From Bacteroidetes bacterium GWF2_35_48 (GTDB taxonomy: Bacteria > Bacteroidota > Bacteroidia > Bacteroidales > GWF2-35-48): a stretch of DNA of 64,000 nucleotides. Positions within the stretch are counted from its first letter, which is position 1; each line of letters opens with the position of its first letter. Of the stretch, positions 1-64,000 are shown in pieces. The notes beneath the pieces are model-generated. The model had not been told where the DNA came from. It did no database searches and was given only the letters and a program-made list of their open reading frames with translations. The DNA is taken from assembly GCA_001769125.1 (NCBI GenBank), contig MEOG01000124.1, positions 1 through 64,000 on the forward strand. The letters are read 5' to 3'. Made by a program: the position numbers and the translations under genes.

Positions 1-82
1 CTTCTATGGGTTGACCTTCTCCTTCAATATCATCATAGGCCAATCTCATCTGCATTATTTTTAAAATTGCCATAAGCATCAT
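1..82 (-). CDS. possible N-terminus of an unknown protein, cut by window edge
   Basis: On the minus strand an open frame runs from an ATG at 82 to the window edge, about 27 codons, ending in a hydrophilic stretch (RLAYDDIEGEGQPIE). A second frame from an ATG near 99 (MKNLYYDAYGNF) ends after 21 codons. Nothing identifies a family, and which frame is coding, if either, cannot be settled from this fragment. Confidence 0.2.
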   Translation of the reverse strand, partial: MMLMAILKIMQMRLAYDDIEGEGQPIE

Positions 83-219
83 AATACAGATTTTTCATGG
101 GTTAATTGTCTATTGTAATTTATTTAAATTATCATCATTTTAACAATTTTCACTATTTGATAATAATTTTGATAATAATTAAATTTAGATGTTACTGTTT
201 TAAGAAAAAATATCGTTCT

Positions 220-717
220 TTATTTCAGAGTGTCCTTTTCTACTGTTTTACCTATAAAATCAAACTTATTAATATCAAAGTTTGCAGGTAATTTTTTTAA
301 ATATTCGTGAATTATGGTTTGTGTAATACCTGATTTGTTTCCTAGGTCTGTATAGTATGCTGTAACCTTCTTTGATTTATCAAAAATAACATACACGCTT
401 GATGGTTCTCCAAAAACCATATCGCCGGAGGTTAGATGTGGTTCTGTAAGGTTTTTCGCTACATCTTCATTACTAACAGTTCGGAAAAGATGTTTGTAAT
501 AATAGATTGCAATCAAATAACTGTCCTGATTACTATATAGGACATCATAGGGTTTTATTCCCAAAGTATTATTCACTTCGTCCATTGTAAAACCCGGTGA
601 AACCTTTAAGATTTTTTCAACAGTGGTATAATGCTTTTCAATGTTTAAAATTGAATTTTGAGTTATACAAGAACTCATTAAGGCGGCTAAAAAAATAAAA
701 GTAAAAATAGTTTTCAT
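220..717 (-). CDS. putative outer-membrane lipoprotein with BamE/SmpA-like motif
   Basis: A 165-residue protein starts with a short hydrophobic signal peptide ending in a lipobox-like LMSSC, so it is probably lipidated at Cys17. Residues around 40-55 read SPGFTMDEVNNTLGIKP, which resembles the PGMTkdEVxxlLGkP signature of the BamE/SmpA/OmlA fold. The segment SSVYVIFDKSKKVTAYYTD also fits the strand that follows in such domains. Function is unknown; a small envelope lipoprotein is as far as the sequence goes. It is a single-gene unit followed upstream by a 358-bp gap. Confidence 0.6.
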   Translation of the reverse strand: MKTIFTFIFLAALMSSCITQNSILNIEKHYTTVEKILKVSPGFTMDEVNNTLGIKPYDVLYSNQDSYLIAIYYYKHLFRTVSNEDVAKNLTEPHLTSGDMVFGEPSSVYVIFDKSKKVTAYYTDLGNKSGITQTIIHEYLKKLPANFDINKFDFIGKTVEKDTLK

Positions 718-1028
718 GTTATTTTAATTTAAATTGTTTGGTACTAAAAGCGAATTATGATTATGCTGAAAAGGTTTTAATAAATCATAAATTTGGAATA
801 ATTTCTCGCATAAATTTTTCTCAATATTAAACATTTAATTACTTGAGTTTTTGGCGAGTTATTTATCGTTGGATTATTGGAATAAACGTTAGTCTTTTGC
901 AATTAATCGAAATTTGTCTTCAACAAAAAAGCATAGAGCAGGTCTTTTTAAGAGAGGGTGTGCTTCTATATTGAATTCAGTAATTATTCAGCAAATGTAC
1001 TTAATATTTTATTAAAAAAAAAAGATAC
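718..1028. other. intergenic gap, no gene seen
   Basis: A very A/T-rich stretch with no credible open frame. A TAAATTTG that matches the Bacteroidota -7 consensus lies at 788-795 on the plus strand, but no gene starts near it. The poly-A run at about 1014-1023 leads into the repeat cluster before the XRE gene. Confidence 0.4.
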
Positions 1029-1067
1029 TTATTAAGAGGGTACTAATTAGAGAGTTCTTATTAAGGG
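1029..1067 (+). repeat. three direct repeats before the XRE gene, candidate operator
   Basis: TTATTAAGAGGG (1029-1040), TAATTAGAGAG (1044-1054) and TTATTAAGGG (1058-1067) form imperfect direct repeats spaced 15 and 14 bp apart, immediately upstream of the ATG at 1076. The position fits an autoregulatory operator for the small XRE repressor. That role is inference. Confidence 0.4.
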
Positions 1068-1075
1068 TAACTTAA

Positions 1076-1354
1076 ATGATGGATATTCATAAAATTTGCA
1101 ATATGAATAAACGAAGAAAAAAAACAACCCTTAACAAAGAAGAAACCCTTAGCAGACTGGGAGAAAGAATTCGTCAATTACGAATAAGTAAAGGGTACAC
1201 CAGTTATGAATATTTTGCCTATGAGCATAATATTTCCAGAGCTCAATTCGGAAGATATGAACGCGGTGAAGACTTGCGATTCAGCACACTTATAAAAATA
1301 ATTGATGCTTTTGATATGACCATTGAAGAATTTTTCAGTGAGGGATTTGATTAA
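1076..1354 (+). CDS. XRE-family (Cro/C1-type HTH) transcriptional regulator
   Basis: A 92-residue protein that is mostly one helix-turn-helix domain. Residues about 25-85 carry LGERIRQLRISKGYTSYEYFAYEHNI, then the recognition-helix region SRAQFGRYERGEDLRFSTL, then the usual tail LIKIIDAFDMTIEEFF. It lacks any extra sensor domain, as in small phage-type or toxin-antitoxin-type repressors, but no toxin partner is adjacent. The start may instead be the internal Met10 (MNKRRKK), which keeps the basic N-terminal arm. Direct repeats lie just upstream. Confidence 0.8.
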   Translation: MMDIHKICNMNKRRKKTTLNKEETLSRLGERIRQLRISKGYTSYEYFAYEHNISRAQFGRYERGEDLRFSTLIKIIDAFDMTIEEFFSEGFD

Positions 1355-1510
1355 TTTTCATCATCATCTTACTTCATAAGATACCGTTCCAGCAAAGGAA
1401 TCAAGGCATTATAGGGACTTGCGTATTTATTTTACAATGACAATTCGATTTTGCAAATGTACCTGAAAAGAAAATTGGTGGAATTAATTTCGGTTAAACT
1501 ATTCTGATAT

Positions 1511-4500
1511 CTATATTTCATGAATGAATGGAAGAGTAATTACAACCTTAGTGCCAGAAGCAATTCCTGATGAATCCAATAAATCTATAATTTCGATTTT
1601 ATAAATATTTTCACCGGATTGGTTAAAGAGCTTCACTCGGTCTTCTGTTATTTCTGTTCCATGAACTTGATGTTTATTTATCTTAAAATTATTGAATTCT
1701 TTAGAACGCGAACGACCTATCCCATTATCTTCAACAGTACATACAAGCAAATTTTTAATTTTAGAAAATCGAATAAGCAAAACACCATTTTTTGTTTCAT
1801 TGAGAAACCCATGTCTTATCGAATTTTCAATATATGGCTGAATAATCATTGGAGGAAGATACACGCTTGTTTCATCAATTTCAGGCTCAATAGTAATAGA
1901 CAGCTCAAATTTGTTTTTAAATCGCATTTGTTCGAGCCTTAGATAATGCTTCAGATAATCAATCTCGTCTTTAAGTGATATTCTTTTTTTATTCGCATTA
2001 TCAAGAGTTTTTCTGATGATTTTTGAGAAATCACCCAAATAGGCAAGAGCATCGTCAATATTATTATCAAGAATATAATTTTGAATTGAATTCATTGCAT
2101 TAAACGTAAAGTGAGGATTCATCTGTGCTTGCAGAGCCTTCATTTCCATTTCGGCAATTTTACGAGCAATTTCTGTTTTTTGTTTTTCATTGAGTTTAAT
2201 CCTGCGAATACGTAATCGAATAGTGAACCATACAATAAAAATTATTGCACCAATTGTTAAAACTACAAACCATAAACTTTTCCAAAATGGAGGCTGTATC
2301 TTAAATTTAAGAATAAGAGGAGTCGCCCATTTGAGTGTATTCTGGTTCTGACTTTCAACAATAAAAGTATAACTTCCTGCTGGCAAATTTGTATAAATTG
2401 CTCGGTTTTCTTTGGAAAGACTTGACCATTGATTATCGAAGCCAAACAGGCGATACCGATAATAATCTTTATCATGGTTGTAAAAATTAAAGACCGTGAA
2501 AAAAAACGATATGTTGTTTTGCCAATATTCTAAATCTATTTTCTTTGATAAATCATAATTTGAGTTGAAATTCGAATCAATTTTATTGTTTACTTCAACA
2601 TTGGAAAGATTTATTTTTGCAGGGGTCTCTTGTCTTCTGGGGGAATTTGGCACTATTTCTAAAACTCCATAATTTGTGCACACCCATATATTACCGCTTT
2701 TATCCACTACTGCATTTTGACCCGGCAAAGCGCAGTATCCCTCCGTTTCGTTGTATATATTAATTTCAATTTTGCTGTCTTTAAACAAACGATTAAGGTT
2801 AATTCTATTCAATCCGGTATTTGTTCCTACCCATAGGTTATTCAAGCTGTCTGCAAGCAACCATTGAACAGAGTTCCCAATTAATCCCGAGTTTTTATCA
2901 ATTACATGTTCCACTTTTAAATGATTCTGCTTATAGGATAAAATATGAACCATGCCGGTATTTGACCCGGTAATAATATGTCCGCTTTTATCAAAACAAA
3001 TATCATTGATTCCGCTTGGGAGAGAATGTAAAGAGTCATTAAACCATGTATATTTTTTATTTTTCGCCAAAAACAAACCCTTTGCCCAGCTAGAAAACCA
3101 TATTTCATCGTTCCTTTGAATTGTTTTAGAAACATCTACAGGAGTGTGGTGCTTTTTAAAATCATAATTAATGCTATCGCTGTTTTTTTCTATGTTAGGA
3201 AACAAAGAAAGATTACCCCATCCTGAAACATACAGTGCTCCATCCTTATCAAAAATAATATTTTGCAGACAATAGCCATAGGCATTTATTTTGAAAGAGC
3301 CTGGCGAAACCTTGAACAGACCCATGCCCGAACTAACCCATGCGTTCTGTTTTGCATCAATATACAAATCAAAAAACGACTCAAATACTTCTGAAAAACG
3401 CTTTTTCCCCTTACATGTATTATTGTAAGTATCAATGAACTTCTTTTTATCAATAATAATAAAAGTTCCATCTTGTTTTTTTAAAATTAAATTATCTGTT
3501 GATAGTATCCATAAGTTACCATTTTTGTCAAAAGAGAGGTCAACAACTCGCATTTCTTTTAAACCAAAGTATTCCGCATTATACAAAATGAATCCAGAAT
3601 TCGGATACATAAAAACTCCCTTATCATTTGTTGTTACCCAAAGCAATTCATTTTCCCTATCAAACCATGTGAACCAAGCAAGCGGAGTGTTAATCGCAAA
3701 TTTCTTTGTGAAATTTTCCGCATGCCCTTTTTTATATTTGAATAAACCCCCCGGTTCTGTCATTCCAGAACTCCAAGCAGAAATCCATAAATTGGAATTC
3801 AAATCTTCCGTAATACCAAAAACTTGTCCAATGTTTTTTTCTATATAAAAGGAGTCTTTGGTTACAACATTAATTCCATATTTACTTGCACCAACAATAG
3901 TGTCATTTTGAGAGGTCAAATAAGCAGAAGAATTGCAACTCAAGTTGAAATTGCACTGCTGTGAGGCTTTCATTATTTTTTTTGAACCCGGATAGTATTT
4001 ATATACACCAGAAGTAAAAGTGAAGATATAAATAAAGTCCTTACTTACGATAAAATCCATTACCTGTAATCGTTCATCTACAGTTCCATTTTTCTGACAA
4101 AAAGAATAAAAATTTTCCCCATCATAAAAGCTCACACCATCATCGGTGCCTATCATTAACAAACTGAATTTTATTGAATATTTTAATATGCGTACATTTT
4201 TTTGGACTAGTCCGTTTTTAGGATAAAAAGATTTGAAATTTTTCCCATCATATCTTGTTATTCCGTTATCATAACAGCCAAACCATAAATTCTTGTCTGT
4301 ATCTTCAGCAATACTCCACACTTTTGAGCCAGATATCCCATCATTGGTTGAGAATATTGAAATTTTATTTCCATCATATCTGCAAGCCCCTTCGTCAGTT
4401 CCAAACCACAGGTAGCCATCTGAACTTTTAAAAACAGCCCTAACCGAGTTTGATGGCAATCCGTCCCTCATGGTCAGGTTGCGTGTATAATATTGCTGTG

Positions 4501-4573
4501 CTTGCGTATTAGGGAGAAACAAACAATAGAAAAACAACAAGAAACAATATGTTTTAATAAGTTTTAAAGCCAT
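1511..4573 (-). CDS. two-component sensor histidine kinase, propeller + Y_Y_Y + His_kinase type
   Basis: A 1020-residue membrane sensor. A signal peptide (to about residue 25) is followed by repeated blades of the two-component-regulator propeller type (GLPSNSVRAVF, GYLWFGTDEGACRYDG, NLWFGCYDNGITRYDG, and others) across about 30-660. A Y_Y_Y domain follows (YRYRLFGFDNQW, LPAGSYTF; about 680-760), then one TM helix near 775-795. The C-terminal kinase has the LytS/YehU-type H-box MNPHFTFNAMNSIQNYI with the phospho-acceptor near His821 and an N-box/G-box (IENSIRHGF, VEDNGIGRSR). It sits 8 bp downstream of its LytTR response regulator, so the two form one operon. The ligand is unknown; such sensors are often for carbohydrates or cell-envelope signals, but here that is not shown. 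Confidence 0.93.
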   Translation of the reverse strand: MALKLIKTYCFLLFFYCLFLPNTQAQQYYTRNLTMRDGLPSNSVRAVFKSSDGYLWFGTDEGACRYDGNKISIFSTNDGISGSKVWSIAEDTDKNLWFGCYDNGITRYDGKNFKSFYPKNGLVQKNVRILKYSIKFSLLMIGTDDGVSFYDGENFYSFCQKNGTVDERLQVMDFIVSKDFIYIFTFTSGVYKYYPGSKKIMKASQQCNFNLSCNSSAYLTSQNDTIVGASKYGINVVTKDSFYIEKNIGQVFGITEDLNSNLWISAWSSGMTEPGGLFKYKKGHAENFTKKFAINTPLAWFTWFDRENELLWVTTNDKGVFMYPNSGFILYNAEYFGLKEMRVVDLSFDKNGNLWILSTDNLILKKQDGTFIIIDKKKFIDTYNNTCKGKKRFSEVFESFFDLYIDAKQNAWVSSGMGLFKVSPGSFKINAYGYCLQNIIFDKDGALYVSGWGNLSLFPNIEKNSDSINYDFKKHHTPVDVSKTIQRNDEIWFSSWAKGLFLAKNKKYTWFNDSLHSLPSGINDICFDKSGHIITGSNTGMVHILSYKQNHLKVEHVIDKNSGLIGNSVQWLLADSLNNLWVGTNTGLNRINLNRLFKDSKIEINIYNETEGYCALPGQNAVVDKSGNIWVCTNYGVLEIVPNSPRRQETPAKINLSNVEVNNKIDSNFNSNYDLSKKIDLEYWQNNISFFFTVFNFYNHDKDYYRYRLFGFDNQWSSLSKENRAIYTNLPAGSYTFIVESQNQNTLKWATPLILKFKIQPPFWKSLWFVVLTIGAIIFIVWFTIRLRIRRIKLNEKQKTEIARKIAEMEMKALQAQMNPHFTFNAMNSIQNYILDNNIDDALAYLGDFSKIIRKTLDNANKKRISLKDEIDYLKHYLRLEQMRFKNKFELSITIEPEIDETSVYLPPMIIQPYIENSIRHGFLNETKNGVLLIRFSKIKNLLVCTVEDNGIGRSRSKEFNNFKINKHQVHGTEITEDRVKLFNQSGENIYKIEIIDLLDSSGIASGTKVVITLPFIHEI

Positions 4574-4581
4574 TTTAATAT

Positions 4582-5364
4582 TTAGTCTGTTTCATGTTCA
4601 CGTTTTTTTTGAGAATATTTTTTTGTAACAGCAGTTGCAAAATCATCTGTTCGGCGAACAGCTAATTCAAGCGTAGTCCCATTTTCCAAATAAACAAGAA
4701 GTTCCTGCCTGTTAAATGATTTCACATAGTTCAGATTTACAAGATATGATTTATGCAGCCTGAAAAAGTTTTCCTGCGGTAAAATTTCTTCTACCCATTT
4801 AAGAGTTTTTGAAATTAAAATAGGATTTCCCCTGAATAAAAACAGTTTCGTGTAGTTCTCTTTAGCTTCACAATAGACAATATTACTAATTTTCTCCAAT
4901 TGAAAACCAGTTTGAGTCGGTAATGCAATTTTATTTAATTTGTCAGGTTCTGCATTCAGATTATAAAGCAGGGTCTCAATCCTGACTTGATTATTAGTAA
5001 CTACTTGTTTCCGTTCTAAACGTTTTAATGCTTCTTTTAAATCAATAAAGTTGATTGGTTTAAGCAAATAATCAAGCGCACTATATTTGATGGCATCAAT
5101 TGCATATTGAGAATGTGCAGTTGTGAAAATAATATCAAAATTAACAGTATTTAAATAGTCAAACAGTTTAAATCCATTCTCAACTGGCATTTCGATATCA
5201 AGAAAAACCAGCTCGGGTTTGAAAGTATTAATTGCAACAACTGCATCTTTAACAGAGCCAACAAGGGCAACTGTTTTGATTATATCACTAAAATATCTTT
5301 TGATTATTTTATCCAGAGTACCCCTAGCATCTTCTTCATCATCAACAATAATACAAGTAATCAT
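4582..5364 (-). CDS. LytTR-family response regulator
   Basis: A 260-residue cytoplasmic regulator. Residues 1-120 are a receiver domain with the acidic pair DDEED and the phospho-acceptor Asp56 in LVFLDIEMP, followed by TTAHSQYA and the conserved Lys in LLKPI. Residues about 150-255 are a LytTR DNA-binding domain (IVYCEAKENYTKLFL, FFRLHKSYLVNLNYVKSF). The start at MITCIIVDDEED was chosen because it begins exactly at the receiver strand; the longer upstream extension is not conserved-looking. A TACCTTTG -7-like box lies at 5390-5397 on this strand. The kinase follows after 8 bp. Confidence 0.93.
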   Translation of the reverse strand: MITCIIVDDEEDARGTLDKIIKRYFSDIIKTVALVGSVKDAVVAINTFKPELVFLDIEMPVENGFKLFDYLNTVNFDIIFTTAHSQYAIDAIKYSALDYLLKPINFIDLKEALKRLERKQVVTNNQVRIETLLYNLNAEPDKLNKIALPTQTGFQLEKISNIVYCEAKENYTKLFLFRGNPILISKTLKWVEEILPQENFFRLHKSYLVNLNYVKSFNRQELLVYLENGTTLELAVRRTDDFATAVTKKYSQKKREHETD

Positions 5365-5643
5365 AATTAATATTGAATTGGTTTTGCCGCAAAGGTAAAG
5401 AAAATACACTATAATCGAATATTGATTATTTATCGCATTGATTAGGCAATAACCGTATGAAATTCTCAAATAATCGTGTTAAGAAATTTCTCGGTTCCAT
5501 CTTCTGAAAATGTTTATAATTATACCTTTTTGGGAAGAATTGTGAATGGGCTAAATGGATTCCCTGATGTTTAAACACTTTTTTAATATTTCATAATTTT
5601 CGCTTTTTTTTATTAATATATAATAGAAAAATTATTTCTATAT

Positions 5644-6120
5644 ATGAAATTAAAAGAAATATTAAATCTTCAATACTCATCAATCGAGGAGACAGTTATT
5701 ACACGAGCAAAAACTTATCTAACCGGTCGAGTTGCCTATCTTGGCAACAGAAAACGATACCCCGGCAAAAAATTGGATTGAGAAATTTTTGACTCATATA
5801 AAGAATTTCCGATTTTGACTGGATGTCTGCAGTTGCTCATGGGTTTAGGCTTTGAGAAAGCATTCCCTCTCTTGAATCTCGGTCATGAAGAACTTCAAAA
5901 ATTGATTTCAGCTTTAGAATTTTTACCTGTCGAGCGTGATTTAGAGAGGAAATCTGAAGAAATGATTGACGCTATTTCTATAAGGGATTTAGAGTCTAAT
6001 CAAGAAATCACTATATACTGCAAAATTAATAGTCAAGGCACAAAATCTGAATTAGATGCAAGGGAGGATAGGCTCGTTTATATTATGTCTTTTTCAGAAT
6101 ATAGTTCTATCAAAAAATAA
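5644..6120 (+). CDS. hypothetical protein with in-frame TGA, first gene of a foreign cassette
   Basis: An ATG at 5644 opens a frame of 158 codons that ends at TAA 6118-6120, interrupted only by TGA at 5779-5781 (context KKLD-TGA-EIFDSYKEF). Read through, the product starts MKLKEILNLQYSSIEETV and ends SEYSSIKK. It has no TGG codon. No family is recognised. It is followed after 12 bp by a second frame with four more TGA codons. Either TGA is read as an amino acid (Trp fits best) in the source organism, or this is a broken gene with a single stop. The upstream 174 bp are A/T-rich without clear signals. Confidence 0.5.
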
Positions 6121-6132
6121 AGCGTAAAAAGC

Positions 6133-6696
6133 ATGAGTTTGAAAAATTCTAAAAACACTTCAGAACCTTTGCAGTGAGAGGAAATGCTCGCTATCACGGC
6201 GCAATTGTGAACCTCGGGAAATTATCTGTTTTCGTTGTTCATAAAAATGGGGAGTTATACTGGACTGAAAGTCTCGGAACTGCTTCGTTTACGAGTTTGT
6301 GATGTAAAAGATAAACAGGAAATTGAAATTATTAGGAATAAAAAAGTTCAAATTATTAAATTGCATAAGGAACTCCAATCTGTTTTAATTGAATATATAT
6401 GTACTTTAAAGAATCAAAGTGATGAAAATTGATTATTTGCGAATAAGTCAGGAAAACAAGTCAGTAGGCAATACATAAATCAACAATTCAAAAAAATTAA
6501 GTTAAAATCTGGCTTGGATATTAGCAGCATCACAACAGGAAGTCTCGTTAAAACATTCTGTTTACATATATTTAGTAGAAACCCGATTCCAACTACGTTG
6601 ATTCTTTTGTCAAAAAGACTTGGACATTCTTCTTCAACCTATACACGCCAGTGATTAGATATTCATGAATTCGGTACTATTTATGATACACTATAA
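6133..6696 (+). CDS. tyrosine-recombinase-fold protein with four in-frame TGA codons
   Basis: An ATG at 6133 opens a frame of 187 codons ending at TAA 6694-6696. In-frame TGA occurs at 6175, 6208, 6430 and 6652; there is no TAA, TAG or frameshift, and no TGG. The read-through product matches the catalytic half of phage integrase/XerD-like enzymes: TGLKVSELLRLRVCDV (box I), IRNKKVQIIKLHKEL (beta-hairpin Lys region), ITTGSLVKTFC (box II), RLGHSSSTYTRQ-TGA-LDI (last box). At the canonical catalytic positions box I Arg is Lys, box II His/Arg are Gly/Val, and the nucleophilic Tyr position aligns with the fourth TGA. So it is either a DNA-binding, catalytically dead recombinase homologue from a TGA-sense organism, or a decayed integrase. 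It lies about 150 bp from tRNA-Asn. Confidence 0.55.
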
Positions 6697-6794
6697 CAAT
6701 AAAAGCCTGATTTTTTTGAAATTCTTGAGTTATTCTATAAAATTTAGAGGCAATCTTGGCTATAAAAATTCACACCCTTATTCACACCCCAAAA

Positions 6795-6835
6795 AAAATG
6801 ACCACTGTAAATATTTGATTTTCAGTGGTCATTTT
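6795..6835 (-). terminator. intrinsic terminator of tRNA-Asn
   Basis: A perfect 13-bp inverted repeat (AAAATGACCACTG / CAGTGGTCATTTT) with a 15-nt loop. On the minus strand it is followed by a run of T, just downstream of tRNA-Asn. Confidence 0.8.
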
Positions 6836-6845
6836 AACAATTCCG

Positions 6846-6919
6846 CTCTCCCTCAAGGACTTGAACCTTGGACCCCCTGATTAACAGTCAGGTGCTCTAA
6901 CCAGCTGAGCTAAGGAAGA
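6846..6919 (-). tRNA. tRNA-Asn (anticodon GTT)
   Basis: A 74-nt cloverleaf on the minus strand. The acceptor arms TCTTCCT / AGGGAGA pair, the D-stem is GCTC/GAGC, the anticodon loop sits in CTGACTGTTAATCAG with anticodon GTT, the T-arm is CAAGG-TTCAAGT-CCTTG and the discriminator is G, as expected for Asn. CCA is not encoded. A terminator follows it. A recombinase-like gene of foreign appearance lies on the far side of that terminator, which recalls integration next to tRNA genes. Confidence 0.95.
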
Positions 6920-6996
6920 ATTTGAGACCGCAAAAGTAATAACATTTCGGAAATAAACAATATCTTTGCTCAAAAATTTTAATAATTATTTATCAA

Positions 6997-7974
6997 ATGA
7001 AAATATTAGGAATTGGAAATGCGCTGGTAGACACAATGGTAAAGTTAGAAAACGACTCAGTGTTGAAAGATTTTAATTTTCCAAAAGGGAGTATGCAACT
7101 CGTGGAAAAGGAAGTTGTTGTAAAATTAAATGATGTTACTTCAAGGTTGAAAAAAAGTTTATCATCCGGAGGTTCTGTCGCAAATGCTATTCATGGACTT
7201 GCAAAATTAGGAATTCATGCAGGATATATAGGAAAAATTGGAGAAGATGATACAGGAAGAGCTTTTCAGAATGATATGAATAGCGTAGATGTAAATACTA
7301 AAATGCTGAAGTCTTCTTCTCTTTCAGGGCAAGCAATGGTTTTAGTAAGTCCTGATTCTGAAAGAACTTTTGCAGTGTATCTGGGTGCAGCGATTGAGTT
7401 ATCGGCAGACGATTTAAAATCTTACCTTTTTGATGGCTTCGATTTATTGATGATTGAAGGTTATCTGGTACAAAATCATAATCTTATTTTACAGGCTGCA
7501 AAAATGGCCAAATCTAAAAATATGAAAATTGCTATTGATTTAGCTAGTTATAATGTAGTTCAGGATAATCTCGATTTTATTAAAAACTTAGTTAAAGAAT
7601 TTGCCGATATTGTATTTGCTAATGAAGAAGAAGCAAAAGCATTTACCGGAAAAGAGCCTGAAGAAGCATTGAATGATATTGCCTCTGTTTGTGATATTGC
7701 TGTTGTAAAAATTGGAAAAAATGGCTCAATGATTAAAGCCGGAAATAATACATATAATGTTGGAGTTATTTCTGTAGAAAGTAATGACACAACAGGAGCC
7801 GGCGATTTGTATGCATCGGGATTTTTATACGGATTAGCAAAAGGTCTGGGTCTCGAAAAATGCGGCAAAATCGGAGCAATTTGTTCAGGAAATGTTATTG
7901 AGGTTGTTGGTTCTAAAATGGACGAAGCCCGCTGGTCGAAAATCAGAAATATGATCCGTGAAATTGAAAAATAA
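6997..7974 (+). CDS. PfkB-family carbohydrate/nucleoside kinase (adenosine kinase-like)
   Basis: A 325-residue ribokinase-fold enzyme that phosphorylates a sugar or nucleoside hydroxyl with ATP. The N-terminal signature is ILGIGNALVDTMV, the substrate-lid region has SGGSVANAIHGLAKLG, GYIGKIGEDDTG, and the catalytic signature is SNDTTGAGDLYASGFLYG (Asp as base, anion hole GAGD) near residues 265-282. Length and the GNALVD start are like the adenosine-kinase branch of the family, but the substrate cannot be read out. A TATCTTTG -7-like box lies at 6961-6968. The methyltransferase starts 2 bp after its stop, so the two are probably co-transcribed. Confidence 0.88.
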   Translation: MKILGIGNALVDTMVKLENDSVLKDFNFPKGSMQLVEKEVVVKLNDVTSRLKKSLSSGGSVANAIHGLAKLGIHAGYIGKIGEDDTGRAFQNDMNSVDVNTKMLKSSSLSGQAMVLVSPDSERTFAVYLGAAIELSADDLKSYLFDGFDLLMIEGYLVQNHNLILQAAKMAKSKNMKIAIDLASYNVVQDNLDFIKNLVKEFADIVFANEEEAKAFTGKEPEEALNDIASVCDIAVVKIGKNGSMIKAGNNTYNVGVISVESNDTTGAGDLYASGFLYGLAKGLGLEKCGKIGAICSGNVIEVVGSKMDEARWSKIRNMIREIEK

Positions 7975-7976
7975 TC

Positions 7977-8852
7977 ATGGATTTATTATTCCCCGATACA
8001 TGGAAAGATTACGAGCTTCTTGACTCGGGAGGCTTTGAAAAGTTAGAGCGTTTTGGGCAATACATTACGATCAGACCAGAACCACAAGCAGTGTGGGATA
8101 AAATATGGACAGACGAAGAGTGGGAAAAAAAGGCGCATGTGAAATTTATCCCTCAATCAAGTTCTTCGGGGATTTGGAAAAAAATCAAACCCATGCCTGA
8201 TCAATGGACGCTTCGTTATAAAACTGATAATATAGATATCAGCTTCCGCCTTGGACTTACTTCTTTTAAACATGTAGGAATTTTTCCGGAACAATCTGTT
8301 AATTGGGAATATATTGCCGATTCTATAAAAAAAATTAAAAATCCCGCACCTAAGTTTTTAAATTTGTTCGCTTATACCGGTGGTGCTTCAGTTGTGGCAA
8401 AGCAGGCCGGTGCTGATGTTCTGCATGTTGATTCGATTAAGCAGGTGGTAACATGGGCGCGCGAGAACATGGAGCTTAGCAGACAGAAAGACATCCGCTG
8501 GATTGTTGAAGATGCGATGACTTTTGTAAAACGAGAACAAAAGAGAGGAAGCAAATATCAGGGAATAATTTTAGACCCGCCTGCATTTGGTCATGGACCT
8601 AAAGGTGAGAGCTGGAAATTGGAAAGAGATATCAATGAAATGATAAAAATAGTTTGCAGTTTGCTCGATCCCAAAGAACATTTTTTTATTCTTAATACTT
8701 ATTCATTAGGATTTTCTGCAATTATCCTCGAAAATCTTCTTCGCTCAAATATTAATAAAAACACTAAATTAAAGTTTGGAGAACTCTATATACCGTCAAA
8801 CTCCGGAAATAAATTACCTCTTGGAATTTTTGCAAGATTCTGCAATTGCTGA
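7977..8852 (+). CDS. class I SAM-dependent methyltransferase, RlmI-like
   Basis: A 291-residue protein with a Rossmann methyltransferase core. The SAM motif is LNLFAYTGGASVVAKQAGA (about 125-143), the acidic loop is VLHVDSIKQVVTWARENM, and the catalytic-motif region is GIILDPPAFGHGPKGESW (about 195-212), as in the RlmI/RlmK C-terminal family that modifies rRNA cytosines or guanines. The N-terminal PUA domain of full-length RlmI is absent; in its place is about 100 residues with many Trp. The gene ends in TGA, which shows TGA is a normal stop in this genome. The specific RNA target is not known. Confidence 0.85.
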   Translation: MDLLFPDTWKDYELLDSGGFEKLERFGQYITIRPEPQAVWDKIWTDEEWEKKAHVKFIPQSSSSGIWKKIKPMPDQWTLRYKTDNIDISFRLGLTSFKHVGIFPEQSVNWEYIADSIKKIKNPAPKFLNLFAYTGGASVVAKQAGADVLHVDSIKQVVTWARENMELSRQKDIRWIVEDAMTFVKREQKRGSKYQGIILDPPAFGHGPKGESWKLERDINEMIKIVCSLLDPKEHFFILNTYSLGFSAIILENLLRSNINKNTKLKFGELYIPSNSGNKLPLGIFARFCNC

Positions 8853-8857
8853 TTCTA

Positions 8858-9859
8858 TCAATATTGATAATCCCTGTATCTTGCTACCTGAATAAGAAAA
8901 ATCAAAAGAGAAAATAAAAAAACAGAACCAAAAATTACAAGCGAATATACAAGATTAGTAAAGATAAAAGAATCCCCTGTTCTGTTTGAAATAATACGAA
9001 TTACAGCATCTTTATAGAGGTAAGTGTTTTTTAACGGTACATAAATGTATTCGTAATTAACAATTTTATTATCTACTTCAATATTTAAAATCTGCCTGTC
9101 TTTTGTTGAAATGGCTTTTTGAATATATTCAATATGCGAATTATCTAAAACCACATCTTTGCTCAAAGAAAAGGGGGTGTCAGCAGCAATAAAAAAGTCA
9201 ACGGATACAATGCCATTATTATTTTTGGAAAAATCAGCAAGTCGTTTTTTTATGAAATTAACCGTTTCATCAGCAGATTTTGAATAAAGACCAATTTCAA
9301 TCAGGTATTTTCCATCTTTAGTTGGCTGGTAGCAATATTTTTTCAATCGCTTAGTGGAGGCCTCAATTGTGAAGCGTTCGCTGACAAAACTACCACCGGT
9401 AAACATATTTTTAAGCATTGTTTTATGTTTTTCTCCAAACTGAAAAAGATTAATTCCCTTGTCTTTTTCAAAAGTAGTATTTACAACTACACCCAACGTG
9501 TCAATAATATAGATGTCTTCATTTGCTTCGTCCATACCCATAATTTTTCTGAGATAAGTCAGATTTGCTTTGTGCAGTCCAAAAAGTTTTGGATAAAAAT
9601 CATTAACCAAACGGTCGCTGTAGTTTTTCAACCTGCTCTCTGCCTCGCTTTCAATCATGCTGAGCGCAAGATCCTGAAATTCGACAGCGCTTACAATCTC
9701 AGTAAAAATGTCTTTGTTTTTCGATTTGTTAGAAAAAGATGTATAATCTTGAAATTTATAAAAATTATAAAAAGCAAGAACAATTAAGGTTATAAGCAAT
9801 GGAAAAAAAATACTTATAAAGACTTTTTTTATTACAATGCCTTTTTTTATTGTTGCCAT
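8858..9859 (-). CDS. membrane protein with periplasmic Cache-like sensor domain, no output domain
   Basis: A 333-residue protein with an N-terminal TM (KKVFISIFFPLLITLIVLAF), a periplasmic region of about 265 residues and a C-terminal TM (NLVYSLVIFGSVFLFSLLIF) followed by a 10-residue tail. The extracytoplasmic part contains DIYIIDTLGVVVNTTFEKD, then FTGGSFVSERF, then KYLIEIGLYS, which resembles the PAS-like Cache sensor modules attached to PP2C or kinase domains in this phylum. Here nothing follows the second TM, so it may be a sensor subunit that signals through a partner, or a derivative that lost its output. It converges with the methyltransferase (5-bp gap). It ends in TGA. Confidence 0.6.
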   Translation of the reverse strand: MATIKKGIVIKKVFISIFFPLLITLIVLAFYNFYKFQDYTSFSNKSKNKDIFTEIVSAVEFQDLALSMIESEAESRLKNYSDRLVNDFYPKLFGLHKANLTYLRKIMGMDEANEDIYIIDTLGVVVNTTFEKDKGINLFQFGEKHKTMLKNMFTGGSFVSERFTIEASTKRLKKYCYQPTKDGKYLIEIGLYSKSADETVNFIKKRLADFSKNNNGIVSVDFFIAADTPFSLSKDVVLDNSHIEYIQKAISTKDRQILNIEVDNKIVNYEYIYVPLKNTYLYKDAVIRIISNRTGDSFIFTNLVYSLVIFGSVFLFSLLIFLIQVARYRDYQY

Positions 9860-9949
9860 TCGTTTTGTTTTAAAATTGCAGGTGTAAAAATGGTAAAAAT
9901 ATTAATAACTTATGTCGTGCAAAATGTTTTTTTTTAATTAGTCGGAAGT

Positions 9950-10030
9950 CCGAAGTCGAAAGATGCTTTGCTTTCAGGTCTTCTGTCTTCTGTCTTCCGG
10001 CTTTTGACTTCTGGCTTTTGACTTCTTCCT
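9950..10030. repeat. purine/pyrimidine repeat with partial inverted symmetry
   Basis: The left part (GTCGGAAGTCCGAAGTCGAAAG) faces a run of CTTCTGTCTTC, CTTCCGGCTTTTGACTTC and TTTTGACTTC units. The halves are imperfect complements, so the region can fold back. It lies in the gap between the Cache-like gene and pyrC. It looks like a short intergenic repeat; no function is assigned. Confidence 0.45.
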
Positions 10031-10068
10031 CAATTTGCACAATATCAGTTTTACAACATATTCTTTTA

Positions 10069-11409
10069 TTATCGTGAAAAAATCAGCATACATCCTTTGT
10101 GTTGTTCTGAAAAAATTCCATTGTTGTAAACCAGATTTCCATTAACAAATGTATGCGTTACTTTCGAGTTAAACGTAATCCCTTCAAAAGGCGACCAGTT
10201 ACATTTATATAAAATATTATTTTTTTCTACAGTCCATTTTTTTTGCATATCTACAAGGACAAGGTCTGCCTTAAATCCTTTGCGAATAAATCCCCTTTGC
10301 TGTATTTTAAATATTTCTGCGGGTGTATGACACATTTTTTCAGCAATTTTTTCAAGACTGATTTTATTTTGATGATAAAGCTCAAGCATTACCGTCAAAG
10401 AATGTTGCACCAATGGTCCGCCCGACATTGCTTTAAAATACGATGCATCTTTTTCTTCTTTTGTGTGGGGTGCGTGATCGGTTGCTATAACGTCAATCCT
10501 GTTATCCAGAACTGCACAAAGTAATGCGTCCCTGTCTTTTTTTGTTTTTATAGCAGGATTCCATTTTATCCGCACACCATATTTTGCATAATCAGATTCA
10601 TCAAACCATAAATGATGCACACATACTTCTGCTGTAATTCTTTTTTGAGAAGATGGAATCGTATTTAAAAAAAGATCAAGTTCTCTGGCTGTTGAAAGAT
10701 GCAGCACATGAAGTCTTGTATTGTATTTTTTGGCAAGTTCAACAGCAAAAGAAGAGGACTTAAAACATGCTTCTTCGCTTCTTATTATTGGATGGAATTG
10801 CATGGGAACATTTTCTCCGAATTGCTCTTTGTATTTTAATATGTTTTGTTGAATGATGTTTTCGTCTTCGCAATGAGTTGCTATCAGCATTTTGCTTTTT
10901 GAAAAAATGTGTTCGAGTGTCTGAACATTATCTACAAGCATATTTCCTGTTGAGGAACCCATAAATATTTTTATTCCGCACACATGTTTTGAATCTGTAG
11001 CAAGTAGCTCGTCTATATTGTCGTTGGTTGCGCCGAAGTAGAAGGAGTAGTTTGCAAGCGATTTTTCTGCTGCTAATGAAAATTTATTTTCAAGTTCTTT
11101 TTGAGATGTTGTCTGAGGTTTTGTATTGGGCATTTCCATGAAAGAGGTTACTCCACCTGCAATGGCTGCTTTTGACTCTGTATAGATATCCCCTTTATGC
11201 GTGAGTCCCGGTTCGCGAAAATGAACCTGATCGTCTATAATTCCGGGAAATAAATACAAGCCGCTTGCATCTGTTATCTCTGAATTCTCCATCAAAGAAG
11301 TCGGAATCTGATTTTCAAAAATATCTTCTATGATATCACCTTTAATAAAAACGCTTCCTTTAAAAATTTTGTTTTCATTAACTATTGTAGCGTTTTGTAA
11401 AATTTTCAT
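10069..11409 (-). CDS. pyrC: dihydroorotase, third step of UMP synthesis
   Basis: A 446-residue amidohydrolase that cyclises N-carbamoyl-L-aspartate to dihydroorotate in the cytoplasm. Seen: the first metal motif region GIIDDQVHFREPGLTHKGD (about 57-75), AAIAGGVTSFMEMPNT, the bridging-lysine region GIKIFMGSSTG, the His ligands in IATHCEDE and HVLHLS, and the final Asp in DVIATDHAPHTKEEKD. The usual HxH of the first motif reads QVH. The neighbours are not pyrimidine genes, but pyrB lies 24 kb away in the window. A TATTTTTG -7-like box is at 11424-11431 on this strand. Confidence 0.93.
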   Translation of the reverse strand: MKILQNATIVNENKIFKGSVFIKGDIIEDIFENQIPTSLMENSEITDASGLYLFPGIIDDQVHFREPGLTHKGDIYTESKAAIAGGVTSFMEMPNTKPQTTSQKELENKFSLAAEKSLANYSFYFGATNDNIDELLATDSKHVCGIKIFMGSSTGNMLVDNVQTLEHIFSKSKMLIATHCEDENIIQQNILKYKEQFGENVPMQFHPIIRSEEACFKSSSFAVELAKKYNTRLHVLHLSTARELDLFLNTIPSSQKRITAEVCVHHLWFDESDYAKYGVRIKWNPAIKTKKDRDALLCAVLDNRIDVIATDHAPHTKEEKDASYFKAMSGGPLVQHSLTVMLELYHQNKISLEKIAEKMCHTPAEIFKIQQRGFIRKGFKADLVLVDMQKKWTVEKNNILYKCNWSPFEGITFNSKVTHTFVNGNLVYNNGIFSEQHKGCMLIFSR

Positions 11410-11507
11410 GGATAATTTTTTTTCAAAAATAAGGAAAATTGTTAAATGAAAGTTAAATATAAAATTGTTGGGAAAAACTGTAGTAGTTTTGTTAAAAATT
11501 CAGAATT

Positions 11508-11873
11508 ATGAGAACAAAAAATTATCTTTTCGTTATGGTTTTTATTTGTACCGCTTTGTTTTTTTTACCTGCAAATGTATACGGGCAAAAGAAAAAAAAT
11601 GAAGATACAATAAAAATTAAAACTTCTGCAATTTGTGGTATGTGTAAAACCCGCATCGAAAAAGCAATGGCTTTTGAAAAGGGCGTTAAGGACGTGAGTC
11701 TTGATGATAAAACAAAAGTACTAACGCTTGTATACAAGCCTTCAAAGACAAACCCCGAAACCTTGCGAAATGCTGTTACAAAGATTGGCTACGATGCAGA
11801 TGACAAGCCCGCAGATCCTGTTGCATACGACAAATTACCTCCCTGTTGTAAGAAAGGGAACGAAGCACATTAA
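11508..11873 (+). CDS. secreted heavy-metal-associated (HMA) domain protein
   Basis: A 121-residue protein with an N-terminal signal peptide (LFVMVFICTALFFLPANVYG) and one HMA domain (about 35-100). The metal-binding loop is AICGMCKTRIEKAM, with Cys in a CxxC arrangement, followed by the beta-alpha pattern GVKDVSLDDKTKVLTLVY and RNAVTKIGYDAD. The C-terminus has an extra CC pair (LPPCCKKG). It is probably a periplasmic copper- or zinc-binding protein. No transporter ATPase is adjacent. A TAGTTTTG -7-like box lies at 11484-11491. Confidence 0.8.
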   Translation: MRTKNYLFVMVFICTALFFLPANVYGQKKKNEDTIKIKTSAICGMCKTRIEKAMAFEKGVKDVSLDDKTKVLTLVYKPSKTNPETLRNAVTKIGYDADDKPADPVAYDKLPPCCKKGNEAH

Positions 11874-11915
11874 AATTGTATTTTACAATGAAAGTGGGTA
11901 TCACATTACGAATAC

Positions 11916-12446
11916 CTACTCTCCTTTATCGCCAGCAAACTGGTCTGAAGGATTTTTAAAAAGAACATTAAATGTCGTAAGACTTCCATAACAACGTGTA
12001 ATGTATTGCTGGCAATTTACCTTTTCTTCATCGGTCATATTGCTCGCATTAACACGCTGTTCGAGTGTTCTGAGCCTATCACGAATCATTACAATTTTAT
12101 GAAAAAATACGTCCATTGGAATTATTTTTTCTTTAAGATTTTTATCTCCGGGCTGTAGTAATATTTGCCCCCCGGACCATTTATTACCTAAAGGAACCGT
12201 TTCCTGAATGTCTGAAAATCTCTGAATAATTTTTGTCAGACTTTTTTCTATATCTTCTAAAGACACCAAATCCTCTGAAGGTTCTACTGCATCAAAAATT
12301 TCAAAATCGGCAGCAAAATCTTTGCTGATGACTTTTGTTCCGTTCTCATAAAATGTAATAAGATAGGAGTCTGTTTTTACCTGAATAATAACTCCCATAC
12401 CAAACTGCTTGTGTTTAATTCTTGATCCGATTCCTAATTCCTGCAT
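11916..12446 (-). CDS. conserved hypothetical with N-terminal Tudor/KOW-like barrel
   Basis: A 176-residue cytoplasmic protein. Its first 50 residues (GSRIKHKQFGMGVIIQVKTDSYLITFYENGTKVI) look like the small SH3-like barrel found at the C-terminus of UvrD-type helicases (RVxHxxFGxGxI). The rest is predicted mostly helical (IRDRLRTLEQRVNASNMTDEEKV, CYGSLTTFNVLF). No enzyme motif is seen. It converges with the HMA gene. Function unknown. Confidence 0.6.
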   Translation of the reverse strand: MQELGIGSRIKHKQFGMGVIIQVKTDSYLITFYENGTKVISKDFAADFEIFDAVEPSEDLVSLEDIEKSLTKIIQRFSDIQETVPLGNKWSGGQILLQPGDKNLKEKIIPMDVFFHKIVMIRDRLRTLEQRVNASNMTDEEKVNCQQYITRCYGSLTTFNVLFKNPSDQFAGDKGE

Positions 12447-12513
12447 ATTTTTTATTTTAGTTTTGCATTAATAATTCAATAAATGATTGGTGGAGTAGGA
12501 GTAGCCTGCCAGA

Positions 12514-12546
12514 CCTGCTTGCATCAGGCAAGCTGCGTCAAGCAGG
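12514..12546. repeat. small inverted repeat CCTGCTTG...CAAGCAGG
   Basis: Perfect 8-bp arms CCTGCTTG (12514-12521) and CAAGCAGG (12539-12546), flanked by further CCTGCC/GGCAGG pairs. The CTGCTTG...GGCAGGC motif recurs inside the elements at 52795-53094. It is G/C-rich relative to its surroundings. Confidence 0.5.
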
Positions 12547-12600
12547 CAGGGAGTAAGAATTTTGTGCAATAATTCCTAATTCGTAATTCGTAATTCCACC

Positions 12601-13293
12601 TCAAATCCATCCATTCCATTGATAGTATCCTAAAGCCACAAGTTCGCGCAGGCAGATAATTTCAAGCTTCAGGTAGTTCCAGAAATTATAGCGAAGCCCA
12701 ATACTGCTGCCTACATCGGGAATGTATTTCTTTCCCCCTATTTTTTTTGTTTTATAATTCAAATTTGCCGTTGTGTTGGTTTCAAAAGCAGGGCAAGCGC
12801 CAATAAGTTTGTATCCGACCTTGCGAAAAGTTAATACGGATCGTAAAACGTGCTCGGGAGATGTTACAATTAAGATTTTTGAAGAAAAAGTTTGCGGAAA
12901 ATGTTTGGACAAAGCAAGGCACTGGCTTCTTGTGTTAGTTCCGTGCAATTCAAACTGAATTTTTCTTCCGGGAACTCCCCGCAGCATTAATTCTTCTTTC
13001 ATTTTACGAATCGAATTCGTATCAAACTGATGAAGAATAACTATTTCAGCATTGGGAAATTCTTTATATGATTCTGCGGCAAAATACAGGCGCATCAGGT
13101 TTTCATCACTGGGCATGCCATTTCCCCCCAGCATGATAATATAATCGGGCTTAAAATGATACGCACTCAAAGAAGTCCCCATCCAGTGTCGCAGCCAAAA
13201 AGGGTAAGGCGTTAGCGCAATAATACAAGACAGAAAAAAGTACACTCCAACTGTAATAAAAAAAGTTCTGATTATATGTTTAATTGTCGCCAT
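12601..13293 (-). CDS. YdcF/SanA-like (DUF218) membrane-anchored protein
   Basis: A 230-residue protein with one N-terminal TM (IIRTFFITVGVYFFLSCIIAL) and a DUF218 core. Seen: YIIMLGGNGMPSDENLMRLYFAA near residue 50, AEIVILHQF, GTNTRSQCLALSKHF and KILIVTSPEHVLRSVLTFRKVG. This order of motifs is that of YdcF/ElyC/SanA proteins, some of which affect envelope integrity. The active chemistry of the family is poorly known. A TATCTTTG -7-like box lies at 13302-13309 upstream. It ends in TGA. Confidence 0.8.
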   Translation of the reverse strand: MATIKHIIRTFFITVGVYFFLSCIIALTPYPFWLRHWMGTSLSAYHFKPDYIIMLGGNGMPSDENLMRLYFAAESYKEFPNAEIVILHQFDTNSIRKMKEELMLRGVPGRKIQFELHGTNTRSQCLALSKHFPQTFSSKILIVTSPEHVLRSVLTFRKVGYKLIGACPAFETNTTANLNYKTKKIGGKKYIPDVGSSIGLRYNFWNYLKLEIICLRELVALGYYQWNGWI

Positions 13294-13384
13294 TTAAAAT
13301 GCAAAGATATGTTTTCCTTGGAAAAAAATATCAATTTTTATTTCATTAATTGTTAATTAATTATGTATTTTATTTGATATTTTA

Positions 13385-13416
13385 TTGGATAATAACAGAA
13401 TTTTGCATTATTTTTG
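13385..13416 (+). promoter_or_regulatory. Bacteroidota-type promoter for the gene at 13469
   Basis: TTG at 13385-13387 (-33) and TATTTTTG at 13409-13416 (-7, TAnnTTTG consensus) are 21 nt apart, ahead of the ATG at 13469. Confidence 0.5.
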
Positions 13417-13468
13417 TAATATGAATTCGGTTTATCGAATATTGAAATTTAATTTAATTTTTTAAGCG

Positions 13469-14551
13469 ATGGTAAGAACAATTAAACTTCTCGTGTTTTT
13501 GGCAGTATTGTCTATGTCTTTTAATATTTATGCCAAATCAAAACTTATTATTCAGTCAAAAGACGACATTCGTCAGTTAACATTGCTGAATAAAAAAACA
13601 AATAAAAAGCAATCAATTTCAACATGGAATAAGACCGGTGGCGGATTTCTTATTGAAGTTGATAATCTGACTGATATTTATCTTGAAACGGAAAAAACCT
13701 CTATTTTCAGACTTTTCAGTTTAGAGAAAAAATTGTCAACAAAATGGATTGAAATATCAAAAGGCAAGAGCATTTCTTTGCAGGATTGTTTCACAAAACA
13801 TAAAGGAGATGCGCTTTCTGATAAAGATATGCTCAAGTCTGCAAGCGAGTTTTTGGTTTCAAATTATATGGGAAATCCAATGTATGAAGAAACAACAGCC
13901 CTCAGAGGAAATGAAGACAAATTGACATTTTCAGATAAAAATTCCAAAGAGTTTTTTAATAAAGATGAAATCGAAATTAAATGGGATACCAAATTAAAAA
14001 TTCGTCATATATATATTGTAGATATTACTGCTCCGACTATAATTTGGAAGTCTGAAAATTATCCAAGCACTACTTTAAATATTGAGCAGATAAAAAATGA
14101 TTTGAAAAAACCTCTTGAGTCTGGTCATCAGTACCAAATAAACATAGTTCTTGAAAATCCGCACGACGCAAATATGGAGGGAGAAAAATATTCGTTTGAA
14201 TTTGCTCTGAAACCTTTAATTTTTAACACTAAAAACGACCCTGCTTATTTTCTTGCAAAGGATTCAATAAATATTGAGTGGAAAACGAAACTGAATATTA
14301 AAAAAATATGCCTGAAAAGCCTTGTCGATAATAAAATTATTTGGGAACAGCAAAATTATACCGCAAGCAAAGTAACTTTTGATAAAATGAAAGCAGACTT
14401 AAAAGGCGAAATCAATCCCAAAACACGTTACAATCTTATAATTGACCTTGAAGACACAAATAAAAATACAGTTCAATATGTTTATAACTTTGAGGTAATT
14501 TTAAACGATATGGAATTCAAAGACCTGCTTAACTTTATTAATGCCAAATAG
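13469..14551 (+). CDS. exported hypothetical protein with two tandem related domains
   Basis: A 360-residue protein with an N-terminal signal peptide (LLVFLAVLSMSFNIYA). Two copies of an about 90-residue module can be aligned. The first has KDEIEIKWDTKLKIRHIYIV...IIWKSENYPSTTL; the second has KDSINIEWKTKLNIKKICLK...IIWEQQNYTASKV. Each ends in a YxxxIxLEnp/dt strand followed by YxFEV/FAL. This is an internal duplication of a beta-rich domain. Function unknown. A promoter lies upstream and a terminator after it, so it is a single-gene unit. Confidence 0.6.
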   Translation: MVRTIKLLVFLAVLSMSFNIYAKSKLIIQSKDDIRQLTLLNKKTNKKQSISTWNKTGGGFLIEVDNLTDIYLETEKTSIFRLFSLEKKLSTKWIEISKGKSISLQDCFTKHKGDALSDKDMLKSASEFLVSNYMGNPMYEETTALRGNEDKLTFSDKNSKEFFNKDEIEIKWDTKLKIRHIYIVDITAPTIIWKSENYPSTTLNIEQIKNDLKKPLESGHQYQINIVLENPHDANMEGEKYSFEFALKPLIFNTKNDPAYFLAKDSINIEWKTKLNIKKICLKSLVDNKIIWEQQNYTASKVTFDKMKADLKGEINPKTRYNLIIDLEDTNKNTVQYVYNFEVILNDMEFKDLLNFINAK

Positions 14552-14571
14552 CACAAAAAATTAAAAAGAAG

Positions 14572-14594
14572 AAGGGGCGAACAGCCCCTTTTTT
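14572..14594 (+). terminator. intrinsic terminator after the gene ending at 14551
   Basis: AAGGGGC / GCCCCTT arms with a 5-nt loop, followed by a T run. Confidence 0.8.
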
Positions 14595-14620
14595 CATGAA
14601 TCAACACTCGTGAAATGTAC

Positions 14621-14675
14621 AATCGTTCCATGGAACGATTCTGCATAGAACGATTCCGCATGGAACGATTTTGCA
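14621..14675. repeat. 20-bp palindrome plus three 15-bp tandem repeats
   Basis: AATCGTTCCATGGAACGATT (14621-14640) is a perfect palindrome. Its right half starts three tandem 15-bp units at 14631-14645, 14646-14660 and 14661-14675, of the form TRGAACGATTCYGCA. The same palindrome core recurs at 31979-31996. Confidence 0.8.
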
Positions 14676-14837
14676 ATCCTATGGAATGATCTTCCTCCCT
14701 AAAAAAAAGAATATTATAATTAAACCACTTAAAAAATGTTGTTTATATAAAATTTATTATATTCGCACCTTATTTTTTTATTGTATTTTTAAGTTTAAAA
14801 TACATTAAACTTTGAACATTAAACATTAAACTTTGTT

Positions 14838-16943
14838 ATGGCAACTTTACAAAAAATCAGAAATCGCGCCGGGCTTTTAATTGCAATCGTTGTTGGACTT
14901 GCTTTGTTTGCATTTGTTTTAGGAGATATGCTTCGATCAGGGTCTTCTTTAACCCGTGAATCAGATCTTGAAATAGCAAAAGTAGCAGGCAAAACGCTTA
15001 TGTATCCCGATTATGTAAGAAAAGTTGAAGAAATTGCAGAAATTCAGAAACAAAATTCCGGAAGCGCCGCATTAGATGAATCAATGATGGATATGATCAG
15101 GGAACAGACTTGGGATTTGCTTATCAGGCAAATGGTAATGGAAGATGAGTACAAAGAAATTGGTCTTTCTGTCAGTTCCGATGAATTGTATGATATGTGT
15201 ACCGGAAGAAATATCCATCCTCAGGTAAAGCAATTATTTACAGACCCGAATACTGGCGTTTTTGATACATCAAGAGTTGTTTATTTTCTTAAAAATATGG
15301 AACAGGATCAAACAGGAAAACAAAAAGCTTACTGGCTTTTCGTTGAAGATGCATTGATGCGCGACCGAATTATGAGTAAATATAATATGCTTATCAAAAA
15401 AGGCTTGTATGTAACTTCCGAGCAGGCAAAAAATGAAGCTGCCGAGAAAAATACAAAAGTGAATTTTAAATTCGTTGCTCAGAATTTTAATCTTATTTCA
15501 GACAGCGCAATTAAAATAACAGATGCAGATATAAGCGCTTATTACAATAAAAATAAACATAAATACGAACAGGAAGCTTCACGCGATATAGAATATCTTA
15601 CTTTTGATGTAGTTCCCAGCCCGGAAGACATGAAAAATGCAGCAGATGAAATTAATAGTTTGTTTGCAGGTTTTGAAAAATCAACAGAGCCTAAACAATT
15701 TGTTGCTCTGAATTCTGATTCTCCGCTTGATGAAGCTTTTTATTCAAAAGGTAAATTAGCACCGGAAATAGATTCTGTTTTATTTGATGCGAAAGAAGGC
15801 ACTATGTATGGACCCTATATGGATGGTACTAAATATAAAATTGCTCGTCTTGTTGAAACAAAAAATATTCCCGACTCTGTTAAAGCAAGTCATATTTTAA
15901 TTTCAATAGATCAGAAAACAGACAGCACAAGAGCTAAGGCTGTTGCAGACAGTCTTAAAATACTTGTTGAGAAAAATGCAGATTTTGCAGAGTTAGCAAA
16001 AAAACATTCGCAAGACCCGGGTTCCGGAGCAAAAGGGGGAGATCTTGGCTGGTTCAAACAGGGTATGATGGTTAAACCTTTTAATGATGCTTGTTTCTTC
16101 GGTAAAAAAGGAGAATTGGTTATTGTTACTTCTCAATTTGGCGTACACCTTATTAAAGTTATAGATAAAAGCAAAGAACAGAAAAATGTAATGGTCGCAA
16201 TCCTTGAAAAAGAAATCAGACCCAGCGACCGTACACGTGATAATATTTATCTTGCTGCAAGTAAATTTGCCGGCGATAACAACACAAAAGAAAAATTTGA
16301 TAAAGTTGTTACAGAAAAAGGTTTGAACAAAAAAATTGCTTCCAATTTAAGAGAAAATGATAAAAAAATTGCCGGACTCGAAAATCCGAGAGAACTCGTG
16401 AGATGGGCTTATAAAGTCAATAAAGGCGATGTTTCTACTGCTTTTGAATTAGGAAATTCTTTTGTTGTAGCAAAACTTACCGAGATCAGAGACAAAGGAA
16501 TTGCTACTGTTGAACAGAAAAAAGAAGAAATTGAAAACATGGTTCGCAGAGAGAAAAAAGCAGAACAGCTTACTAAGAAATTAAACGATGCGTTGAAATC
16601 TTCTTCCAGCATTGACGATCTTGCTGCAAAACTCGGAACTACAACCGGCACTGCTGAAAGTATCAGTTTTTCTTCGTTTTCAATTCCCGGTGCAGGTATT
16701 GAGCCTGTTGTTATTGCTGTTGCTTCTATTTTACCAAAGGATGGAAAATTATCAAAACCTTTAAAAGGAAATAATGGTATTTATGTTGTTACAATTGACA
16801 ATGTAACACAAGCTACAGAAGCCGACCCTGCAATTGAGCAGAAAAATATGCTTAACACCGTTCAGTCGCAAGTTGATTATAAAGCTTATGAAGCATTGAA
16901 AAAACTTGCAGAATTACAAGATATGAGAAGTAGATTCTTTTAA
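14838..16943 (+). CDS. PpiD/SurA-like peptidyl-prolyl isomerase, membrane-anchored chaperone
   Basis: A 701-residue protein with one N-terminal TM (GLLIAIVVGLALFAFVLGDML) that anchors it to the inner membrane, periplasmic side. A SurA_N-like helical region follows (EQTWDLLIRQMVMEDEYKEIGLSVSSDEL). A parvulin rotamase domain at about 345-450 has KASHILISID, DFAELAKKHSQDPGS, GGDLGWFKQGMM and FGVHLIKV. A long C-terminal helical/second-domain region follows. It matches PpiD by layout: it helps fold secreted and outer-membrane proteins. A terminator follows the stop. Confidence 0.9.
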   Translation: MATLQKIRNRAGLLIAIVVGLALFAFVLGDMLRSGSSLTRESDLEIAKVAGKTLMYPDYVRKVEEIAEIQKQNSGSAALDESMMDMIREQTWDLLIRQMVMEDEYKEIGLSVSSDELYDMCTGRNIHPQVKQLFTDPNTGVFDTSRVVYFLKNMEQDQTGKQKAYWLFVEDALMRDRIMSKYNMLIKKGLYVTSEQAKNEAAEKNTKVNFKFVAQNFNLISDSAIKITDADISAYYNKNKHKYEQEASRDIEYLTFDVVPSPEDMKNAADEINSLFAGFEKSTEPKQFVALNSDSPLDEAFYSKGKLAPEIDSVLFDAKEGTMYGPYMDGTKYKIARLVETKNIPDSVKASHILISIDQKTDSTRAKAVADSLKILVEKNADFAELAKKHSQDPGSGAKGGDLGWFKQGMMVKPFNDACFFGKKGELVIVTSQFGVHLIKVIDKSKEQKNVMVAILEKEIRPSDRTRDNIYLAASKFAGDNNTKEKFDKVVTEKGLNKKIASNLRENDKKIAGLENPRELVRWAYKVNKGDVSTAFELGNSFVVAKLTEIRDKGIATVEQKKEEIENMVRREKKAEQLTKKLNDALKSSSSIDDLAAKLGTTTGTAESISFSSFSIPGAGIEPVVIAVASILPKDGKLSKPLKGNNGIYVVTIDNVTQATEADPAIEQKNMLNTVQSQVDYKAYEALKKLAELQDMRSRFF

Positions 16944-16960
16944 TCCTTTTAAAAAAAATG

Positions 16961-16994
16961 AAAAGGGGAATTATTTGTAATTCCCCTTTTTTTA
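16961..16994 (+). terminator. intrinsic terminator after the ppiD-like gene
   Basis: AAAAGGGGAATTA / TAATTCCCCTTTT arms with a TTTG loop and a T tail. Confidence 0.85.
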
Positions 16995-17024
16995 TATCTT
17001 TATATTCTTAAATTTTGTCAATTC

Positions 17025-20000
17025 ATGAAAAATATTTTTATTCTTCTGCTACTATTTCTCTCATTCTCTGTTTACGCGCAAACATGGAATGTGAAAGATT
17101 TTTCTTTGGATGATGGATTGTCTCAAACGCAGATTTTATGCCTTCATCAGGATAAAAAAGGAAAACTTTGGATTGGGACAAACGGAGGCGGTATCAATAT
17201 TTATGATGGAAAAAAGTTTTCGTACTTTACCCAAAAAGATGGTCTTTTATCAGACGTAATTTATCATATTTCCGAGGACGAATCAGGCGTTATTTATCTT
17301 TCAACAAAAGAAGGGTTAAGTGTTTTTAACGGAATAAAATTTACAAACTTTACCGAAAAAGAGGGTTTGCCAAAAGGATTTATTTTTTGTGCTTATGTTG
17401 AAAATAAAAACCGAATCTGGATTGGAGGAGAAAAGGGTGTGGTGTTAATGGAAAAAGGTAAAATTACAAAACCTGATTATATAAAATTTTTCGATAGTAT
17501 TCCAATATGGACTATTAAAAAAGATAAAAATGAAAATCTCTGGTTTGGAACAATGCAGAAAGGCGTTGTGAAAATTACAAAAGACAAAAAGGTCGTGAAA
17601 TATACTGTTAAAGACAGTTTGTTCGATAACAGAATTCGAAATATTAATGAATTTAGTGATGGAAATATAATTATCGGAACCTGGAGAGGGGTAAATATTT
17701 ATGATGCAAAAACAGGCAAAATTTCAAAGTTTGGTCCTGAATTTCCGAATGGTTCTGTTTGCATTTCTTCCAATGATGATTTTTGGGTAGGAAGACACGT
17801 TGGCTATGTTACTAAATATAAGAAAATAGAAAAAATAACATATCCCTTTATTCCTGATTATTTATACCGATTGTTCTATTTATTCAAAGAAAGGATAGAT
17901 AAAATTTATGTGATGATTGAAGACAGAGAAAAAAATATCTGGATTGGTACTGAAAACGGACTTAAAATGTTTTCTCAGAATAAAGCTTTTTACAATTACA
18001 GTGAATCAGATTCTTTGCATAATAATAATGTTACAGCCATTCTTCATTCCTCAAATGACGAATACTGGATTGGCGCATCAAAACACGGGGTTATAAGAGC
18101 TGCCATAAAATCTTACCGCTTCACTCCACTCAAACGTTACGGTTTTTATATTGATAAGGAAGTAAGAGAAAAACCAGGCGCAAAAAAGCAACAGGCTAAA
18201 GCTCCGGTTAAAGAAGAAAAACACAAGTTCGACCAGTACATAAGCGGTTCAACCATTTATCATATAATTGAAGATAGAAATAAAAACATCTGGATTGCCA
18301 CAAATCAAGGAATTTCAAAGTACGATGGGAATAAATTTTATAATTACTCACTTCCAGCTTACACAACAAATAATTATGTAACCTTTATTCATCCCGAAGG
18401 TTTAACAAGCGAAAGAATTAATTACATTTTTGAAGATAAAAAGGGCATTATATGGCTGGGTACTTACAACGGTTTAACGCAGATAACAGATTCTGCATTT
18501 GTTAATTTTAATTCTCAGAATAAAATTTTTGAGAAAACTATTGTCTGGTATATTAGTCAGGATAAAAAGGGAAATTTATGGTTTTGTACAGATAAAGGGC
18601 TTATTAAGTATGATGGCAAGACAACAACATTATTCAACGAAAAATCAGGTCTTGTAGATAAAGATGTTGTAAATATTGTAATAGATAAAAAAGATAATCT
18701 CTGGATTGGCACTAAGGAAGGCGTTTTTATTTATAATGGAAAAACTTTTTCAAAAATTGATGAAACAAACGGATTGGCTTCAAACAATATTTATCTTTTG
18801 GTTATCAATGCAGACACCACTATTTTTATTGCAACGAATAAAGGACTGGATGTTTTAAATATTGATGATTATCATGCAGGCAAAATAAATATCAATCACT
18901 ATGGAAAATTAGAGGGCTTTATAGGACAAGAGTGCTACAGAAATGCAAGTTATGTAGATAATCTAAATAGAATATGGTTCGGAACAGTGAAAGGGGTTAC
19001 AATTTATGACCCTTCACTCTTTAAACCGAACACAGTTCCTCCAAAATCATTAATTTCCAAACTTCAGTTATCTTACAAGGATTTTGATTCAACTCTTATT
19101 GCAAAATTTGCAGAAGGAGTAGATACAACTACAGGTTTACCGGTAAATCTTGTACTCCCGTATTTCAACAATCATATTACGTTTGATTTTGTTGCAACGA
19201 GTTTAAGTATCCCCAAAAAGGTTATGTACAGTTATATTTTGGAGGGACTTAATAAAGACTGGACACCTCCAATGCCAAAAAGTGAAGCCGATTTCCCCGG
19301 GCTTTCCGATGGTACGTACACGTTTAAAGTTCGCGCATGCAACGATGATGGCATATGGAGTGATGACATAGCTACGTTTACATTTACAATAACTCCTCCC
19401 TTCTGGAAAACCTGGTGGTTCTATACTATAGTTATTATTCTAATAATAATAGGAGTTATTTTCTACATCAAAAGGCGTGAAAGAAAGCTTATTGAAGAAA
19501 AAGAAATTCTTGAAGCAACCGTTAAAGAACGTACTGCTGAAATTCAACAGCAAAAAGAAGAAATTGAAACGCAGCGCGATGAAATTATGGATAAAAATGA
19601 TGTGCTTCAGCAGCAGAAAGAAGAAATTCAGTTGCAGGCTGCCGAATTGGAAAAACTATCTATTGTAGCGAGTGAAACAGATAATGCTGTAATGATAATG
19701 GATGCTGACGGTACTTTTGAGTGGGTAAATGAAGGATTTACAAAAATGTATGGATATACACTTGAACAATTAAAGTTGTTCAGAGGCTCCAGCATTTTTG
19801 ACAGTACAGGGAATAAGCACCTGCTTGAGCTTATTGAAAGCGGTGAAGTTAACAAAGAACCCATTATTTATGAATCGCTGTGTCATACCAAAAGTGGCGA
19901 AAAAATATGGGCGCAAACTACTATTACTCCCGTATTGGATGAAAATGGAAGCATCGTAAAATTGGTAGCAATTGACAGCAATATCCATCAGATGAAATTA

Positions 20001-20867
20001 GCTGAAGAAGAAATTCGTCAGGCAAAAGAAGAAATCGAAGCACAGCGCGATGAAATTCAGGAACAGAAAAATCTTGTTGATGAAAAGAACAAAGATATTA
20101 CTGATAGTATAAATTATGCAAAGAATATACAGAATGCTATTTTGCCGGATATTAGTATTATTCAAAGGAATTTCCCGGATACGTTTGTCCTTTTCAAACC
20201 GCGTGATATTGTATCAGGAGACTTTTACTGGTATAATGAAAGCGAGCAATATGCATATTTTGCAGCAATTGACTGTACTGGACACGGTGTCCCGGGTGCG
20301 TTTATGAGTATGCTTGGTTTTGCATTCTTAAATGAAATAGTAAATAAAGATAGTGTTTTTGAACCCGATGATATTCTGAACCGTTTGCGTGGATTGATAG
20401 TGAAATCGCTACATCAGGAAGGGAAAACAACAGATTCTAAAGATGGTATGGATGTGGTGCTTTGTGTCGTTGATAAACAGAATAATAAACTTTATTTCTC
20501 CGGTGCTAACAATCCTTTGTATCTTATTCGCAATAATGAATTAAATGAATACAAGGGAGACAAAATGCCAATTGCCTATCACCTCAGAATGGATCCTTTT
20601 GCTAAATTGGAAATTGAAATTCAGAAAGGCGATACATTTTATTTCTTCTCAGACGGATTTGCCGATCAGTTTGGTGGTCCGAAAGGCAAGAAATTTATGT
20701 ACAAGCATCTGAAAACATTATTGCTCGAAATTCAGGAAAAGCCCATGCAGGAACAAAATGCTTTTCTCGACACTACAATAGAAGATTGGAAAGCGCATAT
20801 TGATCCCGATACAGGTCATTACTACGAACAGGTTGATGATATTCTTATTATTGGTCTTCGGTTTTAA
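17025..20867 (+). CDS. propeller-Y_Y_Y-PAS-SpoIIE sensor phosphatase
   Basis: A 1280-residue one-component membrane receptor. A signal peptide ends near VYAQ (residue 19). Propeller blades (GKLWIGTNGGGINIYDGKKF, NLWFGTMQKGVVKI, HIWIATNQGISKYDG-type units) span about 25-690. A Y_Y_Y domain (MYSYILEGLNKDW, LSDGTYTFKVRA) is at about 725-785 and a TM at about 795-815. A coiled coil (KERTAEIQQQKEEIETQRDEI) leads to a PAS domain (TDNAVMIMDADGTFEWVNEGF). A PP2C/SpoIIE phosphatase at about 1050-1280 has SGDFYWY, DCTGHGVPGAFMSMLG, SKDGMDVVLCVVD and the acidic FSDGFADQFGGPKGKK. It would couple an extracellular signal to Ser/Thr dephosphorylation. The TonB receptor gene starts 31 bp after its stop. Confidence 0.93.
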   Translation: MKNIFILLLLFLSFSVYAQTWNVKDFSLDDGLSQTQILCLHQDKKGKLWIGTNGGGINIYDGKKFSYFTQKDGLLSDVIYHISEDESGVIYLSTKEGLSVFNGIKFTNFTEKEGLPKGFIFCAYVENKNRIWIGGEKGVVLMEKGKITKPDYIKFFDSIPIWTIKKDKNENLWFGTMQKGVVKITKDKKVVKYTVKDSLFDNRIRNINEFSDGNIIIGTWRGVNIYDAKTGKISKFGPEFPNGSVCISSNDDFWVGRHVGYVTKYKKIEKITYPFIPDYLYRLFYLFKERIDKIYVMIEDREKNIWIGTENGLKMFSQNKAFYNYSESDSLHNNNVTAILHSSNDEYWIGASKHGVIRAAIKSYRFTPLKRYGFYIDKEVREKPGAKKQQAKAPVKEEKHKFDQYISGSTIYHIIEDRNKNIWIATNQGISKYDGNKFYNYSLPAYTTNNYVTFIHPEGLTSERINYIFEDKKGIIWLGTYNGLTQITDSAFVNFNSQNKIFEKTIVWYISQDKKGNLWFCTDKGLIKYDGKTTTLFNEKSGLVDKDVVNIVIDKKDNLWIGTKEGVFIYNGKTFSKIDETNGLASNNIYLLVINADTTIFIATNKGLDVLNIDDYHAGKININHYGKLEGFIGQECYRNASYVDNLNRIWFGTVKGVTIYDPSLFKPNTVPPKSLISKLQLSYKDFDSTLIAKFAEGVDTTTGLPVNLVLPYFNNHITFDFVATSLSIPKKVMYSYILEGLNKDWTPPMPKSEADFPGLSDGTYTFKVRACNDDGIWSDDIATFTFTITPPFWKTWWFYTIVIILIIIGVIFYIKRRERKLIEEKEILEATVKERTAEIQQQKEEIETQRDEIMDKNDVLQQQKEEIQLQAAELEKLSIVASETDNAVMIMDADGTFEWVNEGFTKMYGYTLEQLKLFRGSSIFDSTGNKHLLELIESGEVNKEPIIYESLCHTKSGEKIWAQTTITPVLDENGSIVKLVAIDSNIHQMKLAEEEIRQAKEEIEAQRDEIQEQKNLVDEKNKDITDSINYAKNIQNAILPDISIIQRNFPDTFVLFKPRDIVSGDFYWYNESEQYAYFAAIDCTGHGVPGAFMSMLGFAFLNEIVNKDSVFEPDDILNRLRGLIVKSLHQEGKTTDSKDGMDVVLCVVDKQNNKLYFSGANNPLYLIRNNELNEYKGDKMPIAYHLRMDPFAKLEIEIQKGDTFYFFSDGFADQFGGPKGKKFMYKHLKTLLLEIQEKPMQEQNAFLDTTIEDWKAHIDPDTGHYYEQVDDILIIGLRF

Positions 20868-20898
20868 TTTATATACTCAAATTCTACAAATCCCTGAT

Positions 20899-23217
20899 AT
20901 GAAAAAACTACTTTTATTTTCAATAATTTTTTTATTCGTAATTATTTCTTATTCCCAAAATGCTGTTTTAAAAGGCAGGATAACGGATGCTCAGACAAAG
21001 GATGTTCTTATCGGAGCAAATGTTATTATTGATCCTAAAACAGGCACTTCAACCGATGTTAACGGGAAATACTCCATTAGTTTAAAACCCGGAGAATATG
21101 AGGTAACATATAAATTTATTGGTTATGCTCCCGAGGTAAAAAAAATAAAATTGAAGGATGGTGAAGTACGCGTGATGGATGTGAGCATGCATGTTGAAAT
21201 TCATACGATAAATGAAATAGTAGTCAGCGCCGGAAAATTTGAACAACGATTGTCTGACGTTACAGTTTCACTTGAAGTGATGAAGCCTGCCCGCGTGGAG
21301 AGTATGAATACTACAAATCTTGATGAAGCTATAAATCAGATTCCCGGTGTAGAAATCTCCGGAGAACAGCCCAGTATAAGAGGAGGAAGCGGCTACAGCT
21401 ATGGCGCGGGAACCAGAGTGCTTGTTCTTGTTGATGATTTGCCATTGTTATCGCCATCGTCTGCAGATCCGAAATGGAATTTTTTACCTGTGGAAAATAT
21501 TTCACAAATTGAAGTCTTAAAAGGTGCTTCTTCTTCTTTATTCGGCTCTTCTGCATTGAATGGTGTGATTAATATACGCACTGCTTATCCCGGAGAAAAA
21601 CCGGAAACAAAAATTTCAACCTTCATGGGAACGTATATGAGACCTCAAAGGACAGCACTTGTTTGGGACCGAAACGCCCCACAGTCAATGATGGGAACTA
21701 ATTTTCTTCATTCTCGAAAAATTGGAAATCTTGATTTAGTTGTGGGTGGAAATCTTTTTTCTGACGACAGCTACCGTGAAAAAGAATTTGAAAAATATGG
21801 AAGACTAAATGCGAACATCAGGTACAGGGATAAAAAAATTCAGGGATTGAGTTATGGCGTGAATACAAATTATATGTATCAGGATAAGCAGGAATTTTTT
21901 CTATGGCGTCATGCAGATTCGGCATATCATCAGAATTTAAGTGCTGTTACTGAAATTCAGGGCTCTCGTTTAAATGTTGACCCTTTTGTAACCTATCATT
22001 CTGTAGAGGGACATCGTTTCAGTCTACGCTCAAGGTTTTATCATGAAAATTATATTAACCCGGATAATCAATCGCAGAATAGCAGAGCCGATCAGATTTA
22101 TTCTGATTTTCAATACCAGAAAAGTCTTACAGACAGTTTTAATCTTACTGCTGGTATGACTGTGGCTTATTCAGAAGTTAATGCAAATTTATTCGGAGAT
22201 CATTATGGTTCGAATATCAGTTTTTATTCGCAGGTTGATAAAAAGATAAAACGTCTTTCTTTATCCGGTGGCTTTCGTGTAGAATACGCGCAAGTGGACA
22301 GCACGCAAACCGTATCTCAATTTGAAATTGAACATAAAGGAAAAATGCTTCTCGAATTTCCTTTTTTCCCGGTATTCAGAGCGGGCGCAAATTACAGGCT
22401 TGCCGACTTTACTTACTTGCGTTCTTCTTATGGTCAGGGATACAGGTTTCCATCTGTTGCAGAGATGTACACAACAACTTCTCTCGGAGGCTTAAAGATT
22501 TTTCCGAACAGTAATTTAAGACCAGAATTGGGAGAAAGCTTTGAAATTGGTATCAAACAGGGTGTGAAAATTAGTAACTGGAGCGGTTATCTTGATGTTG
22601 CCGGGTTTTATACAAAATACAAACACATGATTGAATATACTTTTGGACTAAACAAACCTGATACAGTTCCTATCGCTACAATAGATTATTACGGATTCAA
22701 AGCTTTTAATATCGGAAATGCAGAGATTACTGGAGTTGACGTAACATTTGCCGGCGAAGGAAAATTATTCGGACTCCCTGCAACAATATTACTTGGGTAT
22801 ACTTATACAAATCCTATTGATCTGAATGTTGCGAACGATAGCAATAAAACAACAGACAATGCAATTCTTAAATATCGTTTTTATCACTCTGCAAAGGGAG
22901 ATTTTGAAATAAGTTACAAAAAAATAACTTTTGGGTTGAGCTTTGTTTACAGCAGTTTCATGGTAAATATTGATAAAGCTTTTGAAGAACCGATTATCCC
23001 TTATTCAAATATTTATATTCTTCCCGGACTCAAAGAATACAGGGAAACACATAAAACAGGGCATATTGTATTTGATAATCGAATTGCATATCAATTATCG
23101 GACATGATAAAAGTTTCTCTCGTTACAAAAAATATTTTTAATGTAGAATACATGGCTCGCCCCGGTGACATACGTCCTCCAAGAAATATATCTCTTCAGT
23201 TTACGATGAAGTTTTAA
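20899..23217 (+). CDS. TonB-dependent outer-membrane receptor with CarboxypepD_reg domain
   Basis: A 772-residue outer-membrane transporter. It has a signal peptide (LLLFSIIFLFVIISYS), then a CarboxypepD_reg-like domain (LKGRITDAQTKDVLIGANVII...GKYSISLKPGEYEVTYKFIGY; about 20-105), then a plug (VESMNTTNLDEAINQIPGVEI, SIRGGSGYSYGAGTRVLVLVDDLP, EVLKGASSSLFGSSALNGVINI) and a 22-strand-type barrel ending LQFTMKF with a terminal Phe. The start at the ATG of MKKLLLFS was chosen over an upstream in-frame ATG because it begins the signal peptide. It probably imports a siderophore, cobalamin or other ligand; substrate unknown. No SusD partner follows, so a polysaccharide system is not indicated. Confidence 0.92.
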   Translation: MKKLLLFSIIFLFVIISYSQNAVLKGRITDAQTKDVLIGANVIIDPKTGTSTDVNGKYSISLKPGEYEVTYKFIGYAPEVKKIKLKDGEVRVMDVSMHVEIHTINEIVVSAGKFEQRLSDVTVSLEVMKPARVESMNTTNLDEAINQIPGVEISGEQPSIRGGSGYSYGAGTRVLVLVDDLPLLSPSSADPKWNFLPVENISQIEVLKGASSSLFGSSALNGVINIRTAYPGEKPETKISTFMGTYMRPQRTALVWDRNAPQSMMGTNFLHSRKIGNLDLVVGGNLFSDDSYREKEFEKYGRLNANIRYRDKKIQGLSYGVNTNYMYQDKQEFFLWRHADSAYHQNLSAVTEIQGSRLNVDPFVTYHSVEGHRFSLRSRFYHENYINPDNQSQNSRADQIYSDFQYQKSLTDSFNLTAGMTVAYSEVNANLFGDHYGSNISFYSQVDKKIKRLSLSGGFRVEYAQVDSTQTVSQFEIEHKGKMLLEFPFFPVFRAGANYRLADFTYLRSSYGQGYRFPSVAEMYTTTSLGGLKIFPNSNLRPELGESFEIGIKQGVKISNWSGYLDVAGFYTKYKHMIEYTFGLNKPDTVPIATIDYYGFKAFNIGNAEITGVDVTFAGEGKLFGLPATILLGYTYTNPIDLNVANDSNKTTDNAILKYRFYHSAKGDFEISYKKITFGLSFVYSSFMVNIDKAFEEPIIPYSNIYILPGLKEYRETHKTGHIVFDNRIAYQLSDMIKVSLVTKNIFNVEYMARPGDIRPPRNISLQFTMKF

Positions 23218-23289
23218 GGAATGTGATAATGGAGCAAATAAGATTGAAATGGCAATAATAACGACAGATAAGGAAACCTCATATAACTC

Positions 23290-23538
23290 ATGCCCCCACA
23301 CTCCAACATAATAATCTACAAAACCGAAGACGGAAAAGCCAGTGTAACATTATATGCAAAAGATGATATGATTTGGATGAATCAAAACCAGCTTGCTGAA
23401 CTTTTTGACACCTCTAAGCAAAACATCGGTCAGAACATTGCAAGCATATTGAAAGACAAAGAATTAAATGAAGATTCAGTTGTAAAGAATTATTTTACAA
23501 CTGAATCTGATAGTATGGTTTCTTTCAAGACATTATAA
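23290..23538 (+). pseudogene. N-terminal fragment of a RhuM-family protein
   Basis: 82 codons that match the start of RhuM/virulence-RhuM proteins: IIIYKTEDGKASVTLYAKDDMIWMNQNQLAELFDTSKQNIGQNI, then ELNEDSVVKNYFTTESDS. Full-length members are about 330 residues with a Fic-like or RhuM domain after this N-terminus. Here the frame stops soon after the FTT motif, so the C-terminal three quarters are missing. It is probably a relic of an accessory gene between the TonB receptor and the DUF4350 gene. Confidence 0.7.
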
Positions 23539-23581
23539 ATTTAGGAAAAATGTAAAAAAAACATATTAGGGCGAAATAACT

Positions 23582-24766
23582 TTGAAAAAAAAATATATAA
23601 TATTACTGACGCTTTTATTCGGTTTAGTAGTCTATATGGAAGGGATACGAAAAGAACCTCTTAACTGGAACATAAGCCTGAACAAAGAAGATAAAATCCC
23701 TTATGGAGCTTATGTTACTTTTTCTCTGATGAAAAAAATATTTCCAAAAACTGAAATCCTTGAAAACAACTCATCCGTTTATGAACTCTCTCTAAAAAAA
23801 GATGCTGATAAAAATAATATTGTTTATATAACCGATAATTTTAGTCCTGATAAACTTGAAACAGAAAAATTGCTTGAATTGACTTCTAATGGTGCTAATA
23901 CATTTATTTCATCGTTTTATTTTAATAAAAATTTTCTTGATACTCTGAAATTAAAAACAATTAACAATTTCGGGTATTCTTTAATCCCAAAATCAGGAAT
24001 TAAAAAAAATGTCGTAGTTATGCTCAGATACAATCATTCAGATTCTGATACTTTTTCCATAAATCAGGCTTTCTCCGGTGTTTATTTTTCATCTTTCGAT
24101 TCTTCTTCTGCAAATGTATTAGGTTATGATGAAAATGCCCATCCGAATTTTCTTAAAATTTCTCATGGAAAAGGGGTATTTTACATTCATTCCATGCCAT
24201 TGATTTTCTCAAACTACAACCAGCTTTACGGCTCGTATGAATATGCTGCCTCTGTTCTTTCATATCTGCCAAAGCGCAATACAATTTGGGATGAATATTA
24301 TAAACCCGGAAGAAAACAAATTGCAACGCCCATTCGCTACATTCTTTCACAACCATCGTTAAAAGCTGCATATATTTTACTTCTGGCTGGACTTGCGTTT
24401 TACATTATTTTTGAAGCTAAAAGAAGGCAAAAAATAATACCCATTTTGCATCCGCCAGAAAATAGTTCTGCAGAATTTGCGGAAACAGTCGGGAAATTAT
24501 ATTTCAACCATGCAGACCACAGGGATATTGCAATTAAAAAATTCGGATTTTTCTGTGAAATACTGCGGAATCGTTTTAACATACAGGAAATAAAATTTGA
24601 AGAGGCATTTTATAAAAAACTTTCGGAACAAACAGGAGCAGATTTTAAAACTGTCAGTACAATTTTCATGAGCGCATCGTTTCATAAATCAACCGGATGG
24701 ATAACAGAAAATGAGCTGATACGCTTCGTGAAATTATTGGAAAAATTCAAAGAACAAATTAAATAA
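23582..24766 (+). CDS. DUF4350-domain membrane protein
   Basis: A 394-residue protein. It begins at a TTG (23582) so that the N-terminal TM (YIILLTLLFGLVVYMEG) is included; the next ATG would remove it. The periplasmic part has the DUF4350 pattern IPYGAYVTFSLMKKIFP...VYITDNFSPDKLETEKLLELTSNGANTFIS...GKGVFYIHSMPLIFSNY. A second TM (AAYILLLAGLAFYIIFEA) is at about 260-280, then a cytoplasmic tail. In this phylum it commonly precedes MoxR and DUF58 genes, as here (MoxR starts 8 bp later). It probably acts as a membrane partner of that ATPase. Confidence 0.82.
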   Translation: MKKKYIILLTLLFGLVVYMEGIRKEPLNWNISLNKEDKIPYGAYVTFSLMKKIFPKTEILENNSSVYELSLKKDADKNNIVYITDNFSPDKLETEKLLELTSNGANTFISSFYFNKNFLDTLKLKTINNFGYSLIPKSGIKKNVVVMLRYNHSDSDTFSINQAFSGVYFSSFDSSSANVLGYDENAHPNFLKISHGKGVFYIHSMPLIFSNYNQLYGSYEYAASVLSYLPKRNTIWDEYYKPGRKQIATPIRYILSQPSLKAAYILLLAGLAFYIIFEAKRRQKIIPILHPPENSSAEFAETVGKLYFNHADHRDIAIKKFGFFCEILRNRFNIQEIKFEEAFYKKLSEQTGADFKTVSTIFMSASFHKSTGWITENELIRFVKLLEKFKEQIK

Positions 24767-24774
24767 AAACACAC

Positions 24775-25749
24775 ATGGAAGAAAATTTTTCAAACAGAAT
24801 TGACTTAACACAATTAAGTTCATCTATAGAAAAAATTAAAAAAGAAATTAGTAAAATAATTATCGGACAAAATGAGATGATTGAACTTATGCTTGCCGCT
24901 GTATTAGCCGATGGACACGTATTAATCGAAGGTGTACCGGGCATTGCGAAAACACTGACTGCAAAGCTTGTTGCAAAAACACTTTCATCTGAATTTTCAC
25001 GTATTCAGTTTACACCGGATTTGATGCCGTCTGATATTCTGGGAACATCAGTTTTTAACCCTGCAATTACTGCTTTTGAATTTAAAAAAGGACCTTTGTT
25101 TTCAAATATAATTTTGATTGATGAAATCAACCGCTCTCCGGCAAAAACCCAATCAGCGCTTTTTGAGGTTATGGAAGAACGACAGATTACAGTTGATGGA
25201 ATTTGTTATAAAATGGAAAAGCCGTTTCTTGTATTTGCCACTCAAAACCCGCTTGAACACGAGGGAACTTATAGACTACCGGAAGCGCAATTAGATAGAT
25301 TTCTGTTTAAAATAGAACCTCAGTACCCTTCTCTTGAAGATGAAGAAAAAATTCTTAATAGTCATCACGAAAGAAAAGGAAAAAAAGAAACAGAAGAACT
25401 GGAGCAAATAATCAACATGCACGAATTGGCAACAATTCAGGATACTGTTAAAAGCATTGTTATTGAAGAAAATCTTATAAAATATATTGCGCAATTAGTT
25501 AATAAAACAAGAAACAATGGATCTTTATATCTTGGGGCTTCTCCCAGAGCATCTATTAATATTATGAATGCTTCAAAAGCCTTTGCTGCAATGCGGGGAA
25601 GAGATTTTGTAACTCCCGAAGATATTCAATACGTAATTTATCCGGTACTTGTTCACCGTATAATTCTCAGTCCTGAAAAAGAAATGGAAGGTTTAAAGCC
25701 AAAGGATATTATTAAGGGGATTGTAAATTCTGTGGAAGTTCCAAGGTAG
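24775..25749 (+). CDS. MoxR-family AAA+ ATPase
   Basis: A 324-residue AAA+ ATPase. Walker A is EGVPGIAKTLTAKLVA (about 44-59), Walker B is IILIDEINRSPAKTQ (about 108-122), and sensor/arginine-finger regions follow (FATQNPLEHEGTYRLPEAQLDRF). The C-terminal lid has SPRASINIMNASKAFAAMRGRDFVTPEDI. MoxR proteins act as chaperones that mature or insert cofactors into partner complexes, usually with DUF58/VWA proteins. The DUF58 gene here lies 1.7 kb away across an opposite-strand gene. Confidence 0.93.
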   Translation: MEENFSNRIDLTQLSSSIEKIKKEISKIIIGQNEMIELMLAAVLADGHVLIEGVPGIAKTLTAKLVAKTLSSEFSRIQFTPDLMPSDILGTSVFNPAITAFEFKKGPLFSNIILIDEINRSPAKTQSALFEVMEERQITVDGICYKMEKPFLVFATQNPLEHEGTYRLPEAQLDRFLFKIEPQYPSLEDEEKILNSHHERKGKKETEELEQIINMHELATIQDTVKSIVIEENLIKYIAQLVNKTRNNGSLYLGASPRASINIMNASKAFAAMRGRDFVTPEDIQYVIYPVLVHRIILSPEKEMEGLKPKDIIKGIVNSVEVPR

Positions 25750-25781
25750 TGTGTGTATGGAAATTAATAATTGTACTGCAA

Positions 25782-27239
25782 TTAGTCCTTGATTTTTATC
25801 AAAAAACAATCATCCGATCTTTCAATTAAATCAAAATTATAATTCATTTTAATATCATTCATAACCGCTTCTTCACAAACAAGAACAATCTCGCCAGGGA
25901 GTAGTTGTTGAGAATGCTTCACAGAAATATCAAAACCTTTTTCCTGCATCATTAATTTGTAGAAAAGAATATGTGAATGATTGTTTTTATCGTTAAAAAA
26001 ATAATTATTTGCGACCGTATATTTTTTGGGTGCATGCTCTGATTTTATAAATGCTGCATAGGGAAGTTGATTTTCTTTCTGCATATAAATTTTCAATATC
26101 AGATAGGAATACGTCAGGCAAAACGCAGAAATAAAACCAATACTAAAAAGAAGCATAAATTTTCGTTTAATTTTTTCTCTGAATTCAAGATAAAAAGAAT
26201 AAAAAACAAAAGCAATAAATATTGAAAATAGCGGATATAGTGGCAAGTCGTACCACTCAAGTTTTGTTTCCGAAACTGATATCTGAACAAAATAAAAAAC
26301 TATTATAAATAAGAAAAATTGAAATGAATTTTTTCTTTCAGCGGTAAATGCTGCACAAAACTTTAAAAAGATAATCAAAGCTAAAGCAAATAAGATTATC
26401 CACGGAAAAAAACGCTCTGAAAAAAGATTTGCCAGATAAAAAAAATATCCTCCGCTGTGTCCTTCATAAACATTAAAAAATCTACCGGCTTCATTTTTAA
26501 TAACTGCATCAATATAGCCGGGATTTATCTGTTCACGAAGAAAATAATAGAAAAAAATTAAACCGATTGAAAGAAAAGCTGCAATATAAAAATGAATATT
26601 CTTAAAAAGGAATTTGAGTTTTCTTTTATAAATTACAAATGCAAAAATGGGCAGGAAAAATAAAAGCGCTTGAACACTTTTTGTCATAAATGCTAAAAAG
26701 AAAAAAAGTGCTGAAATGTAAAGAAATTTGATACTTAAAGCTTCTCCCATTATAGCCAGATAAAAGAACAAACTCATAGCAGTAGTAAGCAAAACAAAGA
26801 GGGCGTCATAATCTGCACTGCGGGCTCCATGCGCATAAATAAACCCGTAGGATGAAACAAGAATAAGCGAAGCAAAAATTCCGGGAACAATTGTTTTATA
26901 AAATCTCTTCGTTGACCAGATGATCAGAAAACACAAAGCCAATGCAGATAATACAGAAGGAAGCCTGACAGCAAACTCACTTATCCCAAAAATTTTCATT
27001 GAAACAGCCTGCAAAAAAATTAACAATCCGGGCTTCGTATTCCACATATCGGGACTGCCATCAAAATAAGAAATAAAAAAGTTTCCATTCTTCAACATTT
27101 CAAAAGCATTCACTGCAAGCCGTGATTCATCCCAAAGAGCAAGAGCAGCTTCTCCTAAACGGAAAAATAAAATAAAAACTATGAGGATTATACTTATGAC
27201 AATGAAAACAGTGCTTTGAATATTTTTCATTTTATACAT
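25782..27239 (-). CDS. ArnT/PMT-like membrane glycosyltransferase (GT39 family)
   Basis: A 485-residue multi-TM protein. After the first TM the periplasmic loop carries LWDESRLAVNAFEMLKNGNFFISYF, where Asp-Glu is the conserved acidic motif of ArnT/PMT-like enzymes, then WNTKPGLLIFLQAVSMKIFGISEFAVRLPS. About ten further TMs follow and a C-terminal soluble tail (KKYTVANNYFFNDKN). It would transfer a sugar from a lipid carrier to a periplasmic acceptor. Substrate unknown. It sits on the opposite strand between MoxR and DUF58 genes that are usually adjacent. Confidence 0.8.
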   Translation of the reverse strand: MYKMKNIQSTVFIVISIILIVFILFFRLGEAALALWDESRLAVNAFEMLKNGNFFISYFDGSPDMWNTKPGLLIFLQAVSMKIFGISEFAVRLPSVLSALALCFLIIWSTKRFYKTIVPGIFASLILVSSYGFIYAHGARSADYDALFVLLTTAMSLFFYLAIMGEALSIKFLYISALFFFLAFMTKSVQALLFFLPIFAFVIYKRKLKFLFKNIHFYIAAFLSIGLIFFYYFLREQINPGYIDAVIKNEAGRFFNVYEGHSGGYFFYLANLFSERFFPWIILFALALIIFLKFCAAFTAERKNSFQFFLFIIVFYFVQISVSETKLEWYDLPLYPLFSIFIAFVFYSFYLEFREKIKRKFMLLFSIGFISAFCLTYSYLILKIYMQKENQLPYAAFIKSEHAPKKYTVANNYFFNDKNNHSHILFYKLMMQEKGFDISVKHSQQLLPGEIVLVCEEAVMNDIKMNYNFDLIERSDDCFLIKIKD

Positions 27240-27317
27240 TGTATTGGTTTTTCGACATTTTTTGTGGATAAATAATTAAAATATTTAAGACAAGTGTTGC
27301 CAGGCTATTTTCAAACG

Positions 27318-27374
27318 GAAAATACCCTCGAGGTTTCAGCGCACCTGCCGAGTATAAACCTCGAGGGTGTTTTC
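27318..27374. repeat. long perfect-stem hairpin in the divergent GT39/DUF58 gap
   Basis: GAAAATACCCTCGAGGTTT (27318-27336) pairs with AAACCTCGAGGGTGTTTTC (27356-27374). The arms are 19 bp with one G-T wobble and the loop is 19 nt. It is G/C-rich in an A/T-rich gap of 250 bp between two divergently transcribed genes, so a terminator role is unlikely; it could be a mobile palindromic repeat or a regulatory structure. Confidence 0.75.
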
Positions 27375-27489
27375 ATTGCATAATTAGCCGGGTATTTAAA
27401 CATTCACTAATTTGGGCGAATAACCATTATATTAAGAAAAACAAAAATAAAAATAAAATGGTATTTTTGTAAAAATAAAAAATACACTT

Positions 27490-28821
27490 TTGATTTTTTT
27501 TAGGCAATTATACCTCAATCAGAAATTCTATGTTATCATAGTCATAGTGATTTTGTTTTTTATTATCGGTAATTTCTTCTCTTTCTTTTTCATTGCAGGA
27601 AAAATCCTTACACTGATTTTCTGCGCATTATTTGTAACAGATATTTTACTTCTTTTTCGAAAAAAAGAACTCGTAACGGCTATGCGTTTTACTCCTGAAA
27701 GGCTTTCCAACAGCGATATTAACGAAGTGGTCATCTATATCAAAAATAAACACACGCATGTTCTTCATATTACTATTATTGATGAAGTCCCGGATCAATT
27801 CCAGTTGAGGGATTTTAAAATTAACACACAACTAAAGCCCGGCGAAGAAAAACAATTCAAATATTCATTGCGACCTCTTTCTCGCGGAGAATATGGATTT
27901 GGGCGTATCAATATTTACATTTCAGGTTTTGTACGCTTTATATCCAGACGCTGTATTTTTGAAGAGCCCAAAATTGTCCCTGTTTATCCTTCATTTTTAC
28001 AGATGCGGAAATATGAATTACTGGCTATTTCAAACAGGTTATCGGAAGCAGGAATAAAAAAAATCAGAAGCATTGGTAGAAATATTGAATTTGAACACAT
28101 CCGAAAATACAATACAGATGATGATTTCCGAAGCATAAACTGGAAAGCCACAGCGCGAAAAGGAGAATTAATGGTAAACCAATATCAGGAAGAAAAATCA
28201 CAACAGGTATATAATATTATTGATATAGGTCGTGTAATGAAAATGCCATTCGGAGGTTTGAGTCTTTTAGATTATTCTATTAATGCCGCACTGGTACTTG
28301 CGAATATCTCAATACACAAACAAGATAAATCCGGCTTAATTACATTTTCAAACAAACTCCACACATTTCTTCCGGCAGAAAAACGTAACAACCAAATGAT
28401 GAAAATACAAGATGTTCTTTATAAAATAAACACACAGTTTGAAGAAAGCGATTACGAGCTGCTATACGTGAATTTGAAAAAATATATCAGTCAACGAAGT
28501 CTTGTTATTCTGTATTCAAATTTTGAAAGTATTTTGTCTATGCAACGACAAATAAAATATCTTCAAATGATAGCTAAAAATCATTTATTAGTAGTTGTAT
28601 TTTTTATTAATACAGAAATTCAGAAAATGCTATTAAAAAAAGTGGAAAACCTTGAAGAAATATACATAAATACAATAGCAGAAAAACAATTTTCAGAGAA
28701 AAAACAAATGATCAGGATACTTCAGAAAAGCGGCATTCAGGCAGTACTTACAGAACCCGAAAATTTAACAGTAGCAACGCTGAATAAATATCTGGAGATA
28801 AAAGCCAAAGGTTTAACTTAA
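27490..28821 (+). CDS. DUF58-domain membrane protein, MoxR partner
   Basis: A 443-residue protein with two N-terminal TMs (VIIVIVILFFIIGNFFSFFFI and GKILTLIFCALFVTDILLLF). The DUF58 signature is at about 195-230: GRNIEFEHIRKYNTDDDFRSINWKATARKGELMVNQYQEE. A VWA-like fold follows (VYNIIDIGR, LVILYSNFES). The family works with MoxR ATPases and DUF4350 proteins, whose genes lie upstream. The start codon is uncertain (TTG at 27490). A bidirectional terminator overlaps its stop. Confidence 0.87.
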   Translation: MIFFRQLYLNQKFYVIIVIVILFFIIGNFFSFFFIAGKILTLIFCALFVTDILLLFRKKELVTAMRFTPERLSNSDINEVVIYIKNKHTHVLHITIIDEVPDQFQLRDFKINTQLKPGEEKQFKYSLRPLSRGEYGFGRINIYISGFVRFISRRCIFEEPKIVPVYPSFLQMRKYELLAISNRLSEAGIKKIRSIGRNIEFEHIRKYNTDDDFRSINWKATARKGELMVNQYQEEKSQQVYNIIDIGRVMKMPFGGLSLLDYSINAALVLANISIHKQDKSGLITFSNKLHTFLPAEKRNNQMMKIQDVLYKINTQFEESDYELLYVNLKKYISQRSLVILYSNFESILSMQRQIKYLQMIAKNHLLVVVFFINTEIQKMLLKKVENLEEIYINTIAEKQFSEKKQMIRILQKSGIQAVLTEPENLTVATLNKYLEIKAKGLT

Positions 28822-28881
28822 TTTGGTGATTTCGACTTAATTCGGCTTCGCTCACTACAAGCCGCTCAATCATCAAATTAA
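28818..28881. terminator. bidirectional fold-back terminator between convergent genes
   Basis: TTAATTTGGTGATT (28818-28831) pairs with AATCATCAAATTAA (28868-28881) with one mismatch, and an inner CGGCTT/AAGCCG stem extends it. The arms include the stop codons of both convergent genes. Confidence 0.6.
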
Positions 28882-29129
28882 TTCATATTAACAGGATTGT
28901 ATTGCTTCAAAATCACTTCGCTTTCCTCGTTCGATTCCTCAATGATTTTATTTATTTTCTTCACACAATCGGCAATCTTGTCTGTCATTTTAGCTGCGGA
29001 GAAAACTTTAATCATGCCCTCAAGTTCTGCTATTTTTATGATTTTGGCAACTGTGTAGGGATATATAATGTCAACGCCCCATTCATCTTTATGTTTCAAC
29101 TGATGATAATATTTAATCGCGTGTTCCAT
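28878..29129 (-). CDS. small hypothetical protein
   Basis: An 83-residue soluble protein, MEHAIKYYHQLKHKDEWGVDIIYPYTVAK..., mostly helical by residue pattern, rich in Lys/Glu/Ile, with no signal peptide or TM. No family is recognised. It has its own position between two terminator-like structures and its frame is free of stops with typical amino-acid composition, so it is probably real. Confidence 0.5.
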   Translation of the reverse strand: MEHAIKYYHQLKHKDEWGVDIIYPYTVAKIIKIAELEGMIKVFSAAKMTDKIADCVKKINKIIEESNEESEVILKQYNPVNMN

Positions 29130-29247
29130 GATGAGCTAAATCAATTTAGTATTAGCGTTCAAAAATATTAAAATAATTATCACATCATAAGAAATTTTTG
29201 TTTTTTTTGATTAAAAACTAAAAAATAATTCAGACTTTTGCCGCCCG

Positions 29248-30423
29248 ATGAATACAAATAATAGCACCATCTGGACAAGAGATTTTATTTTGCTTTGCCT
29301 TGCTACACTACTTATGGCAACAGCATTTTATTTTCTTATTCCGACCCTGCCTGTTTTCATTACAGAAATCATTAAAGCTGAAAAAGGAGTTACCGGAGCA
29401 ATCCTTGCAGCATTCACTGTATCTGCTTTAATCGTGCGACCTTTTGTAGGATATGCCCTTGACAGATGGGGAAGAAAAGTAATTTATCTGATTTCATTTT
29501 TCCTGATGATGTTGCTTTTTAACGGCTATGTTTTTGCAAGTACAATTTTTTTGATGGTGTTAATGCGTTTAGCACATGGCTTTGCATGGGGAATAACATC
29601 TACGGCAGGTTCTACCATTGTTGTTGATTTGCTTCCGCCCTCAAAACGAGGGGATGGTCTGGGAATTTTTGGATTGGCAATGCCTCTTGCAATGTCGCTT
29701 GGACCCTTGCTTGGCATTTTTATTGTGCAAAAAATGGATTATGCCTCCATGTTTATTACCGGAAGTTTTGTGTGCCTTTTAGGATTTTTTCTTCTTTTAT
29801 TTATAAAATATCCCCACTACCCGCTTCCTGAAAAGCCCAAACCCTTTTCAGCAAAAAATCTGATTGAAAAAAAATCAATTCCAATGTCTGTGAATGTTAT
29901 ATTTCTTATTCTTGCTTATGGCGGAATCATATCCTTTATTAGCCTTTATGCAAAAGAATGTAAAGTTACAGACACAAGTTTGTTTTTTATTCTTTTCGCA
30001 ATCGGCATAGGAGTTGCGCGTATATTTGCAGGAAAAATTTTCGACAGAAAAGGGCCAAAAGGAATATACACTGCGGGAATTCTCTTGCTTACAACCGGAC
30101 TTTGTATTCTTGCCTTTGCAAAAAATTCCCATGGACTGCACATTGCTGCAATAATTCTTGGAATTGGAAATGGTACTATTTTCCCGGTTACACAAGCTAT
30201 AGTAAATAACATGGTAGAAATCCATCGCAGGGGAGCTGCTAACTCTACCTTGTTTACAGCTTTTGATCTTGGAATTGGTGCAGGAATGGTTATCACCGGA
30301 ACTTTATCTGATATTGTATCCCTTTCAAATACTTATCTATTTTTTGCGATCATGTGCATTGCAAGCCTTATTCATGCACATGTTTTTGTTTTTCCGCATT
30401 ATGATAAAAATAAAATAAAATAA
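29248..30423 (+). CDS. major facilitator superfamily transporter
   Basis: A 391-residue integral membrane protein with about 12 TMs in two bundles. Motif A is GYALDRWGRKVIYLISFFLM between TM2 and TM3, and its counterpart in the second half is FAGKIFDRKGPKGIYTAGILL. LMRLAHGFAWGITSTAGSTIVVDLLPPSKRGDGLGIFGLAMPLAMSLGP is the TM4-TM5 region typical of drug-efflux-like members. Substrate unknown. A strong hairpin terminator follows directly. Confidence 0.9.
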   Translation: MNTNNSTIWTRDFILLCLATLLMATAFYFLIPTLPVFITEIIKAEKGVTGAILAAFTVSALIVRPFVGYALDRWGRKVIYLISFFLMMLLFNGYVFASTIFLMVLMRLAHGFAWGITSTAGSTIVVDLLPPSKRGDGLGIFGLAMPLAMSLGPLLGIFIVQKMDYASMFITGSFVCLLGFFLLLFIKYPHYPLPEKPKPFSAKNLIEKKSIPMSVNVIFLILAYGGIISFISLYAKECKVTDTSLFFILFAIGIGVARIFAGKIFDRKGPKGIYTAGILLLTTGLCILAFAKNSHGLHIAAIILGIGNGTIFPVTQAIVNNMVEIHRRGAANSTLFTAFDLGIGAGMVITGTLSDIVSLSNTYLFFAIMCIASLIHAHVFVFPHYDKNKIK

Positions 30424-30470
30424 CCGTTGGTTTCGTCGCTGCGGCGACAAGCTCAACCAACGGTTATTTT
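30422..30470 (+). terminator. intrinsic terminator after the MFS gene
   Basis: AACCGTTGGTT (30422-30432) pairs with AACCAACGGTT (30455-30465). An inner GTCGC/GCGAC stem lies between them and T-rich sequence follows. Confidence 0.8.
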
Positions 30471-30520
30471 ATTTAACGAATACCTAATTCATATCAGCAA
30501 TTGCTGTTTTCTTGCAGGCA

Positions 30521-31843
30521 CTAATTCAGCTTAAACTGAATTGGTAGCGTCAGCTCAACATCCACTGTTTTGCCTTTGTCTTTTCCAGGATTCCAATCAG
30601 GCATCGAAGCAACAACACGAACAGCTTCTGCATCGAGTTCCTGATTCACTCCCTTTACTACTCTTACATTACTGATTTTCCCTTTTTTGCCCACAATAAA
30701 AGAAACAAATACTTTTCCTTGTATTCCCTTTTTCTTGGCATTTTCAGGATACTTAACATTGGCAATTAAAAAATTTACCATAGCTTCATGTCCCCCTTTA
30801 AATTCAGGCATTACTTCTACAGTTTTATGAACTTTTTTTCCAGATTCTCCAATTGAATTTTTAGCATTTTGTTCTTCAACAGATCCGGGAACAGGCGGCG
30901 GGGGGGGCGGGGGCGGAACATCGCTATTTATCTGCGATTCTGAATTTGTTACATTATCCTGAACTAAAGGTTCCGGATTTTCCTTATTACTACAGGCAAA
31001 TACTAAAATAAATGCTGAAATAAATGGTATTACCAGCATAATTTTAAATCGTGCCGGTAAAGGTGATTTCATTTTGGTCATCATAATAAACCTCCTTTTG
31101 ATTAATGATTTGTTAAAATTATTTGAAAGATCATTTACCTGCGCCCCAATTGACATCGTCAACAAAAGCTGCTGGTATTTTGCCTTCTCATACCCTTTCA
31201 GTAATACTCCTTCATCAGCAAGATATTCATGAACTTCTTTAAGCGAATACCTGAAAAACCATACTACAGGATTGAACCACTGAAAGACCGTGAGAAGCTC
31301 CAGAACGACAATATCAAAAGAATGAAACTGCTTCACGTGAATAAGCTCATGAGCAATGATCTTCTCAGCATCATCTTTTTGCATTTTGTCGTTCAGAAAA
31401 ACTAAATTAAAGAAAGAAAACGGCGCATAATTCGCATCCGTGGAAACTATATAGAGACCCTCCTTTCTGGTAATACCAAAGCGCTTAACAAGGCGGGATA
31501 ATTGCAATATTTGAAATAAAAAACGAAATAAAAACAAAGTAGCACCTGTAATATAAATAATCATAAGAACCTGATAAATATTCAAATTCTCATTTAGGGC
31601 GCTATTAAAACCGTTCTCAGTAATAGTAATCGTTTGAAGCAATTCAGCATACTGATCCCCTGTTGCATCTACGCTAACAGGAAAACTAAACAAAGGTAAA
31701 AACAGAGATAAAACTATTGAACCCATCAAATAAAAGCGGTTCATAAAAAAGAAAGTATCCTTTTTGAGAAACAGCCAATATACACTATATAATAATGTCA
31801 GGCTGGCGATTGATTTTACTGTGTAAAAAAAGAAGGCTTCCAT
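30521..31843 (-). CDS. BlaR1/MecR1-like M56 peptidase with TonB C-terminal domain
   Basis: A 440-residue membrane protein. The N-terminal half has four TMs and a zinc-peptidase motif HELIHVKQFHS (His165, Glu166, His169) with HEYLADE further on, as in BlaR1/M56 sensors that cleave a BlaI-type repressor. After a TM near 275 there is a Pro-rich linker (PPPPPPPPVP) and then, instead of a penicillin-binding sensor domain, a TonB_C-like domain (VMPEFKGGHEAMVNFLIANVKYPENAKKKGIQGKVFVSF...). The input is therefore not obviously a beta-lactam. It is downstream of the blaI-like gene, with a 209-bp repeat-bearing spacer. Confidence 0.85.
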   Translation of the reverse strand: MEAFFFYTVKSIASLTLLYSVYWLFLKKDTFFFMNRFYLMGSIVLSLFLPLFSFPVSVDATGDQYAELLQTITITENGFNSALNENLNIYQVLMIIYITGATLFLFRFLFQILQLSRLVKRFGITRKEGLYIVSTDANYAPFSFFNLVFLNDKMQKDDAEKIIAHELIHVKQFHSFDIVVLELLTVFQWFNPVVWFFRYSLKEVHEYLADEGVLLKGYEKAKYQQLLLTMSIGAQVNDLSNNFNKSLIKRRFIMMTKMKSPLPARFKIMLVIPFISAFILVFACSNKENPEPLVQDNVTNSESQINSDVPPPPPPPPVPGSVEEQNAKNSIGESGKKVHKTVEVMPEFKGGHEAMVNFLIANVKYPENAKKKGIQGKVFVSFIVGKKGKISNVRVVKGVNQELDAEAVRVVASMPDWNPGKDKGKTVDVELTLPIQFKLN

Positions 31844-31870
31844 AGGTTTTATTTATTTTCTTACGTATTC

Positions 31871-31996
31871 ATCGTTCATCCATATTCAATCATCGTTCCA
31901 TCTATATTCAATCATCGTTCATCCATATTCAATCATCGTTCCATCTATATTCAATCATCGTTCCATCTATATTCAATCATCGTTCCATGGAACGAT
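31871..31996. repeat. five 21/22-bp tandem repeats ending in an 18-bp palindrome
   Basis: Units start at 31871, 31892, 31914, 31935 and 31957 and alternate ATCGTTCATCCATATTCAAT (21 bp) with ATCGTTCCATCTATATTCAA (22 bp). The run ends in the palindrome ATCGTTCCATGGAACGAT (31979-31996). It is in the spacer between the blaI-like and blaR1-like genes. Units are contiguous, so this is not a CRISPR array. Confidence 0.85.
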
Positions 31997-32052
31997 GCTA
32001 CAATATAATTATGGAACAATTCTACGTTTTTTTTAATTTCAATTACTACATT

Positions 32053-32439
32053 CTACTTGTTCTTTATTTTCTTCGTTTTTTTAATCTTTTCTTCCATCAT
32101 CGCTTTTACTTCTTCAAGTTCTTTTAATGAAAGTTTTTTTTCAGTTGTAAAAAAAGAAACCATCTGCCGAAAGGAATTACTGAAATAATTTTTTACTACC
32201 CCTTTCATAAAATCTTTTGTATATTTTTCTTTAGCTACCAAAGGAAAATACTCGTGGGTTTTTCCATAGGCTTTATGGTCAACAAAACCTTTTTTTTCAA
32301 GTATCCTTACAATAGTAGATACTGTATTATAGGCAGGTTTTGGTTCAGGTATTTTGTCCACGATATCCTTTACAAATCCTTTTTCTATTTTCCAGAGAAT
32401 CTGCATAATTTCTTCTTCTGCTCTTGTTAATTCTTTCAT
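32053..32439 (-). CDS. BlaI/MecI-family transcriptional repressor
   Basis: A 128-residue winged-helix repressor. Seen: LTRAEEEIMQILWKIEKGFVKDIVDKIPEPKPAYNTVSTIVRILEKKGFVDHKAYGKTHEYFPL, the family's DNA-binding domain, followed by a dimerisation helix region (FSNSFRQMVSFF). It would bind inverted repeats at its own promoter until cleaved or released by the M56 partner. The promoter just upstream carries three inverted repeats (32453-32523). Confidence 0.92.
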   Translation of the reverse strand: MKELTRAEEEIMQILWKIEKGFVKDIVDKIPEPKPAYNTVSTIVRILEKKGFVDHKAYGKTHEYFPLVAKEKYTKDFMKGVVKNYFSNSFRQMVSFFTTEKKLSLKELEEVKAMMEEKIKKTKKIKNK

Positions 32440-32452
32440 AATTTTTTATTAT

Positions 32453-32530
32453 AACTATTTTATTAGTACTATAACTAATTTTTTAGTTTTATATTGTACA
32501 AACATACAACTAATTTTTTAGTTATACAAA
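32453..32530 (-). promoter_or_regulatory. promoter and candidate BlaI operators of the blaI-blaR1 operon
   Basis: On the minus strand a -33 TTTG (CAAA at 32527-32530) and a -7 TATGTTTG (CAAACATA at 32499-32506) are 20 nt apart. Inverted repeats AACTAATTTTTTAGTT lie at 32473-32488 (near the start site) and 32508-32523 (between the -33 and -7 boxes), and a weaker copy AACTATTTTATTAGTA lies at 32453-32468. The layout is that of a repressed promoter. Confidence 0.7.
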
Positions 32531-32545
32531 TTATTAATTATTTTT

Positions 32546-33490
32546 TTACATTATATTATTGTATAAAAAAGGATTCTTTTCATGCATCACCAAATTTTTA
32601 CAAAATGCATCCATATCATCTTTGGACATTATTTCACCATGACCTCCAATAATTTTTTCAATTTTGTGTTTTCTTTTCTGAAGCCATTTTTTCACATGCC
32701 CCCTTCTTAAGCTCAATTGCTTATCAGCATTACAAATATGATGTTTTCCGTATTTTGTAAAAATATCTCCCGAAAACAAAAGTTTTAATTCCGGTACATA
32801 TATTAGAATATCACTTTCTGAATGCGCTTTTCCAAAATAAATCATGTCGAATGATACATCGCCCATTGAAATAAACAGACTATCTGTAAAAGTTAAACCT
32901 GGAAAATTTAGTTGTTTCTTTTCCAATAAATCATTATACGCTGAAAAGTATCTTGCTTTCTGACAATACGCATCGCACCAGTCTACAGAAGAGGAATCAA
33001 CCATTTTCAATTGATTATTGTAACTTTCAATCGTTTTCAAAAGATTTTTCGATACATTTTCAGGATTTTTTATTTGTTCTTGCATCTCTTTAATACAATT
33101 GACATGTGCAACGATTTCGGCATCATTAAACACTAAATTTCCGCCTGTATGATCCGGATGACCATGTGTATTAATTAATAGCGCACAATATGTCTTGCTA
33201 AAAACTTTTTCAAATTGTTTTCTGTATTGTTTCGTAAGAGAATAGGAAATTCCTGCATCTATTACAACAATTCCTTTTGAAGTATTAATAGCAGTAACAG
33301 CATCGGCACCCATCTTTACGAGTACCGCTTTATCGCAAAGATTTATGCATTTGATATACGAATTAATTTTATTCAAGAAAGCATTATTTTCATCCGGCAA
33401 TCGGGTAAAGCCAGCTAAAATAAATGCCAGAATTAAAACAACTAAGATTAAAAATGGTTTATACTTAGTAATCGTATTAAACGGTATCAT
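32546..33490 (-). CDS. membrane-anchored metallo-beta-lactamase-fold hydrolase
   Basis: A 314-residue protein with an N-terminal TM/signal (FLILVVLILAFILAGF). The MBL-fold metal motif is NTHGHPDHTGGN (His109, His111, Asp113, His114). A third His is in GKAHSESD (His223), an Asp is in LLFSGDIF, and the last His is in IGGHGE (about 284). The SGD at the Cys221 position of class B1 enzymes makes it closer to B3 or glyoxalase-type members, so beta-lactamase activity is not certain. It follows the TPR gene by 14 bp and shares its promoter, which carries BlaI-like operators. Confidence 0.8.
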   Translation of the reverse strand: MIPFNTITKYKPFLILVVLILAFILAGFTRLPDENNAFLNKINSYIKCINLCDKAVLVKMGADAVTAINTSKGIVVIDAGISYSLTKQYRKQFEKVFSKTYCALLINTHGHPDHTGGNLVFNDAEIVAHVNCIKEMQEQIKNPENVSKNLLKTIESYNNQLKMVDSSSVDWCDAYCQKARYFSAYNDLLEKKQLNFPGLTFTDSLFISMGDVSFDMIYFGKAHSESDILIYVPELKLLFSGDIFTKYGKHHICNADKQLSLRRGHVKKWLQKRKHKIEKIIGGHGEIMSKDDMDAFCKNLVMHEKNPFLYNNIM

Positions 33491-33504
33491 ATTGTTTATT
33501 TTTA

Positions 33505-34842
33505 TTAGGGTTTTACTATTTGCTTTCTATTCGCTATGGATATATTTTTACCAATATCCTTAATACGTTTTGTTGCAAAATCTTTATATGAAATTCCTAT
33601 TGATTCCGGGTTGCTTTTGGCTTCAGGTACAAGTGCCAGATATTTTTTATAATACGCTAAAGCTGTTTTTCTGTCGTCCATTTCATAATCGTATTGATAA
33701 GCCAGTTTAAACATACGAACCCGGTTTAAGCTATCTGTTAAATAAGCTTTGAAAATATATTCTGTTGCTTTTTCTGTTTCTTTTTTTGCATTATAGGCAT
33801 CTCCGGTTTCAGAATATATCATAGCAAGAAAAGAATTTTCAGGGGTAATTAAATTTAATGTTTTGGAAAGAAAATAAAGCCCGGTATCAGGACTAAACGT
33901 ACGACAATGACAAACACCCAGATAAAAACAAACTTCAGAATCAGTACTGTCTGCGTTATACACTTCCGAAAAATAATGCGCAGCTTCCTGAAATTGCTCC
34001 AAGCGATATAAAGAAAGCCCCAAATATTTGTTAACAAATTTTGATGATTCCCCTATTCCACATTGATTGTTATACTGACCAAATCGTGCAATTGCAGGTT
34101 CATATTGTTTATTCAGATAATAAAAATACCCGCACCATTTATTTACTTCCTTTTGAGTAGAATCAAGCTGCCTGAAGCTCTCTGTCAGTTGGAGCCCTTC
34201 CTGATAATTTTTTGTTTTAATAAATAAATTCGCAAGCCGCGTAAGAAGGACAATGCTGTTCGGATTTACTTCAAGTGCTTTGCGATTAAAATAAATTGCA
34301 GAATCAAATACATTTGTTTCACTATAACAAAGACCAGCCTGACTTAGTAAATAAGAATTTTCCATTTCATTACCCAATAATTCAAGATATATTTTTTTCG
34401 CAGATGCCGCAGCATCAGAAGCAAGTAAGGTATTTGCCATTTGAATTTTAAAAGTAATATTTTCCGAATCAAGCAAAAGCAATTTAGAGTAGGTTTCATA
34501 CGCACTCTGATTATCGGAGGTTATTTTGTAAAGATTTGCCAGTTCAGCAAGAAGGAAAACATTCGTTTCGTCAATCAATAAGCCCTTTTTTAATGATTTA
34601 ATTGCTTCCGAATAATTAAAAGATTCCTTTAAGGCAATTCCTTTAAGCAAATAAATTTCTGTATTTAATGAGTCGCTTTCAAGAGCTTGGTTGGCAATTA
34701 ACAGAGCATCCTTATATTTGTATTTTTGCATCAGAAGTTTTATTTCTGAAATAGAAAGATTCTCCTGAGCATGCCCTGAATAAAGAGAAAAAACAAACAT
34801 CAGAAGTATAAATATAATATGTTTTAAAGATTTCATTTTCAT
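33505..34842 (-). CDS. exported TPR protein in the same operon as the MBL-fold gene
   Basis: A 445-residue protein with a signal peptide (IIFILLMFVFSLYSGHAQ) followed by about ten tetratricopeptide repeats (LYLLKGIALKESFNYSEAIKSLKKGLLIDETNVFLLAELANLYK and similar). It lacks a catalytic motif, so a scaffold role in the periplasm is likely. It is the first gene of a two-gene operon; its promoter region has the same paired inverted repeats as the blaI promoter. Confidence 0.82.
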   Translation of the reverse strand: MKMKSLKHIIFILLMFVFSLYSGHAQENLSISEIKLLMQKYKYKDALLIANQALESDSLNTEIYLLKGIALKESFNYSEAIKSLKKGLLIDETNVFLLAELANLYKITSDNQSAYETYSKLLLLDSENITFKIQMANTLLASDAAASAKKIYLELLGNEMENSYLLSQAGLCYSETNVFDSAIYFNRKALEVNPNSIVLLTRLANLFIKTKNYQEGLQLTESFRQLDSTQKEVNKWCGYFYYLNKQYEPAIARFGQYNNQCGIGESSKFVNKYLGLSLYRLEQFQEAAHYFSEVYNADSTDSEVCFYLGVCHCRTFSPDTGLYFLSKTLNLITPENSFLAMIYSETGDAYNAKKETEKATEYIFKAYLTDSLNRVRMFKLAYQYDYEMDDRKTALAYYKKYLALVPEAKSNPESIGISYKDFATKRIKDIGKNISIANRKQIVKP

Positions 34843-34855
34843 TACTTTTCTTTAT

Positions 34856-34907
34856 AACTAAATTTTTAGTTATTTTAGTATTCAAACATACAACTAAATT
34901 TTTAGTT
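34856..34907 (-). promoter_or_regulatory. promoter with a second pair of candidate BlaI operators
   Basis: Inverted repeats AACTAAATTTTTAGTT at 34856-34871 and 34892-34907 (7-bp arms, 2-nt centre, 36 bp apart) flank a -7 TATGTTTG (CAAACATA at 34883-34890). The blaI promoter has the same arrangement with AACTAATTTTTTAGTT at 35-bp spacing. No clear -33 box is seen. Confidence 0.7.
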
Positions 34908-34980
34908 ATTATATTTTATTCGATAAAATCATATTTTCATTCGGTCAAACTGATTAAGAAAACTGTAAAATCAGAAAAAG

Positions 34981-35279
34981 AATCATTATTGTCCGACAAA
35001 AAAACAGGGTACTCTTACGGAGCTTAAATTGTTTGATTTTATTCGTTTTATAAACAGTTAATTTCCTGCAAGTGGGACAGGCTCAACGGAGTTCCTTTAT
35101 TATTTAGTCACGCCTGCCTGCCTCAATGGCTTGAGTACGGCTGGCAGGTAGTGACGTACTGTTTATAAAAACAATAATATATATAAATTTTGAAGCTCCG
35201 TAGGAGTGCCCTGTTTATAAAACGGGTTGTAATAACAAGTTTTTGTTAAATATCAAATTTATATTGGACAATAATGATT
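34981..35279. mobile_element. MITE-like fold-back element with nested inverted repeats
   Basis: Three nested inverted repeats share one centre. The outer pair is AATCATTATTGTCC (34981-34994) with GGACAATAATGATT (35266-35279), 14 bp perfect. The middle pair is CAGGGTACTCTTACGGAGCT (from 35005) with its near-complement (35193-35213), 19 of 21 bp. The inner pair is TTTTATAAACAGT (35046-35058) with ACTGTTTATAAAA (35158-35170), 13 bp perfect. There is no open frame inside. No target duplication could be read by eye. Confidence 0.6.
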
Positions 35280-35406
35280 TATTCAGTATTCACAAAACCT
35301 CAACTTTGATTTCACAAACTGGAACGATAGCAAAAATGTAACAGAAAATGAAGACATCGCAGAAATAAACGATGAAAAAAAATATTCAAAAGCAGGGGAA
35401 AAGTAG
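35278..35406 (+). pseudogene. short coding-like remnant after the fold-back element
   Basis: An open stretch of about 42 codons ends at TAG 35404-35406 and reads like protein (QNLNFDFTNWNDSKNV, then EDIAEINDEKKYSKAGEK). It has no start codon and begins at the edge of the fold-back element. It may be the 3' end of a gene cut by that element, but no family is recognised. Confidence 0.2.
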
Positions 35407-35498
35407 CAACAATGTGCAAAAGATTTTTTTTCAACAACTTATCAGCCCACTGAAAAGTTTTGTATAAATCTTATACTTTTGCAAAAAAAATTCCATCC

Positions 35499-36407
35499 AT
35501 GAAAAACAGAAGTTTAGTTTCCATTGAAGATTACAGCAAAGAAGAATACATGAAAATTCTTGCTCTTGCTGAAAAATTTGAAGCCAATCCGGTTCAGAAC
35601 ATTTTAAATGGCAAAGTAGTAGCTACTTTATTTTTTGAACCTTCAACCCGTACAAGGTTAAGCTTTGAAAGTGCCGTAAATAAATTAGGAGGAAGAGTAA
35701 TTGGTTTTTCTGACACAAGCTCAACAAGTGTTTCAAAGGGCGAATCGCTGAAAGATACAATCAAAACAGTTGCAAATTACAGCGACCTTATTGTAATGCG
35801 ACACCCGATAGAAGGCAGCTCGCGTTATGCCAGCGAGGTTTCAAGGGTTCCTATTATCAATGCAGGTGATGGAGCAAACCAACATCCCACTCAAACGCTT
35901 CTTGATTTGTATTCGATTAACAAAACTCAGGGGAAGCTCGACAATTTGCATATTTTCCTTATCGGGGATTTAAAATATGGAAGAACCGTACACTCTCTTA
36001 TTATTTCTTTAGTTGATTTTAACCCTACATTTTATTTTATATCGCCAAAAGAATTAATGATTCCCGGCGAATACAAACTCATGCTTGACAGAAAAGGAAT
36101 CAAATATTCAGAGCACCTTGATTTTACAGATATTGTTGAGAAGGCAGATATTATTTACATGACCCGCATTCAGAAAGAACGCTTTTCTGACCCGATGGAA
36201 TACGAAAAAACAAAAAATTCGTATGTGTTAAAAAATAACATGCTTGCAAATGCAAAATCGAATCTTAAAATATTGCACCCGCTTCCAAGAGTAAATGAAA
36301 TTAATACCGATGTGGATGATACCGAACAGGCCTATTATTTCACTCAGGCACTGAATGGGGTGTATGTGCGACAGGCAATCATGACATCTATTTTTGGGTT
36401 GTTGTAA
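35499..36407 (+). CDS. pyrB: aspartate carbamoyltransferase catalytic chain
   Basis: A 302-residue enzyme that joins carbamoyl phosphate and aspartate in UMP synthesis. The carbamoyl-phosphate loop is FFEPSTRTRLSFESAVNKLGG (about 45-65), SSTSVSKGESLKDT is the 80s loop, and VMRHP, NAGDGANQHPTQTLLDLYSI and HPLPRVNEI are the remaining signatures. The start MKNRSLVSIEDYS was chosen because it matches the family's usual N-terminus; a longer in-frame start upstream lacks support. A TACTTTTG -7-like box is at 35474-35481. No regulatory chain gene (pyrI) is adjacent. Confidence 0.94.
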   Translation: MKNRSLVSIEDYSKEEYMKILALAEKFEANPVQNILNGKVVATLFFEPSTRTRLSFESAVNKLGGRVIGFSDTSSTSVSKGESLKDTIKTVANYSDLIVMRHPIEGSSRYASEVSRVPIINAGDGANQHPTQTLLDLYSINKTQGKLDNLHIFLIGDLKYGRTVHSLIISLVDFNPTFYFISPKELMIPGEYKLMLDRKGIKYSEHLDFTDIVEKADIIYMTRIQKERFSDPMEYEKTKNSYVLKNNMLANAKSNLKILHPLPRVNEINTDVDDTEQAYYFTQALNGVYVRQAIMTSIFGLL

Positions 36408-36439
36408 ATAGGATTGGGATTGTGGATATTGACATGTGG

Positions 36440-36459
36440 ATACGTTGCATGCAACGTAT
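36440..36459. repeat. 20-bp perfect palindrome between pyrB and truA
   Basis: ATACGTTGCATGCAACGTAT is a perfect palindrome that touches the truA stop codon. It is close in form to the CGTTCCATGGAACG palindromes at 14621 and 31979. Confidence 0.7.
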
Positions 36460-37215
36460 TTACATGCCATACATGCCATCAGGATATTCAATGTCTGTTA
36501 AAAATAAACCTTGCGGTGGCACAGATTGACCGGCATTGCAGCGATTTTTATCTTCAATAATTTTTCTAAAGTCATTGAGTGATATTTTTTTATGCCCTAC
36601 ATCTAAAAGCGTTCCTACAATGGCTCGTACCATATTTCGTAAAAAACGATCAGCCTGAATTGTAAAAACAAAAACGCCCTTCTCCTGCTCTTCCCAAACA
36701 GCTTTCATAATTTTACAATTATTGGTTTTTGTGTCAGAATGCAATTTGCTGAAACTTGTAAAATCGGAATATTCAAATAAAATCATTGCAGCACTGTTCA
36801 TTAATCCGATATCAAGAGGATGAAAAAAATAAGCAGCAAAATCAAGCATAAATGGATTCTTTTCAGTACAAAGAAAATACTGATACGTTCGTGAAATGGC
36901 ATCAAAGCGGCTATGGGCTTCAGATGGAACAGGAAAAATAGTTTTCACTGAAATATCCTTAGGCAAAAAAGAATTCAATTTAAAACACAATTGCAAAAGA
37001 TCAAATTCTACTTCGCTGTCAAAATGTGCAACAAAATATTTGGCGTGAACACCTGTATCTGTGCGGCCTGCACCAATTGTTTCCATTTCTGAATTTAACA
37101 AAAGGCTTAAGACCTTATCTAAAGTACCCTGTATTGTTACTGCATTTTTTTGCAATTGCCACCCGTGATAATTTTTGCCTAAATACGAAAGTTCTATAAA
37201 GTATCTGGTTTTCAA
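36460..37215 (-). CDS. truA: tRNA pseudouridine synthase A
   Basis: A 251-residue enzyme that makes pseudouridine at positions 38-40 of tRNA anticodon arms. Seen: ELSYLGKNYHGWQLQKNAVTIQGTLDKVL at the N-terminus, then the catalytic-Asp motif GAGRTDTGVHAKYFVAHFD (Asp near residue 54), RTYQYFL, and RFLRNMVRAIVGTLLDVG near the C-terminus. Length is normal for the family. A TAAATTTG -7-like box is at 37249-37256 on this strand. It converges with pyrB. Confidence 0.94.
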   Translation of the reverse strand: MKTRYFIELSYLGKNYHGWQLQKNAVTIQGTLDKVLSLLLNSEMETIGAGRTDTGVHAKYFVAHFDSEVEFDLLQLCFKLNSFLPKDISVKTIFPVPSEAHSRFDAISRTYQYFLCTEKNPFMLDFAAYFFHPLDIGLMNSAAMILFEYSDFTSFSKLHSDTKTNNCKIMKAVWEEQEKGVFVFTIQADRFLRNMVRAIVGTLLDVGHKKISLNDFRKIIEDKNRCNAGQSVPPQGLFLTDIEYPDGMYGM

Positions 37216-37319
37216 GATTTTTCAAAAAAATATTTTGTGTTTTATATGCAAATTTACAAATTTATTTTCCCTTTATTAAAAATAATCATTAGTTTTGTTA
37301 TTCTTATGAAGATTTAATA

Positions 37320-39854
37320 ATGCGTTACACTCTTAATATTCTGATATTTTTCATCCTGATAGGAGTTAATTCTGTTGCCATTTCTGCAATAGATCCAAAG
37401 CAGGAAATTGACAGTCTTGAGAATAAACTGAAATCAGCAAAAGGTAATCAAGCTATATCAATTATTAATCAACTTGCCGATAAATACAGGGTTTTTAATG
37501 TTGATAAAAGTATTGAGATGGCAAACGAAGCACTTGAAAAATCTAAAAAGGCAGGCAATGAAAAAGAACAGGCTGATGCGCTGAATAATCTCGGAAAATC
37601 TGCTGTAGCAAAAGAAAAATTAAATGAAGCTATTAATTATTTTCAATGGTCATTTGATTTGAGTAATAAATCAAAGTATGTTGAAGGAATATCAAAATCG
37701 CTTAATAATATTTGCTTTGTTTATGGCAGGCTGAGAGATTTTCCGAAAGTAGAAGAATATCATAAAAAAGCGATAAAAATTCTTAAAGAACTTGAAAGCA
37801 AAGAAGAATTAGGAAATATCTATCTTTCATTTGGTGATGCATATAAAAGAAACAGCCAGCCCGACAAAGCAAAAGAATGTTTTGAAAGTGCCCTTGCAAA
37901 CTACAATATTGTAAATAACAAAGAAAAAATCGCTCAAACAAACGATAATCTCGGTGGTATTTATATTGAATGGAGCGATTATGCAAAAGCTATAAAATAC
38001 CTGAACACATCTCTTGAATTAAGAAAACAAGTTGGCGATAAACAAAAAATTATTTCCACACAAAGTATTCTTGGTTATGCTTATTCTCTGAAAGGAGATT
38101 TTGAAAAAGCAATTTCTTTTTATCAGGAAAATCTGAAACTTTCACAAGAAATAAATTACGGTCCCGGTATAGCCAATTCCTACAACAGCATCGCACCCAT
38201 TTACATCAAAATGAACCAGTATGAAAAAGCAATTGAATATTTCGAAGAAGCGCTTGGCATCTACGAACAAATGGGAGCTTCCGGAAAAGAAATTGCCGGC
38301 TGTATGAATAATTTGGGTAATGCATATAAAGAATTAAATGACAGAAAAAAAGCGATTGAGTACTATGAAAAAGCTTTAGGTATACTTGAAGAATCAGGCG
38401 CAAATAATTCAGAGCTTGCTACATTACTTGTTAATATTGGCGATGAATACGAAAAATCTGAAAAAAATAATAAAGCACTTGAATTTTATCAAAAAGCGTT
38501 TCGCCTTCATGAAGATGTAGGGAATAAAGAAGGTATGGCAAATTCTCTATTTCATATTGGTTCTATAAATATAAAGATTAAAAACTTCCATTCAGCACTT
38601 GAGCAATTCAACAAAAGCCTGAGTATTTCTCAGGAAATAAATTCACAATCGCTCATATTAAGTAATCTTCAGAAAATTTCAGATACTTACAAAGCGATGG
38701 GCAACTACGACAAAGCGCTTGAATATAAAGACCAATATATGATGGTCAAAGAAATTATGTTTAATAAAGAGCTCAACGGACAGGTTGCTGAATTGCAAAC
38801 AAAATTTGATATGGGGAAAAAGCAGCACCAGATTGAATTAATGCAGAAAGAAAGCGAAGTTCAGGCTACACGACAAAAATTTATTGTAATAGCATCCATT
38901 ATTGGCTTACTTACCTTAATTGTTACTGTTTTCTTCATGTACAACCGCTACCGGATGAAGAAAAAATCGCATGCTGCGCTTGAAATCCGCAACCAGCAAA
39001 TTATGCAGCAAAAGGAAGAAATTGAAGCACAACGAGACGAGATCGAACACCAGAAAGAACTTATTGAAGAGGCAAATCATGAGGTTATGGACAGCATACG
39101 TTATGCGAAACGAATACAGTCTGCCGTGCTTCCAAGCAAAGAATTTCTTGATAATCTTTCGCACGAACATTTTATTATTTTCAAGCCTAAAGATATTGTT
39201 TCAGGAGATTTCTACTGGATGACAAAACGTAATGAGTGGACTATAATTGTTGCTGCAGACTGTACGGGACACGGTGTTCCGGGAGCATTTATGAGCATGC
39301 TGGGCATTAGTTTCTTTAATGAAATTATTGCAAAACCCCACGTTCAACATGCAGGGCAGGCACTTGATGAACTTCGTACGCTTATCATAAAATCATTGCA
39401 GCAAAAAGGAATTCCTGGCGAACAAAAAGACGGAATGGATCTGGTGTTTTTAGCTATTAATGAGGAAACAATGACGCTGGAATTTGCCGGAGCCAATAAC
39501 TCTATGTTTCACTTGCGTAACGGAGAGTTAACAGAATATAAAGCAGACAAGCAGCCGATTGCCATTTATATTGACATGAAACCCTTCACAAATCATATTG
39601 TGGAATTGCAGAAAGGCGATGTGATTTATATGGCTTCAGATGGCTACCAGGATCAGTTTGGCGGTCCCAAGGGGAAAAAATTCATGATCAAACAAATGAA
39701 AAATATGTTTGTCGAACACTATGCCAAACCCATGGAAGAACAAGGTAGAATCTTCGATCAAACATTTTCAGACTGGCTTGCATATATTGACCCTGTAACC
39801 AATCAACCCTTTACACAGATAGATGACGTAATTCTTATCGGTGTTCGGATTTAA
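37320..39854 (+). CDS. TPR-TM-SpoIIE sensor phosphatase
   Basis: An 844-residue membrane protein. A signal peptide (LNILIFFILIGVNSVAIS) is followed by about nine TPRs spanning 50-470 (ALNNLGKSAVAKEKLNEAINYFQWSF, YNSIAPIYIKMNQYEKAIEYFEEAL). A TM is near 525-545 (FIVIASIIGLLTLIVTVFFMY), then a coiled coil (IMQQKEEIEAQRDEIEHQKE). The C-terminal PP2C/SpoIIE domain has SGDFYWM, DCTGHGVPGAFMSMLG, QKDGMDLVFLA and MASDGYQDQFGGPKGKK. The last domain is closely similar to that of the propeller phosphatase at 17025-20867. The periplasmic TPRs probably sense a protein partner. Confidence 0.92.
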   Translation: MRYTLNILIFFILIGVNSVAISAIDPKQEIDSLENKLKSAKGNQAISIINQLADKYRVFNVDKSIEMANEALEKSKKAGNEKEQADALNNLGKSAVAKEKLNEAINYFQWSFDLSNKSKYVEGISKSLNNICFVYGRLRDFPKVEEYHKKAIKILKELESKEELGNIYLSFGDAYKRNSQPDKAKECFESALANYNIVNNKEKIAQTNDNLGGIYIEWSDYAKAIKYLNTSLELRKQVGDKQKIISTQSILGYAYSLKGDFEKAISFYQENLKLSQEINYGPGIANSYNSIAPIYIKMNQYEKAIEYFEEALGIYEQMGASGKEIAGCMNNLGNAYKELNDRKKAIEYYEKALGILEESGANNSELATLLVNIGDEYEKSEKNNKALEFYQKAFRLHEDVGNKEGMANSLFHIGSINIKIKNFHSALEQFNKSLSISQEINSQSLILSNLQKISDTYKAMGNYDKALEYKDQYMMVKEIMFNKELNGQVAELQTKFDMGKKQHQIELMQKESEVQATRQKFIVIASIIGLLTLIVTVFFMYNRYRMKKKSHAALEIRNQQIMQQKEEIEAQRDEIEHQKELIEEANHEVMDSIRYAKRIQSAVLPSKEFLDNLSHEHFIIFKPKDIVSGDFYWMTKRNEWTIIVAADCTGHGVPGAFMSMLGISFFNEIIAKPHVQHAGQALDELRTLIIKSLQQKGIPGEQKDGMDLVFLAINEETMTLEFAGANNSMFHLRNGELTEYKADKQPIAIYIDMKPFTNHIVELQKGDVIYMASDGYQDQFGGPKGKKFMIKQMKNMFVEHYAKPMEEQGRIFDQTFSDWLAYIDPVTNQPFTQIDDVILIGVRI

Positions 39855-40030
39855 TATAAGTCCGCCAATAAAAACTTATTTTTCGCCACAAAATTACAAA
39901 ATTGCAAAACTTCACGAACTTGTCTGCCGAAGCCAGAGTACAGGCAGGTTATGACTTTTTGTATTTATAGGATTTTCGGAGTAGACTCAAGGAGTTTTGG
40001 ATTGATACACCGTTTAAAAAGTAGAAGCTG

Positions 40031-40131
40031 ATGAAACAAGAAAATGCTATTAAAATATTTGAAGAAAAAAAAGTACGGAAGTTTGGGATAGAGTACAGGA
40101 GAAATGGTACATTTCAATAATTGATGTAATA
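40031..40131 (+). pseudogene. frameshifted fragment of a Bro-N/antirepressor-type phage protein
   Basis: MKQENAIKIFEEKKVRK from an ATG at 40031 continues, after a one-base deletion, as VWDRVQEKWYISIIDVIEIS. Together these match the N-terminus of phage antirepressor/Bro-N family proteins (xIFexKkVRkVWDxexexWYFSIvDVIevL). The frame breaks at AAGTTTGGG where AAGGTTTGG would keep it. The rest is missing; the GIY-YIG gene (opposite strand) overlaps the end. Confidence 0.6.
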
Positions 40132-40353
40132 GAAATTTCTGCTTTTCCACGATTTTATTTCGCATTCTCTTTTTAAAGATGCTATTTTTGTTTCATAACT
40201 CTCATAATACACTAACGCCCAATCTCCTGTTTTTCCTGTGTATCCACTATGGTTCGTATTGTGTTTTTTCAGCCTTTCTGCAATATCTTGCGTTACACCA
40301 ATGTAGTACTTATCCCTATTTCCTGAATATAATATGTAAGTGAAATAACTCAT
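40114..40353 (-). CDS. GIY-YIG family endonuclease-like protein
   Basis: A 79-residue protein that is nearly all one GIY-YIG domain: FTYILYSGNRDKYYIGVTQDIAERLKKHN, then YTGKTGDWALVYYE, then the Glu region SLKRECEIKSWKSR. It matches the short UPF0213/YhbQ-like class seen in many bacteria. The ATG at 40353 gives the usual MSYFTYILYS start; an ATG at 40371 would add six residues. Function in the cell is uncertain (DNA repair or selfish). It ends inside the antirepressor remnant and starts 40 bp from tRNA-Val. Confidence 0.85.
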   Translation of the reverse strand: MSYFTYILYSGNRDKYYIGVTQDIAERLKKHNTNHSGYTGKTGDWALVYYESYETKIASLKRECEIKSWKSRNFYYINY

Positions 40354-40393
40354 ATAAAGAAAAAACCCCACTAATGCAGGGTCTTTTGTCTTG

Positions 40394-40468
40394 TGGGAAC
40401 TACTGGGGTCGAACCAGTGACCCCCTGCTTGTAAGGCAGGTGCTCTAAACCAACTGAGCTAAGCTCCC
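40394..40468 (-). tRNA. tRNA-Val (anticodon TAC)
   Basis: A 75-nt cloverleaf on the minus strand. The acceptor arms GGGAGCT / AGTTCCC pair with one G-T, the D-stem is GCTC/GAGC with loop AGTTGGTTTA, the anticodon arm is CTGCCTTACAAGCAG with TAC, and the T-arm is ACTGG-TTCGACC-CCAGT. CCA is not encoded. Confidence 0.95.
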
Positions 40469-40677
40469 TTTAAAGAGGATGCAAAAATAAAGCTAAATTT
40501 CATCTTTCCAAAAAATTATCGAGAAATTTTTATCTTAAATTTAATGCCATAATTATCAGGATTTTAGATTCTGCAAATGTTCAATAGTTTACTTTTGATC
40601 TATTTGTTAAATCCTAAAAACAGGATAATTTTTGATATAAAAATTGAAAAAAAGCCTTGTTTATCCGGGTCTTTTAT

Positions 40678-43600
40678 TTATCTGATAACAGTTACAGTTC
40701 CCGTTTGTGGTTCTGATCCATCATTTAGGTTTAGAATATACACATAAGAACCAGTTGTTACTTCATTCCCATTGTATGTCCCGTCCCATGGTTCAGTAAA
40801 ATATTTTTCTGACTGGAAAATCATTAATCCCCATCTGTTGTATATTTCAACCTTTGCTTTTGGATACAAATCAATATGTTTTAAAATCCATTTATCATTT
40901 TTCCCATCTCCGTTGGGCGAGAATGCTGTTGGAATATCAAGGCAGGTTTTATCAATGGTTTCTACAATAATTGTTTCTGTTTTTGTACAGGAATTTGCAT
41001 CAGTTATTGTAACCATGTAGGTTCCGGCAATAAGACCTGAAGCTGTAGCATTTGTCGCTCCGTTTGACCAGAGATATGAATACGGAGCTGTTCCATTAGA
41101 TGCAATCACACTGGCTATTCCATCATTATTTCCAATGCAACTCGCGGGAGTACTGTCGTGAGCAGCTATCATTGATACAGGCTGAAGAACAATTGCGGAT
41201 GCTGTATCAGAACATCCATTTGCATCAGAAACTGTAACTTCATATAATCCTGCTATTAGATTTACTGCAACAGAATCAGCCTGACCATTAGACCATGCAA
41301 AGTTATACGGAGAAGTCCCTCCGTTGCCAACAGCCATAATTGAGCCATCTGCAAAGCCATAACAAGAAGCAGGTGTAACCGTCAATGAAACTGCAATATC
41401 AACATCGGAAGATGTTATAATTACAGAATCGGATACAATACAATTATTATTATCGCTTACTGTTACATAGTATGTTCCTGCTGTCAGATTAACAGCAATC
41501 GAATCATTAGTAACAGGGCTGGTTGACCATATAAATGAATATGGGAGTGTTCCACCGGAAACATCTACCCATGCGCTTCCATCGCTTCCTCCCGGACACA
41601 ATACTGGACTTGAAAAAATCGAGTCAATAGAAACAGGCAGCGGTTGAGATAAAAATACATTACTTACATACGTGCATCCGTTCTGATCGCTTACAGTAAC
41701 GGAATAATTATCTGAAACCAAGCCTGTGGCAGTTTGTATCGTTTGCGGTGGTGTAGTACTCCATATATAAGAAAAAGTACCTGTTCCGCCTGAAGCATTC
41801 ATCGTAGCTGTACCATTTGTTCCTCCAAAACAAGAAATATTTGTTTGTGTTAAAGTTCCAGTAATTGCAGCAGGTTCTGTTAGTGTAATCAGTGTATCTG
41901 CATGACAACTTCCTGCATCTTCAATAAAAATATCATAAGTACCGCTACCCAAGCCTGTAAAAGTATTATTAGGAAACAATTGTTGTCCATTATTAATACT
42001 GTATAAAACAGCATCGCCGGAATAAATAGTAATCTGACCATCTGTAGAACCAAAACAATTTGCATTGCTCACAACAATACTGTCTATTACAGGTTCGGTT
42101 AAGCTTGTTATTGTTGTCGGCATTGATGTCTGACAATTATTGCCATCCCTTACAATAATAACATAAACACCAATATCTAATCCTGAATAATTAATAGCAG
42201 AAGAAAAATTAGCACCATTATTTATTGAATATTGTAAAGGATTTGTCCCATTAGCATAAATATCAATTGTTGCATTGGGAGTCGCACAGCTTGTTACCTG
42301 TGTAGTAATAACAGAGTCAATATCCGGAGCAGGATTAATCGTAAGAACCATTGTATCCCTTGTAAATGTGCATGGACCGGCAGGATCGTCGGAGGTAATA
42401 ATCAATTGAACAACTCCCGCAGTAATATCAGCAACAGAAGGAGTATACATCGGGTGCAAGGTATTCGGATTATTGAACGATCCGGTACCGCCGGAAACCC
42501 AGTTTACACCCGTAGCACTTCCACTCATGGAGCTTGAAGAAATTGTAAAGGAAGCCCCTTCACAAATTGCAGCATCAACACCAGCATAAACAACAGGGGC
42601 AGCATTTATTAATAAAATCATTTGATTCGCAGAAGCATTGCAGGGTCCGGCAGGATCATTTGTTGTAATCGTAAGTATTACATTTCCCGCACTTATATCC
42701 TGAGGAGAAGGAGTATAAACAGGTGTAGGAGAATGAACATCGTCAAAACTACCGTTTCCTGAAGTAGTCCACGTATACGAAGTTGTACTGCCGGAAGTAT
42801 TTGCCGTTAAACTATGCTGCCATCCTTCGCAAATCGTTGCATCTGTACCGGCATTGATAACAGCAGGTTGGAATATTGTCAATACTACAGTATCGGTGGC
42901 AGCATTACAAACTCCATCTGGATCATTCGTTGTAACGATTAACACGGCAGTTCCATTTGTGATATCATTTGTGCCGGGAGTATATACAGCAGATGTTGCG
43001 GGACCGCTGAAAGAGCCATTTCCAAGCGAGCTCCATGTTAGAAATGTTGCTGCGCCGCCCATGCTTGCTGTGATATTTGCTGTTGTATCTCCGCAAATAT
43101 TTTGGTCGGGGCTTGCCGTAACAATAGGTGCTGCTTCTATTGTTACAGATGCAGAAGATTGAGCCTGCGCACATCCTCCCGATGCTTCAATTGTATTTGT
43201 TACTGCATAAATACCGGGTAAGCTTGTGTTCAAATCTATAACTCCGGTACTTGTATTCATAAATGTCAAACCAGCAGGTGATGCAGAAAAGACACCGGCA
43301 CTGCCAGTAGTAAATGAAGGAGATGGATTTGTTTCGCTCTGACAATAGGGCCCGTTATAAGAAAAAGATGCGTCAAATCCAGACGTTACTAATACCGTAA
43401 CAGAAGAACCGTTAGAACAAGAGCCACCTGTAGTGTAAGTAACAGTATAGGTTATTCCTGTTGTGCTTGCAGTTAGATTAATTTCGCCCGTTGAACTATT
43501 TATTGACAGCCCCGCAGGAGTTGAAGAATAGCTGCCACCGAGCGTTACAGAAGTTGGAGAAGGATTCGATCCTGTCTGGCAAAAAGTACCGGAAGCATAC

Positions 43601-45189
43601 GAAAAACTGGCATCATCAAGACCTGTGATGGTAAGCGTCATAAAATCAGCTGCAGAAGCGCAAGAACCCGAACCCGTTATTGTCAACGTTACACTTCCTG
43701 CAGCAATGTCATTCGCGCCGGGTGTATACGTTGGACTTGCAACAGAAGTGCTTGAGAAACTTCCGTCTCCTGATGTAGACCAAAAAATTGTTGTTGCGCT
43801 TCCTCCAATAGAAGCGCCTGAAATAGTGTGCGTGCTACCGGAGCAAATACTCGCATTATTTCCAGCTTCTGCTGTAGCAAGTGGAGTAACAGTAATTGCA
43901 TTTGTTTGTATTGCCTGACAGTTGCTTGCTGAACCAACAGTATACGTAACATTAACAGCTCCTGATAATCCGCTTGGATTAAATGTATTTCCACTGACAC
44001 CGCTTCCTGACCATGTTCCACCTGTATTTCCTGTAATATAATTATTCAAATTAATACTTCCATTCGACTCGCAAATAGTGCCGGGTGAAGTCCACGCTGC
44101 ATTCCAGGGATTATTAACAGTAATTGACTGTGATTGGCTTCCAGTGCAGAGATATGCGCCTGAACCCTGATTATTCCAATTGTAAGTAATTTGATAAGTA
44201 CCGGGACCGGCAGTAGAAGGGCTGAACAAACATACCCCCCAGTCGGATGTTCCAAAACCTGCTGTTGAAGGAGATATTGACCATGTACCCTGCCCCTGTG
44301 GACTCCATGGACCGTAAGTTGTACATCCGGTTGGCGTGATTCCACTTGCATGCGTATAGCCATTTCCATCGTACACGACCCATTCCATGGGCGCAGTACC
44401 ACCTGTATTGCAAACCTGTATTGTATAATCTGATGTAGGACTCATAAAAGCCCCTGTTGCATAAACGGTAAGTACTGTATTCACATCCAAGGGCCCTTGA
44501 GTATAAATTGATGCACCATCTTCATAAATAGTAATACTGTTTAATGCAGCATTATCATGGCTATGAAACTGAAAAAATAATGTGGGATAAATGGGTCCGC
44601 CAGCTACAGATGAATCATTTGCATAAAAATATAAATCAGCAGTATTGCAGTCTACAGAAGAAGGAATAGTTGTCGGACTTGTGTTATTTTCATGAAATCC
44701 AACCATAGGGCATGTTGGTGGGACAAATGTAATATTCCAGTTAACAATGGATCCTGCATCAGAAGATGTATAATCAATAACATGAAGACGCCATGTCCCA
44801 TTAGGATTTAAGCCTGTTGGCAAACTTTGTTGAGGAATAAAACTGCCTGTGAAGGGAGGAGCTCCACTTGTAATGCTTGTGGATGCGTTAATACTAAATG
44901 TTGTATTTGTAAAATTATCTCCACTGCCTCCAACTTCTGAACACAGCAAATGCTCATTATTCAGTGGGTCTACTATGAAAATATCTAAATCAGAAACCCA
45001 TGTATGTGTAATATTGATTGTAAGCTGCGAGAGGGTTGCCGTAGGCGGTATAGCACTCACTACAATATCAGAATATACCCCATTCACATTTCCATCTGGA
45101 ATAGGATAAGATGTATTATTATAAAAAGTATTTTGCGCAGATACTTTTATACATGCTAAAACAAGAATAAAAAGAATTATTGATTTCAT
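40678..45189 (-). CDS. giant T9SS-type adhesin with P-domain, Ig/HYR-like repeats and SprB repeats
   Basis: A 1503-residue secreted protein. A signal peptide (LFILVLACIKVSA) precedes a proprotein-convertase-type P-domain (about 25-160: SQLTINITHTWVSDLDIFIVDP, NPNGTWRLHVIDYTSSDAG). Many repeats follow of the form GPCNAxxDtMxLTIxxAPxVxAGxDAxICeG (about 440-950). After that come SprB-type repeats (GGTLPYSFIWSTSPVTNDS, GTAPYSYLWSNGATNATASGL) to about 1400. A gliding-motility-associated C-terminal domain ends it (AFSPNGDGKNDKWILKH, KVEIYNRWG, WDGTYNGNEVTTGSYVYIL). It is probably exported by T9SS and surface-attached. A 110-residue gene lies 20 bp upstream on the same strand. Confidence 0.88.
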   Translation of the reverse strand: MKSIILFILVLACIKVSAQNTFYNNTSYPIPDGNVNGVYSDIVVSAIPPTATLSQLTINITHTWVSDLDIFIVDPLNNEHLLCSEVGGSGDNFTNTTFSINASTSITSGAPPFTGSFIPQQSLPTGLNPNGTWRLHVIDYTSSDAGSIVNWNITFVPPTCPMVGFHENNTSPTTIPSSVDCNTADLYFYANDSSVAGGPIYPTLFFQFHSHDNAALNSITIYEDGASIYTQGPLDVNTVLTVYATGAFMSPTSDYTIQVCNTGGTAPMEWVVYDGNGYTHASGITPTGCTTYGPWSPQGQGTWSISPSTAGFGTSDWGVCLFSPSTAGPGTYQITYNWNNQGSGAYLCTGSQSQSITVNNPWNAAWTSPGTICESNGSINLNNYITGNTGGTWSGSGVSGNTFNPSGLSGAVNVTYTVGSASNCQAIQTNAITVTPLATAEAGNNASICSGSTHTISGASIGGSATTIFWSTSGDGSFSSTSVASPTYTPGANDIAAGSVTLTITGSGSCASAADFMTLTITGLDDASFSYASGTFCQTGSNPSPTSVTLGGSYSSTPAGLSINSSTGEINLTASTTGITYTVTYTTGGSCSNGSSVTVLVTSGFDASFSYNGPYCQSETNPSPSFTTGSAGVFSASPAGLTFMNTSTGVIDLNTSLPGIYAVTNTIEASGGCAQAQSSASVTIEAAPIVTASPDQNICGDTTANITASMGGAATFLTWSSLGNGSFSGPATSAVYTPGTNDITNGTAVLIVTTNDPDGVCNAATDTVVLTIFQPAVINAGTDATICEGWQHSLTANTSGSTTSYTWTTSGNGSFDDVHSPTPVYTPSPQDISAGNVILTITTNDPAGPCNASANQMILLINAAPVVYAGVDAAICEGASFTISSSSMSGSATGVNWVSGGTGSFNNPNTLHPMYTPSVADITAGVVQLIITSDDPAGPCTFTRDTMVLTINPAPDIDSVITTQVTSCATPNATIDIYANGTNPLQYSINNGANFSSAINYSGLDIGVYVIIVRDGNNCQTSMPTTITSLTEPVIDSIVVSNANCFGSTDGQITIYSGDAVLYSINNGQQLFPNNTFTGLGSGTYDIFIEDAGSCHADTLITLTEPAAITGTLTQTNISCFGGTNGTATMNASGGTGTFSYIWSTTPPQTIQTATGLVSDNYSVTVSDQNGCTYVSNVFLSQPLPVSIDSIFSSPVLCPGGSDGSAWVDVSGGTLPYSFIWSTSPVTNDSIAVNLTAGTYYVTVSDNNNCIVSDSVIITSSDVDIAVSLTVTPASCYGFADGSIMAVGNGGTSPYNFAWSNGQADSVAVNLIAGLYEVTVSDANGCSDTASAIVLQPVSMIAAHDSTPASCIGNNDGIASVIASNGTAPYSYLWSNGATNATASGLIAGTYMVTITDANSCTKTETIIVETIDKTCLDIPTAFSPNGDGKNDKWILKHIDLYPKAKVEIYNRWGLMIFQSEKYFTEPWDGTYNGNEVTTGSYVYILNLNDGSEPQTGTVTVIR

Positions 45190-45209
45190 AGTACTTATTG
45201 TTGTTCGGT

Positions 45210-45542
45210 TTATAAATGCAAATGCTTGATTTTTTCAAATTCAACAGGATTTTTCCTAATCCATTTTTGTTTGGCATCATGATAATCAGCCCTGTCTTTT
45301 TTCGGATTTCCTGTATCTTTATATTTTGGAAAATCAGCAGGGATTACAACACTCGTTTTTGTTGCAAAAACCTTCTTATTACCTGCATTGTCAACAGATT
45401 TTTCTAATTTAACATTTACATGGTTTTTAGAAGCGCAGAGGTTCTTCCCTTGCTTATCATTTTTCAAATTATCTGTATTTTGAGAATGCGAAAGAGAGGG
45501 TAATAAAAATAGCGCAAATAGGACAAGTATTAATGTTTTCAT
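45210..45542 (-). CDS. small exported hypothetical protein
   Basis: A 110-residue protein with a signal peptide (LILVLFALFLLPSLSHS) and a basic, low-complexity mature part (NDKQGKNLCASKNHVNVKLEKS, DRADYHDAKQKWIRKNPVEFEKIKHLHL). No family is recognised. It is just upstream of the giant adhesin and may be co-transcribed with it. A TATTTTTG -7-like box lies at 45580-45587 on this strand. Confidence 0.55.
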   Translation of the reverse strand: MKTLILVLFALFLLPSLSHSQNTDNLKNDKQGKNLCASKNHVNVKLEKSVDNAGNKKVFATKTSVVIPADFPKYKDTGNPKKDRADYHDAKQKWIRKNPVEFEKIKHLHL

Positions 45543-45824
45543 TTTATTGAAGATAAGGTTAATAAATTTTGGTCAGGTACAAAAATAGAAATTCTTAGGA
45601 ATCGTAACAATTATTTTGAAACAAAATGAAAAGAACAGATTTCCCTATTTTTATATTTAATGAACAGATTCATGGGTATAGAGCAATCTCAGACATTTTA
45701 ATCTTACAAATAAAAAAAACAATAAACGATGTTAGGTATAAAAATATATGTCACAGATTTATTTTAGCGTAACATGAGTAATAGATTTTATTTTACAATC
45801 CTTTAAGCAATACACATAAAATCT

Positions 45825-47894
45825 TTACTGAATTATTATTTTTCCCCAATAGCTTGTTGTGCCTGAAATTTTCAAAAAATAAAAACCTCTACTCAAATTT
45901 CCTTTTTCAATAACAATATTGTTATCGTGAATATCATTTATTTTTCGCACATGCTGTCCAATGCTGTTGTATATATTCACCTCATTTGGTAATTCCTCTT
46001 TGTTCATAAAATAAATTGTTGTTTTATCAGAAAAAGGGTTTGGTGAAATATTTACAAGCATTATGTTTTCTGAATTTTGAGAAATACTCCCCGGATCAAT
46101 GATTCCATTATCCTCAATATTTGAAAGCGATTGACTGAAAGGACCACCCATTTCTTTACCCGATGAAGGAGCGCAAATACTCTCAAGATCAATTCGTATT
46201 TGATAAAGATAATGCTGCCCAACTAAAACTCCTGTGTCTGAATACAACAAATTCGTTATCGGACGCACAAGATAAAGCTGCATATTCGAGGTATCTGTTC
46301 CTCTCCATATCTGATAATTGCTTGTTAGAATTCCATCGTAGAGCTCCACATTCAAATCAGGATGATTGCCAATTCCAGCACTTAGAGCTAACTTTAATGT
46401 TTTGTGCGCATCACTCATAGATGATTCATTGCCGCAAGTATCTATTACACTTATTCTGTAGCGTTCAGACCTGATTGAGGGTTGAGAAGCGGTATCAACA
46501 AAGATCCCGATGTCGTTAAAAGGGACAGTCCCAATTAAGGTATAATTTAAACTTAAAAATTCTTTTCGGTAAACATTAAAAAAAGCAGTTCCAACATTCG
46601 GTATTTTCTCCCATATAACCAGATTTTTCCCCGACACATTACTAACAGTTGCAAGACAAATCTGCTGATTGTTATAAGGAAGCAATATATTCAAAACAGT
46701 AGTGTCGTAATCAAAACAATTATTTGTATTTCCTGCAGCTAGCATTACCGTATCTGCTTGAGAAAATATAACAGTGGGGCTCGTATGATTAAGAGCGCTA
46801 AAATTCCAATTGAATTCCGTAAAACCTGCTGATGCGCTTAATACTGTTGAATCGCCATTACAAAAAGTAAATCCATTACTTGCAAGAATATTTAATCCCA
46901 GAGATGGTATATAATAAAAATTTCCCAAGGATGCATTAGAATCACTTCCCACAAGCTTTGAGTATCCGAACCAGATTTTATCATTTCCGATTTCATAAGC
47001 GAGAGGGTTTATATCATTATCCGGAAGTCCTGAATTATTTTTATGGTACGTAGTCCAGTTCTGACCATCAAATAAAGTAAGACCGGCTGATGTTGAAACC
47101 CATATATTTTCATCATTATCCTGAATAATCGCTTTGACATTTACTTGAGGCAATCCGCTGTTTATTGCATTATACACATCAATATTCACATTATCAAACT
47201 TTGCAAGTCCGCTTAAAGTGCCAAACCATTTATTATACGTTGCATCAATAAAAATTGCATTAACATTATTATTCGGCAAACCTTGTGGTGAACTAAATGT
47301 CAGCCATGCACTACCTGTAAATTTTGCTGCACCAGAATTAGTTCCAACCCATACTTCTGTGCCTTTAGCATAAATGCAATTTATTGTATTATCGGGTAGC
47401 CCGTTTGACGTTGTATAAGTAGTCCACGAGCCATTGTATCTTGCCACGCCCGAATTGGTTCCAACCCAAACAACTCCGTTTTCATCAACTGCAATACATG
47501 AAGTATTATTGGCAGGGAGTCCTGATGTTGTATTATATCTCGTCCAGTTAGTTCCGGTTAACTTCCCTACTCCATTCAGAGTTGCCACCCAAATATTGCC
47601 TGAACCATCAAATGCAATACCATTAACCCTGTTGGAGGGAATTGTGTTTTGATTAATAGCACTGTAAGTATAAGTTGTCCATGTTGAACCGTTATATTTT
47701 GCCAGCCCGTGAGACAACACAAGCCCTCCTACGCCTAACCATTTATTTCCCGAAGCATCCACAGCCAAAGCTGTAATCTGGGCATTCGTTCCGGTAATGC
47801 CAAAATCTGCTCCTTCAAATAAATTCACACAATTTTGAGCGTAATTGAACCCAACTAAAAGAAACAGAATTAATACAGATAATGAAGTTTTCAT
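45825..47894 (-). CDS. propeller-repeat secreted protein with T9SS sorting domain
   Basis: A 689-residue protein. A signal peptide (LSVLILFLLVGFNYAQ) is followed by seven propeller-type repeats (NKWLGVGGLVLSHGLAKYNGSTWTTY, GVVWVGTNSGVARYNGSWTTYTTSNGLP) over about 30-320. A fibronectin-like region (CLATVSNVSGKNLVIWEKIP, FFNVYRKE) leads to a C-terminal type-A sorting domain (SPNPFSDKTTIYF, VNIYNSIGQHVRKI, LSRGFYFLKISG). Unlike the sensor kinases with such propellers there is no TM or kinase, so it is a secreted or surface protein. Partner unknown. Confidence 0.88.
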   Translation of the reverse strand: MKTSLSVLILFLLVGFNYAQNCVNLFEGADFGITGTNAQITALAVDASGNKWLGVGGLVLSHGLAKYNGSTWTTYTYSAINQNTIPSNRVNGIAFDGSGNIWVATLNGVGKLTGTNWTRYNTTSGLPANNTSCIAVDENGVVWVGTNSGVARYNGSWTTYTTSNGLPDNTINCIYAKGTEVWVGTNSGAAKFTGSAWLTFSSPQGLPNNNVNAIFIDATYNKWFGTLSGLAKFDNVNIDVYNAINSGLPQVNVKAIIQDNDENIWVSTSAGLTLFDGQNWTTYHKNNSGLPDNDINPLAYEIGNDKIWFGYSKLVGSDSNASLGNFYYIPSLGLNILASNGFTFCNGDSTVLSASAGFTEFNWNFSALNHTSPTVIFSQADTVMLAAGNTNNCFDYDTTVLNILLPYNNQQICLATVSNVSGKNLVIWEKIPNVGTAFFNVYRKEFLSLNYTLIGTVPFNDIGIFVDTASQPSIRSERYRISVIDTCGNESSMSDAHKTLKLALSAGIGNHPDLNVELYDGILTSNYQIWRGTDTSNMQLYLVRPITNLLYSDTGVLVGQHYLYQIRIDLESICAPSSGKEMGGPFSQSLSNIEDNGIIDPGSISQNSENIMLVNISPNPFSDKTTIYFMNKEELPNEVNIYNSIGQHVRKINDIHDNNIVIEKGNLSRGFYFLKISGTTSYWGKIIIQ

Positions 47895-48119
47895 AAGTAA
47901 GTTTTTTAATGATTATTTTATGTTAAGCAAAATTTTTTTTTTCAGTTGCATAATATCAGTAATTATAACAAAGGTAATAAAAATTAATAATATAAAGAAA
48001 TATTTGATGTCTTTTAAAGAAGCATTTCATTTGTAAAAGAAACAATTTCAGGCATGATAGAAACAATAACCTCAATTCAAATAATTTATTAATTTTGCAC
48101 GAATTTTTATAAATAAGAT

Positions 48120-50744
48120 ATGGAATTAGAAACAAGATACAACCCGCTTGAAACCGAAGACAAGCTCTATAAATTCTGGCTTGACAATAAATTTTTCAGA
48201 TCAATTCCCGATCATCGCCCACCGTATTGCATTGTAATTCCACCTCCAAATGTTACTGGGGTTTTACACATGGGGCACATGCTCAACAATACTATTCAGG
48301 ATATAATGATGCGCCGCGCACGCATGCAGGGGAAAAATGCCTGCTGGGTACCGGGAACAGACCATGCATCTATTGCAACAGAAGCCAAAGTTGTTGCCAA
48401 ATTAAAAGCTGAAGGCATTGATAAATCGCAACTCACGAGAGAAGAATTTTTAAAACATGCCTGGATTTGGAAAGAAAAACACGGGGGAATAATTCTTGAA
48501 CAATTAAAGAAACTGGGAGCTTCCTGCGATTGGGATCGCACTACTTTTACAATGGATGATGATTATTCTGAAAGTGTAATCAATGTTTTTATTGACTTGC
48601 ATAAAAAAGGACTTATTTACCGCGGAGTCCGCATGGTTAATTGGGATCCTCAGGCTTTAACAGCAGTATCGGATGAAGAAGTTATTTACAAAGAACTGAA
48701 TTCAAAATTATATTATGTAAGATATCAAATTGAAAACAGTGATAAATTTGTAACAATTGCGACAACCCGCCCGGAGACGATACTTGGAGATACTGCTGTT
48801 TGCGTGCATCCCGAAGATGATCGTTACGCACACCTAAAAGGAAAACGAATTATCATTCCTCTTGTGAAACGTTCTGTTCCTTTAATTTTTGATGAATACG
48901 TGGATCGCGAATTCGGTACCGGAGCTCTGAAAGTTACTCCTGCTCATGATATCAATGACTATAATCTCGGGTTAAAATACAATCTTGAAACTATTGATAT
49001 TTTTAATGATAACGGAACATTAAATGAAAAAGCGCTGCTTTACACAGGTAAAGATCGTTTTGAAGTTCGAAAATTAATTGTTGAAGATTTACAGCAAAAC
49101 GGACATATTGTTAAAATTGAAGAATATGTTAACAAAGTAGGTTTTTCTGAAAGAACAGATGCTGTAATTGAACCTAAGTTATCAGTTCAGTGGTTTTTGA
49201 AAATGAAAGATATTTCAAAACCTGCGCTGGATACTATTTTGAATAAAGACATAAAACTGCATCCAGAAAAATACATCAACACGTATCGGCATTGGATGGA
49301 AAATGTGAAAGACTGGTGCATTTCACGCCAGCTATGGTGGGGACATAGAATTCCTGCATACTACGGTTCCGATGGTTCGGTTGTAGTGGCAAAAAGCGCA
49401 GATGAAGCTTTATCTGAATTTCAGAAAAAAAATCCGGCTGTTACGGCAGCACAAATCCGACAGGATGAAGATGTTTTGGACACATGGTTTTCGTCGTGGC
49501 TATGGCCTATCAGCGTTTTTAAGGGGCTTACCAATCCCGGAAATGATGACATAAAATATTATTACCCGACAAACACTCTGGTTACTGCTCCCGAAATATT
49601 ATTTTTTTGGGTAGCCCGCATGATTATTGCCGGTTACGAATATCTCAATGAAAAACCTTTCCACGAAGTATATCTCACGGGAATTGTTCGCGATAAACAG
49701 GGAAGAAAAATGTCGAAATCATTGGGTAATTCTCCCGATCCGATTGAACTCATAGAAAAATATGGCGCAGACGGAGTGCGTATTGGAATGATGCTGTGTT
49801 CCCCTGCCGGAAATGATTTGCTTTTTGATGAAAACCTTTCTGAACAGGGAAGAAATTTTGCAAATAAAATATGGAATGCCTACAGGCTTTTAAAATCATG
49901 GAAAGTTGATGAGTCGGCAAGCCAACCGGAATATGCAAAAGTTTCTGTAGATTGGTTCAGCAACAAACTTCAGGAATCAATCATACAAATTGACGATCAT
50001 TTTGAAAAATTCAGAATTTCCGAAGCCCTGATGTCAACATATCTTTTATTCTGGGATGATTTTTCAGCATGGTATCTTGAAATGATAAAACCGGCATACC
50101 AAGCTCCTATTGATGAAAAAACATACAATGCAACGCTTGATTTCTTCGAAACCTTATTAGGACTGCTGCATCCGTTTATGCCTTTTATCACCGAAGAATT
50201 ATGGCAGAACATCAAACAGCGCGGAGAAAAAGAAAGCATCATGTTTTCAAAATGGCCTGAAATAAAGGAATTCGATAAAAATCTCCTGATTGATTTTGAA
50301 ACTTGCAAAGAAATTCTCAGCAACATCAGAACCATAAGAAAAGACAAAAATCTTCCTCAGAAAAATGAAATGTTACTTTTCATTAACAAAAATGCAGATG
50401 CGCTTGCCGACAGTCTGTATTGCATTTTGTCAAAACTGGGAAATCTTTCTGAAATTTCTCATGTTCAAGAAAAAGTTGAGGGAGCGGCATCGTTCTTAGT
50501 TAAAACAACAGAATATTATCTGCCATTGGGCAATCTGATAAATGTTGAAGAAGAAATTCAAAAACTTTCGGAAGAGCTTGACTATGCTAAAAAATTCCTT
50601 CAATCTGTTGAAACCAAATTAGCCAATGAAAGCTTTGTAAAAAATGCTCCGGCAAAAGTTGTTGAAATGGAACAAAAGAAAAAATCAGATGCTGAATCTA
50701 AAATCAAAACAATACAAGAGAGCCTTGATGCGTTGAAGAGATAA
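48120..50744 (+). CDS. valS: valyl-tRNA synthetase
   Basis: An 874-residue class I synthetase that charges tRNA-Val. The HIGH-type motif is [21 protein letters not shown] (about 40-60). The editing (CP1) domain has [22 protein letters not shown] and [19 protein letters not shown]. The KMSKS motif is [28 protein letters not shown] (about 525-552). A C-terminal coiled-coil arm ([27 protein letters not shown]) is typical of ValRS. It is close to the usual length and intact. A TAATTTTG -7-like box is at 48090-48097. A tRNA-Val gene also lies in the window. Confidence 0.97.
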
Positions 50745-50840
50745 TTACGAATTAAGAATTAAGAATTGCAATCCTGTGAGGTTTTGAGCGTCGGCTAGTG
50801 CGAAAGATCTTCACAGGTTTGCAGCGATGAAAGATTATTT

Positions 50841-51016
50841 TAATTAGTGCTTGCAAGAAAACGTCAATTTCTGCGTTACTCTCAACCTGAAAAACAGTCA
50901 TGTACATTAGTACACTCCTGATTTTCAGGTCTTCGAAAGCCTTGAACTTGACCTTTTCTTATCAAGCACTCACACTGTTAAGCAAAAAACAAGGGTTTTC
51001 TTGCTAACACTAATTA
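50841..51016. repeat. fold-back element 1, TTAGTG-ended, before the ctp gene
   Basis: Left arm TAATTAGTGCTTGCAAGAAA (from 50841) pairs with GTTTTCTTGCTAACACTAAT (from 50995) with 2 mismatches over 22 bp. Near the centre lies a hairpin CCTGAAAA/TTTTCAGG, with CAG/CTG and then TGTAC-ATTA-GTACA at the tip. It shares ends and tip with the elements at 52795-53094. Confidence 0.7.
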
Positions 51017-51114
51017 GGAATTAAGAATTTTTACAACAAAAAAAAAGTACTTAAAAAATACACCCGACGTTATAACGGTTTCATTGTATTATTTACAAGA
51101 CTTGACGATTAAAT

Positions 51115-51146
51115 TTTGGTTTCAAGGAAAATCTTTGATATTTTTG
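51115..51146 (+). promoter_or_regulatory. Bacteroidota-type promoter for the ctp gene
   Basis: TTTG at 51115-51118 and TATTTTTG at 51139-51146 are 20 nt apart, 22 bp before the ATG at 51169. Both boxes match the TTTG / TAnnTTTG consensus. Confidence 0.6.
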
Positions 51147-51168
51147 ATAAATATTAAAAAACACTAAA

Positions 51169-52797
51169 ATGAAAAAATTACTTATTAAACTAAATATTAT
51201 CCTTTGTTTTTCTGTGATATTTTTATCTGCAAACAAAACACAAGGACAAATTGTAAATGATCATGTATATAAATTCAGCAAAGTGCTGAGCCTTATAAAT
51301 ACATTTTATGTTGATACGGTCAATCAGGAAAAAATTGTGGAAACCGCCATAATTGAGATGCTGAAAAAACTCGACCCACATTCCATTTATGTAAACAAAG
51401 AAGAAGTAAAGAAAATGAATGAACCTCTTGAAGGTAATTTTGAAGGTGTTGGTATTCAATTTAACATTATGGATGATACAATAATGGTTGTCTCTCCCAT
51501 TTCAGGTGGTCCATCTGAAAAAGTTGGCATTAGGGCAGGCGACAGAATTGTAAAAATAGACGGAGAACTTGTTGCCGGAATTGGTGTAAAAAACAGCGAC
51601 GTAATGAAAAAACTACGCGGTGCTAAAGGTACGATTGTTACAATGGGAATTGCGCGCAGAAGCATTTCAGAATTGCTTGATTTCACTGTAACAAGAGATA
51701 AAATTCCCATTTACAGTATTGAAGCATCTTATATGATTGATAACGAAATCGGGTATATCAAACTGAACCGTTTTTCAAGAACTTCCATGACTGAATTTAA
51801 AGAAGCATTATCGAAGCTGAAAACTCAAAACATGAAAAAACTTATCCTCGATTTGCAGGATAACGGGGGCGGTTACCTTGATGTAGCTTTTGAGTTAGCA
51901 GATCAATTTCTTGATAATAATAAAATCATTGTTTATACAGAAGGTATCAACAGCCCGCGCAAAGATTACAAGTCTACAGCTAACGGAGAATTTGAAAACG
52001 GGAAATTGGTAGTTCTGGTTGATGAAAATTCAGCCTCTGCAAGTGAAATTGTATCAGGCGCAGTTCAGGACTGGGACAGGGGTCTGATTATCGGAAGAAG
52101 ATCCTTTGGTAAAGGGCTTGTACAGCGGCCTTTTGACCTCCCTGACGGCTCTATGGTGCGCCTTACAATTGCAAAATATTTTACACCTACCGGTCGCTGT
52201 ATTCAGAAATCCTATGAAAAAGGAGCTGGTGATTATTCAAAAGACATCATCAATAGGTTTAACAGTGGAGAACTTTCTAATGAAGACAGCATTCATTTTC
52301 CCGATTCCTTAAAATATACTACAAAAATTAAATCGCGTGCAGTGTACGGTGGCGGAGGTATTATGCCTGACTACTTTGTTGCATTAGATACAACGCCTCT
52401 TACTGACTATTACTCAAAAATGATTAGAAAAGGAACTATAAATTCATTCCTCCTGAATTACGTTGACAAAAACCGTAAAGATTTTTCTGCGAAATATCCG
52501 GTTTTTGATAAATTTTTTAAAGAATATGAGGTAAGCGATGCGCTGCTTGATGAACTTAAAGAACAAGCAAAAAAAGATAAAATAGAACCAAAAGAGGGAC
52601 AGGTTATGGGAGCAGAAGAAACAGCCAGATTAAAAAGGCAGATGAAAGCTCTGATTGCAAATGATATCTGGAAGCCGGGTGAATTCTGGCAGATAATTAA
52701 TACTGAAAATGAAATTATTAAAAAAGCAGTTGAGGTTTTAAAAGATAATGCTGCTTATGAGAAGAAATTAAATAAAAATACAGCAACCAAACGTTAA
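51169..52797 (+). CDS. S41-family carboxy-terminal processing peptidase (CtpA-like)
   Basis: A 542-residue periplasmic serine protease. A signal peptide (ILCFSVIFLSANKTQGQ) is followed by a PDZ domain (GVGIQFNIMDDTIMVVSPISGGPSEKVGIRAGDRIVKIDGE; about 95-170). The S41 core has LILDLQDNGGGYLDVAFELADQFLD, and the catalytic region is VVLVDENSASASEIVSGAVQDWDRGLIIGRRSFGKGLVQ, with the Ser in SAS and the Lys in FGKG (about 280-320). It degrades or trims periplasmic proteins. Its TAA stop overlaps the first bases of the fold-back element at 52795. Confidence 0.94.
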   Translation: MKKLLIKLNIILCFSVIFLSANKTQGQIVNDHVYKFSKVLSLINTFYVDTVNQEKIVETAIIEMLKKLDPHSIYVNKEEVKKMNEPLEGNFEGVGIQFNIMDDTIMVVSPISGGPSEKVGIRAGDRIVKIDGELVAGIGVKNSDVMKKLRGAKGTIVTMGIARRSISELLDFTVTRDKIPIYSIEASYMIDNEIGYIKLNRFSRTSMTEFKEALSKLKTQNMKKLILDLQDNGGGYLDVAFELADQFLDNNKIIVYTEGINSPRKDYKSTANGEFENGKLVVLVDENSASASEIVSGAVQDWDRGLIIGRRSFGKGLVQRPFDLPDGSMVRLTIAKYFTPTGRCIQKSYEKGAGDYSKDIINRFNSGELSNEDSIHFPDSLKYTTKIKSRAVYGGGGIMPDYFVALDTTPLTDYYSKMIRKGTINSFLLNYVDKNRKDFSAKYPVFDKFFKEYEVSDALLDELKEQAKKDKIEPKEGQVMGAEETARLKRQMKALIANDIWKPGEFWQIINTENEIIKKAVEVLKDNAAYEKKLNKNTATKR

Positions 52798-52968
52798 TTA
52801 GTGCTTGTCTATAAAGTCCGACCTGCTTGCTGGCAGGCAAGTAGCTGCGTTATTCTCAACTTTCATGTCAGTCATTTACATTAGTAAACTCCTGACATTC
52901 AAGTCTCGCATGCCTTGCTCTCGAACTTTATAGTTCAATCACTTGACTTTATGGACAGACACTAATTA
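52795..52968. repeat. fold-back element 2, TTAGTG-ended, after the ctp gene
   Basis: Left arm TAATTAGTGCTTGTCTATAA (from 52795) pairs with the arm at 52945-52968 with 3 mismatches over 24 bp. A central hairpin ATGTCAG/CTGACAT carries the tip TTTAC-ATTA-GTAAA. The internal CTGCTTGCTGGCAGGC is shared with element 3. Confidence 0.75.
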
Positions 52969-53094
52969 GAGTTTGTTTATAATGTCCGACCTGCTTGCTG
53001 GCAGGCTAGTAGCTGTATTTCGACAAGCTCAATATAGCACATAACTTTCGGACATTCTGAACAAAACACTGAATTTATAGACAGAAACTAATTT
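52963..53094. repeat. fold-back element 3, overlaps element 2
   Basis: Left arm TAATTAGAGTTTGTTTATAA (from 52963) pairs imperfectly with TTTATAGACAGAAACTAATT (ending about 53093). An inner pair TGTCCGA/TCGGACA (about 52984 and 53048) extends the fold. GTCCGACCTGCTTGCTGGCA is identical in elements 2 and 3. The central hairpin of elements 1 and 2 is lost. Confidence 0.6.
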
Positions 53095-53115
53095 ATAAAT
53101 TATTTCAATTTGACT

Positions 53116-54726
53116 ATGAAAAATTTTATATGCTTATTTGCATTCCTTTGCATTGCTTATTCTGGATTTTCACAAGGCTCAAAATCCGATTTTTCATCAC
53201 TTCACAAACAACGATCAGAACAATATTCTGACTTTTCATCTTTGCCGGAAGACAGCGAAGACAGCCTGAAACTAGTTTATGCTAATACCATTTTGGAAAC
53301 AGACAACAAGCTGTTTTCAATGGCTGTGGCTATGGATTCATCCATAAGTAATCTTACCAAAGAAATTGAAACTGTCAAAAAAAACAGTGAGCTAACGAAT
53401 AATAAATGGCTGCTTATTATTGCAGGAACTGGTGGTTTGATATTTTTACTGTGGATTGCATTTCTTATTATGTTTTTTATTTCACGTTCGCGTTCGTTAA
53501 GAATTAAAAAAGAATTATTAAAACTGAAACAGCAAACGGATGCAGTATTGCAGAATATGGAAGTTCTGAAATATGAGAAAGACGAATTAATAAATAAATT
53601 TCGAAAATCTGAAGAAAATTTTAATTCAGAAATTGCTCAGAAAAATAACACAATTGATAATCTTGAAACTAAAATTAAAGAATCACAGGAAAAAGAAAAA
53701 AACTTTTTACTCGAAATTTCTCAATTAAAAAATGCAGTAGAAACTACGAATAATAACGCAAAAAAAATTATTGAGGAGCATGAAAAAATACAAGCTGGCT
53801 TACAGTTGTCAGTTGATGAAGCAACAAATAAATATGAAGAAGCGCTGGCAAAATTCAAGGTTATTCAAATCGAAAAACAAGAATTGATTACACAAATTTC
53901 AAACCTTACAGAAATAAACAACTCCAAAATAAATGAGCTGACAAAAATCATTGATGAGCTTGAAGCAAATGCAAATGATATTGCCCCACAAAATGAAATC
54001 AGTATCTCTGAAATGCAACAGCAGATTACTGATTTGGAAGAAAAACTAATGTTTGCCACAAATGAAAAAGATGCGCTTCAAATAAAATATGAGCAACTTG
54101 AAGAAGGATTAAACAATAACGAACAAATTGTATTAGCCCCAGAAACCTTACAGACAGTCATTGATGAAGATAATCAGTTAAAAGAAGATCTTGAATTTTT
54201 CAAATCAGAAAAAAGCAGACTGACAAACCTGATTTATGATCTCGAAGACGAAATTCACGATTACAAAACCAAGCTACCAGAGCATAAAGCAGAGGCGTTA
54301 AAGCAAATGTTTGAAAATAATATTGAATCGCTGAAACTTATAAACATGAAGCTTCAGGTAGAAAAAGAACAGCTTGAACGTATTTTACGCATGCGTGAAT
54401 CGGAAGAAGAGCTGATGAAAAAAATCAATGTTTTAACAGACCAGAATTACAACCTGCAGCTTGACCTCGAAGATGAAAAGCTCTATGTTGATCATTTGCA
54501 AGTCAAGTTAGACAGTTATCTTGACGAGCTTGAAAAACAAGATCTGGAGCTGGAACTTTTAAATCTTAAAGTGAAAGAACGTGGCATGCCCGAAAATCGT
54601 GTGAGATTTGATGAAATGGAGCTGAATCTGATAAAAATTGAAAAACTACAAAGGCTTAAAGAAATGCAGGTAATATCCGAAGAAGAATATCAAGAAATGA
54701 AGAAAAATATTATTACACAGTTTTAG
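53116..54726 (+). CDS. membrane-anchored coiled-coil protein with SHOCT-like C-terminus
   Basis: A 536-residue protein. A signal peptide (FICLFAFLCIAYSGFS) and a TM at about 98-122 (WLLIIAGTGGLIFLLWIAFLIMFF) are followed by about 370 residues of coiled coil (KIKESQEKEKNFLLEIS, QLEEGLNNNEQI and similar heptads). The last 35 residues (NLIKIEKLQRLKEMQVISEEEYQEMKK) match the SHOCT pattern seen at the C-terminus of many bacterial proteins. The ATG at 53116 is preferred over a TTG six bases upstream. The role is unknown; the tail hints at oligomerisation or binding. Confidence 0.65.
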   Translation: MKNFICLFAFLCIAYSGFSQGSKSDFSSLHKQRSEQYSDFSSLPEDSEDSLKLVYANTILETDNKLFSMAVAMDSSISNLTKEIETVKKNSELTNNKWLLIIAGTGGLIFLLWIAFLIMFFISRSRSLRIKKELLKLKQQTDAVLQNMEVLKYEKDELINKFRKSEENFNSEIAQKNNTIDNLETKIKESQEKEKNFLLEISQLKNAVETTNNNAKKIIEEHEKIQAGLQLSVDEATNKYEEALAKFKVIQIEKQELITQISNLTEINNSKINELTKIIDELEANANDIAPQNEISISEMQQQITDLEEKLMFATNEKDALQIKYEQLEEGLNNNEQIVLAPETLQTVIDEDNQLKEDLEFFKSEKSRLTNLIYDLEDEIHDYKTKLPEHKAEALKQMFENNIESLKLINMKLQVEKEQLERILRMRESEEELMKKINVLTDQNYNLQLDLEDEKLYVDHLQVKLDSYLDELEKQDLELELLNLKVKERGMPENRVRFDEMELNLIKIEKLQRLKEMQVISEEEYQEMKKNIITQF

Positions 54727-54754
54727 GCTGAAAATTTTGTCATAATCTTAAAAT

Positions 54755-54802
54755 AAAAAGGGGCTTCGTTTTTGCTGAAAGGCAAAAACGAAGCCCCTTT
54801 TT
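54755..54802. terminator. bidirectional intrinsic terminator
   Basis: AAAAAGGGGCTTCGTTTTTG (from 54755) pairs with GCAAAAACGAAGCCCCTTTT (from 54782). The stem is about 20 bp with a short loop and T runs on both strands, between convergent genes. Confidence 0.9.
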
Positions 54803-54807
54803 AAAAT

Positions 54808-57800
54808 TTACTTTATCGTTATAATCTTTTTTGTTTTTTCAGGTACTCCATTTACATACAACTGTAGCCAGTAAACTCCGCTGCTGAAATCATTATTGCT
54901 GATTTCGATTTTAGAAACTCCTGCATTTGCATTGTAGGTTTTTACAGTTATACCTTGTGCGTTTAGAATATGCAATTCAGCTTTACCAGCCTTTTCATCA
55001 ACAGTTGTTGTGATTATTGAAGTTGATGTAACAGGATTGGGTGCTATTTCTATAACAGATTCTTTATGTGAAACGATATTCATTTCCACATTTTCCAGAT
55101 TTTCTGCATTGCCGGAATTATTAATGTACCTCATGTTTGAGCCGATTGTACAGGGGCAATTCTGCGCGAGTGAATCTACTTCTTCAAGGGTAATCAGACC
55201 AGCTTTATAATCTGTTTCTGCTTTGTTAACGCAATACCAGCCTTTAATATAATCATATTCTTCGGGGTTTACCCATGTAAGAATATTTTCGATAATATTT
55301 AAAGCCAAATCCTGTCTGCCAAATAAGCGATAGGTATGCGCCTTATCAAGTGTTCGATGCAAAAGCCTGTGGTAGTTTTGGGAAGATTTTTCTATCTCAT
55401 TATCGTTTATAGCCAAAACTCTTGATAATACTCCCATGCCCTGTACATGCGATAGTTGTTTATTCTCTATTACTTTATACAATGCCGTGTTCATGTCTGA
55501 AAAAGCAATATCAAATACAGTTTCGTCGTAAACAGAAGGCTTTTTAATTTTTGTTTCCATTAAATCTAACAATTTGTTTAAAGCTTGTATCGGATTACCT
55601 GATTTCATATCGTTTTCTGCATCTGTAAGCGAAGGGGATAAGCTTGTTGATACACTTCCTCCCAAAATATCTAACACGCCTGTTTGGGATGTTTGACTTA
55701 ATAATTCCCCTCCCATAGATGACTGTTGCCCTCCGCAGGAAGTATAGGTTGATGGGTACAAATCGCTAAATGTAAAATACTGAATAGGATTACTGCCCGT
55801 TTTAGTAACTGAATAATCTACTCCTGATACAGGCGCGCCATTAGGTGTTTTCCATTCATTGTAAGAAGCATTATAAGTTTGCCATAAAACGTTTAAATTT
55901 CCATACAAATCAAAAGCCCCTGATACGTTCTTTTTAATAAGGTTATTATAACCCTGATAAAGATGAGGAACGCCTGCACTTAAAAAATTAACCGGATACT
56001 TATTGTTGTATAAATAATTGTGACCGGAACTTACCGGGCGCGTCTCGCTCATGTTCAAAGAATTTCCGTATGCAATCTGCAAGCCAATGATGCTTGAGGC
56101 ATACACACTGCAACAGCGAACATTTGTTGTAAAAGAACCTGTCGCATATATTTCTCGGGAATTATTAACAGTGCAACCTTCTAATGTTAAGTCTGCGCCT
56201 GAACCACCACTGTAGTATATAGATTTATAAGTATTCCCTGAAAAATAACAATCAGTAAGGCTGCTCGCTGCTGTTGTGGCGCTGCCATAAAAACCATTGT
56301 AGCAATTTTGGAAAGTACATTCTGTTATATCAAAACCAAATCCATAAACCTGCATACCTGTATAGCAATTATCAAAAATACAATCACTAATTGAAATAGT
56401 AGAGATGCTTTGTAGAAGATTGGTAAAAATACCACAAGCTCCTTTTTCAAAAGTGCAACCTGTAATATAGGTTCCTGTTACTTCGTACAAACTCAACCCG
56501 CAATAGCTGCTTCTTACAGTGAGGTTATTTGTAAATTTCACATTCGTGAGTGAACATCTTGCTGCAGGTTGACCGGAAACAAAATTTTGAAAAATCCTTG
56601 TGCTGCTGTGGGTCATTTTTACTTGCGCATTTTCAATTTTTAAATGATAAAGCTCAATTGGTAATGCCAAACGTTCCTGCGCTATTTCTAAAACAATATC
56701 GCTCTGATCCGAACCTATTAACTCTATTTTAGCATTTGTACCTGCTGTTAAATTTGCAGGTGTTGCATCGGTACTGCTGAATTTTACGTAACCAGAACCT
56801 GTGAAGGAAAATATGGCGTTGGCTCCGAGTGCAAGATTGCCTTTTACCTCAAGACAAGTTGCTGCATCAGCAAGGGTAATTAATGCACCTTGGTTGTAGG
56901 TTAAAGTGCCGTTGCCAGAGGCGTCTTTGTCTATGAGGATTTTGCCAGTGCCACCCATACTTATTTGCGAGCCATCATTTACAATGAGATTACCGCCAGG
57001 CTTAACTTCAATAGTTCCTGTCCACATAGCATTATTTACACCACAAATAGTTGCGCCATCAACAACTAATGTACTGCCACTTTCTACTATGATTTTTGCC
57101 TGATATGGCATTTCAAGATGGCAGGTTAATGAACAAGTCGCATTGGATTGTATTTTTAAATCCTGATACAGCCTAATGTTAAAATCCCAAGTTTCGTTAG
57201 AACTAACAATAATTGGGTTGTTTATGTCATAGCAATCGTCTTTAACATATTTTCTTACAGATGTTATATGTACTGCTCTTTGTATTTTACCTATTTGTTG
57301 AGGAGAAAGATATCTTCTGAAGTTGCCTTGGTTTCCCATTATATTGTTTGTAACTTTTTCTGGGAAAGGGTAGATTGCAGTATCATTATCCCATGGATTA
57401 AAATACCATTGAACAGATGGTGGACATTCTAAATAAGGACACATATTTGTTGCGTGAGGTGCGTTTCCTGGGTATGGTATTCCAAATAAATCGTCAAACC
57501 AAGCTTCACTGGACAACATCCCTGACACAGTTGTTGGGCTGCCTCCACCCAAATATGGATGATGCAACTGTAAACAATGACCAATTTCATGAGCTAAGGC
57601 ACCGCCTGTACACAAATCACCATCAGGTGGATTTAGAATGGGTTCAGCCCCTCCACTTCCAAAATAACGACCACAAATAATAGCACCATTATTGTATGAA
57701 AAATTCCAATCGCTTGGAAAATATCCATAAGAATAACCGGAAATTTCAGTAAAATAAACATTGAGTGCATTCATTCTATCATGATCAATGCTATCAACAT

Positions 57801-58260
57801 AGATATTCATGGCAGATATATTGGTGCTATTCCAATATGAGGTATTCTGGTAGAAATAGATGTTTAGCTCAAAGCGAAATCTTGAATCAGACAAAGAAGT
57901 AACTCCTGTAATAGGATCAGAAGGAGTCTGCATTTGAGTGTATGCTCTAACAAAAATATTAAAAATAGTATCTAAACGAGGGATACCATAAAGAGCATCT
58001 TGATTGTTTTGAAAATTTCCACTACTATCATTTTTTTGCATAATATTAAAATTAATTCTGATAGTTTTAACCGGCTCATTTGTAACAGGTATGTAATTTG
58101 AGATTATATTATGACGATCTATAAAAGCTGGCGATGTTGCAGAACAACCAGTTGCTTTTTGTCCGTCAGGTGCAAACATACATGTGTCGGAATAAAAAAC
58201 TTGACCTTTAACAAAGGTAAAAGCTAATATTAAAAAAAAGAATACTATTAATTTTCTCAT
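54808..58260 (-). CDS. secreted M43-like metalloprotease with beta-helix and T9SS sorting domain
   Basis: A 1150-residue exported protein. The signal peptide is LIVFFFLILAFTFVKG. The N-terminal catalytic domain has a zinc-binding motif GGALAHEIGHCLQLHHPYLGG (His224, Glu225, His228, His234) and a Met-turn-like NNIMGNQGNFRRYLSPQQIGKIQRAVH, as in pappalysin-type M43 proteases. A long region (about 350-870) has right-handed beta-helix-type repeats (TFENCYNGFYGSATTAASSLTDCYFSG-like). A C-terminal type-A sorting domain ends it (EIAPNPVTSTSIITTTV, ELHILNAQGITVKTY, FSSGVYWLQLYVNG). It is co-directional with the propeller gene upstream (13-bp gap) and probably shares its promoter. Confidence 0.87.
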   Translation of the reverse strand: MRKLIVFFFLILAFTFVKGQVFYSDTCMFAPDGQKATGCSATSPAFIDRHNIISNYIPVTNEPVKTIRINFNIMQKNDSSGNFQNNQDALYGIPRLDTIFNIFVRAYTQMQTPSDPITGVTSLSDSRFRFELNIYFYQNTSYWNSTNISAMNIYVDSIDHDRMNALNVYFTEISGYSYGYFPSDWNFSYNNGAIICGRYFGSGGAEPILNPPDGDLCTGGALAHEIGHCLQLHHPYLGGGSPTTVSGMLSSEAWFDDLFGIPYPGNAPHATNMCPYLECPPSVQWYFNPWDNDTAIYPFPEKVTNNIMGNQGNFRRYLSPQQIGKIQRAVHITSVRKYVKDDCYDINNPIIVSSNETWDFNIRLYQDLKIQSNATCSLTCHLEMPYQAKIIVESGSTLVVDGATICGVNNAMWTGTIEVKPGGNLIVNDGSQISMGGTGKILIDKDASGNGTLTYNQGALITLADAATCLEVKGNLALGANAIFSFTGSGYVKFSSTDATPANLTAGTNAKIELIGSDQSDIVLEIAQERLALPIELYHLKIENAQVKMTHSSTRIFQNFVSGQPAARCSLTNVKFTNNLTVRSSYCGLSLYEVTGTYITGCTFEKGACGIFTNLLQSISTISISDCIFDNCYTGMQVYGFGFDITECTFQNCYNGFYGSATTAASSLTDCYFSGNTYKSIYYSGGSGADLTLEGCTVNNSREIYATGSFTTNVRCCSVYASSIIGLQIAYGNSLNMSETRPVSSGHNYLYNNKYPVNFLSAGVPHLYQGYNNLIKKNVSGAFDLYGNLNVLWQTYNASYNEWKTPNGAPVSGVDYSVTKTGSNPIQYFTFSDLYPSTYTSCGGQQSSMGGELLSQTSQTGVLDILGGSVSTSLSPSLTDAENDMKSGNPIQALNKLLDLMETKIKKPSVYDETVFDIAFSDMNTALYKVIENKQLSHVQGMGVLSRVLAINDNEIEKSSQNYHRLLHRTLDKAHTYRLFGRQDLALNIIENILTWVNPEEYDYIKGWYCVNKAETDYKAGLITLEEVDSLAQNCPCTIGSNMRYINNSGNAENLENVEMNIVSHKESVIEIAPNPVTSTSIITTTVDEKAGKAELHILNAQGITVKTYNANAGVSKIEISNNDFSSGVYWLQLYVNGVPEKTKKIITIK

Positions 58261-58273
58261 AACTATTTATTTT

Positions 58274-59485
58274 TTAAATTTTTACTAATTTAACAATTGA
58301 ATACTTTTTTGAATTTTTATATTTTACTTTAGCAAAATAAATACCCTGATGATTGCTTTCAAAATTAAGGTTGACCTGTTGTGAATTTAACCCTGACAAA
58401 GTTTTTATAAGCTTCCCGGAAATATCAATAATAAATAAATCTTCCATTATATCGTTTTCTGAAATTATTGTAACATTATTATAAAAGGGGTTTTGAAAAG
58501 ACAGTTTATTGCTTTCATCATAATTACTATTTTCATAACCATTAATATCAGATAATTTATAAAGGGTTGTACCTCCGTTAGTCATGTAAATATTATTTTG
58601 ATTATCCTCAATTAATGAATGAACCGTTGAAACAGGTGAATTTGTATTATCCCAAACTGTCCATGAGTTGTTATAAAAGCGTCTAAGTTTATCTCCTCCA
58701 ATCCATAAACTACCGTCTTTTGTTTTAATAACCGATGTTACCATATTTGATAATATTCCGGAATTCTGAATATTATAACAATGCCAGATAGAATCATCAT
58801 ACATCCATAACCCACTTTCGTAAGCTCCAAAATATTTTATACCATTATCTATGGCCAAAATCCATAAGCCGAAAGGTATATTTGTATTTGCTGTATCAAA
58901 TGTAGTCCATGTAGTTCCCTGCAATCTTTGAATAGCACTACCAGAAAACCAAACAGTAGTATCATTTTCAATGGCAACATTGATGCTTGGATAGTATAAT
59001 AATGGAGAATTAGTCCAATTATATAATGTAAAAGTAGAGCCATTGTATTTTGCAATACCACTTTCCCAACCAGAAAACCAGATATCACCATTGTATTTAT
59101 TGATAGCAATTTTTGTCACATAACTATAAGGGGGATAGTAAGTCCAGATGGTGTCTTGATCAAATTTTGTTAAATATCCTTCTCCACTTCCAATCCAAAT
59201 GTTGTTGTCAATATCAACCTCAATAGAGTAACACACATTATGAGGCAAACCTGAATTAGCTTCATTATAAGTAGTCCAAACTTCACCATCCCATTTGATA
59301 ATTCCCTGATAAGTGGCGAACCACATATTTGCAGTAGAATCTATCGCAATATCATTAATATTGGCATTGGGCAACCCTGAGTTAGTGTAATTGTACATTG
59401 TCCAATCCCATTGCTGGCAATACAATAATAAAGGATACAAATCAAAGAATGTAAGAAAAAGAAATATTTTAATAAATTGCTTCAT
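58274..59485 (-). CDS. propeller-repeat secreted protein with T9SS sorting domain
   Basis: A 403-residue protein with a signal peptide (FLFLTFFDLYPLLLY), about six propeller repeats (NMWFATYQGIIKWDGEVWTTYN, NNIWIGSGEGYLTKFDQDTI) and a C-terminal sorting domain (SFQNPFYNNVTII, LFIIDISGKLIKTL, HQGIYFAKVKYKNSK). It is the first gene of the operon with the M43-like protease. The promoter region just upstream carries four direct repeats and a palindrome. Confidence 0.87.
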   Translation of the reverse strand: MKQFIKIFLFLTFFDLYPLLLYCQQWDWTMYNYTNSGLPNANINDIAIDSTANMWFATYQGIIKWDGEVWTTYNEANSGLPHNVCYSIEVDIDNNIWIGSGEGYLTKFDQDTIWTYYPPYSYVTKIAINKYNGDIWFSGWESGIAKYNGSTFTLYNWTNSPLLYYPSINVAIENDTTVWFSGSAIQRLQGTTWTTFDTANTNIPFGLWILAIDNGIKYFGAYESGLWMYDDSIWHCYNIQNSGILSNMVTSVIKTKDGSLWIGGDKLRRFYNNSWTVWDNTNSPVSTVHSLIEDNQNNIYMTNGGTTLYKLSDINGYENSNYDESNKLSFQNPFYNNVTIISENDIMEDLFIIDISGKLIKTLSGLNSQQVNLNFESNHQGIYFAKVKYKNSKKYSIVKLVKI

Positions 59486-59550
59486 AATTTTTTTTTTAAT
59501 TTAACAAAACTCGTTATTTTCTCTACTCACCTACGGTGGCCACAATTTTT

Positions 59551-59594
59551 CAAATATACACATAGGAAAGTAATTTTACTTTCCTGCAAAAATA
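59551..59594 (-). promoter_or_regulatory. candidate promoter region of the propeller/protease operon
   Basis: On the minus strand two -7-like boxes are present: TATATTTG (CAAATATA at 59551-59558) and TATTTTTG (CAAAAATA at 59587-59594). A perfect palindrome AGGAAAGTAATTTTACTTTC (22 bp in full, 59564-59585) lies between them. Which box is used is not known. Confidence 0.45.
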
Positions 59595-59625
59595 AACTAT
59601 GTAAAAATAACAGGATAAATACACA

Positions 59626-59698
59626 AGCGGTATCATTTAGCACATTATCGGTATCATTTTTAACATTAACGGTCAGTTTTTTACACGAACGGTCATTT
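59626..59698. promoter_or_regulatory. four direct repeats, candidate LytTR-binding boxes
   Basis: AGCGGTATCAT, ATCGGTATCAT, AACGGTCAG and AACGGTCAT have their CGGT at 59628, 59649, 59670 and 59690: spacings 21, 21 and 20 bp. LytTR proteins generally bind 9-bp direct repeats one turn-pair (21-22 bp) apart, with a consensus near [TA][AC][CA]GTTN[AG][TG]. The repeats lie between the LytTR gene and the operon's promoter. Confidence 0.6.
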
Positions 59699-59737
59699 TT
59701 TTTAAAAATCACTGTTTCTATGTTTCACAACAGGAAT

Positions 59738-60082
59738 TTAATTTTTATTGAAAAATTGAGATAAAAAGTCTTTTGTCTTCCTTTTGGAAACAGGTATTTT
59801 TTCATTACTAACCAGAACCGCACACTTATCTATTTTATCGTAATGCTTTACATGATTTAAATTTAATAAGTATGATTTATGTATTCTGCAAAAAATAGTT
59901 TGTGGAAACAAAGTATTATAATGACACAGGCGTTGCGCTACTTTAATTATTTCTCCATCTACTAATTTTATTTTACAGAAATTACCGTCAGCTTCAATAT
60001 AAAGGATGTCCTTTGGGTACACTGAAAAAAGAATTTCAGCAGATTTTATTTTTAATAAAACAGATTGTTCTTTTGGTTTCAT
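59738..60082 (-). CDS. stand-alone LytTR DNA-binding protein
   Basis: A 114-residue protein that is one LytTR domain: AEILFSVYPKDILYIEADGNFCKIKL, VAQRLCHYNTLFPQTIFCRIHKSYLLNLNHV, KIPVSKRKTKDFLSQFF. There is no receiver domain, so its activity is not set by phosphorylation in the usual way. It is followed by the four direct repeats and the T9SS propeller/protease operon, its probable targets. The anti-sigma-like gene is 90 bp upstream, in the same direction. Confidence 0.88.
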   Translation of the reverse strand: MKPKEQSVLLKIKSAEILFSVYPKDILYIEADGNFCKIKLVDGEIIKVAQRLCHYNTLFPQTIFCRIHKSYLLNLNHVKHYDKIDKCAVLVSNEKIPVSKRKTKDFLSQFFNKN

Positions 60083-60172
60083 AAATTTTGTGATTAAAAA
60101 ATTAACTTCATAGTTTTGCTATAAATAATTTGATCTGAACGAACAATTTCTAACACAGTATGAGTCTTAAAA

Positions 60173-60949
60173 CTAATTGTTTTTTTTAACATGAGTTTCT
60201 TGATTTATTTTCAATAATAAACTAGTGGCTTTTTCATAATAATAACTTTCTTTATTACAAGCAAAATCTTTTAAAATAACTTTTGCTTTATTTAATCTTC
60301 CTAGTTTTAAGTAGCATAAACTCAAATACCATAAAGCATTATTTTTTAATAAACAATTATATTTTGTAATTTTTAAAAGCAGTTTTTCAGCTTTCTCATA
60401 TTGCCTTGTTTCCATTGCTACGCCGGCGCTATAATATATTGCATCTATTCTGGTTGAATCTAATTCTAATACTTCATTAAAATATAATAATGCAGAATTA
60501 AATTCATTATTTTCATAAGCACACATTCCATCTTGCATTATTGATTCAGCATCTTCAGCCGGTCCTCTTGTAATACCGTATGTTTCTATTCTAGTATAAT
60601 ATTGACTATATAAATCAGGTGTTTTTTTAATAAAGAAATTCCAAAACACTATTGAACTAATCAGGAATGTAACTACACATGCAGCAGCTATTGTGTATGT
60701 ATTTCTGAAAAGCCCATATATCTTTTTATCATACTTTTTTTGTCGTTCAAAATATTCTTTGGATGCTTTATTTAGAGTTTGCTTAAATAAATAAAACGCA
60801 ATAAATTTATTTATTTCTTCATGTAATTTTACCTCTTCTACTAAAGCTTTGTTTGACTTTAATTTATTTTCAAACATAGCAAGTTCCTCACCTTGTAGCT
60901 TACCATCTAAGTATAAATCTGCTGCTGCAAAGTAATCGTATTCTTTCAT
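60173..60949 (-). CDS. anti-sigma-like membrane protein with TPRs
   Basis: A 258-residue protein. The N-terminus (KEYDYFAAADLYLDGKLQGEELAMFENKLKSN) has the pattern of anti-sigma or zinc-finger-less FecR-like cytoplasmic domains. A TM is at about 88-110 (TIAAACVVTFLISSIVFWNFF). The periplasmic part has about three TPRs (GMCAYENNEFNSALLYFNEVLELDSTRIDAIYYSAGVA). Its start overlaps the sigma gene's stop by 4 bp (ATGA), a sign of coupled translation. It probably holds the sigma factor at the membrane until a signal comes. Confidence 0.7.
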   Translation of the reverse strand: MKEYDYFAAADLYLDGKLQGEELAMFENKLKSNKALVEEVKLHEEINKFIAFYLFKQTLNKASKEYFERQKKYDKKIYGLFRNTYTIAAACVVTFLISSIVFWNFFIKKTPDLYSQYYTRIETYGITRGPAEDAESIMQDGMCAYENNEFNSALLYFNEVLELDSTRIDAIYYSAGVAMETRQYEKAEKLLLKITKYNCLLKNNALWYLSLCYLKLGRLNKAKVILKDFACNKESYYYEKATSLLLKINQETHVKKNN

Positions 60950-61521
60950 AATATGTAAGTTCCTGTATTTGTATTTAAATTCTGAATGTCCATTCTTATA
61001 TTTTCTTTTAATCTTGTTTTACACATCGTTTTCCTTCGGTTAATATAACCAACACTTATTCCTAATTCTTTTGATATTTTTTCTTTAGAAGTTTTTGAAT
61101 AAAACATTATCAATAAATTCTTGCATAAATTATCTAATCTTTCAAAATGCCTGAAAAATATTTCATACTTTAAATTATATGTTTCAACAAATTCAAGTTC
61201 CTCAAAGGGTTCTGTAATTAAAGAATTTTCAGAGATAGTTTCCATTCGTTCAGTATTTTTCATTTCAAGTATTTTCCTTTTCCATTTATTAAAACAAACA
61301 GTACAGAATAATGCTGCAAATTTCTTTTTTACATTTATATTCGGCTTTATATAAAAATACTCAATTGTTTCCTGAAAAATATCTTTTGCATCATGTACTG
61401 TTCCTTTATTTTTTATTACGTATCGCTTAATGGTCTTGAAAAAAGTAGCATAACAATAATCTAATACCTGTTTATTATTACACTTTATTCCTATTAAAAT
61501 TTTATCGTCTGAATATTTCAT
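60946..61521 (-). CDS. ECF-type sigma-70 family RNA polymerase sigma factor
   Basis: A 191-residue protein. Region 2 is KQVLDYCYATFFKTIKRYVIKNKGTVHDAKDIFQETIEYFY and region 4 is LDNLCKNLLIMFYSKTSKEKISKELGISVGYINRRKTMCKTRLKE, with the HTH in the middle. There is no region 3, as in ECF sigmas. It is the first gene of a run that continues with the anti-sigma-like TPR protein and the LytTR gene. The target promoters are not known. Confidence 0.85.
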   Translation of the reverse strand: MKYSDDKILIGIKCNNKQVLDYCYATFFKTIKRYVIKNKGTVHDAKDIFQETIEYFYIKPNINVKKKFAALFCTVCFNKWKRKILEMKNTERMETISENSLITEPFEELEFVETYNLKYEIFFRHFERLDNLCKNLLIMFYSKTSKEKISKELGISVGYINRRKTMCKTRLKENIRMDIQNLNTNTGTYIL

Positions 61522-62027
61522 TACATTAACCCCTCTATTTATATGTGTCGGAAAAATAAAAAAGTGACCACTACTTTTTATGTTATTTTTTAAATTGTGA
61601 ATAACTTAATGAAATTATAAGTGGTACCTTGCTATTCCCTTACGAAGACCCTAATTTTTCAAATATATTCCAATTCCGAAAACTCCACCTGTTCATAAGA
61701 CCATTATTTTCGGAAAAAGGTTGAACAGGGTAAAATATTTTTTCGTGCAAATGTGCTGGAACGTAGTGTTTATATATATCAGTACTCCTGCACAAGGTAA
61801 ACAGGCATAGTGTAAGATGTGGCTTAGGAATGAATAAACAGGTTTGTAATTGTATAGATTGTTCTGTCTTCATGCACATTGGTTTGGTTTGCTAATGCAA
61901 AACAAAAATTTGAAAAGAAAAAATGTTGTTGGGCAGATGTTAGGTTGAGATATTTCGCACGGATTGCAAATCTGCGCTAACTGGTGTATGAAAAAACAAA
62001 AAAAGAAAAGAATTGCACTGTTAAACC
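61522..62027. other. 506-bp intergenic gap with short fold-backs
   Basis: No credible gene. CCGAAAA...TTTTCGG (about 61676-61713) can form a hairpin, and CACGGATTGCAAATCTGCG (about 61958-61976) is a near-palindrome around TTGCAA. A 79-codon frame at 61640-61879 has no domain and an odd composition, so it was not called. Confidence 0.4.
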
Positions 62028-63731
62028 TTACCGACAATGTTTATTTATAAAGCTTGAGGCATAATTGTTTCCTGATTTCTTTGCCTGCTGCCAGTCTGCA
62101 CATGCGCCTGATACATCTCCGGAATTAATTTTTGAAATCCCCCTGTTAAAATAGGCATCCCCGCTGGAAGGTCGTATTTTTATTGCTTTGTTGAAAATTT
62201 CTATTGCTGTTTTATAATCTTTCATTTCATTTTTTACACCTCCCAGATTAATACAGGCATCAAAATGTTTTTCATTTACAGACAAAGCTTTTTCATAATC
62301 TGCAATGGCTTTTTCAGGCTGCCGCATGCGATATTGAATAAATCCACGGGCATACCATGCGTCTGCATTATCGCTCTTTAGCTTTGTACTTACGCTTAAA
62401 TCATCCAGCGCTGCTTGCAGTTCATTACTTAACATGTAAGCCATGCCGCGATTATAATAAGACATTGCGCCCTCTGGATTCTTTTCAATGGCAAGCGTGT
62501 AAAAGCTTTTCGCATCTTTGTAATCTTCAACATGAATAACACTGATTAAAAAATACACCAACATTACTGCATATAAAAAATAAAGTTTTTGATAAGATAT
62601 CATACGCAAAAAAACAGATACAGAAAAAAGAATGCCTATGACAGGTAAATAAGCGCGATGTTCTAAATAATGATAACCATGACTCCCGATAGCCAGACTG
62701 TGAAACATTCCGGGAACAAGTAAAAATAAAAACCAGACGATACCAAAAATCGTCAATTTAAAATCTTTTTCTTTTCTGAAACGATAAATGAGAAAAACAA
62801 AACCGGTCAAAACGACAAGCCCTATTATAGAAGAAATCATTGAATATACAGGCGCAGGGCTAAGATTGACAGGTACGAAAAACTTCCCGGTTAGCTCAGG
62901 AATCGTAAAAATATTATTGAAAAATTCCATCAACCCAAACTTATCCTGCATGGGTAAAACAATCACTTTTGAACGTGCAAAAAAATACAATCCATACACA
63001 AAAAGATAAGGTACAATCAGCGCAATTTCTTTTATGAAACTTCTTCCCTGCTCCCTGTAAAAAAACAAATAAACAAGAAATGCAAAAGGGATTACAATGG
63101 CTGTCTCTTTAGAAAATGCAGCAAAAGAAAATGCAAGAACGGATAATACAAAATATCCGATTTTTCTGTTTTTTGAAAACGAAAGAAAAAAACGAAACGA
63201 AAGCAAGCCGAAAAAAGCAAGAAGTAAATCGCCACGCGCAGGAATCCATGCTACAGCATGCACGAGCAGGGGGCTGACACAAAAGAACAGAGAAAGCAAA
63301 AGCGCATGGGTCTTTTTTGTATCAAAAAACAACAAAATTGAGAAAAGCAGAAAACAGATAAATAAATGAAGTAAAAAGTTTGTAAGATGAAATGCTAAAG
63401 CTTTTCCATCTGAAAGATGAGCGTCAATCATAAAGCTCAGATTTTGCAGGGGTCTGTAAAACTCAGTGCCTTCTTTACTAAAAAGAGCATCGCGTTGAAG
63501 AATATCGGCAGCAGAACCATCAAGGAGCAGTGGCATGTTGCTTAAAATAATGGGAGCCTCATCAAGCTTATCCAAAGGATAGTGAAAAGATTTGCTGTAG
63601 ATGATTAAAGAAAATATAAACATCAATACATAAGGAATGGGAAATTTTGTAGCAAAACGCCAGAAAGCATTCCCCTTGTCTTGCGTTTTTTCAACGGACT
63701 TTATCCGGGCTTTCCCTTTATTTTTTTTCAT
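62028..63731 (-). CDS. multi-TM glycosyltransferase-like protein with C-terminal TPRs
   Basis: A 567-residue membrane protein. About ten TMs span 30-415, starting VLMFIFSLIIYSKSFHYPLDKLDEAPIIL, with the Asp/Glu pair in the first loop as in PMT/TMTC-like enzymes. HAVAWIPARGDLLLAFFGLLSF and HGYHYLEHRAYLPVIGILFS are conserved-looking loops. TPRs fill 420-560 (AMSYYNRGMAYMLSNELQAALDDLSVS, GDAYFNRGISKINSGDVSGACADWQQAKK). TMTC-type proteins of this layout transfer sugars to proteins in other systems; here that is only inference. Confidence 0.75.
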   Translation of the reverse strand: MKKNKGKARIKSVEKTQDKGNAFWRFATKFPIPYVLMFIFSLIIYSKSFHYPLDKLDEAPIILSNMPLLLDGSAADILQRDALFSKEGTEFYRPLQNLSFMIDAHLSDGKALAFHLTNFLLHLFICFLLFSILLFFDTKKTHALLLSLFFCVSPLLVHAVAWIPARGDLLLAFFGLLSFRFFLSFSKNRKIGYFVLSVLAFSFAAFSKETAIVIPFAFLVYLFFYREQGRSFIKEIALIVPYLFVYGLYFFARSKVIVLPMQDKFGLMEFFNNIFTIPELTGKFFVPVNLSPAPVYSMISSIIGLVVLTGFVFLIYRFRKEKDFKLTIFGIVWFLFLLVPGMFHSLAIGSHGYHYLEHRAYLPVIGILFSVSVFLRMISYQKLYFLYAVMLVYFLISVIHVEDYKDAKSFYTLAIEKNPEGAMSYYNRGMAYMLSNELQAALDDLSVSTKLKSDNADAWYARGFIQYRMRQPEKAIADYEKALSVNEKHFDACINLGGVKNEMKDYKTAIEIFNKAIKIRPSSGDAYFNRGISKINSGDVSGACADWQQAKKSGNNYASSFINKHCR

Positions 63732-63848
63732 TTTTAATTTTGTGAAAACGGGCTATGTTATTTCAATCACACTCAATTAAACCGATTGAAAACAACGTCG
63801 TATATCGGATTAGCAATTTGCAACATAATCTTATTTTTTTTTGAAATA

Positions 63849-64000
63849 TTATCGAATCAATGTTACAACTCCGGTTATAGGATCTGTGCCATTATTTAGT
63901 TTAAGAATATACACATACGAACCGGTTGATGCTTCTTTGCCATTGTATGTTCCGTCCCACCAATTTTCCTGATCATACAATTTATCTGCTGAAAATATTA
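63849..64000 (-). CDS. C-terminus of a gliding-motility-type T9SS protein, cut by window edge
   Basis: The minus-strand frame runs from the window edge to TAA at 63849-63851. It reads ENWWDGTYNGKEASTGSYVYILKLNN, then GTDPITGVVTLIR, the end of the gliding-motility-associated C-terminal domain. It is very similar to the last 50 residues of the adhesin at 40678-45189 (WDGTYNGNEVTTGSYVYILNLNDG). The N-terminal part lies outside the window. Confidence 0.85.
   Translation of the reverse strand, partial: IFSADKLYDQENWWDGTYNGKEASTGSYVYILKLNNGTDPITGVVTLIR

Follow-up and report, generated by a model that had tools for sequence, protein, structure and literature searches.

Two adjacent reading frames in the genome of the Bacteroidetes bacterium GWF2_35_48 are interrupted by TGA codons and by no other stop, which raises the question of whether these codons once stood for an amino acid or are the stops of a dead gene pair. 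Both frames of this cassette lie on the forward strand of the window, i.e., the whole stretch of 64,000 nucleotides analysed here (contig MEOG01000124.1). ORF1 (5644..6120; P0001) comprises 158 codons plus TAA with a single internal TGA at 5779 and encodes an orphan protein, and ORF2 (6133..6696; P0002), with 187 codons plus TAA, carries four internal TGAs (6175, 6208, 6430, and 6652) and is the remnant of a short tyrosine recombinase. A recount of the frames confirmed the one plus four in-frame TGAs and the lack of TGG reported in the initial annotation: the 159 and 188 codons contain neither TAA nor TAG before their end and not a single TGG, and each frame is closed by TAA. Judged by codon usage, 16–24% of random stop gains would be expected to be TGA, giving a probability of about 1e-4 to 8e-4 for five out of five; this is a raw figure for a case that was picked by its reader because it looked odd, and such a selection lowers the weight of raw probabilities. 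As a read-through control, frames of at least 90 codons with at least two read-through stops, lying largely outside standard ORFs, were collected on the 82-kb host contig. Reading through TGA resulted in six frames, the longest being that of ORF2 (191 codons) and the next one having 129 codons, compared to one frame for TAG (90 codons) and 19 frames for TAA (longest 173 codons). Since TAA read-through yields this number of frames of up to 173 codons, long read-through frames are not rare in themselves, and what distinguishes ORF2 from the others is a homology that runs from end to end.

In a comparison with Pfam, ORF2 matched the family Phage_integrase (PF00589) with 57 bits (cut-off 27.1) and an E-value of 2.7e-15, and with the PHROG database it matched integrase family 216 (E 3.4e-20). 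It belongs to a family of short tyrosine recombinases (c. 195 aa) that occurs widely in Bacteroidota and in a part of their phages. Relatives were collected by profile scan (at least 80 viral loci and at least 80 genome loci), and 96 distinct full-length sequences out of 174 loci were aligned, the profile that selected them having been built from an alignment containing the window copy. The homology to these 96 relatives extends through all four TGAs, with the start of ORF2 falling on the first Met of the family and its end on the family stop or within two codons of it. At E ≤ 1e-12, 14 of 295 genomes of the order (the own genome included) matched ORF2, and, leaving the cassette aside, the 14 matches, spread over 13 genomes, were all intact frames with 28–36% identity. 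The top identity of ORF2 was 36% to any relative found and 35% to any of the 96 aligned ones; nothing closer than 36% was detected in scans of genome and viral contigs, with lineage-specific patterns, or in 395 genomes of the phylum, plasmids, and phages. Among the 97 rows, ORF2 has the longest end branch (3.05, the next longest being 1.29 and the median 0.15). Its codon score (0.073) is not decisive, as 44 intact AT-rich relatives span a range that includes it (0.034, SD 0.042). The host genome harbors 12 matches to PF00589, ten of them above the cut-off, with in-frame stops in the window copy only, and across 119 genomes all of the best PF00589 matches listed were intact. Outside these 12 matches, an additional weak recombinase piece (E 0.04, one TAA) was seen on host contig 45. 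L190, L194, and L195 are nearly identical recombinases although their MAGs carry the labels Bacteroides and Clostridium, which points to either transfer or a binning error.

The initial annotation had described the TGAs as standing in natural-looking Trp contexts and had proposed a look at the corresponding sites in homologues. This description applies to the first TGA of ORF2 (6175..6177), located in a conserved column with Trp in 92 of the 96 relatives, but not to the remaining three. The second (6208..6210) and the third (6430..6432) fall into variable columns in which no relative has Trp (E 28, A 27, Y 21, F 6, and others, and P 46, L 17, Y 11, F 10, and others, respectively), and the fourth (6652..6654) coincides with the catalytic Tyr, present in 96/96. 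Intact standard-code homologues with unrelated residues, which had been named as a sign of an ordinary pseudogene, were thus found for three of the four sites with homologues, the ORF1 site having none.

An active tyrosine recombinase needs the catalytic set R...HxxR...H...Y. At the alignment positions of this set, which read R, H, R, H, and Y in every one of the 96 relatives, ORF2 displays K, G, V, H, and TGA, i.e., the invariant residues are lost as R46K, H136G, R139V, and Tyr174 to TGA, and H165 is kept together with two Lys at positions 70–71. With R46, H136, and R139 lost in addition to the catalytic Tyr, recombination of DNA by this enzyme is hardly conceivable, whichever of the known meanings of UGA (Trp, Gly, and Cys) is applied. 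Summed over the four ORF2 columns, the profile score was +5.5 nats for Tyr, +2.6 for Trp, +1.8 for Phe, and +0.3 for His, and below zero for all others, including Cys (−2.0) and Gly (−4.2). Among the known meanings, Trp would fit these columns best, mainly through one column, and a TGA in that Trp column is equally expected from a TGG decaying to TGA.

Downstream of ORF2, a tRNA-Asn gene (anticodon gtt) was identified on the reverse strand (6845..6919), so that its 3' end faces ORF2; the 3' end of a tRNA gene is a usual site of integrated elements. A search of the window for a repeat of this 3' end, which would mark a duplicated attachment site, found none. Between ORF2 and the tRNA gene, two copies of TTCACACCC are located 12 bases apart (6769..6789, forward strand). 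This motif occurs three times in the window on both strands, compared to 0.28 expected copies, and its repeats are possibly arm-type sites of the recombinase. Next to them, a hairpin (6795..6835, strand not given) with 18-nt arms of 94% complementarity probably represents a terminator. In the sister species G090, both the tRNA-Asn gene and the gene downstream of it are present; the 846 contig bases adjoining the tRNA contained no cassette, and neither protein matched anywhere in that genome. Inspection by eye revealed a repeated GTATGCAAAT-like unit just past the 3' end of its tRNA-Asn (L066, about 780–805). Short direct repeats are therefore found beyond this 3' end in both species, with differing sequences (TTCACACCC and GTATGCAAAT-like, respectively), as though the site had served different elements. 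The cassette itself revealed no recognisable suppressor tRNA or phage structural gene.

There is good support for regarding the cassette as an integrase relic without function in the present host. The pair would be what is left of a mobile element that once resided at the 3' end of tRNA-Asn. In the present host, its TGAs would act as plain stops, and for that reason at most short peptides would be made and no recombination would take place. As the single likeliest origin of the TGAs we regard, with modest confidence, chance decay, part of which probably followed a phase in which the protein, though no longer catalytic, had retained its frame; the occurrence of TGA at all five sites would then be a coincidence, noticed because it is rare. 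Decay is favoured because dead integrases beside tRNA genes are common and recoded temperate replicons are rare, and because the active site is dead.

Plain neutral decay, taken alone, fits poorly. A neutral pseudogene would be expected to show mixed stops and frameshifts, but five of five stops are TGA, frameshifts are missing, and three of three deletions are in frame. The loss of functional residues at the same pace as all others, which is also expected of a neutral pseudogene, was observed: 20 of the 47 conserved columns (at least 85%) are changed in ORF2, and its profile score of 131 bits is similar to that of sequences neutrally decayed to the same extent (mean 126, SD 20, 400 simulations; P 0.40). 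For a simulation of stop gain, 15 divergent relatives were used as starting points, and runs were kept when 18–22 conserved columns had been lost (2731 of 6000). These matched runs accumulated a mean of 127 substitutions and 4.0 TAA and TAG codons. Though 2.1% of them were free of TAA and TAG, none of the 2731 combined this with at least four TGAs, and a coarser grid revealed one such run in 2400. With respect to indels, ORF2 differs from the family by three deletions, all of whole codons (2, 1, and 2) and at columns filled in all 96 relatives, and it has no frameshift despite 14 homopolymers of at least five bases; the chance of finding no frameshift is 0.06, 0.008, or 7e-5 if, as an assumption rather than a measurement, the indel:substitution ratio is set to 0.03, 0.05, or 0.1, respectively. 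Columns that are hydrophobic in the family are violated in three of 41 cases (7.3 expected, P 0.06) and polar ones in six of 75 (11.0 expected, P 0.07). Together with the profile score, these tests support selection on the fold at best weakly. Over much of its divergence, ORF2 seems to have retained its frame, after or during the loss of catalysis; a kept frame does not say that TGA was sense.

The stop type and the kept frame are also what favours a recoded source, a reading that we put forward tentatively and consider clearly less probable than decay. The cassette would be a fragment of an unsampled replicon of Bacteroidota, either a phage or a plasmid, in which UGA stood for an aromatic residue (Trp, less likely Tyr) and in which ORF2 encoded a non-catalytic recombinase-like protein that was kept as a protein, with its frame under selection. 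This fragment would then have been stranded at tRNA-Asn in a standard-code chromosome, where it is dead. With all five stops being TGA, TAA closing both genes, and TGG missing, the five codons read as Trp in 345 codons would correspond to a normal Trp frequency (TGG accounts for 1.1% in nine relatives). A source of this kind would also account for the heavy divergence with a kept frame and three in-frame deletions, though with a top identity of only 36% to any relative. Of the meanings known for UGA, Trp agrees best with the four columns of ORF2, but a Trp in place of the nucleophile, added to the loss of R, H, and R, means that the protein would not have been an active integrase in the source either. 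In the parts of the literature considered here, crAss-like phages that read TGA as Trp and infect standard-code hosts are described (PMC10136315; PMC11210395), though with the recoding mainly in late genes, and a matching suppressor tRNA is given for only 35% of TGA-recoded genomes (PMC10136315).

Members of the family are carried by phages, e.g., by Bacteroides phage BS-TP1, and by other viral contigs, several of about 100 kb. The 111.7-kb genome of BS-TP1 encodes an intact standard-code member (L240, 3971–4588) between genes for a DNA ligase and an ATPase. The gene block in which it lies also includes a dUTPase, and related frames are found in many viral contigs. We compared 160 related viral loci, some of them on the same contig, and inspected eight gene by gene. 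Of 66 near full-length recombinase frames, 64 contained TGG. In-frame stops were present in the recombinase frame of only two of the 160 loci, both with mixed stops, and no TGA-only recombinase frame or clear recoding was found in the whole set. When ORFs of at least 50 aa were counted, reading through TGA added at most 0.13 to the ORF coverage, i.e., with standard-code ORFs the coverage of these loci is nearly as good, and standard coverage fell below 0.75 in twelve of the 160 loci, ten of which have a GC content of 26–29%. Each of the eight inspected loci turned out to be standard or to lack any hint of recoding. The initial proposal of a replicon or phage with TGA as Trp holds as far as a real gene remnant, a kept frame, and one Trp column are concerned, but no recoded relative was found.

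Several loci that had looked recoded were rejected on closer inspection. L103, conspicuous by ORF length, is covered to 95–98% by standard ORFs and harbors its recombinase as an intact 194-aa standard ORF, which TGA read-through fuses with the neighbouring genes. A group around L280 (L279–L281, L286, L292, and L306) showed a coverage gain of about 0.2 with ORFs of at least 120 codons, which fell to 0.04–0.08 once ORFs of at least 50 aa were counted. Inspection of L280, L292, and five other loci revealed intact standard genes with TGG, and no tRNA was detected in seven of the loci in question. L241, also noticed by a gain in length, is already covered to 97% by standard-code ORFs.

ORF1 is an orphan neighbour of the dead recombinase without a recognisable relative. 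It matched no Pfam family above the cut-off, no PHROG below E 0.27, and nothing among viral contigs, phages, and plasmids. Apart from ORF1 itself, 393 genomes of the order contained a single match (E 0.008, with mixed stops), and a search of 317 loci including the flanks of the recombinase relatives gave nothing useful (best E 0.20). Matches in the PDB to artificial armadillo repeats (E 0.001–0.002 over 38 residues) were rejected, as no stretch passed alone. The single-sequence AlphaFold model had a mean pLDDT of 43, too poor for a structure search. In frame, the codon score of ORF1 is 0.128, compared to 0.199 (SD 0.050) for host gene chunks. We consider it doubtful that at least ORF1 is a shorter standard-code gene starting after its TGA. 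A standard ORF of 101 aa with a TTG start does exist at 5815–6120 behind this codon, but the codon score is positive before the TGA as well, though lower and based on few codons (0.083 versus 0.146 after it). For ORF2 such a reading is impossible, as its homology spans the four TGAs and the longest TGA-free piece has 73 codons.

That UGA is read in the present host, by suppression or by a changed host code, with both genes being expressed, is very unlikely. Only the open frames themselves speak for it, but the neighbouring genes were correctly described as using TGG and ending at TGA: the stop codon is TAA in 23, TAG in seven, and TGA in four of the 34 window genes that reach 160 aa and do not overlap, and TGG is used normally (1.2% of codons). 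The tRNA-Trp with a UCA anticodon, proposed as a check on suppression, was searched for in the host assembly (98% complete, 142 contigs). No UCA anticodon was present among the 41 tRNAs detected (typed by ARAGORN, with 150 of 357 initial candidates scored, so that one may have been missed), the sole Trp anticodon among them being CCA; the window likewise contained no UCA-anticodon tRNA. The pattern YTTCARA, used as a probe for this anticodon, resulted in 13,694 matches and was uninformative. By eye, the host tRNA-Trp(CCA) shows the normal five base pairs in its anticodon stem, one of them being G-U at 27:43, and its RNA fold has no significant energy (z −0.07). Its stem thus differs from that of the UGA-reading tRNA-Trp with a 4-bp anticodon stem described in the part of PMC13092985 considered here. 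Based on stop and TGG use, the tRNA set, and this stem, a change of the host code was rejected and suppression in the host, as initially suggested, became unlikely. Moreover, five leaky stops would be expected to leave nearly no product.

Least probable of all is a reading of UGA as another residue, best Tyr, by which the fourth TGA would still supply the catalytic tyrosine: Tyr scores higher than Trp over the four columns (+5.5 versus +2.6 nats), but one of the four dominates and without the column of the fourth TGA the two are nearly equal (2.5 versus 2.2), R46, H136, and R139 remain lost, and to our knowledge no genetic code has UGA as Tyr.

Under ordinary decay, the locus would be one more integrase graveyard beside a tRNA gene and would caution that pseudogenes with TGA as their only stop can be mistaken for recoded genes. 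Should the recoded source be true instead, genes of UGA-recoded replicons would be able to enter standard-code chromosomes and persist there, and the cassette would point to an unsampled recoded mobile element of Bacteroidota.

Among known systems, the cassette resembles the Crassvirales with TGA as Trp in its TGAs inside frames, its TAA as final stop, and its standard-code host, as described in the part of PMC10136315 considered here. It differs from them in consisting of two genes only, in having no recognisable suppressor tRNA or structural gene, and in the lack of a recoded relative among those found. Decayed integrases on viral contigs (L290 and L293, two contigs that probably carry the same element) share in-frame stops with ORF2, but these are mixed (TGA, TAA, and TAA), as they are in a short decayed fragment of genome G156 among the matches listed (TGA and TAA); both serve as natural controls for mixed stops, though few in number. 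The closest system to ORF2 is that of the short tyrosine recombinases of PF00589 and PHROG 216, e.g., L005, L067, and the integrase of Bacteroides phage BS-TP1 (XPO95184.1). While ORF2 is set apart from them by four lost catalytic residues, three in-frame deletions, four in-frame TGAs, and a best identity of 35%, it shares with them its length, start, and stop, Trp15, the hydrophobic pattern, Lys70/71, His165, and a homology over its entire length.
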